Shown here one piece after another: positions 1 through 64,000 of a stretch of 64,000 nt of DNA. Under the pieces are notes generated by a model. The model was not told the DNA's origin. It did no database searches and saw only the letters and a list, made by a program, of their open reading frames with translations. Positions within the stretch are counted from its first letter, which is position 1. Each line of letters starts with the position of its first letter. Made by a program: the position numbers and the translations under genes. Origin of the DNA: Sphingorhabdus sp. SMR4y (GTDB taxonomy: Bacteria; Pseudomonadota; Alphaproteobacteria; Sphingomonadales; Sphingomonadaceae); the NCBI RefSeq assembly GCF_002218195.1, contig NZ_CP022336.1, positions 930,001 to 994,000 of the forward strand, given 5' to 3'.

Positions 1-91
1 TGATCGCGATTACTGGATGAGCACCGAAGAAGCCAAGGAATATGGCATTCTCGGCACGGTGATCAACAAGGCCAGCGAAGTTAAGATCTGA
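1..91 (+). CDS. clpP: ATP-dependent Clp protease proteolytic subunit, 3' end only
   Basis: The first 91 bases hold the last 29 codons of a gene that begins before the window; base 1 is the last base of the preceding codon and TGA is at 89-91. The visible peptide contains DRDYWMSTEEAKEYGILGTV, which matches the C-terminal end of ClpP (consensus DRD.FMS..EA..YGLID.V). ClpP is the serine peptidase barrel that degrades unfolded proteins fed to it by ClpX or ClpA in the cytoplasm. The catalytic Ser and His lie outside the window, so activity cannot be judged. Trigger factor follows convergently, a common neighbourhood for clpP-clpX in proteobacteria, although here tig is on the opposite strand. 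Confidence 0.85.
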   Translation, partial: DRDYWMSTEEAKEYGILGTVINKASEVKI

Positions 92-142
92 CGCTGGCAA
101 TAGCCGCAAGTCGCGGACCGAAGCTGACGGTTGTCAGCGCAT

Positions 143-179
143 AAAAAAGCCGGACAGGTCCGCCCTGCCCGGCTTTTTT
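143..179. terminator. Bidirectional intrinsic terminator between clpP and tig
   Basis: An A-run, a GC-rich stem (GCCGG.CAGG pairing with CCTG.CCGGC) and a T-run lie between two converging genes. Both strands carry a hairpin followed by at least six T residues, so it can stop transcription from both sides. Confidence 0.85.
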
Positions 180-199
180 GTGCATTCAGTCTGAATAGA

Positions 200-1747
200 T
201 TATTTCTTGGCCTTGGCAGCGGGCTTTTTAGCGGCTGGCTTCTTGGCAGGAGCCTTGTCGTCAGCGGCTTTCTTGGCTGGCGCTTTCTTGGCAGCAGGTT
301 TCTTGGCCGGTGCCTTTTCAGCGTCGTCCTTGGCCGGAGCCTTCTTGGCTGCCGGTTTTTTCGCCGCAGCCTTCTTGGCCGGTGCTTTCTTCTTGGCTGC
401 CGGCTTGGCTTCCGCTTCATCTTCCGCTTCGATCGCTGCTTCCAGCTCTTCGCGGGTTACTTTGCGGTCGGTAATCTCTGCCTTTTCGAACAGGAAGTCG
501 ACGACCTTGTCTTCGTACATAGGTGCGCGAAGCTGGGCTGCAGCCATCTGGTCCTGCTGGATATACTGGACGAACCGGTCGCGGTCTTCCGGACGATATT
601 GCTGGGCCGCCTGCTGGATCAGCATGCCCATTTCCTGCTGGCTGACTTCGACGCCATTGGCCTGGCCAATTTCCGACAGCAGCAGTCCGAGCCGAACGCG
701 ACGGACAGCAATCTCGCGATATTCGTCCTTCTCGTCTTCCATTTCCTTGCGGGCGGCTTCCGGATCTTCTTCCTGGGCCGCTTCCTGCTCCAGCTGCTGC
801 CAGATCTGGTTGAATTCGGCTTCGACCATGCCCGGCGGCACTTCGAAATCATGATTGGCGGCGAGCTGGTCGAGCAGCTTGCGCTTCATATGGGTACGGG
901 TCAGGCCGTTCAGTTCCTGCTCGATCTGGCCTTTCAGCAATTCGCTGAGCTGGTCGATGCCTTCGAGCCCCATAGACTTGGCCATTTCATCGTCTGCTTT
1001 TGCGACCTTCGGCTTCTGCACCTCGGCAACAACCACGTCGAAGGTGGCGTCTTTGCCCTTCAGGTCCTCGACATTATAATCGTCGGGGAAGGTCACCTTG
1101 ACGAGCACTTCGTCATTGGCTTTCTTGCCGATCAGCTGATCTTCAAAACCCGGGATCAGTCGGCCGGAACCGAGTTCGATCGCCATGCCTTCGCCCTTGC
1201 CGCCTTCAAACGGCACGCCGTCAACCTTGCCTTCAAAGTCGATCAGCAACTGATCGCCTTCTTTCGCCTTGTAGGATTTTGCGGCGGTTTCGAACTGCTT
1301 CTGGCTTTCGGCAAATTTCTGCAGCGCTTCGTCAACGGTCTTCTCGTCCGCTTCGACCTGGAGCCGCTCGAGTTTCAGGCCGTCGACCGATGGGGTCGGA
1401 ACGTCCGGCAGGATTTCCAGATCCAGCTTCACATTGGCGTCCTTGCCAGGCTCATAGCCTTCATCAAGGTCGACATTGGGCTGCATCGCCGGACGGAGCT
1501 TGTTGTCCGTCATGGTTTTTTCGATGCTTTCCTGGATCGAGCTGGTCAGCGCGTCCTGCATCAGGGCATCATTATGCATCTTGCGAACAAGATTTGCGGG
1601 AACCTTGCCCTTGCGGAAGCCGGGCATATTCACCTGAGGTGCCAGTTTCTTGACCTCGGCTTCGACCCGCGACTCGATATCCTTCGCGGTAATCTTGATT
1701 TCATAGGCCCGTTTCAGACCTTCGTTCAGCGTTTCAACAATCTGCAT
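200..1747 (-). CDS. tig: Trigger factor with lysine/alanine/proline-rich C-terminal tail
   Basis: This 515-residue protein is the ribosome-associated chaperone and peptidyl-prolyl isomerase that meets nascent chains at the exit tunnel. The N-terminal ribosome-binding region carries the signature PGFRKGKVP (about residues 43-51). It is followed by the FKBP-like isomerase domain (about 160-245, with DFEGKVDGVPFEGG) and the helical C-terminal chaperone domain. Usual trigger factors end near residue 430-450. Here residues 447-515 form an extra tail of repeated PAKK/AAKK units with a few acidic interruptions, resembling histone H1 or the tails of some bacterial HU proteins. The tail is in frame and continuous with the gene. 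It could bind rRNA or DNA, but that is inference. The start is ATG 1747. A terminator shared with clpP follows. Confidence 0.95.
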   Translation of the reverse strand: MQIVETLNEGLKRAYEIKITAKDIESRVEAEVKKLAPQVNMPGFRKGKVPANLVRKMHNDALMQDALTSSIQESIEKTMTDNKLRPAMQPNVDLDEGYEPGKDANVKLDLEILPDVPTPSVDGLKLERLQVEADEKTVDEALQKFAESQKQFETAAKSYKAKEGDQLLIDFEGKVDGVPFEGGKGEGMAIELGSGRLIPGFEDQLIGKKANDEVLVKVTFPDDYNVEDLKGKDATFDVVVAEVQKPKVAKADDEMAKSMGLEGIDQLSELLKGQIEQELNGLTRTHMKRKLLDQLAANHDFEVPPGMVEAEFNQIWQQLEQEAAQEEDPEAARKEMEDEKDEYREIAVRRVRLGLLLSEIGQANGVEVSQQEMGMLIQQAAQQYRPEDRDRFVQYIQQDQMAAAQLRAPMYEDKVVDFLFEKAEITDRKVTREELEAAIEAEDEAEAKPAAKKKAPAKKAAAKKPAAKKAPAKDDAEKAPAKKPAAKKAPAKKAADDKAPAKKPAAKKPAAKAKK

Positions 1748-1803
1748 GACTATCCTTTGGTGCCTTCATGTTCGGTGTTTTTCGAAAGATATTGCAACTA
1801 ACT

Positions 1804-1888
1804 TGGTGCGGGCGAAGGGACTCGAACCCCCACACCCGAAGATACCAGAACCTAAATCTGGCGCGTCTACCAATTCCGCCACGCCCGC
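1804..1888 (-). tRNA. tRNA-Leu (anticodon UAG)
   Basis: The reverse strand folds as a class II tRNA: acceptor GCGGGCG/CGCCCGC, anticodon stem CCAGA/TCTGG around loop TTTAGGT (anticodon TAG), a short variable arm, and T loop GGTTCGAGTCC. The CCA end is encoded (1804-1806). It lies upstream of tig on the same strand and decodes CUN leucine codons. Confidence 0.95.
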
Positions 1889-1979
1889 CCAGCTAAGTCG
1901 TCAAAGCCCTATCGAAGTACGATTGACCCGCGCGCCTAGCCGAAAGGCGCGTTGAGGGCAAGTGGGGTTTGTGAACGAA

Positions 1980-3467
<1,488 letters not shown>

Positions 3468-3469
3468 TT

Positions 3470-4954
3470 TTACCACCACTGCTCCGGTTTCGCGACAAAT
3501 CCGGCCCGTTCTTCAATTGCCAGACCGGCGTTGAACACGCTCTGTTCGTCCAGCGCCTTGCCGATGATCTGGAGACCGAGGGGCAATCCTTTCCCATCAA
3601 GGCCAGCCGGCACCGACATGGCGGGCAGACCGGCCAGCGAACTGGGCACGGTGAACACGTCGTTGAGATACATGGCCAGCGGATCATCGCTTTTCTCTCC
3701 CAGGCCAAAGGCGGCGCTGGGTGCGGTTGGCGTCAGCAGCAGGTCGCAACTGTTCCAGGCCTTGTCGAAATCCTGCGCAATCAGCGTCCGAACCTTCTGC
3801 GCCTGGGTATAATAAGCGTCATAATAGCCGGCGCTGAGCACATAGGTGCCGATCATGATCCGGCGCTTCACCTCGTCACCGAAACCGGCTTCGCGGGTCG
3901 CGGCATACATGTCCTGCAGCCCTGCCCCGTCCGGCAGATCGCGCAGACCATAACGCACGCCGTCATAGCGCGAGAGATTGGATGAGGCTTCCGCCGGCGC
4001 GATGATATAATAGGCGGGCAACGCATATTTGGTGTGCGGCAGCGAGACATCGACGATGGTCACGCCGGCATCCTTCAGCATCTCGATGCCTTTCTGCCAG
4101 AGCGCATCGATGTCGGCAGGCATATTCTCGACCCGATATTCCTTGGGAATACCGATTTTCTTGCCGGCGAGATTGCTGCTCAGCGCCGCTTCCCAGTCGG
4201 GGACGGGCAGATCGAGCGAGGTCGAGTCCTTGGCATCAAAACCGGCCATGGATTCGAGCATGATCGCGCAATCGCGGACGTCATGGGCCATCGGTCCGGC
4301 CTGATCGAGCGAGCTGGCAAAGGCAATCGTGCCCCAGCGCGAGCAACGGCCGTAGGTTGGCTTGAAACCGGTGATGCCAACGAACGCGGCGGGCTGGCGA
4401 ATCGAGCCGCCGGTGTCGGTGCCGGTGGCGGCCGGTGCGATGCGTCCGGAGACGACCGCCGCGCTGCCACCCGACGAACCGCCCGGGGCGAGATCGGCAT
4501 TGCTGCCATCATTGCGCCGCCAGGGCGAAATCACATTGCCGAAGGCGCTGGTCTCGTTCGAGCTGCCCATGGCAAACTGGTCCATGTTGAGCTTGCCGAG
4601 CATACCCGCGCCCGCCTTGAACAGATTGGACGACACGGTCGATTCATATTGCGGGGTGAAGCCTTCAAGGATGCGGCTGGCAGCGGTGGTTGGCACGCCT
4701 TCGGTGCAGAAAAGATCCTTCATGCCAATCGGCACGCCGGCCATCTTGCCGAGGGTCTCGCCATTTGCCTTGGCTGTGTCGGTGGCTTCTGCAGCCGCCA
4801 GAGCATGGTCCGGCGTTTCGACCAGAAAAGCGTTCAGCGGCTTGGCCGCGCTGACCCGCGCGATGAACGTCTCGGCGACTTCCTTGGCGGTAAAATCGCC
4901 GTCGGCAATGCCGTTGCGGATATCTGCGATACCCATTTCATATATTGCGGTCAT
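3470..4954 (-). CDS. gatA: Aspartyl/glutamyl-tRNA amidotransferase subunit A
   Basis: GatA is the glutaminase subunit of the GatCAB complex and releases ammonia that reaches GatB through a channel. This 494-residue protein has the amidase-signature Ser-cisSer-Lys triad: Lys in [10 protein letters not shown], then the Gly/Ser-rich stretch [13 protein letters not shown] and [11 protein letters not shown] with the nucleophilic serine. Length is normal for the family. The stop is two bases before the ATG of gatB, so the two are probably translationally coupled. Upstream, the gatC gap contains a palindromic repeat (4965-5034). Confidence 0.96.
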
Positions 4955-4964
4955 AGCACTGGCT

Positions 4965-5034
4965 CCGTTCGTGCTGAGCTTGTCGAAGCATGGGTGGTTG
5001 CCGCGGGGCCCTTCGACAGGCTCAGGGCGAACGG
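4965..5034. repeat. REP-like palindromic repeat, family A (intergenic copy)
   Basis: A left arm starting CCGTTCGTGCTGAGCTTGTC and a right arm ending GGCTCAGGGCGAACGG form an imperfect inverted repeat of about 24 bases per arm, between gatC and gatA. The same element occurs at 40153-40218 inside glyS. In a transcript it would form a long hairpin within the gatCAB message. Confidence 0.85.
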
Positions 5035-5054
5035 GGTTTCTTTCCGGACCATCA

Positions 5055-5342
5055 TTATTCGATCACCTTCGGAACAGCAAAAAAGCCATGTTCGGCAACA
5101 GGCGCGTTGGCCAGTATCTTGTCGCGGATATTGCCGTCAGTGACGACATCCTCGCGCAGCCGCAATTTGTTCGGGATCACCGCCGTCATCGGCTCAACCT
5201 TCGAAGTATCCACTTCGCCCAATTGCTCGACCCAGCCCAGTATCTGGTTCAGCTCGGGCACGAAGGCATCCGCTTCGGCTTCGGTAATCGCGATCCTCGA
5301 GAGACTGGCGATCTTTTTGACGGTTTCCTTATCGATTGACAT
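5055..5342 (-). CDS. gatC: Aspartyl/glutamyl-tRNA amidotransferase subunit C
   Basis: GatC is the small clamp that wraps around GatA and stabilises its binding to GatB. The 95-residue protein has the family start ([19 protein letters not shown]), the central [17 protein letters not shown] helix and the V..M.AV stretch where residues contact GatA. Length matches the family (about 95-100). It is the first gene of gatC-gatA-gatB on the minus strand and is divergent from the DUF3089 gene, with about 130 bases between the two starts. Confidence 0.95.
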
Positions 5343-5470
5343 GACTCATTCTTTTCAGGTTCATCTTTTTTCGGGTATTTTGGATTTTTATTGTGTACCG
5401 AGCGCCGCTAGCACTGGCGCGGAGCGGCTTCAAGCGGATTGAAGCAGCAATAGATAGGTTGGAGTATCAT

Positions 5471-6595
5471 TTGGCCCGCAAGTTTCTCTATTTTGTCGCA
5501 GGCATGGTCATTCTCGTGCTCGCCGGCGCGTTTGTTTTCCGCCTTTATGGTGACGAACTGATGGAAGTGGCCTTCGTCCCGGACACCGAATTTACCGCGC
5601 AGGAAGTCCTGGAAAACAATGTCTATGCCGATACGGCGATGTGGCTGGCGCGACCCGAACTGGTGGAGGGCAATCCGGCGCTCTGGCTGCCACAAGACTA
5701 TGAAGACAGCGAGCCGGCATTTCCCGAGACAGGGAAAGCCGCCGTTTTCTTCGTCCATCCGACGTCATTCCTGGAAAAAGATCATTGGAACGCGCCGCTG
5801 GATGATGGAGAATCACAGGACCGGGCGCGCATCTTCCTGCGGGGACAGGCCAGCGCCTTCAACGCCATCGGCCAAGTCTGGGCGCCGCGCTATCGCCAGG
5901 CCACATTGGGGGCATTTCTGACCGAAAAGCCGGAAGGCCAGCGGGCACTGGATGCGGCCTATCGGGACGTGCTGGCGGCTTTTGACCACTTTGTCTCGGA
6001 AATTCCCGGCGACCAGCCGATCCTGTTGGCCGGGCACAGCCAGGGCAGCCTGCATCTGACCAATCTCCTCAAGGACCGGGTTGCGGGCACGCCGCTCGCC
6101 AACCGGATTGTCGCCGCCTATGTCGTCGGCTGGCCAGTATCGGTGGATACGGATATTCCGGAAATGGGGCTCGATATCTGCGAGAAGCCTGACCAGACGC
6201 GCTGCATCATGGCCTGGCAAAGCTTTGCCGAGCCCGCCGATTATGACCGGATCACCAAGGTCTATGACATGACCATCGGGTTCAACGGTCAGCCGCGCAA
6301 GAATACAAAATTGCTCTGCAGCAATCCGATCAATGGCGACATCAATTCCTCGGCTTCGGCTTCGGCCAATCTCGGTACGCTGGTTCCCAATGATGATCTC
6401 AGCGAAGCGAAGCTGACCGCCGGATCGGTGCCGGCAAGATGCGACGACCGGGGCTTCCTGCTGATCGGCGATCCCCCGGAAATCGGCCCCTATGCCCTGC
6501 CCGGCAATAATTACCATGTCTACGATTACAGCCTGTTCTGGGCCAATGTGCGCGCCGATGCGCGCCGGAGGACGGCAGCATTTCCGGCACGCTGA
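5471..6595 (+). CDS. DUF3089 family protein, alpha/beta-hydrolase-like, membrane anchored
   Basis: The reading frame is open from a GTG at 5393. I chose TTG 5471 because GGAG (5461-5464) sits six bases before it and because it puts a hydrophobic N-terminal helix ([19 protein letters not shown]) at the start; this would give 374 residues. The rest resembles DUF3089 proteins: [21 protein letters not shown], the nucleophile-elbow-like [16 protein letters not shown] (GHSQG, consistent with a serine hydrolase) and [12 protein letters not shown] near the end. Substrate is unknown. Its 3' end overlaps the predicted start of ruvX by 16 bases. Family assignment is from memory of the motif pattern. Confidence 0.75.
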
Positions 6596-7059
6596 TCTCC
6601 GATGATGTCGCGGCCTTTGCCGCTGCGCTGCCCGATGGCGGGCGCCTGCTGGGGCTGGATATCGGCACCAAGACCGTGGGCATGGCTCTGTGCGATTCGC
6701 ACTGGACCTTTGCAACAGCTGCCGAGACGATCGAACGGCGTAAATTTTCCAAGGATCTCGAACGCATCAAGACGGTCATTGCCGAACAGAATATCGTCGG
6801 ACTGGTCGCCGGCCTGCCGCTCAACCTCGACGGTAGCCAGAGCCCGCAGACCCAGGCGGCACGGGCCTTTGCGCATAATCTGAAACCGCTTGGGCTGCCG
6901 ATTCTCCTGTGGGACGAACGCTGGAGCACGCAGGCAGTCACCCGCGACCTGATCGCCTCGGATGTCAGCCGGAAGAAACGGGCCAAGGTCGTCGACAAAA
7001 TGGCCGCCGCCTATATTTTGCAGGGGGCCATCGACAGGCTTGCCGCGCTGCCCCGATGA
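6580..7059 (+). CDS. ruvX: RuvX/YqgF-type Holliday junction resolvase, probable ATT start
   Basis: The protein belongs to the RNase H-like YqgF/RuvX family involved in resolving recombination junctions and 16S rRNA maturation. The catalytic strand [18 protein letters not shown] is in frame from the upstream side. The first conventional start codon (GTG 6676) lies inside this strand and would delete the catalytic Asp. No ATG, GTG or TTG exists between the in-frame stop at 6508-6510 and 6676. ATT 6580 is preceded by GGAGGA (6567-6572) at seven bases, so I take it as the start, giving 159 residues, the usual family length. CTG 6592 is an alternative. Other motifs are [26 protein letters not shown] (acidic residue) and a [11 protein letters not shown] end. 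Confidence 0.85.
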
Positions 7060-7078
7060 CTCTATAGAACCCGCTTTA

Positions 7079-8071
7079 ATGACATCGCACAAAACCGCAT
7101 CGTCGCAGACCTTTCCAGCCGGATCGGATGCTTTTCCACATCGCCATCTATTGGGTATCGCCGGGCTGCAGCCCTGGGAGATATTATTCCTGATGGAAGA
7201 GGCCAAGCAGTGGGTCGATCTGAACCGGAAATCAAGCAAACATGCGGACAGGCTGGACGGCCTGACCGTGATCAACGCCTTTTTCGAAAACAGCACCCGA
7301 ACATTGCTCTCCTTTGAAATCGCCGGAAAGCGGATGGGCGCGGATGTGGTCAACATGCACGCGGCGCAATCCAGCATCAAGAAAGGCGAGACGCTGATCG
7401 ACACGGCAGTCACGCTGAACGCAATGAAGGCCGATGCGATCGTCATCCGCCACGGCAGTTCCGGCGCGGTGCAGCTGATCGCCGACAAGGTCGACTGTCC
7501 GGTGCTCAACGCCGGTGACGGGCGGCACGAGCATCCGACCCAGGCGTTGCTCGACGCGCTGACCATCCAGCGCCGGCGGGGCGAGATCAGCGGACTGACC
7601 GTGACCATTTGCGGCGATGTCATGCACAGCCGGGTGGCGCGGTCCAATATCTATTGCCTGACCACATTGGGCGCCAGGGTCCGGGTCTGCGCGCCGCCGT
7701 CCCTGCTCCCCGCCGCGCTCGACCGGTTCAATGTCGAGGTTTTTACCGATTTTGACGAAGCGCTGAAGGGCAGCGATGTGGTGATGATGCTGCGGCTACA
7801 GAACGAACGGATGAACGGCGACTTCATCCCCAGCCCGCGCGAATATCACTATCTTTACGGCCTGACGCGCGAGCGGCTGAAACTGGCCAATACGGACGCG
7901 TTGATCATGCACCCCGGCCCGATGAACCGCGGCGTCGAGATTGACAGCGACGTCGCCGACGATCTTGAAAATTCCGCGATCACCGAGCAGGTCGAAATGG
8001 GCGTGGCCGTGCGCATGGCTTGCCTGGATATATTGACCCGCAAATCCCGCGGCGTGGAGGGCTGGTCATGA
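7079..8071 (+). CDS. pyrB: Aspartate carbamoyltransferase catalytic subunit
   Basis: PyrB joins carbamoyl phosphate and aspartate in the first committed step of pyrimidine synthesis. The 330-residue protein has the carbamoyl-phosphate motif FFENSTRT, the HPTQ motif ([12 protein letters not shown]), [15 protein letters not shown] and the aspartate-loop region [11 protein letters not shown] start at ATG 7079 although the frame is open further upstream into ruvX; family members begin about 20-30 residues before HLLGI. The stop overlaps the ATG of the next gene (ATGA at 8068-8071), which suggests coupled translation and a PyrB-PyrC' complex. Confidence 0.95.
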
Positions 8072-9288
8072 AAAAGAATTTCACCAATGCCCGTCTGGTG
8101 CTGCCGGATGAACAGCAACCGGTTGAAGGCAGCCTGCTCGTCGAAGGGGACCGCATCACCGCAATAAATATTGGTGCTGACGATCAACCAGACGGAGCAA
8201 TCGACTGCCAGGACAAACTTCTCGCGCCGGGGATCGTCGATCTCGGCGTTTTTGCGATCGACAAGCCGGCGTTCCGCTTTGGCGGAATAACCCGGGCGGC
8301 GCTGATGCCGGACCAGGCCCCGGTCCTCGATCTGCCGGCGATGATCAAGCATAATGCCGTCGACGGGAAACCGGATCTCTGGTCGCATCCGATCGCCGCA
8401 GCGACCAAGGGGCTCAAAGGGCAGCAGCTCGCCGAAATCGGCCTGATGCAGCGTTCCGGTGCCAAGGCGGTGGCCACGGGCCGGCAATGGATCGCCGATA
8501 GCGGTATCATGCTGCGGCTGCTGCAATATTGCAAATCGCTGAACCTGCCGCTGATCGTGCACAGCGAGGATGCCGGGCTGACCGGCGACGCGGTCGCGAC
8601 CAACGGCGAGACCGCCACACGTCTGGGGCTGGCCAGCGCCACAGCGGCGGCCGAATCGCTCTCGATTGCGCGGGATATCGCGCTGGTTCGCGAAACCGGT
8701 GCCCATGTGCATTTTCGTCAGGTGACCACGACGGCCGGCCTGGACCTGATCCGGGCAGCCAAATCGGAAAACCTGCCGGTGACTTGCGGGATCACCCCTG
8801 CCCATCTGCTATTGTCCGATATCGCGATCAGCGATTTCCGGACCTTTGCCCGGCTGAGCCCGCCACTGCGGGATGAGGCAAACCGCCTGGCTTGCATCGA
8901 GGCCGTCAGAGACGGCACCATTGATGTGATTTCGTCCGGACATGATCCCCGTGGCCCCGAGGACAAGCGCCTGCCCTTTGCCGAAGCCGCACCGGGCATG
9001 GCGGGAGCGGAAACCTTGCTGGCCTTGGCCTTCACACTGGTTCGTGATGGTATAATCCCGATCGGACGCCTGTTTGAACTGCTATCTACCAACCCGGCGA
9101 AAATCCTCGGGGTGGACGCAGGCTTGCTGAAAGCGGGTCATGAAGCGGATTTCATCCTGATCGATGAGGATGCGCCATGGCAGGTCGACACGCGGAAAAT
9201 GGCGGCCGCCGCTGGCAATACGCCGTTTGACGGCTTGCCGGTCCAGGGCCGGGTAACGGCCATATATAAAGGCGGCAGAGCTTATTAG
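8068..9288 (+). CDS. Dihydroorotase-like protein without the HxH zinc motif (PyrC' type)
   Basis: The 406-residue protein has the overall layout of a class I dihydroorotase or amidohydrolase: composite start (VEGDRITAI), [30 protein letters not shown] and [13 protein letters not shown]. The zinc-binding DxHVHxR segment that should follow APGIVD is replaced by LGVFAID (about residues 59-65), so two metal ligands are missing. In Pseudomonas and relatives an inactive paralogue called PyrC' is encoded next to pyrB and is needed to assemble aspartate carbamoyltransferase. The coupling to pyrB here fits that role. A structural rather than catalytic function is my inference; a catalytic PyrC should be elsewhere in the genome. 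Confidence 0.85.
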
Positions 9289-9318
9289 CTCGCCGCCCTT
9301 ATCACATGACTAAATGAT

Positions 9319-10764
9319 TTAGCGCGAAGCGAGTTTCTTCGGAGCCTGGCTGGCCATGCGCGTTGGCGCGACCTTGTTGACGCTTTTGGCCTGGCGGACG
9401 ATGCAGTTGCCGCCCTTCGCCTTGATACCGGCACACATGGCTTCAGCCGTTTGCGCATTGCCAAAGCCGACCGCTGCCAACCGGTAAAGTGTCCTGCCCT
9501 TCACGTTAACCCGCGAACTGGCATGTTGAAAAGACTTCAGATCGCTGTTTCTGGCGGACAATATGCCCCAGGCGCGCTTGGCACTTGCGGGCGACGAAAA
9601 AGCACCGAGCTGAACAAGATGCGTTCCGGAGGTCGTAACCACGGTTTGCGACACTGGCTGGTAGGAGGTCTTCTGCAGGAGAGGTTTGGCAGCCGGACTG
9701 TTCTGGACAGCGGCGGTTTTTACCGAAGCCGGCTCGTCGCGCTCAACGGCGAAGCTGGCGGGGGCCGCAGCAACGCGCGGCTTGGACGATGTTCTGGCGA
9801 CAGGCTCGGGGGCAGCTGTCTTTGCCGCAGCGTTGCTGGCCGGCAACGCGACCGAAGCCACTTCGACATTATTTTCCTTGGCGAGGAAGTCCGTATCCGA
9901 TCCGGCTTTTGGTGCGGGCCCGATAGCCGGGAGCGGCGTGTTCCGGTCGAAGCTGGCAACTTCACGTCCATAATCCTGCTGGGGAGATGCCGCGACATCG
10001 GCCGGCACAACATTCGGGCGGAGCGCCAGTCGGGTTGGCTGGCCCGGATCATTCGCGACCGGGGTCACCTTGAGCACGGTGGCGATGCGTGTCTGATAAG
10101 CGCCGGGACGGGCCATCTGGGCCCATTCCATAACGCGTTGATTGACCGCTGCCGGCGCAACGTCCTGCACCGCCATCAGCTTGGCTTCTTTCCAGCGACC
10201 ATCCAGGGCGTAGGCCAGTCCCAGATTCTGGCGAGTGCGGCCTGTGACATTGGATCCACGGATCGCCTGCTCGAGAACCTCGATGGCTGTCTTGCTGTCA
10301 CCGGCCAATGCCAGTGCCAGGCCATAGTCAGACGCAGGAATATATTGACGGTTGTTGACGATGAGGGTTTTGGCCTTCTCCGCTTTGCCCTGCCCCAATT
10401 GTGCGAGGCTGAGGCTCAGAATCGTCCGTGCGTCGGACTTGCCGAGTTCCATGGCGTCCTGAAAACTGCGTTCCGCTGATGCCATACGACCGGCAGACAG
10501 ATAGGCCTGGCCCAGAAGAGCCCGTGTTTCCGGATCGTTGCCGACACCGGCGACGGAACGCTCGGCATAGGCAATCGCAGCATCGAGATCACCTTTCGCC
10601 AGAGCCTTCTCGGCCTTCTTGGCATATTTGGCGCCGTCCTTGACGGTCGCCGGCTTGCTGGACATGGATGCGACCGAGCCGCCGCCAACAGGACCGCAGC
10701 CTGTCAACATAGTGGCGAACACCATGGAGGAAGCAGCCATTCTCAAAATTACATCGCGTTTCAT
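9319..10764 (-). CDS. TPR lipoprotein with C-terminal SPOR domain
   Basis: The 481-residue protein begins with a lipoprotein signal whose lipobox is MLTGC (Cys23), so it should be exported and lipid anchored. Residues about 45-200 form tetratricopeptide-like repeats (LAKGDLDAAIAYAERSV, YLSAGRMASAERSFQDAM). A Pro/Ala-rich linker follows. Residues about 380-462 form a SPOR domain (THLVQLGAFSSPASAKRAW and YRLAAVGFGNAQTAEAMC), the fold that binds denuded peptidoglycan at division sites. It lies downstream of a RHH-like gene and a ParA-like gene on the same strand, probably one operon. The exact process served is unknown. SPOR and TPR assignments are firm from the pattern. Confidence 0.85.
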   Translation of the reverse strand: MKRDVILRMAASSMVFATMLTGCGPVGGGSVASMSSKPATVKDGAKYAKKAEKALAKGDLDAAIAYAERSVAGVGNDPETRALLGQAYLSAGRMASAERSFQDAMELGKSDARTILSLSLAQLGQGKAEKAKTLIVNNRQYIPASDYGLALALAGDSKTAIEVLEQAIRGSNVTGRTRQNLGLAYALDGRWKEAKLMAVQDVAPAAVNQRVMEWAQMARPGAYQTRIATVLKVTPVANDPGQPTRLALRPNVVPADVAASPQQDYGREVASFDRNTPLPAIGPAPKAGSDTDFLAKENNVEVASVALPASNAAAKTAAPEPVARTSSKPRVAAAPASFAVERDEPASVKTAAVQNSPAAKPLLQKTSYQPVSQTVVTTSGTHLVQLGAFSSPASAKRAWGILSARNSDLKSFQHASSRVNVKGRTLYRLAAVGFGNAQTAEAMCAGIKAKGGNCIVRQAKSVNKVAPTRMASQAPKKLASR

Positions 10765-10823
10765 TTTTATGCCCTCGCAATAAAAGTCAGTCGTTTCCGT
10801 TCAATATTCTCTTCAAGCCTGTT

Positions 10824-11477
10824 TCAGGCAGCACCGCGCGACGGAACGCGTTCGGCCAGATCGTCCAACTCGGGAATGGTCTTCAAATATTCGTCCACAG
10901 CCTTGGTGACCAATTGCTGGGCCGACATGTTTTTGACCGCCGTTGCCAGCCGCAATTTCAGATGCCGTTCCGGATCGAGCCGGAGCGTGAAAGCCGTTTT
11001 TGCCTTCCGTGTCCGGGATTTTGTCGCCGGACGTGGCTTTACGACCTCTATTTTCTCTACCCTGGCGGATTCCAGCACCGTCGGCTTGTCGGCGGACGCG
11101 TTTTCTTCGCGGGATATCGACGGCGCTTCTGGAGCATCGCCCGCGTCTTCCGTGCCGGCTTCGGCAGGCTCTTCATGCGAAGATTTCACACCCAGCTTGG
11201 CGGCAATTTCTTCCTGCTGCTGGCGGACGGCTGCACCCGGGTTCGGAATAGCGCCGGCCAGCGGATTGTGAACATGCTCAACCGGATGCGCATTATGGTC
11301 AGGATCGACATCATAGCCCATGTCGTCCCAGCCGAGATCTTCATGCAGTTCGCCGCCAGAGTGGGCGCCATGATCCGGAAAGTTCGAGTAGCCCTGACGA
11401 CGCATCGCCGGCTTTGCGCCACCTTTGCGTGCCAGCAAGCTGGACGACAGGGATGCAAGGGGTTTGGGATCGCTCAT
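10824..11477 (-). CDS. Ribbon-helix-helix-like protein, putative partner of the ParA-like ATPase
   Basis: ATG 11477 is preceded by GGGAGAGG at a normal distance; the frame is also open to 11498, overlapping the stop of the ATPase gene. The 217-residue product has a disordered N-terminal half rich in His/Asp/Gly/Pro and an acidic middle. A basic stretch (TKSRTRKAKTAFTLRLDPER) leads into a short C-terminal segment reading FTLRLDPERHLKLRLATAVK then NMSAQQLVTKAVDEYL, the beta-strand plus two helices expected of a ribbon-helix-helix DNA-binding domain. Being translationally linked to a ParA-like ATPase, it may serve as a ParB-like or adaptor partner. I do not recognise a named family for the N-terminal part. 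Confidence 0.65.
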   Translation of the reverse strand: MSDPKPLASLSSSLLARKGGAKPAMRRQGYSNFPDHGAHSGGELHEDLGWDDMGYDVDPDHNAHPVEHVHNPLAGAIPNPGAAVRQQQEEIAAKLGVKSSHEEPAEAGTEDAGDAPEAPSISREENASADKPTVLESARVEKIEVVKPRPATKSRTRKAKTAFTLRLDPERHLKLRLATAVKNMSAQQLVTKAVDEYLKTIPELDDLAERVPSRGAA

Positions 11478-11494
11478 TTTTTCAGCCTCTCCCA

Positions 11495-12217
11495 TCACGA
11501 ACCAACAACGCGGCGGCCAAAATTGCCGCCCGCCCGCTGGATGCCCGGATTGACATTTTGTGCCATTGCGGGTGCGCTGAAAATTGTCCGGCGGAAATTT
11601 TTCTCCAGCCGGTCGGAAATATAGGACCAGAGATGGACGACTTCCTGGGCCGAGCGGCTCTTCGGATCGACTTCCATCACGGTCCGGCCATCGATCATCG
11701 AACCGGCAAAATCGGTGCGGTGGTGAATGGTTATCGGCGCGACAGTGCCGTGCTGTGACAGTGCAACCGCCGCTTCGGAGGTGATCTTCGCTTTCGGAGT
11801 CGCACCATTGACCACGAAGATCAGGGGTTTGCCCGCCCGTTCGCAGAGATCGACGGTGGCACCAACGGCCCTGAGATCGTGCGGACTGGGGCGTGTCGGA
11901 ATGACGATCAGTTCGGCAACCGAAATCACGCTCTGGATCGCCATGGTGATCGCCGGTGGCGTATCGATGACAGCCAGTTTAAAGCCTTGCTGACGCAATA
12001 TCGCCAGATCCGCAGCGAGGCGCGAAACCGTGGTTTGCGCGAAAGCCGGTAGTTCGGCTTCCCGCTCGTTCCACCAATCGGCCAGCGATCCCTGCGGATC
12101 GATGTCAATCAGTACGACGGGCCCCGCCCCGGCCAGTTGTGCCTGCACAGCCAGATGGCCCGACAATGTCGTCTTGCCGGAACCGCCCTTTTGCGAAGCC
12201 ATTGCTAGAACTCGCAC
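11495..12217 (-). CDS. ParA/MinD-family ATPase
   Basis: The protein (240 residues from GTG 12217) is a deviant Walker-A ATPase: MASQKGGSGKTTLSGHLAV near the N-terminus, switch region DIDPQGSLADWW, and AVIDTPPAIT for Walker B. Such proteins dimerise on ATP and position chromosomes, plasmids or envelope machines along the cell. I chose GTG 12217 because it gives the family start (V)RVLAMASQ and has AGGGGAAG nearby; TTG 12244 would add nine residues. It is chromosomal by context and not beside gidA/gidB, so it is unlikely to be the main chromosome-partition ParA. The RHH-like gene starts right at its stop. Confidence 0.85.
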   Translation of the reverse strand: MRVLAMASQKGGSGKTTLSGHLAVQAQLAGAGPVVLIDIDPQGSLADWWNEREAELPAFAQTTVSRLAADLAILRQQGFKLAVIDTPPAITMAIQSVISVAELIVIPTRPSPHDLRAVGATVDLCERAGKPLIFVVNGATPKAKITSEAAVALSQHGTVAPITIHHRTDFAGSMIDGRTVMEVDPKSRSAQEVVHLWSYISDRLEKNFRRTIFSAPAMAQNVNPGIQRAGGNFGRRVVGS

Positions 12218-12470
12218 GCTCTTCCCCTTGTTCAATCGCGGCAATATTTGCCTGAAAATCTATAATCTGCGGCTTTTGTGACAGAACAGCGCTAAAATAG
12301 GGTTAACAGGATCACCGGGAATTTTGCGCTGGTGAAATTATCGGTTACATCCCCCCCTGCAGAGGATTCCGAAACCGTCTCTCCAGTTTTTACTAGACTT
12401 GAAGAGTCTCAGGGGTTTAGCAAACTGAATACGGCTGATACTGTTGAAATTTGATTATCGAGGATATTCC

Positions 12471-13487
12471 ATGAACAAGGCCCATCACTATATGGCTCCA
12501 CTGTTAGGCCTGGCGCTGACCTTGAGTGCAACACCGGCCTTGGCGGATGTGAAGGACGGCGTCGATGCGTGGGGGCGCGGTGATTTTCAAACCGCGATCA
12601 ACGAATGGCGCGGTCCTGCAGAGCGGGGCGATGCCGATGCCCAGTTCAATATGGGACAGGCCTACAAGCTCGGCCGCGGTGTACCGCAGGATCTCGCACA
12701 AGCCGAAAAATGGTACAAGAGAGCCGCCGATCAGGGCCATTTGCAGGCCAATGACAATTATGGCCTGGTGCTGTTTCAGGCCAATCGCCGCAGTGAAGCC
12801 CTCCCCTATTTGCAGGCTTCCGCACAGCGCGGCGAACCCCGCGCCCAATATGTTCTCGGGACCGGTCACTTCAACGGCGACTTTGTCGAGAAGGACTGGA
12901 TCAGGGCCTATGCGCTGATGACACGTGCATCGGCACAGGAACTGCCACAGGCGACCTCCAATCTGGCACAGATGGACCGATTCATCCCGGTGGAGGACCG
13001 GCGCCGCGCGGTCGAACTGGCCGGCCAGATGGAACAGGATGAAAAGCGCATCAGAACCGCGCAGATCGGCGGTTTTCGTCCGGCACAGACCCCCGGTGCA
13101 GTGCAAACGGCCCAATTGCCGCCTTCGCGACCGGCACTCCCCGATCCCGCACCAGCACCCGGCCCGATCACGCCCGGCGTGACTTATGCTCCTTCCCCGC
13201 AACCGGCGCCGGCCGCCCCTGTGGCGACAGCAGCGCCCGTGCGCGCGGCCGCAAGGGGCGACTGGCGTGTACAGCTCGGAGCGTTCAGCGACGAGAACAA
13301 GGCGAAAACCCTCTGGACCAGGCTTGAAGGCCGTGTTTCGGCGCTTGCTGGACTACAGCCCTATCTGGTCAGAGCGGGTGGTATTACACGCTTGCAGGCG
13401 GGGCCTTTTGCGACCCGTGCGCAAGCCGATTCCATGTGCGGCCAAGTCAAGGCGTCCGGCAACGACTGTATCGTCAAACGGCGCTGA
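12471..13487 (+). CDS. Exported SEL1-repeat protein with SPOR domain
   Basis: ATG 12471 has GAGGA six bases before it and gives a clean signal peptide (MNKAHHYMAPLLGLALTLSA, cleavage after ALA at about residue 25). The 338-residue product has SEL1-type repeats (GDADAQFNMGQAYKLGRGVP, LAQAEKWYKRAADQGH, GEPRAQYVLGTGHFNG), a Pro/Ala linker and a C-terminal SPOR domain (GDWRVQLGAFSDENKAKTLW, ITRLQAGPFATRAQADSMC). It is divergent from the ParA-RHH-TPR/SPOR operon, so two peptidoglycan-binding SPOR proteins flank one positioning ATPase. Periplasmic location is predicted. A shared role in division-site or pole remodelling is inference. Confidence 0.85.
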   Translation: MNKAHHYMAPLLGLALTLSATPALADVKDGVDAWGRGDFQTAINEWRGPAERGDADAQFNMGQAYKLGRGVPQDLAQAEKWYKRAADQGHLQANDNYGLVLFQANRRSEALPYLQASAQRGEPRAQYVLGTGHFNGDFVEKDWIRAYALMTRASAQELPQATSNLAQMDRFIPVEDRRRAVELAGQMEQDEKRIRTAQIGGFRPAQTPGAVQTAQLPPSRPALPDPAPAPGPITPGVTYAPSPQPAPAAPVATAAPVRAAARGDWRVQLGAFSDENKAKTLWTRLEGRVSALAGLQPYLVRAGGITRLQAGPFATRAQADSMCGQVKASGNDCIVKRR

Positions 13488-13493
13488 TCGGCT

Positions 13494-14375
13494 CTACGGG
13501 GTGACCCACTGGTCCGCGGAAATGCCCTGAATATACAAGAGCGCGGTCAGATCATTATATTTGATCGCGACATCTGCGGCCTGCGCAGCCTTTGGCTTGG
13601 CGTGATAGGCAACGCCAAGCCCCGCCCTTTGCAGCATAGGGATATCATTGGCTCCGTCACCGACGGCCAGACAGGAATCGAGCGATAGCCCGCCTTCCTG
13701 CGCGGCGGATTGCAGCAACTGGTCCTTGCGGGCCGAATCGACAATCGGTCCGTCGAGCCGGCCGGTGAGCAGACCGGCGGATTCGCCCAGCACATTGGCA
13801 TGAAAGGATTCAAATCCAATGGATTGCGCCACGGGTTTGGCAAATTTTGTGAATCCGCCTGACACCAGAATGGTGGTCCCCCCTGCCTGCGCCATGGTTC
13901 TCACCAGCGTTTCCGCACCGGGCATGATCCTGACCCGCTCATCCAGACAGAGCTGGATAGCGGCAGTCTCGAGCCCTTTTAGCAGCGCCACCCGGCCGCG
14001 GAGCGCCTCTTCGAAATCGAGCTCGCCCTGCATTGCGCGTTCGGTAATCGCTGCGATTTCGGACTTGATGCCGGCATAATCGGCCAGTTCGTCGATACAT
14101 TCGACCGTGATCATGGTGCTGTCCATGTCCGAGATCAGCAGCTTCTTCAACCGATCCGCTTCCGGCTGGACGGCAATGTCGATATCATTTCCAATCGCTT
14201 CCAGACAGGCGCGCGCCGGACCGGGTTCGCCCTCGAAGAAAATGTCTACAACCCGCCCGTCGATCAGATCGGACTGACGCGTGACAATGGCTCCGGCCTG
14301 ACCAAGGCTGGCAATCGCCGATTGAATATCTCTCTCATTCAGGGATTCTTTTGCTATGAGCGTGGCGATGAACAT
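13494..14375 (-). CDS. serB: Phosphoserine phosphatase
   Basis: SerB performs the last step of serine synthesis, removing phosphate from phosphoserine. The 293-residue protein has the HAD motif SDMDSTMITVECIDELAD (nucleophile Asp), the motif II LVSGGFTKF and motif III/IV region AVGDGANDIPML. The N-terminal 80 residues resemble an ACT-like regulatory domain. The frame is open upstream, but ATG 14375 has GGAG five bases before it and gives a family-like start MFIATLIAKE. This start lies 20 bases inside the oppositely oriented miaA, so the two genes share their 5' ends. Confidence 0.93.
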   Translation of the reverse strand: MFIATLIAKESLNERDIQSAIASLGQAGAIVTRQSDLIDGRVVDIFFEGEPGPARACLEAIGNDIDIAVQPEADRLKKLLISDMDSTMITVECIDELADYAGIKSEIAAITERAMQGELDFEEALRGRVALLKGLETAAIQLCLDERVRIMPGAETLVRTMAQAGGTTILVSGGFTKFAKPVAQSIGFESFHANVLGESAGLLTGRLDGPIVDSARKDQLLQSAAQEGGLSLDSCLAVGDGANDIPMLQRAGLGVAYHAKPKAAQAADVAIKYNDLTALLYIQGISADQWVTP

Positions 14376-15303
14376 GATTTCTCCGAAACAGGACCAGAAT
14401 GTTGTGCTGGTCGTAGGTCCCACGGCCAGCGGCAAATCCGCCTTGGCACTGGACATTGCCAAAAAGCAACCCTCGGTAATCATCAATGCCGACAGCGCCC
14501 AGGTCTACCGCGATCTCACGATATTGAGCGCGCGCCCGACCGAGGAGGAAATGGAGGGCATCGATCACCGTCTATTCGGCTATATCGACGGCATGGAGGC
14601 CTGCTCTGCTGCGCGCTGGGCCAGTGACGCCAAGACGGCAATCGCAGCGGCCCATGACCGCGATCTTCTGCCGATACTGGTGGGAGGAACCGGGCTTTAC
14701 GTCCGGACATTGCTTGAAGGCATTGCGCCAATTCCCGAAATACAGCCGCAAATCCGGCAGGAAATCAGGGAAATGGAAAGATTGGAAGCCTATCACTCAC
14801 TCCAGCAGATGGATCCGCTTTCGGCCGAGCGGCTGCACGCGACCGACACAACCCGCATTCAGCGAGCACTGGAAGTGGTCCGCTCGACCGGCAAGCCGCT
14901 TGACCACTGGCACAAGCACAAGACAGGCGGGATTGGCGGCCGTATCACCCTGCATCCTCTGATACTGCTGCCGCCACGGGAATGGCTCTATGAACGCTGT
15001 GACCGGCGGTTTGATGAAATGATCGAACGCGGAGCCCGGGAAGAGGTGGAACAGCTTCTGGTCCGCGATATCCCTGCAAACCTGCCGGTCATGCGGGCAA
15101 TCGGGGTTGCCGAAATCGCGGCCTGGATAGCAGGTGACATTGATCAGGCCGATGCAGTGGAGCAGGCGCAAACGGCCACCCGGCGCTATGCAAAGCGCCA
15201 GTATACCTGGTTCCGCAACCAGAGTCCGACGGAATGGGGTCGACTGGAGACGGTAGATAATATCAATAGTGATCATATATTTGATATTATATTACGCAAT
15301 TAG
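14356..15303 (+). CDS. miaA: tRNA dimethylallyltransferase
   Basis: MiaA transfers a dimethylallyl group to A37 of tRNAs that read codons beginning with U. The 315-residue protein has the P-loop VVGPTASGKSALALDIA, the catalytic IINADSAQVYRDLTILSARP stretch, DHRLFGYIDG, LVGGTGLYVRTLL and YAKRQYTWFRNQ. ATG 14356 has AGGGA about ten bases upstream; ATG 14368 or 14374 are possible and would reduce the overlap with serB. It precedes ilvB by about 100 bases. Confidence 0.95.
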   Translation: MSVAMNMISPKQDQNVVLVVGPTASGKSALALDIAKKQPSVIINADSAQVYRDLTILSARPTEEEMEGIDHRLFGYIDGMEACSAARWASDAKTAIAAAHDRDLLPILVGGTGLYVRTLLEGIAPIPEIQPQIRQEIREMERLEAYHSLQQMDPLSAERLHATDTTRIQRALEVVRSTGKPLDHWHKHKTGGIGGRITLHPLILLPPREWLYERCDRRFDEMIERGAREEVEQLLVRDIPANLPVMRAIGVAEIAAWIAGDIDQADAVEQAQTATRRYAKRQYTWFRNQSPTEWGRLETVDNINSDHIFDIILRN

Positions 15304-15407
15304 GCCTTGACATAACATTTTCAGATATGTAGCCAGCCCCGAATTGATAAGCCTTGCCTATTGTGTTGCAGTGCATCATGGCGGGGACCGAGCGTAACTG
15401 ACAGTTG

Positions 15408-17165
15408 ATGGAGCATGATGTGGCCGAAAAAAGCGGCGCCGATATATTGGTCGAAACCCTGCTGGAACTGGGTGTTGATACCGTTTTCGGCTATCCGGGC
15501 GGCGCGGTGCTTCCCATTTATGATGCGCTCTACGAGCATCCCAAGATCAAGCATATTCTGGTTCGTCATGAGCAGGCTGCGACCCATGCTGCAGAAGGCT
15601 ATGCACGTTCCACCGGAAAGCCGGGGGTCGTTCTGGTCACCTCCGGACCGGGCGCGACCAATGCGGTGACCGGTATCACCGATGCCCTGATGGACAGCAT
15701 CCCGATGGTCGTCATAACCGGCCAGGTCGCAACCAACCTGATCGGCAGTGATGCCTTTCAGGAGGCCGACACGGTCGGGATTACACGGCACTGCACGAAA
15801 CATAATTATCTCGTGAAAAAGCCATCCGATCTGGCACCGGTTGTCCAGGAAGCCTTCCACATTGCCACCAAGGGCCGCCCGGGTCCGGTGGTCATCGATA
15901 TTCCCAAGAATGTCCAGGTCGCAGCGACTGAATATAGCAGCAATGCGGCGCGGACCAATACGCGCTATCAGCCTCAGACCGAGGGTGACTTCAAGGCGAT
16001 CAACGCGGCTGCCGAAATGATCATGGCTGCAAAAGCCCCGATCCTCTATACCGGCGGCGGCATCATCAACAGCGGACCGAAAGCCAGCGAAACATTGCGG
16101 GAACTGGCCGAATTGCTGGGATGTCCGGTTACATCGACGCTGATGGGCCTGGGCGCATATCCCGCTTCCTCCGAACAATGGCTGGGCATGCTCGGCATGC
16201 ACGGGACATTCGAAGCCAATATGGCAATGAACAAAGCCGACCTTGTGATCTGCCTTGGCGCCCGTTTTGACGACAGGATCACCGGGCGGCTTGACGCTTT
16301 CTCGCCGGACAGCAAGAAAATACATGTCGATATCGACAGGTCATCGATCAACAAGACGGTTCGCGTCGACCTGCCGGTAATCGGTGATGTCGGCCGGGTG
16401 ATGGAACAGTTGATAGCCGTGCTCAAGGGGCGCCGCTATGCCACTCCCGAGCTTGGCGAATGGTGGGCCCGGATCACCGGATGGCGGGCAACCAACTGTC
16501 TCGATTATCCCGAGACAAAGACAGAAATCATGCCACAGGAGGCGATCCGCAAATTGTGGGAGGCCACCCACAAGCGCGAACCGATCATCACCACCGAAGT
16601 CGGGCAGCATCAGATGTGGGCCGCCCAGCATTTCGATTTTGAATCGCCGAACAAATGGCTGACCAGCGGCGGCCTCGGCACCATGGGCTATGGATTACCC
16701 GCTGCGATAGGTGCACAATTGGGCAATCCTGATTCGCTGGTCATCGATATCGCCGGCGAAGCATCGATCCAGATGAATATCCAGGAACTCGGCACCGCAA
16801 CCCAATACCGGCTGCCGGTGAAGATCTTTGTTCTCAACAACGAATATATGGGCATGGTCCGCCAGTGGCAGGAGCTGACCTATGAAAGCCGCTATTCAAA
16901 CAGTTATAGCGATAGTTTGCCAGATTTTGTGAAGCTGGCTGAAAGCTATGACTGGACCGGCATCCGGATCGAGAATCCGGCCGATCTGGAATCCGGAATT
17001 CAGAAAATGATCGAGACCGACGGGCCGGTCTTGGTCGATTGCCGCGTGGCAAAACTTGCAAATTGTTTTCCGATGATCCCATCGGGCGCTGCCCATACCG
17101 AGATGCTTCTCACCGAAGCCGATGTCCGGGGCACGATGGACGACCAAGCAAAGGCCCTAGTCTGA
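15408..17165 (+). CDS. ilvB: Acetolactate synthase large (catalytic) subunit
   Basis: The thiamine-diphosphate enzyme condenses two pyruvates, or pyruvate and 2-oxobutyrate, at the head of valine, leucine and isoleucine synthesis. The 585-residue product has the catalytic Glu in VRHEQAATHAAEGYARS, the FAD domain segment LGARFDDRITGRLD and the ThDP-binding region beginning around residue 450 with DIAGEASIQMNIQEL. The usual GDG motif is GEA here, where Gly-Asp-Gly/Ala is typical; I did not verify this by alignment. ATG 15408 is assumed; GTG 15420 has GGAG six bases upstream and is also plausible. The stop overlaps the ilvN start by one base. Confidence 0.94.
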   Translation: MEHDVAEKSGADILVETLLELGVDTVFGYPGGAVLPIYDALYEHPKIKHILVRHEQAATHAAEGYARSTGKPGVVLVTSGPGATNAVTGITDALMDSIPMVVITGQVATNLIGSDAFQEADTVGITRHCTKHNYLVKKPSDLAPVVQEAFHIATKGRPGPVVIDIPKNVQVAATEYSSNAARTNTRYQPQTEGDFKAINAAAEMIMAAKAPILYTGGGIINSGPKASETLRELAELLGCPVTSTLMGLGAYPASSEQWLGMLGMHGTFEANMAMNKADLVICLGARFDDRITGRLDAFSPDSKKIHVDIDRSSINKTVRVDLPVIGDVGRVMEQLIAVLKGRRYATPELGEWWARITGWRATNCLDYPETKTEIMPQEAIRKLWEATHKREPIITTEVGQHQMWAAQHFDFESPNKWLTSGGLGTMGYGLPAAIGAQLGNPDSLVIDIAGEASIQMNIQELGTATQYRLPVKIFVLNNEYMGMVRQWQELTYESRYSNSYSDSLPDFVKLAESYDWTGIRIENPADLESGIQKMIETDGPVLVDCRVAKLANCFPMIPSGAAHTEMLLTEADVRGTMDDQAKALV

Positions 17166-17680
17166 TGCATATTCACGAAGAAGCCGTTGAACGCCACGTT
17201 CTTGCCGTTCTTGTTGACAACGAAGCGGGCATCCTGGCCCGGATCGCCGGTATGTTCACCGCGCGTGGCTATAATATCGACAGCCTGACCGTGGCCGATA
17301 TCAGCGAAGACCATGCCGTCAGCCGGATCACCATCGCCACCAACGGGCCACCGCATGTGATCGAGCAGATCATTGCGCAACTCGATCGCCTGGTGCCGGT
17401 ACACAGCGTCCGTGATCTCACCGAATCCGGTCCGCACGTCCAGCGCGAGCTGGCGCTGGTCAAGGTTGCCGGCAAGGGCGAACACCGCATCGAGGCTATG
17501 CGACTGGCGGATATTTATCGTGCGCGGGTTGTCGATGCGACAACCGAAAGCTTTGTTTTCGAGATCACCGGTGCTCCGGAAAAGATCGAGACTTTTGTCG
17601 GCCTGATGCGTGAAGTCGGCCTGGTTGAAGTTGGCCGAACCGGTGTCGTTGCCATCGGCCGGGGACCGGAAACGGCATGA
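17165..17680 (+). CDS. ilvN: Acetolactate synthase small (regulatory) subunit
   Basis: The small subunit binds valine and controls the catalytic subunit. The 171-residue product carries an N-terminal ACT domain (HVLAVLVDNEAGILARIAGM, then RGYNIDSLTVADISE with the usual effector-loop residues) and a C-terminal second half (RELALVKVAG, EITGAPEKIETFVGLM). ATG 17165 shares its first base with the final A of the ilvB TGA stop, so translation is probably coupled. It is followed by an 88-base gap with a small CCAGCT/AGCTGG hairpin (17713-17729) before ilvC. Confidence 0.96.
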   Translation: MHIHEEAVERHVLAVLVDNEAGILARIAGMFTARGYNIDSLTVADISEDHAVSRITIATNGPPHVIEQIIAQLDRLVPVHSVRDLTESGPHVQRELALVKVAGKGEHRIEAMRLADIYRARVVDATTESFVFEITGAPEKIETFVGLMREVGLVEVGRTGVVAIGRGPETA

Positions 17681-17759
17681 CCGCCATATATCGTCGATAG
17701 ATCCATCGTCTCCAGCTACCGCAGCTGGTCAAATTCCATTCGCAATCATCTGAATATAA

Positions 17760-18788
<1,029 letters not shown>

Positions 18789-18811
18789 GTCGTATCGACG
18801 GGCGGAAAACG

Positions 18812-18842
18812 GGCGGTGGAGACTATCTCCGCCGCCTTTTTC
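18812..18842 (+). terminator. Intrinsic terminator after ilvC
   Basis: GGCGGTGGAGA and TCTCCGCCGCC form an 11-pair stem (one G-T pair) with a 3-base loop, followed by TTTTTCTTT. It closes the ilvBNC unit and separates it from leuA. Confidence 0.9.
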
Positions 18843-18938
18843 TTTGCCGCCACTGGAGATTCTCCCGTGCATTGCTCTTCAATCGCAACGTTGCGGCAGA
18901 ACAAGGGCGCCTCGCCAGATAAAAAAATATTGCTGAGG

Positions 18939-18966
18939 TTGATTTTTTCATCATTCTGGATAGATA
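18939..18966 (+). promoter_or_regulatory. Predicted promoter of the leuA leader
   Basis: TTGATT (18939-18944), a 16-base spacer and TAGATA (18961-18966) resemble a housekeeping promoter. The expected transcription start, six to eight bases downstream, falls on the leader ATG at 18974, implying a leaderless leader peptide. Confidence 0.45.
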
Positions 18967-18973
18967 GGCTGAC

Positions 18974-19021
18974 ATGACACGGTCCAAAGCTCTTCTGCTG
19001 CTACGACTTATACGCCCTTAG
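18974..19021 (+). CDS. leuL: leuA leader peptide (leucine-rich, 15 codons)
   Basis: A 15-codon open frame encodes MTRSKALLLLRLIRP: four consecutive Leu codons (CTT CTG CTG CTA) and a fifth two codons later, ending at TAG 19019-19021. Its stop codon lies within the left arm of an inverted repeat (19015-19024 with 19058-19067). Placement just upstream of leuA and the leucine run match transcription attenuation, where ribosome stalling on Leu codons decides which hairpin forms. No strong SD precedes it, and the best promoter puts +1 near the ATG, as for leaderless trpL in Sinorhizobium. No protein function beyond sensing is expected. Confidence 0.75.
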   Translation: MTRSKALLLLRLIRP

Positions 19022-19067
19022 GCGTACCAATGCTGCTGCCGGAACGGCGCAGCGCCCCGCCTAAGGG
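19015..19067 (+). promoter_or_regulatory. Attenuator-like hairpin in leuA leader
   Basis: CCCTTAGGCG and CGCCTAAGGG are a perfect 10-base inverted repeat enclosing a second GC-rich stem (GCTGC.GCCG/CGGCGCAGC) and followed by ACGATTTTCC. The left arm contains the leader stop codon, so a ribosome at the stop would block the long stem. Which conformer terminates transcription cannot be told by eye. Confidence 0.6.
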
Positions 19068-19144
19068 ACGATTTTCCAGATATTACAAGCAAACCCGCGA
19101 ATTTGTGCCTTGCGCGCAATTTCCAGCAGCATAAGAGTGAAGAC

Positions 19145-20803
19145 ATGCACCAGAACCCGTCACAGAAATATCGCCCATTCCCGCAGATCGACTTGCCCAA
19201 CCGGCAATGGCCCTCGCGCACGATAGACAAGGCTCCGCGCTGGCTGTCCACCGACCTCCGCGACGGCAACCAGGCGCTGATCGATCCGATGGATGCCCAG
19301 AAGAAGCAGCGGTTCTTCGATCTTCTGGTCAAGATCGGGATCAAGGAAATAGAAGTCGGATTTCCTTCCGCCGGTGCGACCGATTTCGACTTTATCAGCG
19401 GCCTCGTCAAATCGGGCAAGATACCTGACGACGTCATCGTGCAGGTATTGACCCAGTCGCGCCGTGACCTGATCGAAACCAGCTTTGCCAGCCTCGCGGG
19501 CGCGCGGGCCGCTATCGTTCATCTGTATAATGCCGTTTCCCCCGCCTGGCGCGATGTCGTGTTCCGGCTCGACAAGCAGGGCGTCAAGGATATCGCCCGG
19601 GAAGGCGCGACCATCTTGCGCGAACAGGCCGAGAAATATCCAGATACCGACTGGCATTTCGAATATTCGCCGGAAACTTTTTCCACCGCCGAACTGGATT
19701 TCAGTCTGGAGGTCGTCGAAGCGGTGATGGAAATCATCGAACCAACGGCCGACAAGCCGTTGATTTTAAACCTTCCCGCGACAGTCGAGGCCTCGACACC
19801 CAATATCTATGCCGACCAGGTCGAGTGGATGTGCAACAATATCAGCAAGCGCGACCATGTCGTGATCAGTCTGCACACGCATAATGATCGGGGGTCCGGC
19901 ATCGCCGCATCCGAACTGGGCATGATGGCCGGCGCAGACCGGGTGGAGGGCTGCCTGTTCGGCAATGGCGAACGCACCGGTAATGTCGATCTGGTCACAT
20001 TGGGCCTGAATCTCTACACCCAAGGCGTTGATCCCAAGATAGATTTTTCCAATATGGACGAAATCGTGAAGACGGTCGAATTTTGCAACCAGTTGCCCGT
20101 TCCGGCCCGCCACCCCTATGCTGGCGAACTGGTCTTCACGGCTTTCTCCGGATCGCACCAGGACGCGATCAAGAAAGGCTTTGCCGCCCAGGAGCAGCGC
20201 AACGACGAAATCTGGAACGTGCCCTATCTGCCAATCGATCCGCGCGATCTCGGACGCGACTATGAAGCGGTGATTCGGGTCAACAGCCAGTCCGGCAAGG
20301 GCGGCATCGCCTGGATCCTGGAACAGGACCACGGTCTGAAACTGCCCAAAAGGCTGCAGGCCAATTTCAGCCGCACTGTGCAGGAACTGGCGGACCAGAC
20401 GAGCCGGGAACTGTCTTCCGAAGACATTTGGGATGCTTTCCAGAAGCGCTACCACATTGACGGCAGCGGCCGCTATGAACTGGTCGACTATGAAGAACGC
20501 AAGACCGGTACCGAGCGTATTTTTGTCGGCAAGATCAAGGGTCCCGATGGCGAAATATCGGTCAGCGGACGCGGCAATGGCCTGATTTCAAGTGTGGTTG
20601 ATGCTGTTTCAACCGCTTTGGGAATCAATCTGGAAATCAAGGATTATTCCGAACATGCGCTGGGGTCCGGCAAGGATGCGCAGGCGGCAGCCTATGTCGA
20701 ATGCAAGTCGGACGACGGCAAGGAATTTTACGGCGTCGGTATAAACAGCGATGTTGCGCGGGCGTCAGTCGAGGCTTTGCTCAGCGCCGTCAACCGGATT
20801 TAA
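19145..20803 (+). CDS. leuA: 2-isopropylmalate synthase
   Basis: LeuA condenses acetyl-CoA with 2-oxoisovalerate, the first step specific to leucine. The 552-residue protein is the longer LeuA form starting MHQNPSQKYRPF. It has the HMGL barrel with LSTDLRDGNQALIDPM, the metal-binding ISLHTHNDRGSG, the GCLFGNGERTGN motif and a C-terminal leucine-sensing domain (about residues 430-552). ATG 19145 follows AGAGTGAAGAC; an ATG at 19103 is in frame but lies near the attenuator. Expression is probably controlled by the leader peptide upstream, and the enzyme by leucine feedback. Confidence 0.96.
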   Translation: MHQNPSQKYRPFPQIDLPNRQWPSRTIDKAPRWLSTDLRDGNQALIDPMDAQKKQRFFDLLVKIGIKEIEVGFPSAGATDFDFISGLVKSGKIPDDVIVQVLTQSRRDLIETSFASLAGARAAIVHLYNAVSPAWRDVVFRLDKQGVKDIAREGATILREQAEKYPDTDWHFEYSPETFSTAELDFSLEVVEAVMEIIEPTADKPLILNLPATVEASTPNIYADQVEWMCNNISKRDHVVISLHTHNDRGSGIAASELGMMAGADRVEGCLFGNGERTGNVDLVTLGLNLYTQGVDPKIDFSNMDEIVKTVEFCNQLPVPARHPYAGELVFTAFSGSHQDAIKKGFAAQEQRNDEIWNVPYLPIDPRDLGRDYEAVIRVNSQSGKGGIAWILEQDHGLKLPKRLQANFSRTVQELADQTSRELSSEDIWDAFQKRYHIDGSGRYELVDYEERKTGTERIFVGKIKGPDGEISVSGRGNGLISSVVDAVSTALGINLEIKDYSEHALGSGKDAQAAAYVECKSDDGKEFYGVGINSDVARASVEALLSAVNRI

Positions 20804-20842
20804 ACGATCGGTTAAAATAATTTAAACGTTCGGTTAAAATAA
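20799..20842. repeat. Two tandem 22-base quasi-palindromes, putative TetR-type operator pair
   Basis: TTTAAACGATCGGTTAAA and TTTAAACGTTCGGTTAAA occur in tandem with an exact 22-base period (two helical turns), starting on the leuA stop codon. Each is close to palindromic, a style common for TetR-family operators. They lie about 60-100 bases before the nitronate monooxygenase-like gene. No TetR gene is in the window. Confidence 0.6.
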
Positions 20843-20850
20843 TAGTAGAA

Positions 20851-20884
20851 TATACCGCCGCATCGGTTATTGCGGTGGCATATT
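20851..20884 (+). terminator. Hairpin between leuA and next gene, possible terminator
   Basis: TACCGCCGCA and TGCGGTGGCATA pair around an 8-base loop with one mismatch, followed by a T-rich run TATTCTTTCT. It may end the leuA message or sit in the 5' leader of the following gene. Confidence 0.4.
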
Positions 20885-20903
20885 CTTTCTGATCGGGGGT
20901 TCC

Positions 20904-21875
20904 ATGACTTTACCAGCCATTTTCGACAATCTTCGCCTGCCGCTTATCGGTTCTCCCTTGTTTATCGTATCCGGACCGGAACTGGTGATCGCGCAATGCA
21001 AGGCTGGTATCGTCGGCAGTTTTCCTGCACTCAACGCTCGCCCGCAATCGTTGCTCGACGAATGGCTGCATCAGATTACCGAAGAGCTGGCGGCATGGAA
21101 CCGGGACAATCCGGACAAGCCGGCGGCCCCCTTTGCGGTCAACCAGATCGTTCACAAGTCCAACGACCGGCTTGATCAGGACATGGCAACCTGTGCCAAA
21201 TGGAAAGTGCCGATCGTCATCACCTCGCTCGGCGCAATCGAGGACCTCAATACCGCGGTCAAAGGCTGGGGCGGTATCACGCTGCACGATATCATCAACA
21301 ACCGCTTCGCCCACAAGGCGATCGAAAAAGGCGCGACAGGCCTGATTCCGGTGGCGGCCGGCGCAGGTGGCCATGCCGGCACACTTTCTCCCTTCGCCCT
21401 GATGCAGGAAATCCGCGAATGGTTTGACGGTCCCGTGGCGCTCTCCGGCTCGATCGGCAATGGCGCGTCCATTCTGGCAGCGCAGGCGATGGGCGCGGAC
21501 CTCGGCTATGCCGGTTCCGCCTTCATCGCGACCAAGGAAGCCAATGCGGACCAGGGGTATAAGGAAGGTATCGTCGAGGGCCAAGCCAGCGACATCGTCT
21601 ATTCCGACCTGTTTACCGGCGTGAAAGGCAATTATCTGCGCCAGTCGATCGAGAATGCGGGACTTGACCCCGACAACCTGCCCGAGGGCGATTACAAGAC
21701 CATGAACTTCGGTTCCGGCGGCAATACCGAGAAAAAGGCCTGGAAAGACATCTGGGGCTGCGGCCAGGGTATCGGTCTGATCAATGACGTGATGAGCGTC
21801 CAGGACATGGTCGAACAGTTCACCCGCGAATATCGCGACGCGCGTGAAAGCCTGAAAGAGCGCTTCAACTATTAG
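20904..21875 (+). CDS. Nitronate monooxygenase-like FMN oxidoreductase
   Basis: The 323-residue protein belongs to the 2-nitropropane dioxygenase/nitronate monooxygenase family of FMN TIM barrels. Visible features are the N-terminal LRLPLIGSPLFIVSGPELV, GIVGSFPALNAR, FAVNQIVHKSN, the catalytic-His segment AAGAGGHAGTLSPFAL, and the phosphate-binding LSGSIGNGASILAAQAMGAD followed by AFIATKEA. Substrates in this family are nitronates or unknown enones and cannot be predicted here. It has a possible operator pair upstream (20799-20842), suggesting control by an unlinked TetR-type repressor. It is convergent with the DUF389 gene. Confidence 0.9.
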   Translation: MTLPAIFDNLRLPLIGSPLFIVSGPELVIAQCKAGIVGSFPALNARPQSLLDEWLHQITEELAAWNRDNPDKPAAPFAVNQIVHKSNDRLDQDMATCAKWKVPIVITSLGAIEDLNTAVKGWGGITLHDIINNRFAHKAIEKGATGLIPVAAGAGGHAGTLSPFALMQEIREWFDGPVALSGSIGNGASILAAQAMGADLGYAGSAFIATKEANADQGYKEGIVEGQASDIVYSDLFTGVKGNYLRQSIENAGLDPDNLPEGDYKTMNFGSGGNTEKKAWKDIWGCGQGIGLINDVMSVQDMVEQFTREYRDARESLKERFNY

Positions 21876-21908
21876 TGGCGTTTAGCCTGGATGCTGACTG
21901 GAACCCGT

Positions 21909-22970
21909 TCAGCCCAAGCTGGACGACTCTAATCCGTTGCTCGGCCCATGGATTGCTCCGTCAGCACCCAGGGCAATGCGCCCGCCCACCAGTCCGATGA
22001 ACAGGACGAGGATCAGCAGCCATATAACGAATATGCCGCTGGTCAGCCGCCAGCTTCTCGGGGGAAGCCCCTGCACCAGAAAGGTAGCGATCCCCGAGAC
22101 ATTTATACATACAAGGTTAGTGGCCAGCAGAAACAGGGCGCTAATCCCCAGATTCACATTGCCACTTCCGAAGAACAGCCCTGCGGCGGCAATGGGCGGG
22201 ACCAAGGCCACTGCGATCATCACACCCACCAAAGAGAGCGAGGCACCCTGACTGAACGCCAGAACGCCCGCGGCGCCGCAAGCCAGCGCCAGGGCTATAT
22301 CGGCCGGATGGACGATCGTCCGGTTCCTGAGCTCCGGGACCAGCGGATCGATCTCGATAAACAGGCCCAGCAAAAAGGTAAAAATCAGGGCCGCCAATAT
22401 CCCGGTGACAAGGGTAATCATTGCTCTGCGACCGAGCAGCCTGTCCCCCACGGTTGCTGCCATGGCCATAGCCATGGTCGGACCGAGCAGGGGCGCAATG
22501 ATCATCGCACCGATCACCACCGCGGTCTGGCCGCTCCGCATACCCAGAGCTGCTATGAGCGCCGAGAGGATCACTGTCAGCAGATAATTGGGGCGCAATT
22601 CGAGACTGGGTTCGATATCGTCATATAATTCGTTGGTGCTGATCCGGTCGCGGGTAAAAAAAGCTTCCAATTTTGTCGGCGGTTTCCGGTGGCCGGAAGC
22701 GGGCAGCGCAATTTCCTGCAACTCCGGAATTTCCGGCAGAACCGCCTCAACCTGAAGGACAAGAACGGAAAAGCCTGCGCTCCCACTAAAATTTTCATCC
22801 AGTGCGGCGAGGAGCCGTTCAATCGAACGGCTGGGCACGACGCAGGAAAATTTCTCGAGACCGTCGGGCACCGGTTCCTGCCAGAAACGGCTGCAGTGCT
22901 CTGCAATAAGGGCTTTTGCCTGCGCCACGCCGGCATCCGGAACAATTATCTCAACCAGTCTTGCCGACAT
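21909..22970 (-). CDS. DUF389 family integral membrane protein
   Basis: ATG 22970 (preceded by AGGGAGAGG) gives a 353-residue protein. The N-terminal 120 residues are a soluble ferredoxin-like segment (MSARLVEIIVPDAGVAQAKA). The rest is a chain of about six hydrophobic helices, including GAMIIAPLLGPTMAMAMA (a signature of the DUF389/TIGR00341 family), VTGILAALIFTFLLGLFI and SLVGVMIAVALVPPIAAAGL. Function in this family is not established. It follows mltG by 45 bases on the same strand and may be cotranscribed with it. Confidence 0.85.
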   Translation of the reverse strand: MSARLVEIIVPDAGVAQAKALIAEHCSRFWQEPVPDGLEKFSCVVPSRSIERLLAALDENFSGSAGFSVLVLQVEAVLPEIPELQEIALPASGHRKPPTKLEAFFTRDRISTNELYDDIEPSLELRPNYLLTVILSALIAALGMRSGQTAVVIGAMIIAPLLGPTMAMAMAATVGDRLLGRRAMITLVTGILAALIFTFLLGLFIEIDPLVPELRNRTIVHPADIALALACGAAGVLAFSQGASLSLVGVMIAVALVPPIAAAGLFFGSGNVNLGISALFLLATNLVCINVSGIATFLVQGLPPRSWRLTSGIFVIWLLILVLFIGLVGGRIALGADGAIHGPSNGLESSSLG

Positions 22971-23015
22971 CAGCCGTTTCCTCTCCCTGCGAGCAGACCG
23001 CAAGGCGCCATGATA

Positions 23016-23987
23016 TCACATTTCGCCGCGGGCGCGGCGTATGGCGAACCATTTCTCGACGTTGCGATTATGCTCTTCCAGCGTTTCGGCAAACACATGA
23101 CCGCCACGGCCGTCAGCGACGAAATAAAGTGCGTCGGTTTTCGCCGGATTGAGCACCGCCTCGATCGACCGGCGCCCCGGGTTGGCAATCGGCCCCTTGG
23201 GAAGACCGATCATCGCATAGGTGTTATAGTCATTGACCTGAGCGATCTCCGATTGCCGGATGCGGCGGCCCAGCGGTTTGCCCCGGGTAATCGGGTAGAT
23301 GATCGTCGGGTCGGCCTGCAGCATCATATTCTTGCGGATCCGGTTGCTGTAGACTCCGGCGACTGTTCGGCGTTCCCTGGCCAGAGCGGTCTCTTTTTCG
23401 ACGATTGCCGCAAGTGTGAGCGCTTCATGCGGCGTCTTGACGACGCTGGCCTTGGTGCGCTTTGGCCAAAGCTCTGCGATTGTATCCTTCATCGCTTTCT
23501 GCATCCGTGCGACCACGGCGGCGCGTTGTTCGCCGCGCTCGAAACTGTAGCTGTCGGGCAGGATTGATCCTTCCGCCGGCACCGGAATATCGCCCTTGAG
23601 CAGCTTTTCGGCCATCAGCTTTTCATGGACGATGATCGACGGCGTGCCTTCCGGTACCGTGATGAGGCGTTGTACTGCCTTGCCGCCCTGCAAAATGGAC
23701 AGAATTTGCGCGTTGCTGGCGCCTGCGGGAATTTCGAATTCTCCGGCCTTGATCGGTTCGGACCCGCCGAGAATCTTGGCGCGCGTCAGGAAATCGTCAG
23801 CGGATTCTATGACGCCTTCCGATTCCAGAGATTCCGCCGCCATGGCCAGACTCGACCCGGATTTGATCAGGACGATACGCTGTTCTTCCAGCGGCCCGCT
23901 GGCGTTCCAGCCATAGAGAAAACTACCGCCCAGCAGGACCGCAATGATCGCCGCCGCCACCAATATCAGGCAACCGAGACGGCGCAT
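23016..23987 (-). CDS. mltG: Endolytic peptidoglycan transglycosylase MltG (YceG-like)
   Basis: MltG is an inner-membrane enzyme that cleaves nascent glycan strands and so sets their length. The 323-residue protein begins with a single transmembrane helix (LGCLILVAAAIIAVLLGGSF). A LysM-like region follows, and then the catalytic YceG domain with TLAAIVEKETALARER (catalytic Glu), GVYSNRIRKNMMLQADPTII and the PKGPIANPGRRSIEAVLNP signature. It lies four bases after fabF on the minus strand, a frequent alphaproteobacterial order (acpP-fabF-mltG). Confidence 0.95.
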   Translation of the reverse strand: MRRLGCLILVAAAIIAVLLGGSFLYGWNASGPLEEQRIVLIKSGSSLAMAAESLESEGVIESADDFLTRAKILGGSEPIKAGEFEIPAGASNAQILSILQGGKAVQRLITVPEGTPSIIVHEKLMAEKLLKGDIPVPAEGSILPDSYSFERGEQRAAVVARMQKAMKDTIAELWPKRTKASVVKTPHEALTLAAIVEKETALARERRTVAGVYSNRIRKNMMLQADPTIIYPITRGKPLGRRIRQSEIAQVNDYNTYAMIGLPKGPIANPGRRSIEAVLNPAKTDALYFVADGRGGHVFAETLEEHNRNVEKWFAIRRARGEM

Positions 23988-23991
23988 GATT

Positions 23992-25248
23992 TTAGACAGC
24001 TTTCATGATGATGCTGGCATTGGTTCCGCCGAAGCCGAAGCTGTTGCTCAGCACGGCTTTCACTTCCCGCTTTTTCGCGACATGCGGCACCAGATCAACG
24101 CCTTCACAACCTTCGTCGGGATCGTCCAGATTGAGGGTCGGTGGAACAATCTGGTCGCGCAGGGCGAGGATGCTAAAAATGCCTTCGACAGCACCGGCGC
24201 CACCCAGAAGATGGCCGATCGCCGATTTGGTCGAGCTCATCGACATGGTCTTGAGATCATCGCCGAACAGACGCCTGACTGCTGCCAGTTCGATTGTGTC
24301 GGCCATCGTCGAGGTGCCGTGCGCGTTGACATAGTCAATATCGGCGGTCGTCAGACCGGACCGTTTGAGCGCCATTTCCATCGAGCGATAGGCACCGGTT
24401 CCGTCCGGATGCGGCGCCGTCACATGATAGGCGTCGCCGGACATGCCATAGCCAACCACTTCACAATAGATATTGGCACCACGGGCCTTGGCATGTTCAT
24501 ATTCTTCCAGAACGACGACACCGGCGCCCTCCCCCATTACGAAACCGTCGCGATCCTTGTCATAGGGACGGGATGCTGCCGTCGGGTCATCGTTACGCTT
24601 GGTCGACAGCGCCTTGGCTTGCGCGAAGCCGGCAATGCCGATCGGACAAATGGTCGCTTCTGCACCACCGGCCAGCATCACATCGGCATCATCCAGCGCG
24701 ATCATCCGCGCTGCGTCTCCGATGCTGTGCGCACCGGTCGAGCAGGCTGTGACCACAGCGTGATTGGGACCCATCAGACCATATTTGATCGACACCTGAC
24801 CGGAAATGAGATTGATCAGCCGGCCGTGGACAAAATGCGGGCTGACCCGGCCCGGACCGCGTTCGGCCAAAACCAGCGATTCTTTCTCAATGCCCGGCAG
24901 TCCGCCGATGCCCGAGCCGATCGAGCAGCCTGCGCGCAGCTTGGCTTCATCGGACATATCGGTAAGACCGGCATCCTCGAGCGCCTGACCGGCAGCATCG
25001 ATGCCATAGACGATGAACGGGTCGACCTGACGCTGGACCTTGTGGTCGACGCGGAGATTGGGATCAAAGCCATATTCATGATCCGCGGGCTTGACCTCGC
25101 AGGCGATATGGCACTTCTGATCGGATGCATCAAAGCGGGTGATTTTCCCGGCGCCCGACTTGGAAGCCAAAATATTGCTCCAGGTCGTTTCCACATCGCC
25201 ACCCAGCGGCGTTACCAGGCCCATTCCGGTTACAACTACACGGCGCAT
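23992..25248 (-). CDS. fabF: 3-oxoacyl-ACP synthase II
   Basis: FabF elongates acyl-ACP by decarboxylative condensation with malonyl-ACP. The 418-residue protein starts MRRVVVTGMGLVTPLGGDVE. It has the Cys-His-His triad: VVTACSTGAHSIGDA (Cys), NAHGTSTMADTIE (His) and STKSAIGHLLGGAGAVEG (His). Length fits the family. It follows acpP with a 171-base gap that contains a terminator-like hairpin, so it may be expressed at a lower level than acpP. Confidence 0.97.
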   Translation of the reverse strand: MRRVVVTGMGLVTPLGGDVETTWSNILASKSGAGKITRFDASDQKCHIACEVKPADHEYGFDPNLRVDHKVQRQVDPFIVYGIDAAGQALEDAGLTDMSDEAKLRAGCSIGSGIGGLPGIEKESLVLAERGPGRVSPHFVHGRLINLISGQVSIKYGLMGPNHAVVTACSTGAHSIGDAARMIALDDADVMLAGGAEATICPIGIAGFAQAKALSTKRNDDPTAASRPYDKDRDGFVMGEGAGVVVLEEYEHAKARGANIYCEVVGYGMSGDAYHVTAPHPDGTGAYRSMEMALKRSGLTTADIDYVNAHGTSTMADTIELAAVRRLFGDDLKTMSMSSTKSAIGHLLGGAGAVEGIFSILALRDQIVPPTLNLDDPDEGCEGVDLVPHVAKKREVKAVLSNSFGFGGTNASIIMKAV

Positions 25249-25303
25249 ATCATGCCTCTCCTTGCGGGCTTTCCTTGCCCAGATTCAATACCCTGCTCAC
25301 AAT

Positions 25304-25353
25304 CAAAAAACGGCCACCGAATCGGGATGTTCGTCCCGGGCCGGTGAGCCGCT
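25304..25353 (-). terminator. Terminator between acpP and fabF
   Basis: On the minus strand CGGCTCACCG ... CGGTGGCCG, with an inner CCCGGGA/TCCCG pairing, is followed by TTTTTTG. It would cut most acpP transcripts before fabF, giving the ACP excess that cells need. Confidence 0.7.
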
Positions 25354-25419
25354 TTGCGATATTTCAGCGATCATTGGCCCTGAGGCGCGCCTGTCTTTCT
25401 GGCAACACCCCAAAATCAA

Positions 25420-25656
25420 TTAACCCTTGTTTTTGTCGATAAAATCGATGGCGTCTTTGACGGTACCGATTTTTTCTGCTGCATCATCCGGAATTTCGAC
25501 GCTGAATTCTTCTTCAAACGCCATGACCAGCTCAACGATGTCGAGGCTGTCAGCGCCCAGATCATCGATGAATGCAGCTTCTTCGGTTACTTTGTCGGCT
25601 TCAACGCCCAGATGCTCAACAACAATCTTTTTTACGCGGTCTGCAGTCTCACTCAT
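25420..25656 (-). CDS. acpP: Acyl carrier protein
   Basis: ACP carries growing acyl chains on a phosphopantetheine arm. The 78-residue acidic protein has the attachment serine in [20 protein letters not shown] (DSL motif) and the usual four-helix layout. ATG 25656 is followed by the family start [19 protein letters not shown]. It sits between fabG upstream and fabF downstream on the minus strand, with its own probable promoter at 25693-25721 and a terminator at 25304-25353. Confidence 0.97.
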
Positions 25657-25692
25657 GAGAGGTCCTTTTTGTTAGGATTGAATTTCCATTTC

Positions 25693-25721
25693 GTCCTAGT
25701 GCGCTGGCGCGCACCTTGCAA
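25693..25721 (-). promoter_or_regulatory. Predicted acpP promoter
   Basis: On the minus strand TTGCAA, a 17-base spacer and TAGGAC lie about 37 bases before the acpP ATG. The -35 is good and the -10 is weak, so confidence is low. Confidence 0.35.
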
Positions 25722-25771
25722 GTGTCCGTGAAGTCGAAATCGTACCGGAGATGATGTTTTTCGACAAAGCT

Positions 25772-26515
25772 CTAGGAAATCATCGCCATACCGCCATTCA
25801 CGTGCAGCGTCTGACCCGTGACATAAGCGGCTTCCTGACTGGCCAGATAGACAACAGCAGCGCCAATATCGTCACCACTGCCCATTTTTCCTGCCGGAAT
25901 CTTGCGGTTGATCTCGTCTTTCTGGGCGTCGGTCAGCTCATCGGTCATCGGCGATGCAATGAAACCCGGTGCCACGCAATTGACGGTGATCCCGCGCGAG
26001 GCCAACTCCTGCGCCAGCGCCTTGGACATGCCGACGAGTCCGGCTTTCGAGGCGACATAATTGGCCTGCCCCGGATTGCCGGTCGCGCCGACCACAGAAC
26101 TAATCGAAATGATCCGGCCGCCGCGCGCTTTCATCATCGGCCGCGCCGCAGCGCGGATCAGGCGGAAAGCCGATTCCAGATTGACCCGGATCACATCGGC
26201 GAAATCATCATCCGACATGCGCATCACCAGCCCGTCGCGGGTGATGCCGGCATTGTTGACCAGGATGTCGAGCTTGCCGAGCTTTGCCACCGTGTCCGGC
26301 ACCAGGGCATCGACTTCCTCCGGGTTGGAAAGGTCACATGGCATGACAATATGACCTTCGCCCGGCAATTCCGGGATCATCTCCATCAGCACGAGCTTGC
26401 GGGTGCCCGACAGCGCAACGGTGGCACCCCGCTCGGCGAGCGACCTGGCGATTGCCGAGCCAATTCCCCCGGAGGCGCCGGTTACCAGGGCGGTTTTTCC
26501 GCTTAAGTCAAACAT
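25772..26515 (-). CDS. fabG: 3-oxoacyl-ACP reductase
   Basis: FabG reduces 3-oxoacyl-ACP with NADPH. The 247-residue short-chain dehydrogenase has the cofactor motif TGASGGIGSAIARSLAERGA, NNAG (ILVNNAGITRDGLVMRM) and the catalytic Ser-Tyr-Lys set in SISSVVGATGNPGQANYVAS followed by KAG. ATG 26515 has AAGGAA six bases upstream. It lies 45 bases after fabD on the same strand, giving the standard fabD-fabG-acpP-fabF set. Confidence 0.97.
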   Translation of the reverse strand: MFDLSGKTALVTGASGGIGSAIARSLAERGATVALSGTRKLVLMEMIPELPGEGHIVMPCDLSNPEEVDALVPDTVAKLGKLDILVNNAGITRDGLVMRMSDDDFADVIRVNLESAFRLIRAAARPMMKARGGRIISISSVVGATGNPGQANYVASKAGLVGMSKALAQELASRGITVNCVAPGFIASPMTDELTDAQKDEINRKIPAGKMGSGDDIGAAVVYLASQEAAYVTGQTLHVNGGMAMIS

Positions 26516-26560
26516 TGCTAATTCCTTCAAAAGTTCAAGATACTGGCCATTTGTTGCCGA

Positions 26561-27496
26561 TTACAGGCTTTTCAGAAACGCCTCGATATCATCCATGGAA
26601 ACCAGACTGACCTTTTCCGCTTCCGGAGCAATGCGCCCGACCATTCCGGTCAGCACCTTGCCGCCAAATTCGACAAATTGCTCGACGCCGGATTCGGCCA
26701 TATTGCCGACGGATTCCCGCCAGCGGACCGCGCCGGTCACCTGTTGAACAAGCAATTCCCGAATCTCGTCTGCATCCGATACCGGAGCCGCCGTCACGTT
26801 CGCAAACAGGGGCACAACCGGTGGGAAAATGCTGGCTTCCGCCAGCGCCTCTTCCATGGCTTCCGCCGCGGGTGCCATCAGCGAACAATGGAAAGGTGCG
26901 GAGACAGGGAGCAGCATACCGCGCTTGATGCCATGTTCTTTGGCGGCAGCAATAGCTCGTTCGATGGCGCCGATATGACCGGAAATCACAACCTGCGTGG
27001 GGTCGTTGTCATTGGCAACGGTACAGATTTCGCCCTGGGATGAGGCATTGGCCAGCGCCGACGCCTTCTTGATGTCAGCGCCCAGCAGCGCCGCCATTCC
27101 GCCCTCGCCCACCGGCACGGCTTTCTGCATCGACTGACCGCGCAGCTTCAGCAATTCCGCCGTCGTCGTCAGGTCCAGCGCCCCCGCCGCGCAGAGCGCA
27201 CTATATTCACCAAGACTGTGACCGGCGACGAAAGAGCAGATATCTTCGATCGACTTGCCGCCTTCTTTCTCCAGCACTCGCAGGGTCGCAACGGCATTCG
27301 CCATGATCGCGGGCTGCGCGTTTTCAGTCAGGGTCAACTCGTCAAGCGGCCCTTCGCACATCAGCTCGTACAGGTTTTGCTCGAGCGCGTGATCGACTTC
27401 CTCGAATACTTCGCGGGCGGTGCTGCTCGCCTCGGCAAGCGCCTTGCCCATGCCAACGGCCTGGCTACCCTGTCCCGGAAAAATAAATGCACGCAT
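26561..27496 (-). CDS. fabD: Malonyl-CoA:ACP transacylase
   Basis: FabD loads malonyl groups onto ACP. The 311-residue protein begins MRAFIFPGQGSQAVGMGKAL. It has the nucleophile elbow VAGHSLGEYSALCAAGALDL, the catalytic-His region LPVSAPFHCSLM and the end FGGKVLTGMVGRI. It is the first gene of the fab cluster and is divergent from the kinase/dehydrogenase pair, with about 115 bases between their starts. Confidence 0.97.
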   Translation of the reverse strand: MRAFIFPGQGSQAVGMGKALAEASSTAREVFEEVDHALEQNLYELMCEGPLDELTLTENAQPAIMANAVATLRVLEKEGGKSIEDICSFVAGHSLGEYSALCAAGALDLTTTAELLKLRGQSMQKAVPVGEGGMAALLGADIKKASALANASSQGEICTVANDNDPTQVVISGHIGAIERAIAAAKEHGIKRGMLLPVSAPFHCSLMAPAAEAMEEALAEASIFPPVVPLFANVTAAPVSDADEIRELLVQQVTGAVRWRESVGNMAESGVEQFVEFGGKVLTGMVGRIAPEAEKVSLVSMDDIEAFLKSL

Positions 27497-27610
27497 GATG
27501 ACCCCCAGATTTTCAAACAGGATTGGGAATTAGGCACGAATGGCCAGTCATGCAAGCGCCGGACGCATCCGTTAAAATCATTTGCGCTAATTTAATCGCA
27601 TGATTAAGCC

Positions 27611-29020
27611 ATGGGTATGACGGATGAGGCATTTCAGACAAAGCTCGAGAATTACTGCACAAAAACATTTGGCACCGACGGAAAACTCGAGCAATTGCGG
27701 CGATTATCAGGGGGAGCCAGCATGGAAAGCTGGGCCTTCGCTTATGGGGGTGAAGAATTCGTCCTCCGCCGCCTGCCGTCGGGTCTGTCCCCCGATGACG
27801 CCGGCCTGCGCGGAGTCCCGCTAGCGACGCAGGCAGATATCATCGAACTGGCCCGCACCGCCGGGGTCACCGCTCCGGAAGTTCGCGGTCGGCTCAGTCC
27901 GGAAGACGATATTGGCGAAGGCTTCATCATGAGCAAGGCGGCGGGCGAAACCCTGCCGCACAAGATATTAGGCAATCCCGATTTCGCTGAAGCCGAGAGA
28001 AAATTGACCCGGCAATGCGCCCGGGAGCTTGCCGCCATCCACCGGATTCCGGTGCGATCGATCACGGCTCCGCTGGAATATTTTTCACCCGCCGAACTGA
28101 TCCGCCTGCAAAAAGAAAAATATGACGAGATTGGCGGTCATATACCGATTTACGAATATGCCTTTCACTGGCTGGACCGGAACGTGCCGGACGCCAGTGA
28201 CAAATATCTCGTGCACGGCGATTTCCGCATGGGCAATCTGATGATTGGCCATCAGGGCCTATCCGCGGTGCTCGACTGGGAACTCGTCCGGCTCGGGGAT
28301 CCGGTGCAGGACATTGCCTATCTGTGCACGCCAAGCTGGCGGTTCGGTCAATATGAAAAGGTTGCGGGCGGCTTCGACAGCGCCGAATCCCTGTTACGGG
28401 CCTATGCCGAAGCCAGCGGCAGCGAGGTCGACCCGGATCGCTTCCGCTTCTGGCTCATTTATTCCACGCTCTGGTGGGGCGTCGCCTGCATGGTGATGGG
28501 CCAGATATGGCGCAGCCATGGCGACCGTTCGCTGGAGCGAACCGTGATCGGCCGCCGCGTATCCGAAGTCGAAATTGATCTCGCCCTTCTGTTCGAGGAA
28601 ATTCTTCCCGGCGAGATCTGTTCACCACTCGACTGGTCGATCCCCGACGAAAGAGCCGAGACCGGCGAAACCGGATATGGAGAATTGCTGACCGCATTGG
28701 GTGAATGGAACACCGAACATGTCCAGCCCGGCCTTGACGGCCATGCCAAATTCCAGTCCCGCGTTGCTGGCAATGCTCTGGGAATCGCGCGGCGTCAGGC
28801 TGAATGGGGGCCGGATTTTCGCGAGGCGTCCAGAGCGCGCCTGGCCGCTATCGGTTATGATCATGGACAGCTTTGCACCGGCCTTTCAAACGGAGACATT
28901 GGAATTACGGCACCGACCGTCTGGGATCACCTGCGACTATCCGCGCTTGAACGACTGTCTATCGATCAACCCAAATATGCCGGCCTGAAGGTCGCGCTCA
29001 AGAAATGGAGCTCATCATGA
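27611..29020 (+). CDS. APH-family kinase fused to DUF6285-like domain (LvaA-LvaB-like)
   Basis: Residues about 20-330 of this 469-residue protein are an aminoglycoside-phosphotransferase/choline-kinase-type domain: FVLRRLPSG (Lys replaced by Arg pair in the nucleotide loop), Brenner motif VHGDFRMGNLM at 201-211 and metal site AVLDWELVRLGDP at 219-231. Residues about 355-469 are an extra helical domain (ELLTALGEWNTEHVQPGLDG, FQSRVAGNALGIARRQ, LSIDQPKY) that resembles the small stand-alone DUF6285 protein. In Pseudomonas levulinate catabolism a kinase (LvaA) with a small helper (LvaB) phosphorylates 4-hydroxyacyl-CoA. The next gene is an acyl-CoA dehydrogenase overlapping by ATGA. Start 27611 or 27617. 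Confidence 0.8.
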   Translation: MGMTDEAFQTKLENYCTKTFGTDGKLEQLRRLSGGASMESWAFAYGGEEFVLRRLPSGLSPDDAGLRGVPLATQADIIELARTAGVTAPEVRGRLSPEDDIGEGFIMSKAAGETLPHKILGNPDFAEAERKLTRQCARELAAIHRIPVRSITAPLEYFSPAELIRLQKEKYDEIGGHIPIYEYAFHWLDRNVPDASDKYLVHGDFRMGNLMIGHQGLSAVLDWELVRLGDPVQDIAYLCTPSWRFGQYEKVAGGFDSAESLLRAYAEASGSEVDPDRFRFWLIYSTLWWGVACMVMGQIWRSHGDRSLERTVIGRRVSEVEIDLALLFEEILPGEICSPLDWSIPDERAETGETGYGELLTALGEWNTEHVQPGLDGHAKFQSRVAGNALGIARRQAEWGPDFREASRARLAAIGYDHGQLCTGLSNGDIGITAPTVWDHLRLSALERLSIDQPKYAGLKVALKKWSSS

Positions 29021-30294
29021 CCGCTTTCGAAATCCCGCAGGACATTGAAGATTATCTTGGCGTGCTCGATGCCTTCATTGAGGCCGAGATCAAACCGATC
29101 GAACAGCGTGACGACAATATCCGCTTCTTCGACCACCGGCGGGAGGATGCCCGGACAAACTGGGACAATCATGGCCTGCCGACCGAGGAATGGGAGGCCT
29201 TGCTGGTCGAGATGCGCGAGGTGGCCGATGCCGCTGGGCATTATCGCTACGCCCTGCCCAAGGAATTCGGCGGACAGGACGGTAGCAATCTGGGCATGGC
29301 TCGGATCCGCGAACATCTCGCGCACAAGGGGCTCGGCCTGCACAATGATCTGCAGAACGAAAATTCGATCGTCGGCAATCTGGTACAGCCGTTGATGCTG
29401 CGCGATTTCGGTACGGAGCAACAAAAACAGGACTATATTCCCCAGATGCTGGCCGGGAAAATGGGCTGGTGCTTTGGCCTGACCGAAAAAGACCATGGTT
29501 CCGACGCGACATGGATGGATACGACCGCCGTGCGGGAAACCCGTGACGGGGTCGAGGGCTGGCTGATCAACGGCAATAAGATGTGGACCACCGGCCTGCA
29601 CAAGGCCTCGCACGTGATGACCTTTGCCCGGCACAGCGGCAAGGACGGCGACGCAAAGGGCATCGGCTGCTTCATTGTCCCGGTCGATGCAGAAGGGTTC
29701 GAGATCGGCGAATATATGTGGACGTTCAACATGCCCACCGACCATCCGAAATGTTCCTACACCAATGTCTGGATACCTGCCGATGCCGTGCTCGGCGATC
29801 TCGATATGGGCCTCGCCTGCGCCCAGCATTTCGTCCATGAAAACCGCATACGCCAGGCCGCCTCTTCGCTGGGAGCGGCACAATATTGTATCGACGAAGC
29901 AGTGAAATATGCGGGCGAACGCAAGCCGTTTGGCAAGCCTTTGTCGGTCAATCAGGGCATCCAGTTTCCACTCGTCGAACTGCATACCGAAGCGGCCATG
30001 CTACGCCAGCTGATCTATGCAACGGCAGCCAAGATGGACACCATGCCGAAAACGGATGTTGCCAAATATCTCTCTGCCCAGGTCAGCATGTGCAACTATC
30101 GCGCAAACCGGCTGGTCTGCGATGCGGCCGACCGTGCGATGCAGGTTCACGGCGGCATGGGCTATTCGCGTCACAAGCCGTTCGAACATATCTACCGCCA
30201 CCACCGCCGCTACCGGATCACCGAAGGGGCGGAGGAAATCCAGATGCGCAAAATAGGCGGCGACATGTTCGGATTTTTGAACAGGAAAAAATAG
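29017..30294 (+). CDS. Acyl-CoA dehydrogenase, ACAD10/11- or LvaC-like
   Basis: The 425-residue flavoprotein starts at ATG 29017, inside the stop of the kinase gene (ATGA), with GGAG six bases upstream. Acyl-CoA dehydrogenase features are AGKMGWCFGLTEKDHGSDAT (FAD/substrate loop), FAVGERKPFGKPLSV-like segment YAGERKPFGKPLSVNQG, MQVHGGMGYSRHKPFEHIY and the end RITEGAEEIQMRKIGG with the Glu in the usual EG.EIQ context. The coupling to a phosphotransferase is the arrangement found fused in human ACAD10/ACAD11 and separate in LvaA/LvaC, where the pair turns 4-hydroxyacyl-CoA to an enoyl/3-hydroxyacyl-CoA. Substrate is inference. Confidence 0.88.
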   Translation: MTAFEIPQDIEDYLGVLDAFIEAEIKPIEQRDDNIRFFDHRREDARTNWDNHGLPTEEWEALLVEMREVADAAGHYRYALPKEFGGQDGSNLGMARIREHLAHKGLGLHNDLQNENSIVGNLVQPLMLRDFGTEQQKQDYIPQMLAGKMGWCFGLTEKDHGSDATWMDTTAVRETRDGVEGWLINGNKMWTTGLHKASHVMTFARHSGKDGDAKGIGCFIVPVDAEGFEIGEYMWTFNMPTDHPKCSYTNVWIPADAVLGDLDMGLACAQHFVHENRIRQAASSLGAAQYCIDEAVKYAGERKPFGKPLSVNQGIQFPLVELHTEAAMLRQLIYATAAKMDTMPKTDVAKYLSAQVSMCNYRANRLVCDAADRAMQVHGGMGYSRHKPFEHIYRHHRRYRITEGAEEIQMRKIGGDMFGFLNRKK

Positions 30295-30395
30295 CGTGGG
30301 GTGACAGCCGTGGCCATGCACGGGCTGCTCCGCCGCTGTCGTCCGTCGATATCGAACCATCAAGAGGCCGGTTTGCCGATGCTGGCCCGCCCCCT

Positions 30396-32669
30396 CTATT
30401 TGGGCTTGATCTGGGTCGCCTTCCAGTCCGCGACGGTGCTGAACGCGGGGACCGAAAGCGAATCCTTGTCAATTTTTGTGGTTGGCACATATCCGGGCGG
30501 CATATTCGGGACTTCCAGCCCCGCTTCCGCGATCAGATAGGGCGACACGCGGCGGCTGGTGCATAGCCCGCCATTGCCATCGCTGACCAGTCGCGTCTCA
30601 AATTCGACGCCCTGCTGATTGCCGCTCGACCGGCAGACCGTCGCCAACGCAAGCTGACCGTCGCCAAAGTCGATCACGAATTTTGTTCCGACCGGCACAT
30701 TGTAGAGGCCTTCCACCAGCGCGCCGCTCACAGACAGGTTGCGGACCACGATCGAGTAGACATGATTTTCGTGGATCAACCGGACCTTGCGGAACATGGA
30801 CAGCCGGTCATTGCGATGGCGACGCGGGCCGGTAGGTTCAATAGTCCAGCTTCCGCCATCCAGATTCTCGACCAGCGCCGCGTTGCTGACCGCCTTGCTG
30901 CAAACATGCCCCTGAACATGGCTGACGTTCAGCTTGCTTATCAGCTCGAATTCGTCGAGCGTCTCGATACCCCCTGCCGTCGTTTCCATCCCGAGCGCGT
31001 CGGCCAGCGCGACGATGGCGGAGATGATCGCGTCATTGCGCGAACCGGGTTCCGTTGCGCCGCGTATGAAATTCTGGTCGATCTTGATTTTGTCAAATGG
31101 CGCTGCCTGCAGATAGCTCAGGGACGAATAGCCGGTGCCGAAATCGTCAAGAACCAAACGGACACCCCGGTCCTTGAGCGCCTCGAACATGGCGCTGGTT
31201 TCCTGGCTTTCGGCCATGAATACGCGCTCGGTGATCTCGAGCTCCAGCCGTTCAGCAGACAGGCCGGATGCTTCTAACGCAGCGTCCACAACTTCCGGAA
31301 ATTGCTGATTGGCAAACTGGTTTGCCGATACATTCACCGCAACCTTTGCTTTTCCGGGCCATCTAGCCGCGTCTTCGCAGGCTTTGTGAATGGCCCATTC
31401 GCCCAGTTTCCAGATGAGATTGGCATCTTCGGCGATCGGGATGAACAGGGCCGGAGCAATCTGGCCGCGTTCCGGATGATTCCAGCGCATCAGCGATTCA
31501 AAACCTTCAACAATATTGGTCTTGGTGTTGACGATAGGCTGGTAGGCAAGCTCGAGCTCGTCCTTTGCGACAGCATCCCGCAAATCTTCTTCCAACAAGC
31601 GCCGGTCTTCGGCTGACTGCTGCAGGTCCTTGGAATAGAAACGGAACCGTCCGCGACCATTGCCTTTGGCTTCGTAGAGCGCAAGGTCCGCACTTTTCAT
31701 TATATCATCGCTCGACAGGCCGTCGAACGGAGCGACAGAGACACCGATTGATGCGCCAATGATGCACCGCTGGCCATCAACAGAATAAGGCTGGGAAAGG
31801 CTTTCGATAATCTTGCCGGCAAGGTCCCCGAGAACACCCCGGTCATCGCAATCGGGTAACATGATCTGGAATTCGTCACCGCCCAGCCGATAGACTTCAC
31901 CGCTCTGTCCGACCATCTTGAGCAGCCGCTCGGCAACCTGTTTCAACAGGGCGTCACCCGCTGGATGCCCCAGAGTGTCGTTAATTTGCTTGAACCGATC
32001 CAGATCGACCAGCATCACCGCACAGGTCCGCTTCTGTATTCGATAGGCTGCGAGCGTGGCTTCCAGTTTTTTTGCCATGCTGGCCCGGTTCGGAAGACCG
32101 GTGAGAGAATCGTACATCGCCAGTCGAGACGTGTCTTCCGAGGCCCGGCGCTGTTTGGTTATGTCACTGCCGCTGCCGCGAAAGCCCAGAAAATTCCCGG
32201 AACTGTCAAAATGGGGTCTGCCGGAAATTGACAGCCAGCACTCTTCGTCCGAATTGCCAGCTTGCACTTCAAAGTCACTGAACTGCATTCTCTTGGTAAA
32301 GATGAATGGCAGGGACCGGGAACCGGCATCATGATGGACGGGCTTGAGAAACAGGGACGCAATCGGCTTTCCGAGCAGGTCAGCGGGGTTACTGCCGAGC
32401 AATTCCGCAATGAATTCCGTTATATAGGTAAGATTGCCCGATGCATCCGTCGACCAGAACCAGCCCTGCCGGCTTTCTTCGAAATTTTTCAGCAGGAGAA
32501 GCGCCTCGGATGCCTTGATATCACCGGACGCGACCGGCGCCTGTGCACCGATCCGGGATCCGATCTTGCCTAAAAGCCTGCGGGAACCGGAAAGGCCGGC
32601 TGTCACGCGCGGGTTTTCAGTACCGACGGATGTATCCAATTCCATTCGTGATGTCTTCTCGCTTGCCAT
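30396..32669 (-). CDS. PAS-GGDEF-EAL-PilZ cyclic-di-GMP protein
   Basis: The frame is open further upstream, but ATG 32669 is the first Met before a sensible domain start; ATG 32645 is an alternative. The 757-residue product has a PAS domain (about 65-175), a GGDEF domain (about 184-345) with intact GGDEF at 263-267 but no RxxD inhibitory site before it, and an EAL domain (about 360-610). The EAL motif reads ESL (VEGFESLMRW), followed by VAVNVSANQF, ELEITERVF, LDDFGTGYSSL and AGGIETLDEF (usually AEGVET). A C-terminal PilZ-like segment (RRHRNDRLSMFRKVR, then NLSVSGALVEG) could bind c-di-GMP. It has no predicted transmembrane segment and is probably cytoplasmic. Confidence 0.9.
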   Translation of the reverse strand: MASEKTSRMELDTSVGTENPRVTAGLSGSRRLLGKIGSRIGAQAPVASGDIKASEALLLLKNFEESRQGWFWSTDASGNLTYITEFIAELLGSNPADLLGKPIASLFLKPVHHDAGSRSLPFIFTKRMQFSDFEVQAGNSDEECWLSISGRPHFDSSGNFLGFRGSGSDITKQRRASEDTSRLAMYDSLTGLPNRASMAKKLEATLAAYRIQKRTCAVMLVDLDRFKQINDTLGHPAGDALLKQVAERLLKMVGQSGEVYRLGGDEFQIMLPDCDDRGVLGDLAGKIIESLSQPYSVDGQRCIIGASIGVSVAPFDGLSSDDIMKSADLALYEAKGNGRGRFRFYSKDLQQSAEDRRLLEEDLRDAVAKDELELAYQPIVNTKTNIVEGFESLMRWNHPERGQIAPALFIPIAEDANLIWKLGEWAIHKACEDAARWPGKAKVAVNVSANQFANQQFPEVVDAALEASGLSAERLELEITERVFMAESQETSAMFEALKDRGVRLVLDDFGTGYSSLSYLQAAPFDKIKIDQNFIRGATEPGSRNDAIISAIVALADALGMETTAGGIETLDEFELISKLNVSHVQGHVCSKAVSNAALVENLDGGSWTIEPTGPRRHRNDRLSMFRKVRLIHENHVYSIVVRNLSVSGALVEGLYNVPVGTKFVIDFGDGQLALATVCRSSGNQQGVEFETRLVSDGNGGLCTSRRVSPYLIAEAGLEVPNMPPGYVPTTKIDKDSLSVPAFSTVADWKATQIKPK

Positions 32670-33080
32670 TGCGAACGAAGTTATAAACGCGAGGTGTTGC
32701 AGAATGGTAAACAACTGTAAAATAATGGACTCGAAAATAGGTGAAGCCAGAACATCGGGTGGACCTGCATAGTGACCCGTTGCTCTGCCTGGTTTCGGCT
32801 CTCGCAACGTGCCTCGAAAAATGTCTCGAGGAGGGAAGCTGCGCCGGAATACCCAGCTATTTGCGTGGCTGGTTTGCAGAGGACCGAGATGACAGCTTCC
32901 GTTTTCCATAGCTGTTCGCGGATCACCGCAAAACCACCCTTGCATTCCCCCGGCAATTCCGCCATAGGCGCCGCTTCCGTCTGATCGGGCCTGCCCTGAT
33001 AGCCGGAAAAGAAGAAAGCCGGAGGGGCGTGTCTGCATGGTGCGGCGTCAGCGATCGGCGGTAAATGAAGGAATGACTGC
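32670..33080. other. 411-base gap between divergent genes, no gene found
   Basis: I see no coding region with family resemblance on either strand; the small open frames here lack SD sites and recognisable motifs. A possible promoter reading toward rpsF is TTGCAT (32940-32945), 17 bases, CATAGG (32963-32968), which would leave a 5' leader of about 105 bases. That leader could hold autoregulatory structure for the ribosomal-protein operon, but I cannot identify one. Confidence 0.4.
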
Positions 33081-33443
33081 ATGCCAATGTATGAGCATGT
33101 CTTCCTTGCGCGACAGGATCTGAGCCAGTCTCAGGTTGATGCTCTTGCGCAGGAAGCCACCAAAATTGTTGAATCGAATGAAGGCAAGGTCGTACTGACC
33201 GAAACCTGGGGCCTGCGTACGCTCGCCTACAAGATCCAGAAGAACCGCAAGGCCCATTATGTCATGCTGCGTCTCGATGCACCGGGCAGTGTTGTCCTGG
33301 AACTGGAACGCCAGACCCGGATCAACGAAGATATCATCCGTTTCCTGACCATCCGCGTCGACGAGCATGAAGAAGGTCCGTCCGTGATGATGCGCAAACC
33401 CGAACGTGATCGCGAACGCAAACCGCGCCGCGACGACAATTAA
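33081..33443 (+). CDS. rpsF: 30S ribosomal protein S6
   Basis: S6 binds the central domain of 16S rRNA together with S18. The 120-residue protein begins [20 protein letters not shown] and has the ferredoxin-like core with [21 protein letters not shown] basic, disordered end ([16 protein letters not shown]-like) replaces the acidic tail of enterobacterial S6. AAGGA lies nine bases before the ATG. First gene of rpsF-rpsR-rplI. Confidence 0.97.
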
Positions 33444-33463
33444 GCCAGAGAAGGAGTTAAACC

Positions 33464-33688
33464 ATGGGACGTCCATTTTTCCGTCGCCGCAAAAGCTGCC
33501 CCTTTTCCGGCAAAAACGCCAAGCCCATCGACTATAAAGACGTGAAGACGCTGCAGGGATTCATTTCCGAACGCGGCAAGATCGTACCAAGTCGTATCAC
33601 CGCAGTATCCGCCAAGAAGCAGCGCGAGCTTTCCAAAGCCATCAAACGCGCCCGCCATCTCGGCCTCCTGCCCTACCTCGTGAAATAG
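33464..33688 (+). CDS. rpsR: 30S ribosomal protein S18
   Basis: The 74-residue basic protein matches S18: [19 protein letters not shown], then [20 protein letters not shown] and [20 protein letters not shown] ending [11 protein letters not shown]18 forms a heterodimer with S6 on the small subunit. The SD AAGGAG lies shortly before the ATG, and it is 20 bases after rpsF. Confidence 0.98.
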
Positions 33689-33698
33689 GAGCGAAACA

Positions 33699-34337
33699 AT
33701 GGATATTATTTTGCTCGAACGAGTCGAAAATCTCGGCACCATCGGCGACGTTGTCACCGTGAAAAACGGCTATGCCCGCAACTTCCTGCTTCCCAACAAG
33801 AAAGCGTTGCGCGCCAACGAAGCCAACAAGAAGGTCTTCGAAGCCAATCGCCAGCAGATCGAGGCGGACAATGAAGCGAAGCGCAAGGAAGCCGAAGCGG
33901 CATCCGGCGGCATCGACGGCAAGCAGATCGTTCTGATCCGCGCGTCGTCGGCCAGCGGTCAGCTGTACGGCTCCGTATCGGTCCGCGACATTGTCGAAGC
34001 CCTTAATGCTGACGGCGCTCCGGTCGAGAAGAGCATGGTCATTCTGGAAAAACCGATCAAGACGCTCGGTGTTTTCGATGTCCGCATTCGTCTCCACCCG
34101 GAAGTCAATGTCACGATCCAGGCCAATGTGGCCCGCTCTGACGACGAAGCCGATCTTCAGAAAGACGGCATCGACGTGATCGCCCAGATGTTCGAAGAAG
34201 AGCAGGCTGAACTGGCTGCAGCTGCGCTTTCGCCCGATAGCGAAGATGACGGTGAAGAAGCTGCTGAAGGCGATGCCGAAGCTGCTGAAACCGCAGAAAC
34301 AGCTGCAGAAGAGGACGATTCCGAAACCAAGGAATAG
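33699..34337 (+). CDS. rplI: 50S ribosomal protein L9 with acidic C-terminal tail
   Basis: L9 binds 23S rRNA at the L1 stalk base through its N-domain (MDIILLERVENLGTIGDVVT, then VKNGYARNFLLPNKKAL) and extends a long helix and a C-domain. The usual L9 is about 150 residues; this one is 212. Residues from about 170 are an Asp/Glu/Ala-rich tail (SPDSEDDGEEAAEGDAEAAE), seen in several alphaproteobacteria. It is ten bases after rpsR and is followed by a strong terminator. Confidence 0.97.
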   Translation: MDIILLERVENLGTIGDVVTVKNGYARNFLLPNKKALRANEANKKVFEANRQQIEADNEAKRKEAEAASGGIDGKQIVLIRASSASGQLYGSVSVRDIVEALNADGAPVEKSMVILEKPIKTLGVFDVRIRLHPEVNVTIQANVARSDDEADLQKDGIDVIAQMFEEEQAELAAAALSPDSEDDGEEAAEGDAEAAETAETAAEEDDSETKE

Positions 34338-34357
34338 TTTCTTCCGTTTCTCATTTG

Positions 34358-34409
34358 GAAAGCCCGGGTCCGGACCATCGCAAGATGGCTACCAGATCCG
34401 GGCTTTTTC
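34358..34409 (+). terminator. Intrinsic terminator after rplI
   Basis: AAAGCCCGGGTCCGG pairs with CCAGATCCGGGCTTTTT. The loop itself contains a CCATC-GCAA-GATGG hairpin with a stable tetraloop. It ends the rpsF-rpsR-rplI message. Confidence 0.85.
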
Positions 34410-34484
34410 ATTTCCGGCAAACTTGTCTGTTTTTCGACCGGGCGGTTCGGGAACAACGACAGCATCCCCGTTACGCCTGACCGT

Positions 34485-35105
34485 TCAATAGCCCATCAGG
34501 CTCATGACTTCCTCGCGGCTCCGTGCATCGTCCAGAAAACAGCCGAGCAATCGACTGGTCGTCATCGAGACGCCCGGTGTGCGGACACCGCGCGCGGTCA
34601 TGCAGCTGTGGCTGGCTTCGATCACGACCGCCACGCCCTGTGGCTTCAGATTTTCCCAGATACATTCGGCCACTTCCGCCGTCAGTCTTTCCTGAACCTG
34701 CAACCGCCGGGCGAATCCGTGCAGCACGCGGGCGAGCTTGGAGATGCCGACGACCTTGTCGGTCGGCATATAGGCGATGCTCGCCTTGCCGATGATCGGC
34801 GCCATATGATGTTCGCAGTGGGAGTGAAACGGAATGTCCTTCAGCAGCACCAGCTCGTCATAGCCGCCCACTTCCTCAAAGGTGCGCGCCAGGTGCATAG
34901 CCGGGTTCTCGGCATAGCCCTCACAATATTCCTTCCACGCCCGCGCCACGCGCTTCGGCGTGTCGACCAGCCCCTCGCGTTCCGGGTCTTCGCCCGACCA
35001 GCGCAACAATGTGCGCACCGCTTCCTGCACCTCGTCGGGTACCGGAATTTTCTGGGCTTCGCGCTCTGCAAGCGCGTCTTCGATAGAAAGGGAATGGTCG
35101 GCCAA
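34485..35105 (-). CDS. folE: GTP cyclohydrolase I
   Basis: FolE converts GTP to dihydroneopterin triphosphate, the entry to folate synthesis. The 206-residue protein has EGLVDTPKRVARAWKEYCEG, the zinc-binding DIPFHSHCEHHMAPIIGKA (Cys and His ligands), VGISKLARVLHGFARRLQVQ and the second zinc Cys in EASHSCMTARGVRTPG. No ATG lies in a suitable place; TTG 35105 with AAGGA a few bases upstream gives the best start. The frame stays open through the upstream tRNA-Arg but that part cannot be coding. Confidence 0.93.
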   Translation of the reverse strand: MADHSLSIEDALAEREAQKIPVPDEVQEAVRTLLRWSGEDPEREGLVDTPKRVARAWKEYCEGYAENPAMHLARTFEEVGGYDELVLLKDIPFHSHCEHHMAPIIGKASIAYMPTDKVVGISKLARVLHGFARRLQVQERLTAEVAECIWENLKPQGVAVVIEASHSCMTARGVRTPGVSMTTSRLLGCFLDDARSREEVMSLMGY

Positions 35106-35205
35106 TTCGGGTCCTTCGGTTGATCGGATACGGGCTGACAAACTAGGCGACCACAGGCCGCCACGCAAGTGCACCTTGGTGCAGGCTTTTGCAAAAGAAG
35201 GAAAG

Positions 35206-35282
35206 TGGCGCGCCCAGGAAGATTCGAACTCCCGACCCCTTGATTCGTAGTCAAGTACTCTATCCAGCTGAGCTATGGGCGC
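35206..35282 (-). tRNA. tRNA-Arg (anticodon ACG)
   Basis: The minus strand folds as tRNA: acceptor GCGCCCA/TGGGCGC, D arm AGCTCAGCTGGATAGAG, anticodon stem CTTGA/TCAAG around CTACGAA (ACG) and T arm GGGAGTTCGAATCTTCC. CCA is encoded at 35206-35208. The A34 would be edited to inosine by TadA. It lies just before folE. Confidence 0.96.
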
Positions 35283-35427
35283 TAACCAGATGGTGCAGAT
35301 AGGGGCTGAATTCCCCGCTGGCAACCCATAAATTGCCCTTCTGCCCAACTATCTTTCCATTCCATCACCAGCAATGCCCCGCGCTGGTTGCGGAGCCGCC
35401 TGCCGGACTGTCATGCCCGGCCGGTCA

Positions 35428-35452
35428 CCGCCCCGCTCAGCCAGCGGGGCGG
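35428..35452. terminator. Strong hairpin after ppdK, possible terminator
   Basis: CCGCCCCGCT and AGCGGGGCGG form a perfect 10-pair stem with a 5-base loop, eight bases beyond the ppdK stop. No clear T-run follows on the minus strand, so it may terminate poorly or protect the 3' end. Confidence 0.5.
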
Positions 35453-35459
35453 CTTGATT

Positions 35460-38156
35460 TCATCGTTGCGACAGGGCTGCCTGCGCTGCGGCCAGTCTGG
35501 CGATCGGTACCCGGTAGGGCGAGGCGCTGACATAATCGAGGCCGGTTTTCTCGCAGAAGGCGATCGATGCGGGATCCCCGCCATGTTCACCACAGATACC
35601 CAGCTTGATGCCAGAGCGCGTCGCCCTGCCCCGTTCGGCCGCGATTTCGATCAACTGACCCACGCCCTCGATATCGAGGCTGACAAACGGATCGCGCGGG
35701 AAGATGCCCTTGTCGACATATTGAGTCAGGAAGCGCCCGGCATCGTCGCGCGAGACACCCAGAGTGGTCTGGGTCAGGTCGTTGGTGCCAAAGCTGAAAA
35801 ACTCGCCATGTTCGGCAATTTCACCGGCCATCAGCGCAGCACGCGGCAGTTCGATCATCGTGCCGACGAGATATTCGATCTCCCGACCTTTTTCGGCGAA
35901 CACTTCTTTCGCCATGCGATCGACCGCATCTTTCATCAGTTCCAGCTCGCGCGCGGTGGCGACAAGCGGGATCATGACTTCCGGAATCGGCGCTTCGCCG
36001 CTGGCTTCCGCCACTTCACAGGCCGCCTCAAAGATAGCGCGCGCCTGCATTTCGTAGATTTCGGGATAGGTGACGCCAAGCCGGCAGCCACGGTGTCCGA
36101 GCATCGGGTTGAACTCGTGCAGCTCGGCGGCCCGCTGTTTCAGCGTTTCGACACCGACATCAGCCGCCTTCGCCACTTCCTCGAATTCTGACTGGTGATG
36201 CGGCAGGAATTCGTGCAGCGGCGGATCCAGCAGGCGAATGGTGACCGGCAGGCCGACCATGACTTCGAAAATCTGGCGGAAATCATTGCGCTGTTCCGGC
36301 AGCAATTTGGCAAGCGCCTGTCTGCGGCCCTGTTCATCGGGTGCCAGGATCATCTGGCGGACCGCGGTGATCCGCGCCGCATCGAAGAACATATGTTCGG
36401 TCCGGCACAGGCCGATGCCCTCGGCACCGAAATCGCGCGCGACCTGGCAGTCCAGCGGCGTTTCCGCATTGGTGCGGACGCCCAGACGGCGGACCTTGTC
36501 GGCCCAGACCATCAGCACGCCGAAGTCGCCGACCAGTTCGGGCTGGATCGTATCAACGCGGCCGGCCATCACCTGGCCATTGCTGCCATCGATGGTCAGC
36601 AGATCGCCTTCTTTCAGTTCGCGGTCGCCAACCTTCATGACCTTCGTGTCATTGTTGATCGAAATGGTGCCGGCGCCGGAAACACAAGGCCTTCCCATGC
36701 CTCTGGCAACCACGGCCGCATGTGACGTCATGCCGCCACGTGCGGTCAATATGCCCTTCGCGGCGTGCATGCCGTGAATATCCTCGGGCGAGGTTTCGAC
36801 CCGGACGAGAATGACGTCATCGCCCATTTCGGTGCGCCGTTCGGCGGTATCGCTGTCAAACACGATCAACCCGCTGGCCGCGCCCGGAGACGCCGGCAGA
36901 CCGGCGGTCAGAACGTCGCGTTTGGCATCCGGATCGAGTGTCGGGTGGAGCAGTTGGTCTAGCGCCATCGGATCGACGCGCATTACCGCTTCTTCCTCGG
37001 TGATCAGACCTTCATGGGCCATATCCACCGCGATCTTCAGCGCCGCCTTGGCGGTCCGCTTGCCCGATCGGGTCTGCAGCATCCACAATTTGCCGCGTTC
37101 GACGGTAAATTCGATATCCTGCATATCGCGATAATGGCGTTCGAGCAGATCAAAGACGTCGGTCAGTTCCTTGTAGGTCTCCGGCATCGCCTCTTCCATC
37201 GACAGCGGCTTGGCATTGGCCTGCTCGCGCGCTGCCCTGGAGAGATATTGCGGCGTGCGGATGCCGGCGACGACATCTTCGCCCTGAGCGTTGATCAGCC
37301 ATTCGCCGTAATAGGCACTATCGCCGGTCGACGGGTTGCGGGTGAATGCTACGCCAGTCGCGCTGGTTTCGCCCATATTGCCGAAGACCATGGCCTGGAC
37401 ATTGACCGCGGTACCCCATTCGCCGGGAATGTCGTTGAGGCGGCGATAGACTTTTGCGCGCTCGGCCTGCCAGCTGCCGAACACGGCGCTGACCGCACCC
37501 CAGAGCTGATCATTCACATCCTGCGGAAAGGGCTTGCCCCACTGCTCCTCGACCAGTGACTTATATTCGGCCACCAGCGCCTGCCAATGCTGCGCCTCCA
37601 TCTCCGTATCGGTGAAGAAGCCATTGTCTTCCTTGGCAATTTCAAGCGCTTCTTCAAACGCGTCATGGTCCAGTTCGAGCACCACATCGGAATACATCTG
37701 GATGAACCGGCGGTAGCTGTCCCAGGCAAAGCGTTCGTCACCGGAGGTCTTGGCCAGGCCTTCCACGGTTTCGTCATTGAGGCCCAGATTGAGAACCGTG
37801 TCCATCATCCCCGGCATCGAGGCGCGGGCGCCGGAGCGGACCGAGACGAGCAGCGGGTCGGCGGCATCGCCGAATGTCTTGCCGGTTACGGATTCGATAT
37901 GAGCAACGCCCTGCGCCACTTCGTCGCGGACGCTGTCCGGATATTGGCCACCCTCGGCATAATAGCGCGTACACATTTCGGTCGAGATCGTGAAACCGGG
38001 AGGAACCGGCAAACCGATATTGGCCATTTCGGCGAGATTGGCACCTTTTCCGCCAAGCAGGTTGCGAGCCTCTGTTTTGTCAGATGGCGCTCCATCTGCG
38101 TCCATGCCGCCACCGAAACGATATACATATTGGGTCATTCTTGCTTTCAACTCCAT
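35460..38156 (-). CDS. ppdK: Pyruvate, phosphate dikinase
   Basis: PPDK interconverts pyruvate, ATP and phosphate with phosphoenolpyruvate, AMP and pyrophosphate, linking gluconeogenesis and energy status. The 898-residue protein has the N-terminal nucleotide-binding domain (YRFGGGMDADG, LLGGKGANLAEMANIGLPVP), the swivelling His domain with TARGGMTSHAAVVARGMG (phosphohistidine) and the PEP-binding barrel ending in LGICGEHGGDPASIAF with the catalytic Cys. ATG 38156 has AAGGGG seven bases upstream; ATG 38138 (MTQYVYRFG) is the common family start and remains possible. A large palindrome precedes it. Confidence 0.96.
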   Translation of the reverse strand: MELKARMTQYVYRFGGGMDADGAPSDKTEARNLLGGKGANLAEMANIGLPVPPGFTISTEMCTRYYAEGGQYPDSVRDEVAQGVAHIESVTGKTFGDAADPLLVSVRSGARASMPGMMDTVLNLGLNDETVEGLAKTSGDERFAWDSYRRFIQMYSDVVLELDHDAFEEALEIAKEDNGFFTDTEMEAQHWQALVAEYKSLVEEQWGKPFPQDVNDQLWGAVSAVFGSWQAERAKVYRRLNDIPGEWGTAVNVQAMVFGNMGETSATGVAFTRNPSTGDSAYYGEWLINAQGEDVVAGIRTPQYLSRAAREQANAKPLSMEEAMPETYKELTDVFDLLERHYRDMQDIEFTVERGKLWMLQTRSGKRTAKAALKIAVDMAHEGLITEEEAVMRVDPMALDQLLHPTLDPDAKRDVLTAGLPASPGAASGLIVFDSDTAERRTEMGDDVILVRVETSPEDIHGMHAAKGILTARGGMTSHAAVVARGMGRPCVSGAGTISINNDTKVMKVGDRELKEGDLLTIDGSNGQVMAGRVDTIQPELVGDFGVLMVWADKVRRLGVRTNAETPLDCQVARDFGAEGIGLCRTEHMFFDAARITAVRQMILAPDEQGRRQALAKLLPEQRNDFRQIFEVMVGLPVTIRLLDPPLHEFLPHHQSEFEEVAKAADVGVETLKQRAAELHEFNPMLGHRGCRLGVTYPEIYEMQARAIFEAACEVAEASGEAPIPEVMIPLVATARELELMKDAVDRMAKEVFAEKGREIEYLVGTMIELPRAALMAGEIAEHGEFFSFGTNDLTQTTLGVSRDDAGRFLTQYVDKGIFPRDPFVSLDIEGVGQLIEIAAERGRATRSGIKLGICGEHGGDPASIAFCEKTGLDYVSASPYRVPIARLAAAQAALSQR

Positions 38157-38163
38157 ATGTTAG

Positions 38164-38280
38164 CCCCTTCTCTTCAGAAGAGGTTCTGGGGTAATGCCGG
38201 GTCACCGGACAAATCGGAAAGCGGCCTCGAGCCGCTTGCCTCATACCCCATCCTTCAATCCCCTCCCCTGAAGAAGAGAG
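38164..38280. repeat. Large imperfect palindrome upstream of ppdK
   Basis: Three nested inverted repeats share one centre: CTTCTCTTCAG (38167-38177) with CTGAAGAAGAG (38268-38278), GGGGTA (38188-38193) with TACCCC (38244-38249), and AAGCGGC (38219-38225) with GCCGCTT (38231-38237). It has the look of a non-autonomous miniature element or a long leader hairpin of ppdK. Only one copy is in this window. Confidence 0.6.
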
Positions 38281-38359
38281 GCTTCTCATGCACTACGCAT
38301 TGCCGAAAAATACGCCGCCGAACTTTACACATTTTACACTGTTATGAATCAAATATCTT

Positions 38360-40786
38360 CTAGCCCTCGATCTGCGAGAAATCAGCCACTTGGTGGACGG
38401 CGTTGCGAAAACGGGCGAGCAGGGCAAGCCGGGCTTTGCGCTTGTCTTCGTCATCGTCGTTCACGGTCACATCCTCGAAAAACTGGTCAATCGGTCCGCG
38501 CAGCGCGGCCAGCGCGGTCATCGCCTGCTCAAACTGCTCGGCTTCGATCGCGGCACTCACCTGCGGCTGCGCCGCGTCGAGCGCGTCGATCAGTGCCTTT
38601 TCCGCTTTTTCGGGTGTGTAGGAAAGGGGTTTTGCAACATTACCTTCGTCATCCTGAACTTGTTCCAGGACCTCCGGAGATCCTGAAACAAGTTCAGGAT
38701 GACGAGTGTTGGATGCGCCATCCGGCGCCTCTTTCTTCAAGATATTCGAAGCCCGCTTGTAACCGGCGAGCAGGTTCACGCCATCCGTAGTTTCCACAAA
38801 GGCCTGCAACGCCTTTACCCGGGCGAGCAAGCGTACCAGATCATCTTCACCGCCGAGCGCGAAGACCGCGTCGATCAGATCGTGACGGACGCCCGCTTCG
38901 CGTTGCTGGACTTTGAGGCGATCGGCAAGAAATGCCATTAGTTCGATCTTCAGGGTATTGAATCTCTCGAATCTAGCTTTGCTGTAAGCTTCCAATTGAT
39001 CTTGTTCATAGGGAACTTGAAACGAGTCATCGCTTGGATCTTTATCGAATGCCCACAAAACATCATTGTTCATGGCTTTCAGACGATCATAACTTGCTGG
39101 TACAAATCCAGCACCACCATCCACAGCAACTAGATAAAGAAACCAGCCACGGTCGGCTGCGCACTGAAAGCGATAGTAGCTTTCTTCAATCAACTCCTGA
39201 AGGCTTGTGCGTATGCTATTTTCAACAATCAGTCTTAGAATAGCCAATGCCGCCCGGCGCAAGGCGTACGGATCTTTTGATCCCGTAGGCTTCTCATCAA
39301 TCGCAAAAAAACCAACCAACGTATCCAGCTTGTCCGCCAAACTCACATAGACCGTCACCGGATCGGTCGGCACTTCATCGCCCTGCCCGACCGGCTTGTA
39401 ATGATCGCGGATCGCGTTGGCGACCGCCTGCGATTTTCCTTCTTTCTCTGCATAATAGCCGCCCATCAAGCCTTGCAGCTCGGGGAACTCGCCGACCATT
39501 TCGGTGACGAGATCGGCTTTGCAGAGACGTGCGGCCTCGGACACTTCACCATGAAATGTATCGCCGGGGCTGGGCTGGTAAAAACCATTCCCTTCTAAAG
39601 AAACCAGCCACTCGGCCAACTTGGCCACACGCTCTACCTTGTCGGCAACCGTTCCCAGTTTTTCATGGAAAACAATGTTGCTCAATTTCTTCGCATGATC
39701 CTCCAGCGGGGTCTTCTGGTCCAGTTCCCAGAAGAATTTTGCGTCGGAGAGCCGTGCAGCAAGGACTTTTTCATTCCCCGCAATAATAGCCTTGCCGCCA
39801 TCGCTGGCGTCGATATTCGCCGTGCAGACAAAATTGGGCGCCAAAGCACCCTGCCTGTCGCGGCAGATGAAATATTTCTGATTCACTCGGGCGGTCAGCT
39901 GAATCACCTCTTCCGGCACATCCAGAAACGCGGGGCCAAAACTGCCGAGCAATGGCACCGGCCATTCGGTCAGGCCGGCATTTTCAATTACCAGACCTTC
40001 GTCCTCGACCAGATCGAGACCGGCATCCGATGCCGCTTTCGCAGCGCCGTCACGAATGATATTCTGGCGCTCTTCATGGTCGACAATCACATGGCAGGCG
40101 CGCAGCTTTTCGGCATAGTCGGCGGCGTTTCCGATTGTAATCTTACCCACTTCCGTTCGTGCTGAGCTTGTCGAAGCACCTTTCGCCAACTGCCCTTCGA
40201 CAGGCTCAGGGCGAACGGAGTGGTGAAACCGGTGCCCTACCGTGTCGTAACCAGAGCTTATGCCGTCAATGCTGCATTCCACCAGCTCATCGCCGAACAG
40301 CGCAATGATACCGCTCAGTGGCCTCACCCAACGCAGGCTTTCGGTCGACAGGCTGGCATCACCCCAGCGCATGGATTTCGGCCATGGAAAGCCCCTGATG
40401 ATCGCCGGAATGGCTTCCGCCAGCACATCCCGGGTTTCGCGGCCCGGCCTGTTGATCACCGCAAAATAGGTCGGCCGTCCCTTGACGTCGCGCACTTCCA
40501 GCTGGTCGCGGGTCACCCCATTCTTGCGACAAAAACCGTCAACAGCCTGTTCCGGCGCGCCTTCCGGCGGCCCCTTGGCTTCCTCGCTCACCGCTTCGGT
40601 TTGCGCCGGCAGGTCACTGGCGATCAGCGCGAGGCGCCTTGGCGTCGAATAAACGGTAATCGTCCCGGCTTTCAGCCCCGCTTCAGCCATTTGCGCGGTG
40701 AAGAGTCGTTCAAGATCGGCGCGGGCCTTGGCCTGCATCCGCGCGGGAATTTCTTCGGAGAGCAGTTCAAGCAGGAAGTCGGTCAT
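38360..40786 (-). CDS. glyS: Glycyl-tRNA synthetase beta subunit with two palindromic-repeat insertions
   Basis: GlyS is the large subunit of the bacterial alpha2beta2 glycyl-tRNA synthetase and binds tRNA. The 808-residue protein starts TDFLLELLSEEIPARMQAKA after GGAGG and has the family body (KFFWELDQKTPLEDHAKKL, YYAEKEGKSQAVANAIRDHY, PVTVYVSLADKLDTLVGFFA). It is about 100 residues longer than many relatives. Part of the excess is residues 190-212 and 694-713, encoded by repeat A (40153-40218) and repeat B (38648-38705) with the frame kept open. The usual family member lacks these peptides, so they are probably surface loops. GlyQ lies upstream on the same strand. Confidence 0.95.
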   Translation of the reverse strand: MTDFLLELLSEEIPARMQAKARADLERLFTAQMAEAGLKAGTITVYSTPRRLALIASDLPAQTEAVSEEAKGPPEGAPEQAVDGFCRKNGVTRDQLEVRDVKGRPTYFAVINRPGRETRDVLAEAIPAIIRGFPWPKSMRWGDASLSTESLRWVRPLSGIIALFGDELVECSIDGISSGYDTVGHRFHHSVRPEPVEGQLAKGASTSSARTEVGKITIGNAADYAEKLRACHVIVDHEERQNIIRDGAAKAASDAGLDLVEDEGLVIENAGLTEWPVPLLGSFGPAFLDVPEEVIQLTARVNQKYFICRDRQGALAPNFVCTANIDASDGGKAIIAGNEKVLAARLSDAKFFWELDQKTPLEDHAKKLSNIVFHEKLGTVADKVERVAKLAEWLVSLEGNGFYQPSPGDTFHGEVSEAARLCKADLVTEMVGEFPELQGLMGGYYAEKEGKSQAVANAIRDHYKPVGQGDEVPTDPVTVYVSLADKLDTLVGFFAIDEKPTGSKDPYALRRAALAILRLIVENSIRTSLQELIEESYYRFQCAADRGWFLYLVAVDGGAGFVPASYDRLKAMNNDVLWAFDKDPSDDSFQVPYEQDQLEAYSKARFERFNTLKIELMAFLADRLKVQQREAGVRHDLIDAVFALGGEDDLVRLLARVKALQAFVETTDGVNLLAGYKRASNILKKEAPDGASNTRHPELVSGSPEVLEQVQDDEGNVAKPLSYTPEKAEKALIDALDAAQPQVSAAIEAEQFEQAMTALAALRGPIDQFFEDVTVNDDDEDKRKARLALLARFRNAVHQVADFSQIEG
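38648..38705. repeat. REP-like palindromic repeat, family B, inside glyS
   Basis: CGTCATCCTGAACTTGTTCC and its near-complement ending AAGTTCAGGATGACG form a hairpin of about 25 bases per arm. It is read in frame as part of GlyS (peptide beginning RHPELVSGSPEV). Two further copies lie at 40806-40884 and 41882-41959. Confidence 0.85.
40153..40218. repeat. REP-like palindromic repeat, family A, inside glyS
   Basis: This is a second copy of the element at 4965-5034, here 66 bases long (22 codons) and read in frame in GlyS as SVRPEPVEG ... STSSARTE. Arms and orientation of the imperfect mismatches match the intergenic copy. Confidence 0.88.
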
Positions 40787-40805
40787 GATTTTCCTCCCTG
40801 ACACT

Positions 40806-40884
40806 CGTCATCCTGAACTTGTTTCTGGATCTCGTGCGGCAGGCGCATCACCCCAAGGGGGCCTGAAACGAGTTCAGGATGACG
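40806..40884. repeat. REP-like palindromic repeat, family B, glyS-glyQ gap
   Basis: CGTCATCCTGAACTTGTTTC opens the left arm, and ACGAGTTCAGGATGACG closes the right arm, with a 35-40 base centre. It fills most of the gap between glyQ and glyS, so the glyQS transcript would carry a hairpin between the two subunits. Confidence 0.85.
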
Positions 40885-40898
40885 AAATAGTTGCACCA

Positions 40899-41771
40899 TC
40901 ACGCGGCCCACCCGTTTTTCTGCATATAGACTTCGCAGCTGCCCTTCGCCAGATCGCGGACCTGGCCCATATAGCTGGCGCGCTCCTGCACCGAAATCAC
41001 GCCGCGGGCCTGCAGCAGGTTGAAAATATGGCTTGCCGTGATGGCTTGTTCATAGGCCGGCAGCGGCAATTTCTTGTCGAGACAGGTCTTGCATTCCCGG
41101 GTTGCCATTTTGAACAGTTCGAACAGCCTGTCAGTATCGGCGATCTCGAAATTCCATTCCGACATCTGCTTCTCATTTTCGAGGAAGATATCGCCGTAAG
41201 TTACTCCACTACCGTTATAATCCAGATCATAGACGCTATCGACACCCTGGATATACATGGCCAGACGTTCCAGCCCGTAGGTCAGTTCGCCGGCCACCGG
41301 CTTGCAGTCAAACCCGCCCATTTGCTGGAAATAGGTGAATTGCGTGACTTCCATGCCGTCACACCAGACTTCCCAGCCCAGACCCCAGGCGCCGAGAGTC
41401 GGACTTTCCCAGTCATCCTCGACGAAGCGGATATCGTGCAGCATCGGATCGATGCCGATCGCGACAAGACTGTCGAGATAGAGCTGCTGGATATCCGGCG
41501 GCGACGGCTTGAGCACCACCTGATATTGGTAATAATGCTGCAAGCGGTTGGGATTCTCGCCATAGCGGCCATCGGTCGGGCGGCGGCAGGGCTGCGCGAA
41601 AGCGGCGTTCCAGGGGTCGGGACCAAGCGCCCGCAATGTTGTCGCGGGGTGAAAGGTACCAGCGCCCATTTCCATATCATAGGGCTGCAGAATCGCGCAG
41701 CCGCGGTCACCCCAATATTGATGGAGTTTGAGGATGATCTGCTGGAAGCTGAGCGGCTTCGTATCGGTCAA
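40899..41771 (-). CDS. glyQ: Glycyl-tRNA synthetase alpha subunit
   Basis: GlyQ is the catalytic class II subunit of bacterial GlyRS. The 290-residue product has [60 protein letters not shown] and [19 protein letters not shown], all hallmark stretches. No ATG lies at a fitting position. TTG 41771 gives a family-like start ([10 protein letters not shown]); the SD GAGAAGAAAG lies rather far upstream. The frame is open to a TTG at 41810, so the exact start is uncertain. Confidence 0.95.
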
Positions 41772-41881
41772 GATGAAGACTTTCTTCTCATGCCAAAAAG
41801 GGAGGTGCAATATTTACGCGCTGCTTTGGCGAAAGGGCGCCAGAGGGTCAAGTGAGGAATGGCCTGATTTGCGACCTTATT

Positions 41882-41959
41882 CGTCATCTTGAACGCGTTT
41901 CAGGACCCCTTGAGATCGCACACAGCCTTTCGAGGCCCTGAAACGAGTTCAGGATGACG
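41882..41959. repeat. REP-like palindromic repeat, family B, upstream of glyQ
   Basis: CGTCATCTTGAACGCGTTTC and CGAGTTCAGGATGACG form the arms. It lies between the molybdopterin oxidoreductase gene and glyQ, both on the minus strand. Confidence 0.8.
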
Positions 41960-41979
41960 AGAACATTCCGATGACGCGC

Positions 41980-44079
41980 TCATTCCGCTGCGACCAATAG
42001 CTCGGCTTTCTCCACCGTCACCGACACCGCGTTCAGCACCGCATTGCCCGACAGCGGATCGAACCGCTCGGTATCGGTCAGGTCGTTGATCGAAACGCCC
42101 GGCTTCTCGCGCGCTACCGACAGGCCGACACCCTTGCGGCCATGACCGAAGCCATGCGGGATCGACACCACGCCCGGCATGACGTCATCGGTGACTTCGA
42201 CCGGGATTTCGACGCTGTTCACCCGGCTGGCAACTGACGCCATGACGCCATCGGTCAATCCGCGTGCGGCAGCGTCATCAGGATGGATCATCAGCGTGCA
42301 GCGATCCGGGCCCTTGAGCAGCCGTTCGCTATTGTGCAGCCAGCTGTTATTCTGCCGGACGTGGCGGCGGCCGATCAGGCGGAGGCTGTCGAGCTGTTCT
42401 GCGTCGAGCGACACGGCAAAGCGCTGCAGTTCGGCGAGAAAGTCCGGATGGGCGCAGTGGATTTTCCTGTCCTCGGTGCGCAGCCGTTCGGCCATGCACG
42501 GGCGCAGCGGTCCGAGATCAATGCCATTAGGAGCCGCCTCCACCTCTGCCAAAGTCAGGCCGGCGGGCGAGCTTTGCAGCATATTGTCGAGTATATCGCG
42601 CGGTTCGCGGATATTGGGGACGTCCTGCCCGTCCTGCGCCAGGATTTCGCGCGCCAGTTCGGCGATTATTTCCCAATCGGTCTTTTCGCCATCCTGCAGT
42701 TCGAAGACCGCCGGCGAATAGCTGGCGTAGTTGCGGATGGCCAGCGGCCCGAAGAAAAACGGATAATGGTCCTTCTCCAGTGGTCCGCAGGGCGGCAATA
42801 TATAGTCGGCGTGACGGCTGGTCGCGGTGACATACATGTCGAACGAGACCATCAGGTCCAGCTGTTCCAGCGCCCGGTCGAGTTTCGCGCCATCGGGCGC
42901 GGACAATACCGGATTGCCGGTGACCACGAACAGCGAGCGAATGCGCTCGTCATCGTCACGCAGCATTTCGTCGGCAAAGGTCACCATCGGCAATTCGCTC
43001 ATCACCGAGGGCATGACGCCACGCACCGTATTGGCCGTACGCACCGATCCCCTGCCGACCAGATTGATCGTGTCGAGTGCGGGTTCCGGCACCATCGTGC
43101 CACCTTCCCGATCAAGATTGCCGGACGCAATATTGATGATCTGGATCAGCCACTGGTTGAGCGTGCCGAACTCGCAGACCGAAACGCCCATCCGGCCATA
43201 GATGGCCGCCGGCTGGTCGGCGGCAAGCTGCGCGGCCATATCCTGCATGTCCTTCACGGCGATGCCGCAATGGGCGGATAGCTGTTCAATATCAAAGCCT
43301 GCCAAAGCCGGTTCTATCGCAGCCCAGCTGTCGTCCAGAATATTCTCGAGTCGCGAAACATCGACCAACCCGGCGTCAAACACGCTTTTCAATATCCCGA
43401 TCAAAAGCGCGGTGTCGGTCCCCGGCTGCACGAAATGATGCGCGTCGGCGAGCTTGGCGGTCTCGGTCCGGCGCGGATCGACCACCACCAGCAGTCCATT
43501 GCGCGCACGCATTTCCTTCACGCGCTTTTTAAAGTCGGGCACGGTCCAGATACTGCCATTGGACGCTGCCGGATTGCCTCCGATGATCAGCAGATACTGG
43601 CTACGATCGATATCCGGCACTGCGGCAAGGCTGACATGCCCATACATATGATATTGCACGACATGATGCGGGATCTGGTCCAGTGTCGAGGCGGAGTAGA
43701 TATTTTTCAACCCGATAGCCCGGCGCAGCGCGCTGATCTGCGTCGAAATACCATAATCATGGGCTGCCGGATTGCCCATATACATGGCCGGCTTGGCGCC
43801 CTCCCCCTTGAGCGCGGTCAGCTTTGCGGCAATTTCGCAAAAAGCCTGATCCCAACCGATTTCCTGCCACTGTCCATCAACCTTTTTCACCGGCTTGTGC
43901 AGCCGGTCCGGATCATTTTGCAGATCGGCAATCGCCGTCGCCTTCGGACAGATATGCCCGCGGCTCAGTACATGATCGGGATTGCCCTTGATCGAGCGTA
44001 TCTCCCGCCCCTCCACTTCGACCAGGACGCCGCAATTGGCTTCGCAGATATGACAGGTGCGGGCGTGGATCGTGCTCAT
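41980..44079 (-). CDS. Molybdopterin-dependent oxidoreductase (formate dehydrogenase-like family), single subunit
   Basis: The 699-residue protein belongs to the DMSO-reductase superfamily. An N-terminal iron-sulfur site has Cys9, Cys12, Cys16 and Cys44 (TCHICEANCG ... HICPK). At the position that gives the molybdenum ligand the sequence reads SASTLDQIPHHVV, so Asp rather than Cys or selenocysteine may coordinate the metal. Later motifs are LLIIGGNPAASNG, VVVDPRRTETAKLA, IYGRMGVSVCEFGTL and the C-terminal cofactor domain (MIHPDDAAARGLTDG, SIPHGFGHGRKG). ATG 44079 has AAGGAG eight bases upstream. No export signal or partner subunit is visible, so electrons must pass to a separate protein. Substrate unknown. 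Confidence 0.88.
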   Translation of the reverse strand: MSTIHARTCHICEANCGVLVEVEGREIRSIKGNPDHVLSRGHICPKATAIADLQNDPDRLHKPVKKVDGQWQEIGWDQAFCEIAAKLTALKGEGAKPAMYMGNPAAHDYGISTQISALRRAIGLKNIYSASTLDQIPHHVVQYHMYGHVSLAAVPDIDRSQYLLIIGGNPAASNGSIWTVPDFKKRVKEMRARNGLLVVVDPRRTETAKLADAHHFVQPGTDTALLIGILKSVFDAGLVDVSRLENILDDSWAAIEPALAGFDIEQLSAHCGIAVKDMQDMAAQLAADQPAAIYGRMGVSVCEFGTLNQWLIQIINIASGNLDREGGTMVPEPALDTINLVGRGSVRTANTVRGVMPSVMSELPMVTFADEMLRDDDERIRSLFVVTGNPVLSAPDGAKLDRALEQLDLMVSFDMYVTATSRHADYILPPCGPLEKDHYPFFFGPLAIRNYASYSPAVFELQDGEKTDWEIIAELAREILAQDGQDVPNIREPRDILDNMLQSSPAGLTLAEVEAAPNGIDLGPLRPCMAERLRTEDRKIHCAHPDFLAELQRFAVSLDAEQLDSLRLIGRRHVRQNNSWLHNSERLLKGPDRCTLMIHPDDAAARGLTDGVMASVASRVNSVEIPVEVTDDVMPGVVSIPHGFGHGRKGVGLSVAREKPGVSINDLTDTERFDPLSGNAVLNAVSVTVEKAELLVAAE

Positions 44080-44237
44080 CGATAGGCTCCTTGATTTAAC
44101 CATCTGATTAACAGATTCGTTTGGCAGTCGCCAGTACCTCCCCTCTGCCGATCGATCTTTCCGGCAATTTTTGCTGGGCATTTGCCATCAATTGTTCAAT
44201 GAAGACGACGATATCTTATTGATGGAGCATTCCTTTC

Positions 44238-45209
44238 ATGCCGCGTAACTGGCTCTTTAACCGCTTATTTATTCCGCTCTCCATGGCGCTCGCCGCCTGC
44301 TCAGCGCCGGCGGAGAATATCGCCAGCACCGGCAGCGATGCCACACCGGCAGCCGTCAACAGCGTTGCTTCCACTCCGGAATATATACCCGCGACAATGC
44401 CGGATGATGCAGATCCGGCGCTCTGGGTGATCAGGGATGAGGACACGACCCTCTATCTGTTCGGCACCGTCCATATCCTGAAACCGGGCATGACATGGTT
44501 CGACGAGGCCGTGAAGGACAGCTTCGACTCGTCCGACGAACTGGTGATCGAAATGATCAAGCCGGATGCCGCGACGATGATGAATATCGTCAACGAGCTG
44601 GCGATCAACAAAAGCGGCGTTTCGCTGCGCGACAAGCTGGACGTCGAAGACCGCGCCGAATATGAAGCGACGATGGTCAAGCTGGACATGCCGGTTGCTG
44701 CATTCGACCCGCTCGATCCGTGGTTCGCCAGCGTCAATCTTTCGCTTATCCCGCTTGTTCGCAGCGGTTATGCTGCAGATCAGGGGGTCGAGGATGCACT
44801 GATCGCTCAGGCCAGAGCACGCGCCATCCGGATTACCGGGCTTGAGACGCCGGAACAGCAGTTGGGTTTTTTCGATGATTTGCCCGAAGAGGTCCAGATC
44901 CGCTTTCTCAATTTCACCGTCGACAATATCGACGACACCGCCGAAGGCATGGAGCAGATGGTCGCCGAATGGGCCAATGCCAATGTCGATGCGCTGGGTG
45001 AGCTGATGAATGCCGGGCTGGAGGACGAGATGCTCTACGAGACCCTGCTGGTCAATCGCAACCGGAACTGGGCGGAATGGGTAGAAGGACGGATGAAAGA
45101 GCCGGGCACGATTTTCCTGGCGGTTGGCGCCGGCCATCTCGCCGGAGCGAGTAGCCTGCAGGCAATTTTGGCGGAAAAGGGTCTTGTGGCGGAACGGGTC
45201 GAATATTGA
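44238..45209 (+). CDS. TraB/GumN-family lipoprotein, copy 1
   Basis: The 323-residue product starts with a lipoprotein signal (lipobox LAAC, Cys21). It carries the TraB/GumN fold: first GxxH motif TLYLFGTVHILKPGMTWFDE, a helical middle with TGLETPEQQLGFFDDLPEEV, and second GxxH motif FLAVGAGHLAGASSL near the end. TraB/Tiki-type proteins are proposed metalloproteases that use such His and Glu residues. The function in sphingomonads is unknown. A second copy follows at 45262, 52 bases after the stop. Confidence 0.85.
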   Translation: MPRNWLFNRLFIPLSMALAACSAPAENIASTGSDATPAAVNSVASTPEYIPATMPDDADPALWVIRDEDTTLYLFGTVHILKPGMTWFDEAVKDSFDSSDELVIEMIKPDAATMMNIVNELAINKSGVSLRDKLDVEDRAEYEATMVKLDMPVAAFDPLDPWFASVNLSLIPLVRSGYAADQGVEDALIAQARARAIRITGLETPEQQLGFFDDLPEEVQIRFLNFTVDNIDDTAEGMEQMVAEWANANVDALGELMNAGLEDEMLYETLLVNRNRNWAEWVEGRMKEPGTIFLAVGAGHLAGASSLQAILAEKGLVAERVEY

Positions 45210-45261
45210 TTATTCTCGCTCCCGGCTTTTCTTTTCCCCGCCCGCACACCAGTTAGGCAAT

Positions 45262-46176
45262 ATGCATTTTCTGACCATCATCCTGTCACTACTTGCTTCA
45301 CTGCTGCTCACGGCCTGCAACAACACGCCCGACCATGTCGCGCTGAACACCGTCAAAACGGGCACGCCCGCGCTCTGGAGGATCAGCGGCACCCAGCCTG
45401 GCCAAGTCGGTGTGGCCTATATGTTCGGTACGATCCATATCCTGCCTGACGACGTGCAATGGCGAACGCCGGCACTCGAGGCCGCGATCGCCGATTCTGA
45501 CCGGCTGGTGATCGAGGTGCTGGGGCTGGAGGATACCCAGAATGCGGCCAGAATATTTTCCCGGCTGGCCATCTCTCCCGGACAGGCGAAGCTGGATGAC
45601 CGCATCAACCCGGCGCTGCATGATGACCTCGACCGGATCATCGACGCCTCCGATATTTCCGAACGTGCGCTCAACCGGATGGAAACATGGGCCGCGGCAT
45701 TATCGCTGGCGTCCGCACAGACCAGAAGCCTCGGGCTGAAATCAAGCGGTGGCGTCGAGAAGAAGCTCACGGCCCAGTTTGAAAAGGCCGGCAAACCGAT
45801 AGAGGCGCTGGAAACCATCGAACTGCAACTGGGCTATTTCGACAAGCTCCCCGAAGAGCAGCAACGCCAGATGCTGACCAGTGTGCTGGAGGAATCGGAA
45901 GATGCGCAGCAAGCCTTTGAAAAACTGTTCAACGCCTGGATGACCGGCGATCTTGAGCATATCGTGACGCTATCCGACACCGGGATTCTGACGGATCCCA
46001 GGACCCGTGAATATCTGTTGGTGGCTCGCAATCTCGATTGGGTCGAGCAACTGGACAAGCGATTGCAACGCCCCGGCACATCTTTGGTGGCGGTCGGCGC
46101 AGCGCATCTGGCCGGGCCGGACGCGGTTCAGGAATCGCTCGCCAAACGCGGCTATAAAGTCGAAAAAATTCAGTAA
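45262..46176 (+). CDS. TraB/GumN-family lipoprotein, copy 2
   Basis: ATG 45262 (the frame is also open upstream, but overlapping copy 1 is unlikely) gives a 304-residue protein with lipobox LLTAC (Cys19). The pattern is the same as in copy 1: FGTIHILPDDVQWRTPALEA, ETIELQLGYFDKLPEEQQRQ and LVAVGAAHLAGPDAVQESL. The pair is a tandem duplication that has diverged widely outside these motifs. It lies 12 bases before the thioesterase-like gene, so the three probably form one operon. Confidence 0.85.
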   Translation: MHFLTIILSLLASLLLTACNNTPDHVALNTVKTGTPALWRISGTQPGQVGVAYMFGTIHILPDDVQWRTPALEAAIADSDRLVIEVLGLEDTQNAARIFSRLAISPGQAKLDDRINPALHDDLDRIIDASDISERALNRMETWAAALSLASAQTRSLGLKSSGGVEKKLTAQFEKAGKPIEALETIELQLGYFDKLPEEQQRQMLTSVLEESEDAQQAFEKLFNAWMTGDLEHIVTLSDTGILTDPRTREYLLVARNLDWVEQLDKRLQRPGTSLVAVGAAHLAGPDAVQESLAKRGYKVEKIQ

Positions 46177-46188
46177 TCAGGGCCCAAT

Positions 46189-46986
46189 ATGACATATATT
46201 TTTGATCAGGAAACCACGCTGGTGGCGCTGGAAGACGGGCTGTTCAGCGTACCCGCTAGCGATGTCTATCGCAATCCGACCGGCATGGCTTTTGGCGGCT
46301 GGGTTGCGGCGATTGCGGGTCGCGCGGTGACAATGCATCCGGAATGCCGCGGTCCTCTGGTTTCGCAGCAGATCATCTTCATGACCGGCGTTGGCCCGGG
46401 TGAGGTGAGATTGGCCGTCAGATTGCTGCGCGCCGGGTCTTCGACCCAATTCTGGCGAGTGGAACTGTCTCAGAACGGATCGCTGACCAACGCCGCCGAT
46501 ATCGTCACCAGCACGCGCCGTCCGACAGATATAGATTATCAGGTAGAGATGCCGGCAGCCAAATTGCCGGAAGACTCCCTCTCCCTGCCCTCGGTCAACC
46601 CCATGGCCCCGGAATGGGTCGTTCATTATGATCAGCGCATTGCCAAGGGCATTCCCTTTGCCGTGAACGATTCGCCGGAAGGCATTGTCTGGATCAGGGA
46701 AACCGATGGCCGGCCGGTCGACCGGATCAGCCTGCTTTCGATTCTCGACACGCCTATGCCGAGGACTTTTTTTGTTACCAATCAATTCCGGCCCGGCTCC
46801 AGCGTGACCATGGCCAGCTATATCTACGCCAGCGAAGAAGACCTCGCGGAAGCGGGAAGCGATCATATGTTGCTGCGCGTTACCGGGGCGACCGTACGGA
46901 ACAGTGCCACCGACGGCCGGGTGGAAATCTGGTCAAAGAGCGGCATTCTGCTTGCCACGAGTTCGCAGATCGGATTTTTCCGCTAG
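46189..46986 (+). CDS. Double-hotdog acyl-CoA thioesterase-like protein
   Basis: The 265-residue protein looks like a double-hotdog thioesterase of the TesB/Acot8-like superfamily: YRNPTGMAFGGWVAAIAGRA (first hotdog helix and loop), QQIIFMTGVGPGEVRLAVRL, an ISLLSILDTPMPRTFFVTNQ linker with the second hotdog beginning near residue 150, and a C-terminal strand ILLATSSQIGFFR. I see no export signal. It probably hydrolyses an acyl-CoA or is a thioesterase-fold protein of other function; I am not certain which. Confidence 0.7.
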   Translation: MTYIFDQETTLVALEDGLFSVPASDVYRNPTGMAFGGWVAAIAGRAVTMHPECRGPLVSQQIIFMTGVGPGEVRLAVRLLRAGSSTQFWRVELSQNGSLTNAADIVTSTRRPTDIDYQVEMPAAKLPEDSLSLPSVNPMAPEWVVHYDQRIAKGIPFAVNDSPEGIVWIRETDGRPVDRISLLSILDTPMPRTFFVTNQFRPGSSVTMASYIYASEEDLAEAGSDHMLLRVTGATVRNSATDGRVEIWSKSGILLATSSQIGFFR

Positions 46987-47009
46987 TCCCTGCGGACCGC
47001 GCAAAGCCC

Positions 47010-47038
47010 TTGCTTTTGCGATAATCCAACCTTATAGC
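47010..47038 (+). promoter_or_regulatory. Predicted rplY promoter
   Basis: TTGCTT (47010-47015), a 17-base spacer and TATAGC (47033-47038) match the housekeeping consensus well and lie about 70 bases before rplY. Confidence 0.6.
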
Positions 47039-47110
47039 GCCCTCTTTCCGGCCATGTGCACCCTGGAGGCGTGGCGGAAATCTAACAAAAGCTAATTTTG
47101 GAGCAACATT

Positions 47111-47779
47111 ATGAGTGATCAGCTGACTATTTCAGCCGAGCCACGCGAACGGGCTGGCAAGGGAGCCTCCCGTGCATTGCGTCGTGAAGGCCGTGTCCCT
47201 GCCGTTATCTACGGTGACAAGAAAGAAGCCGTAACCATCCACGTCGAAGAACGTGAACTGAACAAATTGCTCGGCACGGGCCATTTCATGAACTCGCTGG
47301 TTCAGGTGGAAGTCGACGGGAAGAAAACCCGCACTCTGCCAAAGGATGTTGCCTTTGATCCGGTCACCGACCGCCCGCTGCATGTCGACTTCTTCCGCCT
47401 TTCGAAAGGCGCGAAGGTTCAGGTCAATATTCCGGTTGTCTTCATCAACGAAGAAGAATCGCCTGGCCTGAAACGCGGCGGCGTCATGAACGTTGTCCGT
47501 CACGAGCTCGACCTGATGTGCGATGCGGATCATATCCCTGACCAGATCGAAATCGACGTAACCGGCCTGGAAATTGGTGATTCGATCCATATTTCCCACG
47601 TTACCCTGCCCGACGGCGCGGAAAGCTCGATCACGGATCGTGACTTCACAATTGCCGGCGTAACCGCACCGTCTGCCCTGAAATCTTCCGATGATGAAGA
47701 CGAAGCAGCGGAAGGCGAAGACGGCGAAACGGAAGTTACCGAGCAGGACGCCGATACGGTCGAAGGCGAAGACAGCTAG
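47111..47779 (+). CDS. rplY: 50S ribosomal protein L25/general stress protein Ctc
   Basis: L25 binds 5S rRNA. The 222-residue protein has the N-terminal L25 beta-barrel ([40 protein letters not shown]) and the C-terminal Ctc domain ([40 protein letters not shown]). The last 35 residues are an acidic tail ([20 protein letters not shown]). It is followed by a terminator and pth, a common pairing. Confidence 0.96.
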
Positions 47780-47805
47780 ACCTTCAGCCACCGAACAATG
47801 TAACG

Positions 47806-47849
47806 AAAAACCGTTCATGCCTATCAAACAGGGCGTGGACGGTTTTTTT
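47806..47849 (+). terminator. Intrinsic terminator between rplY and pth
   Basis: AAAAACCGTTCATGCC pairs with GGGCGTGGACGGTTTTTTT across a short loop, followed by a run of seven T. It lies between rplY and the start of pth. Confidence 0.8.
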
Positions 47850-47891
47850 GTCTTTCCAAATGCTCATTATGGGCGAGGAGCGCGTTAGAAA

Positions 47892-48461
47892 ATGCAACTA
47901 TGGGTCGGCCTTGGCAATCCGGGTGCGCAATATGCGATGCACCGGCACAATGTCGGCTTCATGGTGATTGATGCGCTTGAAGAAGTGCACGGTTTTCCAC
48001 CACCCAAGCAGAAGTTCAAGGGGTGGACCATGGAAGCGCGGCTGGGCGGTGAGAAACTGATCCTGCTCAAACCCGCAACCTTCATGAACGAAAGCGGCAA
48101 CAGCGTCCGCGCGGCCATGGATTTCTACAAATTGCAGCCGGAAGATGTCACCGTCTTCTATGACGAGCTCGATCTCGAACCGTTCAAGATCAAGGTAAAG
48201 CGCGGCGGCGGTGCGGCGGGCCATAATGGCATAAGATCGATGATCGCCCATATCGGCCCCGAATTCCGCCGCGTGCGCATCGGTATCGGCCATCCCGGTA
48301 CCAAGTCACGGGTGACCGGCCATGTGCTCGGCAATTATGCGAAGTCGGAAATTGACGATCTCGCCCATATGCTCGGGGTGATTGCTGACGAAGCCGACTG
48401 GCTGGCGAAAGGCGATGATCCGCGCTTCATGAGCGAAGTCGCCATGCGGATGCAGGATTAG
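47892..48461 (+). CDS. pth: Peptidyl-tRNA hydrolase
   Basis: Pth frees peptides from peptidyl-tRNA released during stalled translation. The 189-residue enzyme has MQLWVGLGNPGAQYAMHRHN (Asn and catalytic His), LLKPATFMNESGNSV, VFYDELDLEPFKIKVKRGGG (active-site Asp) and GAAGHNGIRSMIAHIG. Length is standard. It follows rplY after a terminator, so it may have its own promoter. Confidence 0.97.
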   Translation: MQLWVGLGNPGAQYAMHRHNVGFMVIDALEEVHGFPPPKQKFKGWTMEARLGGEKLILLKPATFMNESGNSVRAAMDFYKLQPEDVTVFYDELDLEPFKIKVKRGGGAAGHNGIRSMIAHIGPEFRRVRIGIGHPGTKSRVTGHVLGNYAKSEIDDLAHMLGVIADEADWLAKGDDPRFMSEVAMRMQD

Positions 48462-48480
48462 CGGGCATTATTGCATATAT

Positions 48481-48510
48481 CATCACCCCGAACTTGATTC
48501 AGGGTCCAGA
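48481..48510. repeat. Half of a family B palindromic repeat
   Basis: CATCACCCCGAACTTGATTC resembles one arm of repeat family B, but no matching second arm follows within 60 bases. It may be a decayed element in the pth-ychF gap. Confidence 0.5.
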
Positions 48511-48581
48511 GCGTATATGCGCAACTTTCAGGCTATTTGGCACGGGATGCACAATCAGCTTCAGCAGGACGGAGTGAATAA

Positions 48582-49682
48582 ATGGGTTTCAAATGCGGTA
48601 TCGTTGGCCTGCCCAACGTCGGAAAATCAACGCTGTTCAATGCACTGACGGAGACGCAGGCAGCACAGGCGGCAAACTATCCGTTTTGCACGATCGAACC
48701 GAATGTCGGCCAGGTGGCGGTACCCGATCCGCGACTGCAGCAGATTGCGAAAATCGCCAGCAGCGCCAAGATCATCGAAACGCAGCTTGCCTTTGTCGAC
48801 ATTGCCGGTCTGGTGAAGGGCGCGTCACAAGGCGAAGGTCTGGGCAACCAGTTTCTCGGTAATATCCGCGAGGTCGACGCCATCGTGCACGTGCTGCGCT
48901 GCTTCGAGGATGGCGATATCCAGCATGTCGCCAACAAGATCGATCCGATTTCCGACGCCGAAGTGGTCGAGACTGAATTGCTGCTTTCCGACCTCGAAAG
49001 TCTCGAGAAGCGCGTTCCAGCCTTCCAGAAAAAAGCCAGTAGCGGCGACAAGGAAGCAAAGGTTGCGGCGAATGTACTCGGCCGGACACTGGAATTGCTG
49101 CGCGAAGGCAAGCCCGCGCGACTGACCGAGCCGGAAGGCGAGGAAGAACAGAGGATTTTCGACCAGTCGCAGCTGCTGACCGCCAAGCCGGTGCTTTATG
49201 TCTGCAATGTCAGTGAAGCCGATGCCGCAAAAGGCAATGACCTCAGCGCCAAGGTTTTCGAAAAGGCGAAGGCCGAAGGCGCGGAGGCCGTGATCGTCTC
49301 CGCCGCGATCGAATCCGAACTGGTTGAGATGGAGCCGGAAGACCGCGCCGAATTTCTCGCCGAACTGGGCCTTGAGGAATCGGGCCTGGCACGGGTCATT
49401 CGCGCCGGATACCAGTTGCTCGACCTGCAAACATTTTTCACCGTCGGCCCCAAGGAAGCCCGCGCTTGGACCGTCCACAAGGGCGCAAAAGCGCCCGAAG
49501 CGGCAGGAGAAATCCACAGCGACTTCGAACGCGGCTTCATTCGCGCCGAAACCATTGCCTTTGATGACTATGTCGCGCTGGGCGGCGAAAGCGCAGCTCG
49601 CGATGCCGGAAAATTACGGCAGGAAGGCAAGGATTATGTCGCGAAAGACGGCGATATCTTCAATTTCAAATTCAATGTCTGA
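48582..49682 (+). CDS. ychF: Ribosome-binding ATPase YchF
   Basis: YchF is an Obg-family NTPase that prefers ATP and binds the large ribosomal subunit. The 366-residue protein has P-loop GLPNVGKSTLFNALTETQAA, NYPFCTIEPNVGQVAVPD, DIAGLVKGASQGEGLGNQFL and a specificity loop NVSEAD (in place of NKxD of GTPases). The coiled-coil insert follows (residues about 130-190), and the C-terminal TGS domain ends SDFERGFIRAETIAFDDYVA. ATG 48582 has GGAG about nine bases upstream. Confidence 0.97.
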   Translation: MGFKCGIVGLPNVGKSTLFNALTETQAAQAANYPFCTIEPNVGQVAVPDPRLQQIAKIASSAKIIETQLAFVDIAGLVKGASQGEGLGNQFLGNIREVDAIVHVLRCFEDGDIQHVANKIDPISDAEVVETELLLSDLESLEKRVPAFQKKASSGDKEAKVAANVLGRTLELLREGKPARLTEPEGEEEQRIFDQSQLLTAKPVLYVCNVSEADAAKGNDLSAKVFEKAKAEGAEAVIVSAAIESELVEMEPEDRAEFLAELGLEESGLARVIRAGYQLLDLQTFFTVGPKEARAWTVHKGAKAPEAAGEIHSDFERGFIRAETIAFDDYVALGGESAARDAGKLRQEGKDYVAKDGDIFNFKFNV

Positions 49683-49729
49683 ATTGTCACATTGTCCGGC
49701 TAGGACGTGATGTTCGGAGGATCGCTATA

Positions 49730-50974
49730 ATGTTCAATAATCTGTTTTCGCTGGTTTTGGCCGGTTTCCTGCTGGCCGGGGCCCCATCCCTCGCGGCCAC
49801 TACGCCCGAACAGGACGATTCCGGCAGCGAAAAAGTTGAACCACGCGATCCGGTTACCATTCTGATCTCGATCGACGGCTTCCGGCCCGATTATCTCGAA
49901 CGCGGAATTACGCCCAATCTGAGCGCGCTGGCGGCATCCGGCATCTATGGTCCGATGCGCCCATCCTTCCCGAGCAAGACCTTTCCCAATCACTGGACGC
50001 TGGTCACCGGCAAGACTCCCGATCATCACGGCATTGTCGGCAACACGATGGAAGACGCCGCGCGGCCGGGCGAGGTCTTCAAAATGGCCACCCAGGATCC
50101 GTTCTGGTGGAGTCAGGCGGAACCGCTCTGGATCACCGCAGAGAAACAGGGCATTCGCTCGGCAACCATGTTCTGGCCCGGATCGGAAGTGGAATTCAAT
50201 GGTGTCCGGCCGGCCGACTGGTGGCCGTTCAACCAGAAACTGTCCAATGATCGCCGGGTCAACGCGATTGTCGACTGGATGCGGCGCCCCGCCGAAATCC
50301 GGCCAAGGCTGGTGACGCTCTATTTCGACACGGTCGATACCGCCGGCCATTATTATGGACCCGCACCGGGTGAGAAACTGCACGCTGCCATCGCCGAAGT
50401 GGACAGCGAGATCGGTCGCCTGAAGCAGCAGCTCGCGGCTCTCGACCAACCGGTCAATTTCGTCATCGCATCGGATCATGGCATGGCCGAGACCTCACCG
50501 GACCGGATCATCTATCTCGACCGGATCATGGCGCGCGACCAATACAGGCTGGTCGAAAGCGGCAATTATCTGGCGATCGAACCGGCGGAAAACAACGGAG
50601 ATGCGGTGCGCGCGGCCTTTCTCCAGCAACACGAGCATATGCAATGCTGGGACCGAGAGAATATTCCGGCAGGACTGGGCTATGGCAGCAATCCCCGCGT
50701 ACCATCGATCTTCTGCCTGGTCGAAACCGGTTGGGTCGTGTTACAGGATGTGCCGGAATGGATGACCGGAATTGGCGGCGGTCATGGCTATGACCATCGC
50801 GATCCCGACATGATGGCCTTTTTTCTGTCCAGTGGTCCGGGTATCCGTGCGGATGGCCTGCTCCCGGCATTTGACAATGTGAATATCTATTCGCTTGTGG
50901 CAAGGCTGGCGGGCGTCGCCCCCCTGGACAGCGACGGCAGCCTCGCACCGTTCGAGCAGGCGCTCAAGCCTTGA
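49730..50974 (+). CDS. Exported nucleotide pyrophosphatase/phosphodiesterase-like protein
   Basis: The 414-residue protein has a signal peptide (LFSLVLAGFLLAGAPSLAA) and an alkaline-phosphatase-superfamily phosphodiesterase core: ILISIDGFRPDYLERGITPN (metal Asp), PSFPSKTFPNHWTLVTGKTP with the Thr nucleophile, YFDTVDTAGHYYGPAPG (metal Asp/His), NFVIASDHGMAETSPDR and GIGGGHGYDHRDPDMMAFFL. This is the ectonucleotide pyrophosphatase/phosphodiesterase (NPP) pattern. It should act in the periplasm on nucleotide or phosphodiester substrates. It is convergent with the next gene. Confidence 0.88.
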   Translation: MFNNLFSLVLAGFLLAGAPSLAATTPEQDDSGSEKVEPRDPVTILISIDGFRPDYLERGITPNLSALAASGIYGPMRPSFPSKTFPNHWTLVTGKTPDHHGIVGNTMEDAARPGEVFKMATQDPFWWSQAEPLWITAEKQGIRSATMFWPGSEVEFNGVRPADWWPFNQKLSNDRRVNAIVDWMRRPAEIRPRLVTLYFDTVDTAGHYYGPAPGEKLHAAIAEVDSEIGRLKQQLAALDQPVNFVIASDHGMAETSPDRIIYLDRIMARDQYRLVESGNYLAIEPAENNGDAVRAAFLQQHEHMQCWDRENIPAGLGYGSNPRVPSIFCLVETGWVVLQDVPEWMTGIGGGHGYDHRDPDMMAFFLSSGPGIRADGLLPAFDNVNIYSLVARLAGVAPLDSDGSLAPFEQALKP

Positions 50975-50995
50975 TACTCCGGTAAAACCGAGAGA

Positions 50996-51466
50996 TTATC
51001 GCGGGGCATCCCTGCCTGAAATTCTGGTATAGACAACCGCAACCGGGGCGCTGTCGGTGATACTGCAGGTGCCTGGATCAACTTTCCGGTCGCCGCGGAA
51101 CCCTCTCAGCTCTGTGCCGCCCTCGCTCAACGTCAGCCCCATGCCAACCCAAATTTGCCGGGCGCATTTGTCCTGCATCGCGCGCGAGGCAGGGGCCCGG
51201 TGGGCGCCGTAGACCAGCGTGCCGTGAATGGTCGCGGTAAAATCTATCTCGCCGGGGTCATGGCTCGCGGATTCATCGCTGTGCCGCGAGATCAGACTGG
51301 TTCCGTCCTGCGTGAAATACAGGATTTCACCGTCCGCCTGCTGCCAATAGCCGGTCAGATCATGTTTGGCATGTTGCACGTTATCAGCATCGGACCGTGC
51401 ATCAGCGGGGACACCGTAGCCCATCGCCAGAGCAGCAAAGGCATAGATCGTTGGGCGATATTGCAT
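50996..51466 (-). CDS. Small exported protein of unknown function
   Basis: ATG 51466 follows AAGGGA and gives 156 residues; the frame is also open to 51520. The N-terminus looks like a signal peptide (MQYRPTIYAFAALAMGYGVP, possible cleavage after ADA). The mature part contains GYWQQADGEILYFTQDGTSL, IHGTLVYGAHRA, an ALQ-rich centre and DPGTCSITDSAPVAVVYTRI. It may be a lipocalin-like or small beta-protein, but no family is recognised. It lies upstream of nothing obvious; mutL is on the same strand just upstream (towards higher coordinates). Confidence 0.6.
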   Translation of the reverse strand: MQYRPTIYAFAALAMGYGVPADARSDADNVQHAKHDLTGYWQQADGEILYFTQDGTSLISRHSDESASHDPGEIDFTATIHGTLVYGAHRAPASRAMQDKCARQIWVGMGLTLSEGGTELRGFRGDRKVDPGTCSITDSAPVAVVYTRISGRDAPR

Positions 51467-51559
51467 GGCTAGGTCCCTTTTCTCCTGACTCCTGTCTAGG
51501 ACAGTCTGTCCAGCGTGCAATGACCTGTATCACAAACCGCGGGATTTGCTGCATGATGC

Positions 51560-53365
51560 TCATTTCCGGCCGAACAGCTTCTCCACATCTTCCAGCGCCA
51601 GCTTCACCCAGGTCGGACGTCCGTGATTGCACTGGCCGCTATGCGGAGTCACTTCCATCTCGCGCAGCAGGGCATTCATTTCGGCCACGCTCAGCACGCG
51701 CCCCGCACGAACAGAGCCGTGACAGGCCATGGTGGAGGCGACATGGTCGACGCGCTCCTTGAGGCTCAGCGCCTGGTCATAGGCTCCCAGTTCATCAGCC
51801 AGATCAGTGACCAGTTGCTTCACGTCCCCCGATCCCAGCATCGCCGGCGTGGCCCGAACCAGCATAGCGTTCGGCCCAAACCGCTCCAGCTCCAGCCCGA
51901 ATTCCGATAATTCGGCTGCCCGGGTCTCAAGCCGGTCGCAGGCATTTTCATCCAGTTCGACCACTTCCGCCATCAGCAGCGCCTGCGAGGCGACCGTGCC
52001 GCCTTCAACCGCCTTGCGCATTCGCTCCAGTACGAGCCGCTCATGCGCCGCATGCTGGTCGACAATTACCAGCCCGTCTTCCGCCTCGGCGACAATATAG
52101 GTTTTCGCGACCTGTCCGCGGGCGATGCCCAGAGGATGGCGAGTGGCTTCCGGCACAGGCTCGGAAGCTTCCTCGGCCCTGCCCATCAGCGGTGCAATCT
52201 CCGCGCGCAGATCCGTCTCCGCAAAGGCAGCGCGATCATCGCGGACCGTGGCGGAGGGATAAGGTTGCTGGGCTACGGTGGCCCGGGCCGGAGAGGAAAA
52301 AATGCTGGCCTGCGGATCGGGCGCCACCGGCTCGCTCTGCCATCTGCCGAGCGCAGATTCTGCCGGGCGCTGCACAGCGCGAAACCCGCCCTCGTCGAGC
52401 GCTTTTCTGAGACCGCTGACGATCATTCCCCGGATCATCGCCGGTTCGCGGAACCGCACTTCGGTCTTCGCCGGATGCACGTTCACATCGACCAGCTCGG
52501 GCGGCATATCGATGAACAGGGCGACAACCGGATGACGGTCCCGGGCAAGCATCTCGGCATAGGCACCACGCACCGCGCCGACCAGCAGCCGGTCCTTGAC
52601 CGGACGGCCGTTGACGAACAGAAACTGGTGATCGGCAACCCCGCGATTATAGGTCGGGAGGCCGGCTACGCCGGTCAGGCGAATCTCCTCCCGCTGCAGA
52701 TCGACAGCGACGCTATTGGCGCGCAGATCGCGGCTGGTCAGCGCGGCGACCCGCTCCGGCCCCGTCTCCCCGGCCTGCACCGCGATCGCCTTGCGGCCCT
52801 GATGTTCCAGCGTAAAACCGATATCGGGCCGCGCCATCGCCAGTCGCCGCACAATATCGGTACAGGCGGAATATTCGCTGCGCGCGGTGCGCAGAAATTT
52901 CCGTCGGGCCGGCACATTGCCGAAAAGTTGCTCGACCCGCACTTTCGTGCCCGGCGGGATTGCCGCGGGCCCTTCCTCCGCCAGTTCGCCATGATCCACC
53001 ACCCGGCACCAGCCATCTTCTCCGGCCTTGCGGCTTTCGATCGTCATCCGCGCCACGCTGGCGATCGATGGCAAGGCCTCGCCGCGAAAACCCATGGTAG
53101 TCACCAGCTCGATGGCCTCGTCGGGAAGCTTCGAGGTCGCATGGCGTTCCAGCGCCAGCGCAATATCATCGCGACTCATCCCACAGCCATTGTCGGAAAC
53201 CTCGACCAGATTCAGCCCTCCTTCCTCGAGACGGATATGGATCTGACTTGCCCCGGCATCGATCGCATTCTCGACCAGCTCTTTTAACGCACTAGCCGGA
53301 CGCTCGACCACCTCGCCGGCAGCTATCCTGTTTATGAGGCTATTTGGGAGTCTTCTTATTGACAT
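51560..53365 (-). CDS. mutL: DNA mismatch repair protein MutL
   Basis: MutL couples mismatch recognition by MutS to strand incision. The 601-residue protein has the GHKL ATPase domain: IAAGEVVERPASALKELVEN, DNGCGMSRDDIALALERHAT and TMGFRGEALPSIASVA. The C-terminal endonuclease domain has DQHAAHERLVLERM, matching the metal-binding DQHA(X)2E(X)4E motif, and CNHGRPTW near the end, so it should nick DNA. ATG 53365 begins MSIRRLPNSLI. It is divergent from mreB with 150 bases between starts. Confidence 0.96.
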   Translation of the reverse strand: MSIRRLPNSLINRIAAGEVVERPASALKELVENAIDAGASQIHIRLEEGGLNLVEVSDNGCGMSRDDIALALERHATSKLPDEAIELVTTMGFRGEALPSIASVARMTIESRKAGEDGWCRVVDHGELAEEGPAAIPPGTKVRVEQLFGNVPARRKFLRTARSEYSACTDIVRRLAMARPDIGFTLEHQGRKAIAVQAGETGPERVAALTSRDLRANSVAVDLQREEIRLTGVAGLPTYNRGVADHQFLFVNGRPVKDRLLVGAVRGAYAEMLARDRHPVVALFIDMPPELVDVNVHPAKTEVRFREPAMIRGMIVSGLRKALDEGGFRAVQRPAESALGRWQSEPVAPDPQASIFSSPARATVAQQPYPSATVRDDRAAFAETDLRAEIAPLMGRAEEASEPVPEATRHPLGIARGQVAKTYIVAEAEDGLVIVDQHAAHERLVLERMRKAVEGGTVASQALLMAEVVELDENACDRLETRAAELSEFGLELERFGPNAMLVRATPAMLGSGDVKQLVTDLADELGAYDQALSLKERVDHVASTMACHGSVRAGRVLSVAEMNALLREMEVTPHSGQCNHGRPTWVKLALEDVEKLFGRK

Positions 53366-53471
53366 AATGGCGTTCCTAGCCCAAGCGACCTTAGCAAGCG
53401 ACCCCTGATTTTTTGGGCGATTCCCATGGTTAACTTCATGACCCGTTCAGCTTGATTATCGCTTGGTTTAA

Positions 53472-54554
<1,083 letters not shown>

Positions 54555-54603
54555 TTTCGAATATTTGATCGAACAACGACAGGAAACGAAAGGATAAACC
54601 GAT

Positions 54604-55506
54604 ATGGCGCCGCCAAACAATCGGCGTCCAGGCTTTTCCAAGCGGGCGCAATATAGCATATTCGCCAGCTATCTACTGGGCATATTGGGAGCGGTCTTGG
54701 GGCTGCTTCTGTTGCTTGTCTCCTTCATCGATCCGAGAGGATTTTCAGCACTTCGCACCATCGGTGCGGAAGCGATCGCGCCAGTCAGCAAGACTCTCTC
54801 CGAATTTGGCAGTCTGACCGGAAATGCCGGAGATCAAATTTCGGCCTATTTCAACGCCGCATCGAAAAATGCCGACATGCAGCAGGAACTGGAGCAGAAC
54901 CGGATAGAAATCCTCGAAGCGCGAGCCCTCAGACAGGAAAATGACCGGCTCAAGCGGCTCCTGAAACTGGATGAGGAAATTCCCGATTCCATTGCCATGG
55001 CGCGGCTGATCAGCTCGACTGCATCGAGCGCCCGCCGCATCGCCACATTGGGCGTCGGCAGCAGCAGTGGCCTTGAGCCCGGCCAGCCCGTCCGTTCGCC
55101 GGAGGGTCTGGTTGGCAGAATTCTGGAAACCGGTCCGACCACGGCCCGCGTCCTGCTCGTCTCGGACAGCAAGAATGTAACGCCGGTGCAGCGCGCCAGT
55201 GACAGCCTGCCCGCCTTTGCCACCGGCCGCGGCGACGGTACGGTCGATATCCAGCCGATCAACATCGGCACCAATCCGTTCAAGGGCGGCGATTTGCTGA
55301 TCACGTCGGGTAGCGGCGGACTGTACAGTCCTGGCATTCCCGTGGCGGTGGTCATTCGCAAGACCGAAACCGGCGCCATCGGCCGGGTGCTTGCCAACCC
55401 TGCCAAGGTCAGCCATGCCATTGTCCAGCCGATTTTTCAGGCCGAGACGGTCCGCCAGATCGAGGAAAATCCGGTGGATGATCTGGAAGAGGAAACCGGC
55501 GAATAG
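54604..55506 (+). CDS. mreC: Rod shape-determining protein MreC
   Basis: MreC spans the inner membrane once and scaffolds PBP2 in the periplasm. The 300-residue protein has a basic start, one helix (SYLLGILGAVLGLLLLLVSF), a coiled-coil stretch (MQQELEQNRIEILEARALRQ, then ENDRLKRLLKL) and two beta-barrel lobes (TLGVGSSSGLEPGQPVRSPE, LLITSGSGGLYSPGIPVAVV). ATG 54604 lies 50 bases after mreB; the last base of its stop is shared with the GTG of mreD. Confidence 0.93.
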   Translation: MAPPNNRRPGFSKRAQYSIFASYLLGILGAVLGLLLLLVSFIDPRGFSALRTIGAEAIAPVSKTLSEFGSLTGNAGDQISAYFNAASKNADMQQELEQNRIEILEARALRQENDRLKRLLKLDEEIPDSIAMARLISSTASSARRIATLGVGSSSGLEPGQPVRSPEGLVGRILETGPTTARVLLVSDSKNVTPVQRASDSLPAFATGRGDGTVDIQPINIGTNPFKGGDLLITSGSGGLYSPGIPVAVVIRKTETGAIGRVLANPAKVSHAIVQPIFQAETVRQIEENPVDDLEEETGE

Positions 55507-56021
55507 TGCCCCGGTCCCGTCAATCCCGGATTGGCCGCCAACCCTCGCAGTTGCGGATCAAGCTGATCCCGCCGCTGACCGTTGTCCTTGGCTCGATGAT
55601 CACCGCACTGCCGATTATCACCGATTACCCGATCCTGCCGCCAATAGGTCTGCTGGTGATACTGGCCTGGCGTCTGATCCGGCCCGGTTACTGGGCAGTA
55701 TGGGCCGGTTTTCCGCTCGGCCTCGTTGACGATATTTTCAGCGGACAGCCCTTTGGCAGCGCCGCGTTTCTCTGGTCGGTCATTTTCATTCTGCTCGAGA
55801 CGCTTGATCGAAGAGCCGTTCGGCGTGATTATTGGCAGGACTGGCTTATCGCCTCGATCGCCATCACAATTGTGCTAATATGCGCTATGCTGATCGTTGA
55901 CTTCGATTCCAATCTGCTGCGGCTCGACTTGCTGTTGCCGCAGATATTGCTTTCTGTCCTGCTCTATCCGTTCGTCGCCCGGCTGATCGGTGCGATCGAT
56001 AACTGGCGGGTGGCGTCATGA
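55506..56021 (+). CDS. mreD: Rod shape-determining protein MreD
   Basis: The 171-residue product starts at GTG 55506, one base into the mreC stop (TAGTG). It is a small multi-pass membrane protein: five hydrophobic helices including VVLGSMITALPIITDYPILP, GYWAVWAGFPLGLVDDIFSG and ASIAITIVLICAMLIV, as expected for MreD. Its stop overlaps the mrdA start (ATGA). MreD likely acts as a membrane partner of MreC. Confidence 0.9.
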   Translation: MPRSRQSRIGRQPSQLRIKLIPPLTVVLGSMITALPIITDYPILPPIGLLVILAWRLIRPGYWAVWAGFPLGLVDDIFSGQPFGSAAFLWSVIFILLETLDRRAVRRDYWQDWLIASIAITIVLICAMLIVDFDSNLLRLDLLLPQILLSVLLYPFVARLIGAIDNWRVAS

Positions 56022-57985
56022 AACCGGCGAAAACGATCAGCAGCGCCATGCAGGAACTGACCTTCACCCGCAGGGCAACGGTAATTGGCGGTCTGCAGAT
56101 CGGCGTTGGCGTGCTGCTGGCAGCGCGTATGGCCTATATTTCGGTAGCCGAGAACGAACATTACAAGCTGTTGTCGGAAAGCAACCGGGTCAATCTCACG
56201 CTCGTGCCACCGCGCCGTGGCTGGCTGATCGACCGGAGTGGCAAGCCGATTGCCAACAACAAGACCGATTTTCGTATCGACATCATTCCCGACCGGCTGC
56301 GCGACAAGGAAAAGACCGTAGCGACTCTGGCGAATCTGCTGTCCCTCGACCCGGAGGAGCTTGAGCGGATCAATCGGGAGCTGGAACAGGCCGGCAGTTT
56401 CCAGCCCGTTCAGGTCGCGACCGGACTGGATTCCGAACAATATGCCGCCGTCAGTGTCCGCCTTCCCGATTTGCCCGGCGTGTCGCCTCGACAGGGCTTT
56501 TCCCGCAATTATCCGAGCGGTCCGGCGATCGGCCATCTGGTCGGCTATGTCGGCATTGCCTCGGCAGAAGATTATAAGGAAAACCCGGATCCGATATTGA
56601 TTACTCCGGGGTACAAGATCGGCAAGGACGGCCTCGAAAAGATGTTCGAGGACCATTTGCAGGGCGAGCCCGGCGCAAAGCGGGTCGAAGTAACGGCTCG
56701 GGGCAAGATCGTCCGCGAGCTCAACACCCGGCCCGACGTTCCCGGCAAGCCGCTGCAACTGACTCTCGATATCGACCTGCAGGAATATGCAGCCCGGCGT
56801 CTCGGCCCCGAATCCGGGTCTGTGGTGGTCATCGATTGCCTGACCGGTGATATCCTGACGATGACCTCGATGCCGTCTTTTGACCCGAACAGCTTCTCCG
56901 ACGGCATTGGCGTCACCGAATATGGCATGTTGCGCGAAGATGATCATGTGCCGCTGCTCGACAAGTCTCTGAAAAGCCTGTTCCCGCCGGGGTCCACGGT
57001 CAAGCCGATGGTTGGCCTGTCCTTTCTGGAAGCGGGGCTCGATCCCGATGAAACGGTCAATTGCAATGGCGGACTGCAGGTCGGCAACCGGCGCTTCCGC
57101 TGCTGGAAACGCGGCGGTCACGGACGGGTTGACCTGGCCAAGGGCATTTACCAGAGCTGCGATGTCTATTTCTATTATTTTGCCCAGAAAATCGGCATCA
57201 ATCCGATCGCGCTGATGGCCAACCGTCTGGGTCTTGGTCAGAAATATCCGCTGCCGGTGGCCAGCCAGTTTTACGGCACGGTCCCCGATCCGGCCTGGCT
57301 GCGCAAAAAGCACAAGCGCGAATGGCAGGCCTATGACACGGTCAATACCACCATCGGCCAGGGCTATATGCTGGTTAATCCGACCCAGCTCGCGGTCATG
57401 GCGTCACGGCTCGCGACCGGCAAGAATATCGTCCCTCGCCTGATCATGGATGAAAAAAAATCACCCATCCAGACGCTCAATCTCGACCCCGAGCATCTGC
57501 TCTACGTCCAGAAGGCGATGAGCGATGTGGTCAACGGGCCGGGTACTGCCGGACGGGCGCGCCTGCCGCTTGACGATGTCAAGATGGCAGGCAAGACCGG
57601 TACCGCGCAGGTGGTCAATCTCGACTTCGGGCGCGGCGGTCAGGATGTCGCCTGGAAATATCGCGACCACGGCCTGTTCGTGTGCTTCGCTCCTTATGAT
57701 AATCCGCGCTATGCGGCCGCTGTGGTTATCGAACATGGCGGCGGGTCCGGCGCAGCCTATCCAGTTGCCAGGGACGTACTGACCTTTCTCTATGATCGCC
57801 AGAAAGCAATGGATGTGCTTGCCGGGCTGGAAAAATCCTGGGGCGGCACGATCCAGGAACGGATGGACCGCAAGATGGCCGCCTATCGCGCCCGCAAGAA
57901 TCTCGAAAAGGCAATGGCCGAAAACCCGGCCGCTGCCGAAGCGGACACGGCCGACAGCAGCGCTGATGCCACCGCGGGAGAATAA
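56018..57985 (+). CDS. mrdA: Penicillin-binding protein 2
   Basis: PBP2 is the transpeptidase of cell elongation. The 655-residue protein has one N-terminal membrane helix, the dimerisation region, and the penicillin-binding domain with the SxxK motif SLFPPGSTVKPMVGLSF, SxN-type IYQSCDVYFYYFAQKIG and KTGTAQVVN. An Ala/Glu/Asp-rich tail (AAAEADTADSSADATAGE) follows. ATG 56018 overlaps the mreD stop by four bases. It lies three bases before the mrdB TTG, forming one operon of elongasome parts. Confidence 0.96.
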   Translation: MKPAKTISSAMQELTFTRRATVIGGLQIGVGVLLAARMAYISVAENEHYKLLSESNRVNLTLVPPRRGWLIDRSGKPIANNKTDFRIDIIPDRLRDKEKTVATLANLLSLDPEELERINRELEQAGSFQPVQVATGLDSEQYAAVSVRLPDLPGVSPRQGFSRNYPSGPAIGHLVGYVGIASAEDYKENPDPILITPGYKIGKDGLEKMFEDHLQGEPGAKRVEVTARGKIVRELNTRPDVPGKPLQLTLDIDLQEYAARRLGPESGSVVVIDCLTGDILTMTSMPSFDPNSFSDGIGVTEYGMLREDDHVPLLDKSLKSLFPPGSTVKPMVGLSFLEAGLDPDETVNCNGGLQVGNRRFRCWKRGGHGRVDLAKGIYQSCDVYFYYFAQKIGINPIALMANRLGLGQKYPLPVASQFYGTVPDPAWLRKKHKREWQAYDTVNTTIGQGYMLVNPTQLAVMASRLATGKNIVPRLIMDEKKSPIQTLNLDPEHLLYVQKAMSDVVNGPGTAGRARLPLDDVKMAGKTGTAQVVNLDFGRGGQDVAWKYRDHGLFVCFAPYDNPRYAAAVVIEHGGGSGAAYPVARDVLTFLYDRQKAMDVLAGLEKSWGGTIQERMDRKMAAYRARKNLEKAMAENPAAAEADTADSSADATAGE

Positions 57986-57987
57986 GG

Positions 57988-59100
57988 TTGAGTGATTTCA
58001 TTCCCGCTCCGATCGCGCAATTGCCCTGGAAAACGATTTTGCTGCTGTTTGTCTTGGCAAGCTTCGGGTTCGTCGTTCTCTACTCCGCAGCTGGCGGCAG
58101 CCTGACCCCCTGGGCCGGCCTGCACATGGTCCGTTTCACGATCTTTGTCGGGATGGCCATCGTGCTCTCGCGCTTCCGGGAAAATTTCTGGAAGACCATG
58201 GCCTTCCCGATTTATATCGTCGTTGTTCTCATGCTGCTCGGGGTCGAGCTGATCGGCGCGGTCGGGGGCGGCAGCCAGCGCTGGCTCAATCTCGGCGTCA
58301 TTCGGCTGCAGCCATCGGAACTGATGAAGGTCGCGATCATCCTGGCGGTGGCCCGTTTCTACGATCTCCTGCCGCCCGCCCAGATCAGGACATGGGGCGC
58401 GATCTGGCCCTTGTTCGGGCTGCTGGCCTTGCCCTGCGCCCTGATCCTGATGCAACCCGACCTCGGCACCACGATCACCGTGGTCACCGGCGCGCTGACC
58501 ATCGCCTTTCTCGCCGGACTGCCATTGCGCCTCTTTATCGGCGGTGCGGCAGCGGTCGCGGTTCTGGCTCCCCTCGCCTATTTCTTCGCGCTGGAAGATT
58601 ATCAGCAACGCCGCGTAACCACCTTTCTCAACCCCGAAAATGATCCGCTCGGCGCCGGTTACCATATCAGCCAGTCGAAAATCGCGATCGGATCAGGCGG
58701 CCTGTTCGGCAAGGGTTTTCTGAACGGCACCCAGAGCCATCTCGATTATCTGCCGGAAGGCCACACGGACTTCGTCTTCGCCACCATGGCCGAGGAATGG
58801 GGCCTGATGGGCGGTATATTGGTGCTGTTCTGCTTCTTCCTGCTGTTCCGCTGGGGCCTTGGCGTCGCCATGAAGGCAAAAACCCGCTTTTCCCAGCTCA
58901 CAGCGGCGGGCATGACGGTGACGATTTTCTTCTATGTTGCGATCAACCTGATGATGGTGATGGGACTGGCGCCAGTGGTCGGCATCCCCCTGCCATTCAT
59001 GAGTCACGGGGGCTCGTCGATGATGACCATCATGATCTGTGTCGGCATCCTGATGTCGATCGAACGCAATCCGGGCCGAAGCGGCAACGCGTTTGGATGA
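57988..59100 (+). CDS. mrdB: Peptidoglycan glycosyltransferase RodA (SEDS family)
   Basis: RodA polymerises lipid II with PBP2 for elongation. The 370-residue protein has about ten hydrophobic helices and the SEDS signatures GGGSQRWLNLGVIRLQPSEL, GSGGLFGKGFLNGTQSHLDY, LPEGHTDFVFATMAEEWGLM and GIPLPFMSHGGSSMMTIMIC. The start is TTG 57988, two bases after the mrdA stop; GGGAG lies eight bases upstream and no ATG is close. It ends about 60 bases before tRNA-Lys. Confidence 0.95.
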   Translation: MSDFIPAPIAQLPWKTILLLFVLASFGFVVLYSAAGGSLTPWAGLHMVRFTIFVGMAIVLSRFRENFWKTMAFPIYIVVVLMLLGVELIGAVGGGSQRWLNLGVIRLQPSELMKVAIILAVARFYDLLPPAQIRTWGAIWPLFGLLALPCALILMQPDLGTTITVVTGALTIAFLAGLPLRLFIGGAAAVAVLAPLAYFFALEDYQQRRVTTFLNPENDPLGAGYHISQSKIAIGSGGLFGKGFLNGTQSHLDYLPEGHTDFVFATMAEEWGLMGGILVLFCFFLLFRWGLGVAMKAKTRFSQLTAAGMTVTIFFYVAINLMMVMGLAPVVGIPLPFMSHGGSSMMTIMICVGILMSIERNPGRSGNAFG

Positions 59101-59118
59101 AAATTCCCAACCAACCGG

Positions 59119-59148
59119 TTGCGTTCCGGAAATCCGGCCCTATATAGC
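59119..59148 (+). promoter_or_regulatory. Predicted promoter of tRNA-Lys
   Basis: TTGCGT (59119-59124) is followed after 16 or 18 bases by TATATA (59141-59146) or TATAGC (59143-59148). The tRNA begins about ten bases later. Confidence 0.55.
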
Positions 59149-59157
59149 CCCTGTAGT

Positions 59158-59233
<76 letters not shown>

Positions 59234-59277
59234 TTTTCTTCGATATAGAAACCATCCGGTGGATGGCTTCCGGCAGA

Positions 59278-59316
59278 GCATGCAGCGCAATTTTATCCGC
59301 TGGTGCGGTTGCATGC
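59278..59316. repeat. Inverted repeat after tRNA-Lys
   Basis: GCATGCA.GCGCA and TGCG.TTGCATGC pair around a 14-base loop. The 117-base gap to the next gene holds no gene; this could serve as a weak terminator, but no T-run follows. Confidence 0.35.
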
Positions 59317-59350
59317 CTGGCACGCTGCGAACATCATCCAGAGAGCCTAG

Positions 59351-60763
59351 CTAAGCGCCCGACGGGACGCCGCGATCCTGGTCTTCCGGCAAGTCGATCG
59401 GTGTCGCCGCGCAAATCGTCCTCAGCGCCTGTTTCAGACCCTCCTCGATCGTCGGATGGTAATATGGCATTTCCAGCAACTGGCTGGCGGTCTGTCCCTG
59501 CTGGATCGCCCAGGTCAATATGTGCGCAAGATGTTCGCTGTCGGGCGTGCACAGGTCCGCGCCGATCAGCCGGCCATCCGGTGCGGCCGCATACAGCGTG
59601 AGGACGCCCTTGTTGCGGCCTTCCACGCGCGCCCTGCCCTGATCGCTATAATCGGCAGTGCGGGTGATCACGCCATCCTCTTCCGACTGGCCGATCCGTG
59701 CCACGGGCGGGCTGGTGAAGGTGATGCTGAAATGCGGAAAGCGATCCGCCTGCATCGAAGCCGGATAGGCCACGGCATTGCGCCCGGCTATCGCGCCATC
59801 CTGCGAGGCCTCGTGCAGCAAAGGCAGATCGTCGGCGACATCACCGGCCAGAAATATCCTGCTGTCACCGCATTGCATCGTATTGCGGTCATGGACCGGC
59901 ACGCCATGATCGTCGAGTTCCAGTCCGGCAGCCGCAAGATCAAGGCTGTCGAGATTCGGCGGCCGTCCGGTCGCGACCAGAACATGATCGAAATCCGACT
60001 GCCCCGATTCCCCGCCGCTCCAGGAAAGATGTGCGCCGGCGTCCGTCGGGCTGGCGTCAATGTCCACGCCCAGTTTCAGAACAAGATCGGTCTCGATGAT
60101 CTGCTTCAGCGAATCATGCACCTTGTCGCAGCGGATACCGCCGAGCCTCTCATTCTGATCGAACAGGGTGACTTCGACACCGAGGCGCGCCATGGCCTGC
60201 GCCAGTTCGAGACCGATGGGGCCGGAACCGACCACCGCGAGGCGGACGGGAAGATGCTCCAGTTCGAATATGGTCTCGTTGGTCAGCAGGCATTTTCCCA
60301 GTCCCGCAAACTGGTCGGGAATGAAGGGACTGGAACCCGTGGCGATGATGATGCGCCGGGCTTCGACTTGCCGCCCATCGTCCAGTTCCAGGCTATTGGA
60401 CGCGATGAACCGGGCCCGCCCCCGCAAGCGGACCCGGGCCGGGATATCGGCGATGCTTTCGCGGGTCAGCCGGGCGAATCGGTCGCGTTCGTCACGCACG
60501 CGTTGCATCACGGCCTGTCCATCAATGTCGACAGTCGGAACCCTGATGCCAAAGATGTCGGTGGAGCGCGCGGCATGCGCGGCATGCGAAGCCGCGATCA
60601 GCAGCTTTGAAGGCATGCAGCCGACATTGGCACAGGTTGTCCCGTTGAAATGGGGATCGATCAGCAAGGTGCTGGCCCCGTTGGCGCGGGCAGCCCGCTC
60701 GGCCGCCAGACCGGCGGTGCCGGCGCCGATGACCGCAACGTCGCATCGCAGGATACTGGCCAT
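59351..60763 (-). CDS. Pyridine nucleotide-disulfide oxidoreductase (dihydrolipoamide dehydrogenase/mercuric reductase-like)
   Basis: The 470-residue flavoprotein has the FAD motif CDVAVIGAGTAGLAAERAAR, the redox pair in GTTCANVGCMPSKLLIAA (CxxxxC), the NAD-binding VVGSGPIGLELAQAMARLGV and the second FAD motif SRIFLAGDVADD. The C-terminal dimer domain carries the active-site His in MPYYHPTIEEGL. No N-terminal heavy-metal domain or Cys-Cys end is seen, so mercury reduction is unlikely. It resembles the stand-alone dihydrolipoyl dehydrogenase-like group found outside the 2-oxoacid complexes; its substrate is unknown. ATG 60763 begins one base after the aldehyde dehydrogenase stop, so it is cotranscribed. 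Confidence 0.85.
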   Translation of the reverse strand: MASILRCDVAVIGAGTAGLAAERAARANGASTLLIDPHFNGTTCANVGCMPSKLLIAASHAAHAARSTDIFGIRVPTVDIDGQAVMQRVRDERDRFARLTRESIADIPARVRLRGRARFIASNSLELDDGRQVEARRIIIATGSSPFIPDQFAGLGKCLLTNETIFELEHLPVRLAVVGSGPIGLELAQAMARLGVEVTLFDQNERLGGIRCDKVHDSLKQIIETDLVLKLGVDIDASPTDAGAHLSWSGGESGQSDFDHVLVATGRPPNLDSLDLAAAGLELDDHGVPVHDRNTMQCGDSRIFLAGDVADDLPLLHEASQDGAIAGRNAVAYPASMQADRFPHFSITFTSPPVARIGQSEEDGVITRTADYSDQGRARVEGRNKGVLTLYAAAPDGRLIGADLCTPDSEHLAHILTWAIQQGQTASQLLEMPYYHPTIEEGLKQALRTICAATPIDLPEDQDRGVPSGA

Positions 60764-60764
60764 G

Positions 60765-62144
60765 TCAGGCGCCAATCGTAATCGACTTGACGTTTGCGAA
60801 CTCTTTCAGTCCCACCTCGCCATGCTCGCGGCCATAGCCGCTATCCTTGACGCCGCCGAAGGGCATGTCCGGCGAGGCGATGCTATAGCTATTGATATTC
60901 ACCATTCCGGTATCAAACCGGCTTGACGCCATCTTGATCGCGCGCTCGACGTCCTTACTGAAAATACCGCCGCCCAGCCCGTAGCGGCTGTCATTGGCGA
61001 TACGCATGGCGTCCTCGTCGTCCTGAGCCCTGATAATCGAGGCAACCGGTCCGAAAATCTCGTCATCATAGGCTGGCTGACCAGGCGCAACGTCGACCAG
61101 CGCCGTAGCGGGATAGAACCAGCCCGTCTGGTCCGGGATAGAGCCGCCTGCGATGATCTTCGCGCCTTTTGCGACGCTTTCCTCGACCTGGGAGTGAACC
61201 TGGTCGCGCTGGCTGCGGGAGACCATCGGGCCAAGCTGGGTTTCCTCCTTGTTCGGATCGCCCATTTTCACATCCTTGAATGCGGCTGCATAGCCCTCGA
61301 CAAAGGCATCATAATTTTTCTCGGTCACAATGAAGCGTTTGGCGTTCACGCAGGTCTGGCCATTGTTGAAAATTCGGCCCTGCACACAAGCCTTGATCGC
61401 GAGATCGAGATCGGCATCGTCGAACAGCATATAAGCGTCGTTCGACCCAAGCTCGAGAACCGTTTTCTTGGAGACCGATGCGGCCCGTTGAGCGACTGAG
61501 CGCCCGGCCTTGTCGCTGCCGGTGAGAGTCACGCCCCGGACCAGATCATGCTCGATAATTCTGTCGGACTGGTCATGGCTGATCAGCAGCACGCCAAACA
61601 GGCCCTTGGGCAATCCGGCGGCTTCATAGATATCGCGCAACATCAGCCCGCTGCCCGTGCAATTGGCCGAATGCTTCAACAGCACGCCATTGCCCACCAT
61701 CAGGGCGGAAATGGAATAGCGAATCGCCTGGTAGCAAGGGAAGTTCCAGGGCTGAATTCCGTAGATCACGCCGAGCGGGGAATAAGTGACGATTCCGCGT
61801 CCTTCCGGCACGTCTCTTTCTTCATCCGCCAGCATCTCGGGGCCATTTTTGGCGGTATAGTCGCAGATGCTTGCGCACAGCTCGATTTCAGCGCGCGCAT
61901 CGCTGAGCAGCTTGCCCATCTCATCGGTCATAAGCTGGGCAAATTCTTCCTGCGACTGGCGTAACCGATCACCGATCGCAGCAATCACGGCAGCTCGCTC
62001 ATCAAGACTTTTCAGCCGCCAGTCCAGAAAGGCATGATGCGCCTTCTCGACCACTGCCAGGGCCTCTTCATCGGTCATGATCGGATAGGTTTCGAGCCGG
62101 TCTTCGGTGAGCGGATTTACGGTTTCAATGCTTTTGTCGGTCAT
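60765..62144 (-). CDS. NAD(P)-dependent aldehyde dehydrogenase, succinate-semialdehyde type
   Basis: The 459-residue protein is a complete aldehyde dehydrogenase: YSPLGVIYGIQPWNFPCYQA, GVTLTGSDKAGRSVAQRAAS (nucleotide fold), the Glu in KKTVLELGSNDAYMLFDDAD and the catalytic Cys in IFNNGQTCVNAKRFIVTEKN. The short N-terminus and SPDMPFGGVKDSGYGREHGE near the end fit the NAD-dependent succinate-semialdehyde dehydrogenase group, but other short aldehydes are possible. It lies directly upstream of the disulfide-oxidoreductase gene on the same strand. Confidence 0.88.
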   Translation of the reverse strand: MTDKSIETVNPLTEDRLETYPIMTDEEALAVVEKAHHAFLDWRLKSLDERAAVIAAIGDRLRQSQEEFAQLMTDEMGKLLSDARAEIELCASICDYTAKNGPEMLADEERDVPEGRGIVTYSPLGVIYGIQPWNFPCYQAIRYSISALMVGNGVLLKHSANCTGSGLMLRDIYEAAGLPKGLFGVLLISHDQSDRIIEHDLVRGVTLTGSDKAGRSVAQRAASVSKKTVLELGSNDAYMLFDDADLDLAIKACVQGRIFNNGQTCVNAKRFIVTEKNYDAFVEGYAAAFKDVKMGDPNKEETQLGPMVSRSQRDQVHSQVEESVAKGAKIIAGGSIPDQTGWFYPATALVDVAPGQPAYDDEIFGPVASIIRAQDDEDAMRIANDSRYGLGGGIFSKDVERAIKMASSRFDTGMVNINSYSIASPDMPFGGVKDSGYGREHGEVGLKEFANVKSITIGA

Positions 62145-62200
62145 GGGAAATCCTTGATTATTTTTATTTTGTTGATGGCTTCGGAAGCTTTGGAGAACAG

Positions 62201-62968
62201 TCAGCCGCAGGATTTGCGATGATCGTCCAGCGTACAGGAGGCCTGCTTCAGCGCTTTGCTGATCGCTTCAGGAAAGTCTTGATCGTCGAGGTGCAGCAGG
62301 CCGCTGTGCGCCGCGCAGACGATGCTGCTGTCGGCCCAGTCGCGGGCCAGCTCCTTGGCCCAGCGAATATAGTCATCCGCAGCGCCGGGCCGCTTTTCAA
62401 GACCGTCAGCCAGCTTGGGGTGGAATCGCAACTTTGGCCCCGGAACCATCTTCTGGACCAGCGCCGGCAGATCGATGACCATCAACGTATCATCGACATG
62501 AATAATGCCGCTTTCGCGATGCCGCACGATCACCGATCCGACATGCACGCTGTCGTCATCGGAAATGAAATCGACGCCCGAAGGGATTGAAAAATCGAGT
62601 ATATCGGAAAATTGCTTTTGCGTGGCCTCGTCCTCGATGCGATCCGCATCCCAGTCCAGATTCGGTGCCTGCTCATGGTGACGGCGCGTGCCGATCAACC
62701 GGGCGTGGGGCAGCATCTTCTGGATATATTGGCAATGGATAGTGTGAAACGGGTGCACGTTCAGAACTGCTTCGATCAGCGCACCACCATCGGTCAGTGC
62801 CAGTAGCTCCTCCCGATCCGGCCGGTCCAGCTCGTAGGAATCGAGCAGGATAAAGGTCCCGCCCGGCTTGCGTATCAGCGACATATGCGTGCCGATATTG
62901 ATGACATGGGCGATTTTGAAATCACCGCGGATATTCCAGAAATTGTCTGCCAGATGTTCGATCGCCAT
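62201..62968 (-). CDS. Metallo-beta-lactamase-fold-like hydrolase
   Basis: ATG 62968 is chosen because MAIEHLADNFWNIRGDFKIA fits a fold start; AGGAG lies only one base before the ATG, which is unusually close. The 255-residue product resembles MBL-fold proteins: INIGTHMSLIRKPGGTFILL, a metal-like NVHPFHTIHCQYI (His spacing is not the classical HxHxDH), GTRRHHEQAP, the central SGIIHVDDTLMVID and AAHSGLLHLDD. Because the metal motif is altered, the call is tentative. It lies 56 bases upstream of the aldehyde dehydrogenase gene on the same strand. Confidence 0.6.
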   Translation of the reverse strand: MAIEHLADNFWNIRGDFKIAHVINIGTHMSLIRKPGGTFILLDSYELDRPDREELLALTDGGALIEAVLNVHPFHTIHCQYIQKMLPHARLIGTRRHHEQAPNLDWDADRIEDEATQKQFSDILDFSIPSGVDFISDDDSVHVGSVIVRHRESGIIHVDDTLMVIDLPALVQKMVPGPKLRFHPKLADGLEKRPGAADDYIRWAKELARDWADSSIVCAAHSGLLHLDDQDFPEAISKALKQASCTLDDHRKSCG

Positions 62969-63177
62969 GCTCCTAGAGAATTCTGTTGGGGTTGTCCGAA
63001 CAACACCCGGGAGCGGGTTCGGTTCCGCTTGCGACGCGATTGACGTGGATCTGTCGCCAGCCAGCCGGTGCGGTCTTGACGTCAGCACAGGACATTGAAA
63101 TCAAAGGTTCTGGGCCCTCTGGGGACAGGCGTTTCGTCGAGCAGGAAAGTACCGATGAGGCCGGAATTCAGCCCCTG
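62969..63177. other. 209-base gap, no gene found
   Basis: I see no gene or clear promoter. A small GTTGT/ACAAC hairpin (about 62981-63009) lies close to the start of the metallo-hydrolase-like gene. Confidence 0.3.
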
Positions 63178-63441
63178 CTAGCGCAGTTGACTGTCCTTGC
63201 TGCCACGCCGGTTTATGCCGGCATTGCGCCGGCCGGCATCACGGGCCGACTGGCAGACCACACAAGTCCGCGTCCCGGGCAAGGCCCGCCGTCGGGCTTC
63301 CGGAATCTCATCGCCACATTCTGCGCAATATCGGGCGGCTTCGCCGGTTGGCATGTCCGCCCGCGCGCGTTTCACTGCGTCCGTGATCGTGTCGTCAATC
63401 TGATCCTGAACGGCGCCGTCGCGCGCCCATCCGCCTGCCAT
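63178..63441 (-). CDS. DksA/TraR C4-type zinc-finger protein
   Basis: The 87-residue product has the DksA/TraR zinc finger: YCAECGDEIPEARRRALPGT then RTCVVCQSAR, with four cysteines (C..C ... C..C). The short N-terminal part (DQIDDTITDAVKRARADM) lacks the long coiled coil of DksA, so it resembles the small YbiI/TraR-type proteins that bind RNA polymerase or DNA-independent partners. ATG 63441 has GGAG seven bases upstream. Gene context gives no further clue. Confidence 0.85.
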   Translation of the reverse strand: MAGGWARDGAVQDQIDDTITDAVKRARADMPTGEAARYCAECGDEIPEARRRALPGTRTCVVCQSARDAGRRNAGINRRGSKDSQLR

Positions 63442-63714
63442 TACAATCTCCAGAAATATCGCTTGGTCAAAAGAGCAACGGCTATGCGGGGAAAAGGTTG
63501 CCTGCCTGGCGTCCCCACCTCAACTATCCAGGAAGGGACCGATCATGCCGCTTCGGCAGGAACGGCACACCTCTGATGGCTCCGGCCCTCAGGCCCGGAG
63601 AATGGTGCCCGTCCTGAATAGAAAAAGGCGGGCCTCTCTTCGAGGTCCCGCCTGATTTTTCCAGAACAAAGCGCGAAAAAAAATCGGGGAGCGATACTCT
63701 GCCCCCCGGATCGA
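63442..63714. other. 273-base gap holding HU terminator
   Basis: The gap contains the hairpin at 63622-63660 and a GCCGCTTCGGC hairpin near 63550. I found no RNA gene or open frame with a family match. Confidence 0.35.
63622..63660 (-). terminator. Intrinsic terminator after HU gene
   Basis: On the minus strand AGGCGGGACCTC and GAGGCCCGCCT form the stem around AGAGA, followed by TTTTTC. It lies downstream of the HU stop. Confidence 0.85.
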
Positions 63715-63990
63715 TTATTTGTTGACGGCGTCTTTCAAGCCCTTGCCGGCTTTGAATTTGGCTTGTGTCGATGCTGGAATCTGCATTGGCTCGCCGGTGC
63801 GCGGATTGCGGCCGGTGGAAGCTTTGCGCTTTGAGGTTGAGAATGTGCCGAAGCCAACGAGACGAACTTCGCCACCGCCGGACAATGCACTGCTGATGGA
63901 ATCAAATACAGCGTCTACCGCTTTGCCGGCATCGCTTTTGCTGAGGCCGCTCTGATCGGCGACGTTACTGATAAGGTCCTGTTTATTCAT
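63715..63990 (-). CDS. hup: DNA-binding protein HU
   Basis: HU is the small nucleoid protein that bends and compacts DNA. The 91-residue product has the family pattern: MNKQDLISNVADQSGLSKSD, then VRLVGFGTFSTSKRKASTGR and the DNA-binding arm RNPRTGEPMQIPASTQAKFK. The fold and length (about 90) are standard. Its terminator lies downstream at 63622-63660. Confidence 0.97.
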   Translation of the reverse strand: MNKQDLISNVADQSGLSKSDAGKAVDAVFDSISSALSGGGEVRLVGFGTFSTSKRKASTGRNPRTGEPMQIPASTQAKFKAGKGLKDAVNK

Positions 63991-64000
63991 TATGGGAATC

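Follow-up and report, generated by a model that had tools for sequence, protein, structure and literature searches.

A fused APH-DUF6285 kinase and a distinct acyl-CoA dehydrogenase family as a candidate module for hydroxylated acyl-CoAs

Based on domain matches, phylogenetic trees and comparisons of loci across genomes, we propose that two overlapping genes of Sphingorhabdus sp. SMR4y, located at 27611-30294 on the forward strand of the window (the whole 64,000-nucleotide stretch analysed, positions 930,001 to 994,000 of NZ_CP022336.1), probably encode a kinase and dehydrogenase module through which hydroxylated acyl-CoAs enter beta-oxidation, a reading that we hold with moderate confidence. 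The acyl-CoA dehydrogenase (ACAD) would then represent a third kinase-coupled branch. The base of this reading is observed and consists of the domains, the family placement and the conserved linkage of the parts. To our knowledge, it is only in recent work on mammals and a single Pseudomonas operon that kinase-coupled dehydrogenases have been explained.

Results

The upstream gene (27611-29020, forward strand), as defined by its open reading frame, Pfam matches and a structural model, encodes a 469-residue protein in which an APH kinase domain (residues 29-266, 27695-28408; PF01636, E 1.6e-27) is fused to a C-terminal DUF6285 domain (residues 373-456, 28727-28978; PF19802, E 1.3e-23). Modelled together using AlphaFold2, kinase and DUF6285 reach a pLDDT of 93.9 and a pTM of 0.93, with the DUF6285 domain predicted as all-helical in the models. 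The catalytic loop HGDFRMGN is located at residues 202-209 (28214-28237) and LDWE at residues 221-224, both as named in the original prediction; the Asp and the last Asn of the loop align with D220 and N225 of ACAD11, equivalents of which are invariant in 84 of 84 aligned kinases. The kinase stop codon shares the ATGA at 29017-29020 with the ATG start codon (29017) of the downstream gene (29017-30294, forward strand), a 4-base overlap that had likewise been pointed out. This second gene encodes a 425-residue ACAD with the domains PF00441, PF02770 and PF02771, and is assigned through Pfam, orthologues and trees to a family that we label E-type.

In 24 of 29 loci from the window's order, for which flanks of no more than 1.5 kb were read, an orthologous fused kinase adjoins the ACAD orthologue, as it does in 30 of the 80 named loci; the adjacency hence exceeds chance. 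The pair, originally described for a sphingomonad, is present there and at the same time widespread, rather than peculiar to one sphingomonad. Across loci the 4-base overlap is generally not kept: a fused kinase gene terminating in ATGA whose ATG is in frame with the ACAD is seen at 8 of the 30 fused loci among the named ones and at 6 of the 24 from the window's order. Neighbours of the pair in the window, as identified by eye and BLAST, include fab genes, a GGDEF/EAL-like gene and ribosomal genes, none of which names a substrate.

The combination of APH kinase, DUF6285 and E-type ACAD, with its parts fused or on their own, recurs in alpha- and gammaproteobacteria and in Nocardia, with linked loci detected in gammaproteobacteria, Bradyrhizobium, Sulfitobacter and Nocardia. 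Among 387 alphaproteobacterial genomes, DUF6285 is found in 58 of 60 with an E-type ACAD (two are without it) and in 37 of 327 without one. For a control ACAD the count is 68 of 195 genomes, and these control-positive genomes divide into 50 of 52 with the E-type family and 18 of 143 lacking it. DUF6285 was also detected in 22 of 23 further genomes chosen for having the ACAD; the exception, G440, carries a fused kinase (locus L065), the end of which matches the window's DUF6285 by BLAST. The combination of APH and DUF6285 was not found near the ACAD in 30 of the 80 named loci, and two more loci break off too near the gene for a decision. Several linked loci have CoA ligase, hydratase or thiolase genes nearby. 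The labels 'DUF6285' and 'APH' in neighbourhood counts and in the kinase tree derive from BLAST or from profiles built from our own sequences, while Pfam itself was used for the window proteins, 29 fused kinases and the LvaB of Stutzerimonas, and family searches for genome-wide DUF6285.

The assignment of the extra C-terminal domain as DUF6285-like is borne out by Pfam, with 83.9 bits for the window's kinase against a curated cut-off of 28.1, and E 1.2e-24 for the C-terminal piece alone. The LvaB of a Stutzerimonas lva operon matches the same model at 77.0 bits, and judged by this match DUF6285 is the LvaB family. This, in conjunction with the position of the kinase in the tree below, supports the earlier description of the protein as a fusion of LvaA-LvaB type. 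Both Pfam models are matched by all 29 aligned fused kinases. The best kinase tree puts the fusions at three separate positions, as would be expected if kinase and DUF6285 work together. The idea of at least three independent fusions was abandoned, since the best tree needs three changes, only two of which are forced by well-supported branches; the two larger fused groups may equally share a single origin, which the test does not reject (p-AU 0.242).

In the tree of 84 kinases, a split with 99/96 support places the window's kinase with the DUF6285-linked, LvaA-type kinases and away from the ACAD10/11-type kinases, whose side has long branches. Kinases linked to an E-type ACAD do not form one clade, yet require 9 changes on the tree compared to 28.0 in shuffles; two haloarchaeal ACAD-linked kinases sit on the far, long-branched side with those of ACAD10/11 type. 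The equivalent of R176 of ACAD11, a residue proposed to contact CoA, is retained by 6 of the 7 kinases that have no DUF6285 nearby and by 3 of the 77 that do, a loss that would fit a helper taking over the CoA-contact role.

The E-type ACADs constitute a discrete and strongly conserved family. In two trees the family is not inside the LvaC and ACAD10/11 clade, as the original prediction implied, but sister to it, with support of 99/97 (61 rows) and 99/99 (48 rows), and in the 48-row tree each of the two clades receives 100/99 or better. The larger tree combines 15 family rows, 13 LvaC-type rows and 13 other rows with 20 further ACADs from the window's genome, including two that turned out to be of LvaC/ACAD10/11 type, and leaves out eight of the 23 earlier family rows, 11 true other ACADs and five variant-motif family members; the smaller is the same set minus 14 long-branch or far rows, plus a Thermus short-chain-type ACAD. 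Forcing the family beside the short-chain and isobutyryl-type rows is moderately disfavoured (p-AU 0.036, 48-row tree). A ranking of the family profile against the PDB, with ordinary ACADs first (CarC 187 bits, short-chain ACAD 174, ACAD11 125), speaks against the trees. The best NCBIfam match of the window's ACAD is acryloyl-CoA reductase, at 182.5 bits compared to a cut-off of 640.

The active-site helix (residues 272-283, 29830-29865), delimited through alignment column counts, contains F272, R279, Q280 and S283 at positions 626, 633, 634 and 637 of ACAD11, and the catalytic-base position is occupied by Glu403 (codon 30223-30225). We take this to be the canonical base position of ordinary ACADs, and the window's protein carries Glu there as these do, whereas LvaC and ACAD10/11 have Asp. 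Consequently R626, H634, R637 and D753 of ACAD11 read F, Q, S and E in the window, as well as in 23 family members, one of which has G instead of S. All 15 LvaC/ACAD10/11-type rows have R626, H634 and R637, and none of the 23 family rows has any of the three; the D753 position is Asp in all of the former and Glu in all of the latter. Conversely, all 23 family members have an Arg at position 633, which none of the 46 other rows shows. His597 is shared by both clades (23 of 23 family rows, 13 of 15 of LvaC/ACAD10/11 type) and appears in 1 of 31 other ACADs. The 23 rows are a choice from fetched loci, and the columns of the 31 distant ACADs are less surely aligned. Five further family members display variant motifs such as EQIQ. 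Rashan et al. describe a catalytic Asp and three phosphate-binding residues as common to ACAD10/11 and LvaC, and non-conservative changes at these ACAD11 residues as abolishing the ACAD step; in ACAD11, R626, H634 and R637 are the residues that bind the 4-phosphate. The identity of the downstream gene as a coupled LvaC therefore fails, as all four residues are replaced and the protein is outside the LvaC/ACAD10/11 clade. Membership in a plain LvaA-LvaC system was accordingly rejected at the ACAD active site.

Elsewhere, the same genome encodes a separate ACAD10/11-type kinase/ACAD pair and an LvaC-like ACAD (L268:8570-9745, G000:C1:1985570-1986745), which shares 52% identity with the LvaC of Stutzerimonas and has the Asp. 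No kinase or DUF6285 match was detected near the latter within the 19 kb of L268, and the genome holds one DUF6285 match.

Discussion

We suggest the following mechanism. The fused kinase would use ATP to phosphorylate a hydroxyl group on an acyl-CoA, aided by its own DUF6285 domain, whose part would probably be to recognise the CoA-bound substrate. The ACAD would then act on the phosphorylated product, drawing on Glu403 and FAD to abstract the alpha proton and release phosphate, which yields an enoyl-CoA without net oxidation, and Arg279 may stand in for the lost phosphate clamp. It is possible that the hydroxyl is at C4. The proposal draws on the identity of DUF6285 as the LvaB family, the kinase tree, the sister clade of the ACAD, the shared His597 and the co-occurrence. 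Against it count the loss of R626, H634, R637 and Asp753, the PDB profile ranking and the modest p-AU of 0.036, as well as the scatter of ACAD-linked kinases, the 30 of 80 loci and two of 60 genomes without partners, and the uninformative neighbours.

The sister position of the ACAD, together with an LvaA-type kinase bearing an LvaB-type domain, would also agree with genuine LvaA-LvaC chemistry on 4-hydroxyacyl-CoA, in which Arg279 and Glu403 do the work of the lost clamp. The invariant, family-specific Arg at position 633 fits, and in a regular helix it would point to the same side as R626 and R637. However, all four signature residues are replaced, and the existing ACAD10/11-type pair and LvaC-like ACAD make a second 4-hydroxy route unnecessary, which leaves this explanation doubtful. 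We regard as similarly tentative the notion that a hydroxyl other than at C4 (e.g. at C3, at C5 or of a tertiary branched alcohol) is phosphorylated and that the Glu-base ACAD eliminates the phosphate, for which the steroid kinase discussed below, acting on a tertiary alcohol, provides a precedent.

Somewhat less likely is that the ACAD carries out ordinary alpha,beta-dehydrogenation on a special acyl-CoA, the kinase serving another step of the same pathway. The canonical Glu, the leading PDB ranks of ordinary ACADs and the acryloyl-CoA reductase match, albeit far below its cut-off, are in line with this; the kinship with kinase-coupled ACADs including His597, and the near-constant co-occurrence with DUF6285, are not. 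That the fused kinase mainly serves the distant LvaC-like ACAD is improbable, as its gene overlaps that of the E-type ACAD and many genomes have the two side by side, even though the distant enzyme resembles LvaC, has the Asp, and lacks a nearby kinase or DUF6285 in a genome with a single such match.

If the module reading is correct, a third branch with its own signature (F-R-Q-S helix, Glu base, shared His597) becomes searchable and assayable. DUF6285, a domain of unknown function, would gain a specific function, either alongside these kinases or as an integral part of them, as proposed from repeated fusion and near-constant co-occurrence. More speculatively, the family may be a third kind of phospho-acyl-CoA lyase with a non-4-hydroxy substrate and its own phosphate-binding R279, and with the DUF6285 kinase constitute an undescribed entry route to beta-oxidation, widespread in alpha- and gammaproteobacteria, reaching actinobacteria and extending to haloarchaea, where another small helper would take part. 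Within the open PMC literature searched, no description of the E-type family was found in the titles or abstract openings of the matches listed, and DUF6285 by name gave no match.

Comparison with known systems

The 25-hydroxy steroid kinase of Sterolibacterium denitrificans, according to its abstract, activates a tertiary alcohol for dehydration (PMC8449060). It differs in that a steroid side chain is its target, and the abstract mentions no ACAD or DUF6285 partner. ACAD10 and ACAD11 are alike in coupling a kinase to an ACAD, and the ACAD clades are sisters. In contrast, the functions reside in two proteins here rather than one, DUF6285 is present, the kinase falls on the other side of the tree, as judged by bacterial ACAD10/11-type kinases, and the ACAD has Glu instead of Asp and is without R626, H634 and R637.

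With the lva operon, whose likeness was judged through that of Stutzerimonas, the differences are that kinase and helper are one protein, that the ACAD, a member of the sister clade, lacks the LvaC active-site residues, and that no SDR, CoA ligase or transporter gene is seen beside the pair in the open reading frame list of the window. For the levulinic acid operon of Pseudomonas putida, LvaB was pulled down with LvaA, and growth on levulinic acid requires lvaA, lvaB and lvaC (PMC6692424). LvaA-LvaB-LvaC and the pair described here share an APH kinase of the DUF6285-linked clade, a DUF6285 helper and an adjoining ACAD.

Results

The kinase gene at 27611-29020 (+), fused to a C-terminal DUF6285 domain (PF19802), and the acyl-CoA dehydrogenase (ACAD) gene at 29017-30294 (+) form a pair, as originally observed and confirmed here, and the ACAD belongs to a discrete and widespread family. 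With the window ACAD as query, matches were detected in 160/396 genomes of the order (E <= 1e-100) and, at E <= 1e-60, in 60/387 genomes of the class and 25/299 of the phylum; the weakest phylum match lies at E 7.7e-175, and hence a gap rather than a slope surrounds the family. A pattern scan revealed at least 80 family loci in named genomes, those listed including Parasphingorhabdus, Sphingorhabdus, Erythrobacter, Hyphomonas, Bradyrhizobium, Marinobacter, Alloalcanivorax and Halieaceae, and plasmid-collection records of Sulfitobacter, one Rhodobacteraceae strain, Nocardia farcinica and haloarchaea carry it at 57-66% identity. According to the search listing, one orthologue (locus L056, G696:C1:545191-546453) has a TAA stop within the ACAD match. 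In the window, the pair is adjoined by an 880-aa protein (30396-33038 (-)) whose motifs suggest a signalling protein of the GGDEF/EAL kind.

Among the 80 named loci listed, a fused APH-DUF6285 gene is located near the ACAD in 30, separate APH and DUF6285 genes in 18 and neither in 30, while two more loci end too close to the ACAD to be classed; in Nocardia the order is DUF6285 (matching a home-built profile), APH, ACAD. DUF6285 is usually present even where unlinked to the ACAD. It occurs in 58/60 alphaproteobacterial genomes with the window family (not found in genomes G107 and G363) vs 37/327 without (n=387), counts that ignore kinship, the 60 genomes representing 26 families. For a control ACAD of the window's genome, DUF6285 is found in 68/195 carriers, i.e. 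50/52 of those with the window family vs 18/143 of those without. In 23 further genomes, chosen for having the window ACAD family, the profile detects DUF6285 in 22, and in the sole miss (G440, locus L065) the fused kinase end matches the window DUF6285 domain at E 9e-12. Where DUF6285 would be expected, three haloarchaeal records encode a hypothetical protein of about 158 aa (L243:7281-7760, L244:7277-7750 and L246:5397-5876), next to a phosphotransferase gene that itself adjoins a window-family ACAD. The two proteins scanned (L243 and L244) gave no Pfam match to DUF6285, and this protein may be an unrelated one that serves as helper in its place.

The comparison to LvaB was made through an lva-like operon on a Stutzerimonas plasmid, as a stand-in for the P. 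putida proteins, encoding a PrpR-type regulator, phosphotransferase, DUF6285 protein, histidine phosphatase, ACAD, SDR and acyl-CoA synthetase. The small protein at the LvaB place matches DUF6285 with 77 bits (Pfam scan), and the originally suggested link of this domain to the LvaB family is therefore correct. P. putida LvaB is described as a 12 kDa pull-down partner of LvaA that is required for growth on levulinic acid (PMC6692424). A histidine phosphatase gene adjoins kinase, DUF6285 and LvaC-type ACAD genes also in Thermus (L049), as in the Stutzerimonas locus (L045), and has been reported in such company for Pseudomonas citronellolis.

In a tree of 84 kinases, 77 with DUF6285 inside or near the gene and seven without, a branch with 99/96 support separates all 77 and one kinase lacking DUF6285, with the LvaA-type kinases among them, from four ACAD10/11-type kinases and two long-branched haloarchaeal kinases neighbouring the window ACAD family. 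The window kinase falls on the DUF6285/LvaA side which, together with the LvaB assignment, upholds the reading of kinase and fused helper as LvaA-LvaB type. Kinases adjoining window-family ACADs are not monophyletic (9 changes on the tree vs 28.0 in shuffles). Fusions appear at three places in the best tree, in a sphingomonad group including the window (100/98), in a second alphaproteobacterial group (100/98) and at locus L138 within the LvaA group; supported branches force two events, and a single origin of the two larger fused groups is not rejected (p-AU 0.242). The catalytic Asp and Asn are invariant (84/84). R176 (ACAD11 numbering), proposed to be among the residues of ACAD11 that contact CoA, is conserved in 6/7 kinases without DUF6285 vs 3/77 with it, in agreement with our guess that the helper may assume part of substrate recognition. 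By eye, the kinase alignments show Gln at residue 74 in the window kinase and near relatives and Glu in many family members; this position corresponds to the alpha-C glutamate that in ACAD11 flanks the substrate-binding Arg.

The ACAD itself, originally proposed to be a coupled LvaC, is not one. Rashan et al. (PMC12440821) describe three ACAD11 residues, R626, H634 and R637, as conserved in LvaC and absent from conventional ACADs, alongside the catalytic D753; in their account, non-conservative changes of the three impair the ACAD step most, R637K having only a partial effect, and His597 is placed near FAD. The printed ACAD11 chain is offset by one from this numbering. We aligned ACAD11 with 69 bacterial and haloarchaeal ACADs (23 window-family, 15 LvaC/ACAD10/11-type, 31 other). 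Positions 626, 634, 637 and 753 are R, H, R and D in 15/15 LvaC/ACAD10/11-type rows each, and F, Q, S (one G) and E in the window family; with all four replaced in the 23 rows, identity with LvaC is ruled out. Arg at position 633 (R279 of the window ACAD) is invariant in the window family and found in 0/46 other rows. It could hold an anionic group, as position 633 would, on a regular helix, face the same side as 626 and 637. His597 is present in 23/23 window-family, 13/15 LvaC/ACAD10/11-type and 1/31 other ACADs.

Discussion

Two lines of evidence on the placement of the ACAD family conflict. Trees of 61 rows, including all 28 ACAD matches from the window's genome, and of 48 rows, with 14 long-branch or far rows removed and a Thermus short-chain-type ACAD added, recover it as sister group of the LvaC/ACAD10/11 clade (support 99/97 and 99/99, respectively). 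Conversely, the family profile scores ordinary PDB structures at 187 and 174 bits and ACAD11 at 125 bits; the best NCBIfam match, acryloyl-CoA reductase, is far under the cut-off. A constraint placing the family beside short-chain and isobutyryl-type rows is only moderately disfavoured (p-AU 0.036, 48-row tree). We place more trust in the sister-group position, since the trees include relatives from the same genomes and His597 agrees with it.

The window's genome has one DUF6285 match, and the window pair is not its sole route of this type. An ACAD10/11-type ACAD with the motif LADGPDEVH (L013:8698-10005, G000:C1:1463698-1465005) lies near an APH kinase without DUF6285 (L013:11116-12177, G000:C1:1466116-1467177), the gene in-between resembling a zinc alcohol dehydrogenase by eye; a second ACAD of this type is located at L269:6588-7886. 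There is also an LvaC-like ACAD with an Asp base (L268:8570-9745 (-)), 52% identical to Stutzerimonas LvaC; the 19 kb around it gave no kinase or DUF6285 match. The presence of these routes argues that the window pair has a different substrate or, with lower probability, that its kinase works for the LvaC-like enzyme instead.

The kinase would probably convert hydroxyacyl-CoA and ATP to phospho-acyl-CoA. By homology to the cycle of proton abstraction, FAD hydride transfer and phosphate departure that has been proposed for ACAD10/11, Glu403 of the ACAD would then probably take the alpha proton, with FAD accepting a hydride and giving it back as phosphate is expelled, and the resulting enoyl-CoA would likely enter beta-oxidation. 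Neighbouring genes in other genomes, picked as examples rather than surveyed, are consistent with CoA-ester catabolism. Sulfitobacter encodes a CoA ligase along with hydratases and a thiolase, Alloalcanivorax an AMP-binding ligase downstream of the ACAD, Marinobacter and locus L116 each a hydratase, and locus L210 a CoA-transferase; AMP-binding genes occur in 3/3 and hydratases in 2/3 of the haloarchaeal records. The substrate hydroxyl may lie at C4, as inferred in the original prediction, or at another position.

In conclusion, the system is of fair interest, being coherent, widespread and directly testable. The pair is probably a variant of the kinase-coupled system, with an ACAD from another family than LvaC, which has His597 in common with most LvaC/ACAD10/11-type enzymes but differs from them at R626, H634, R637 and D753.
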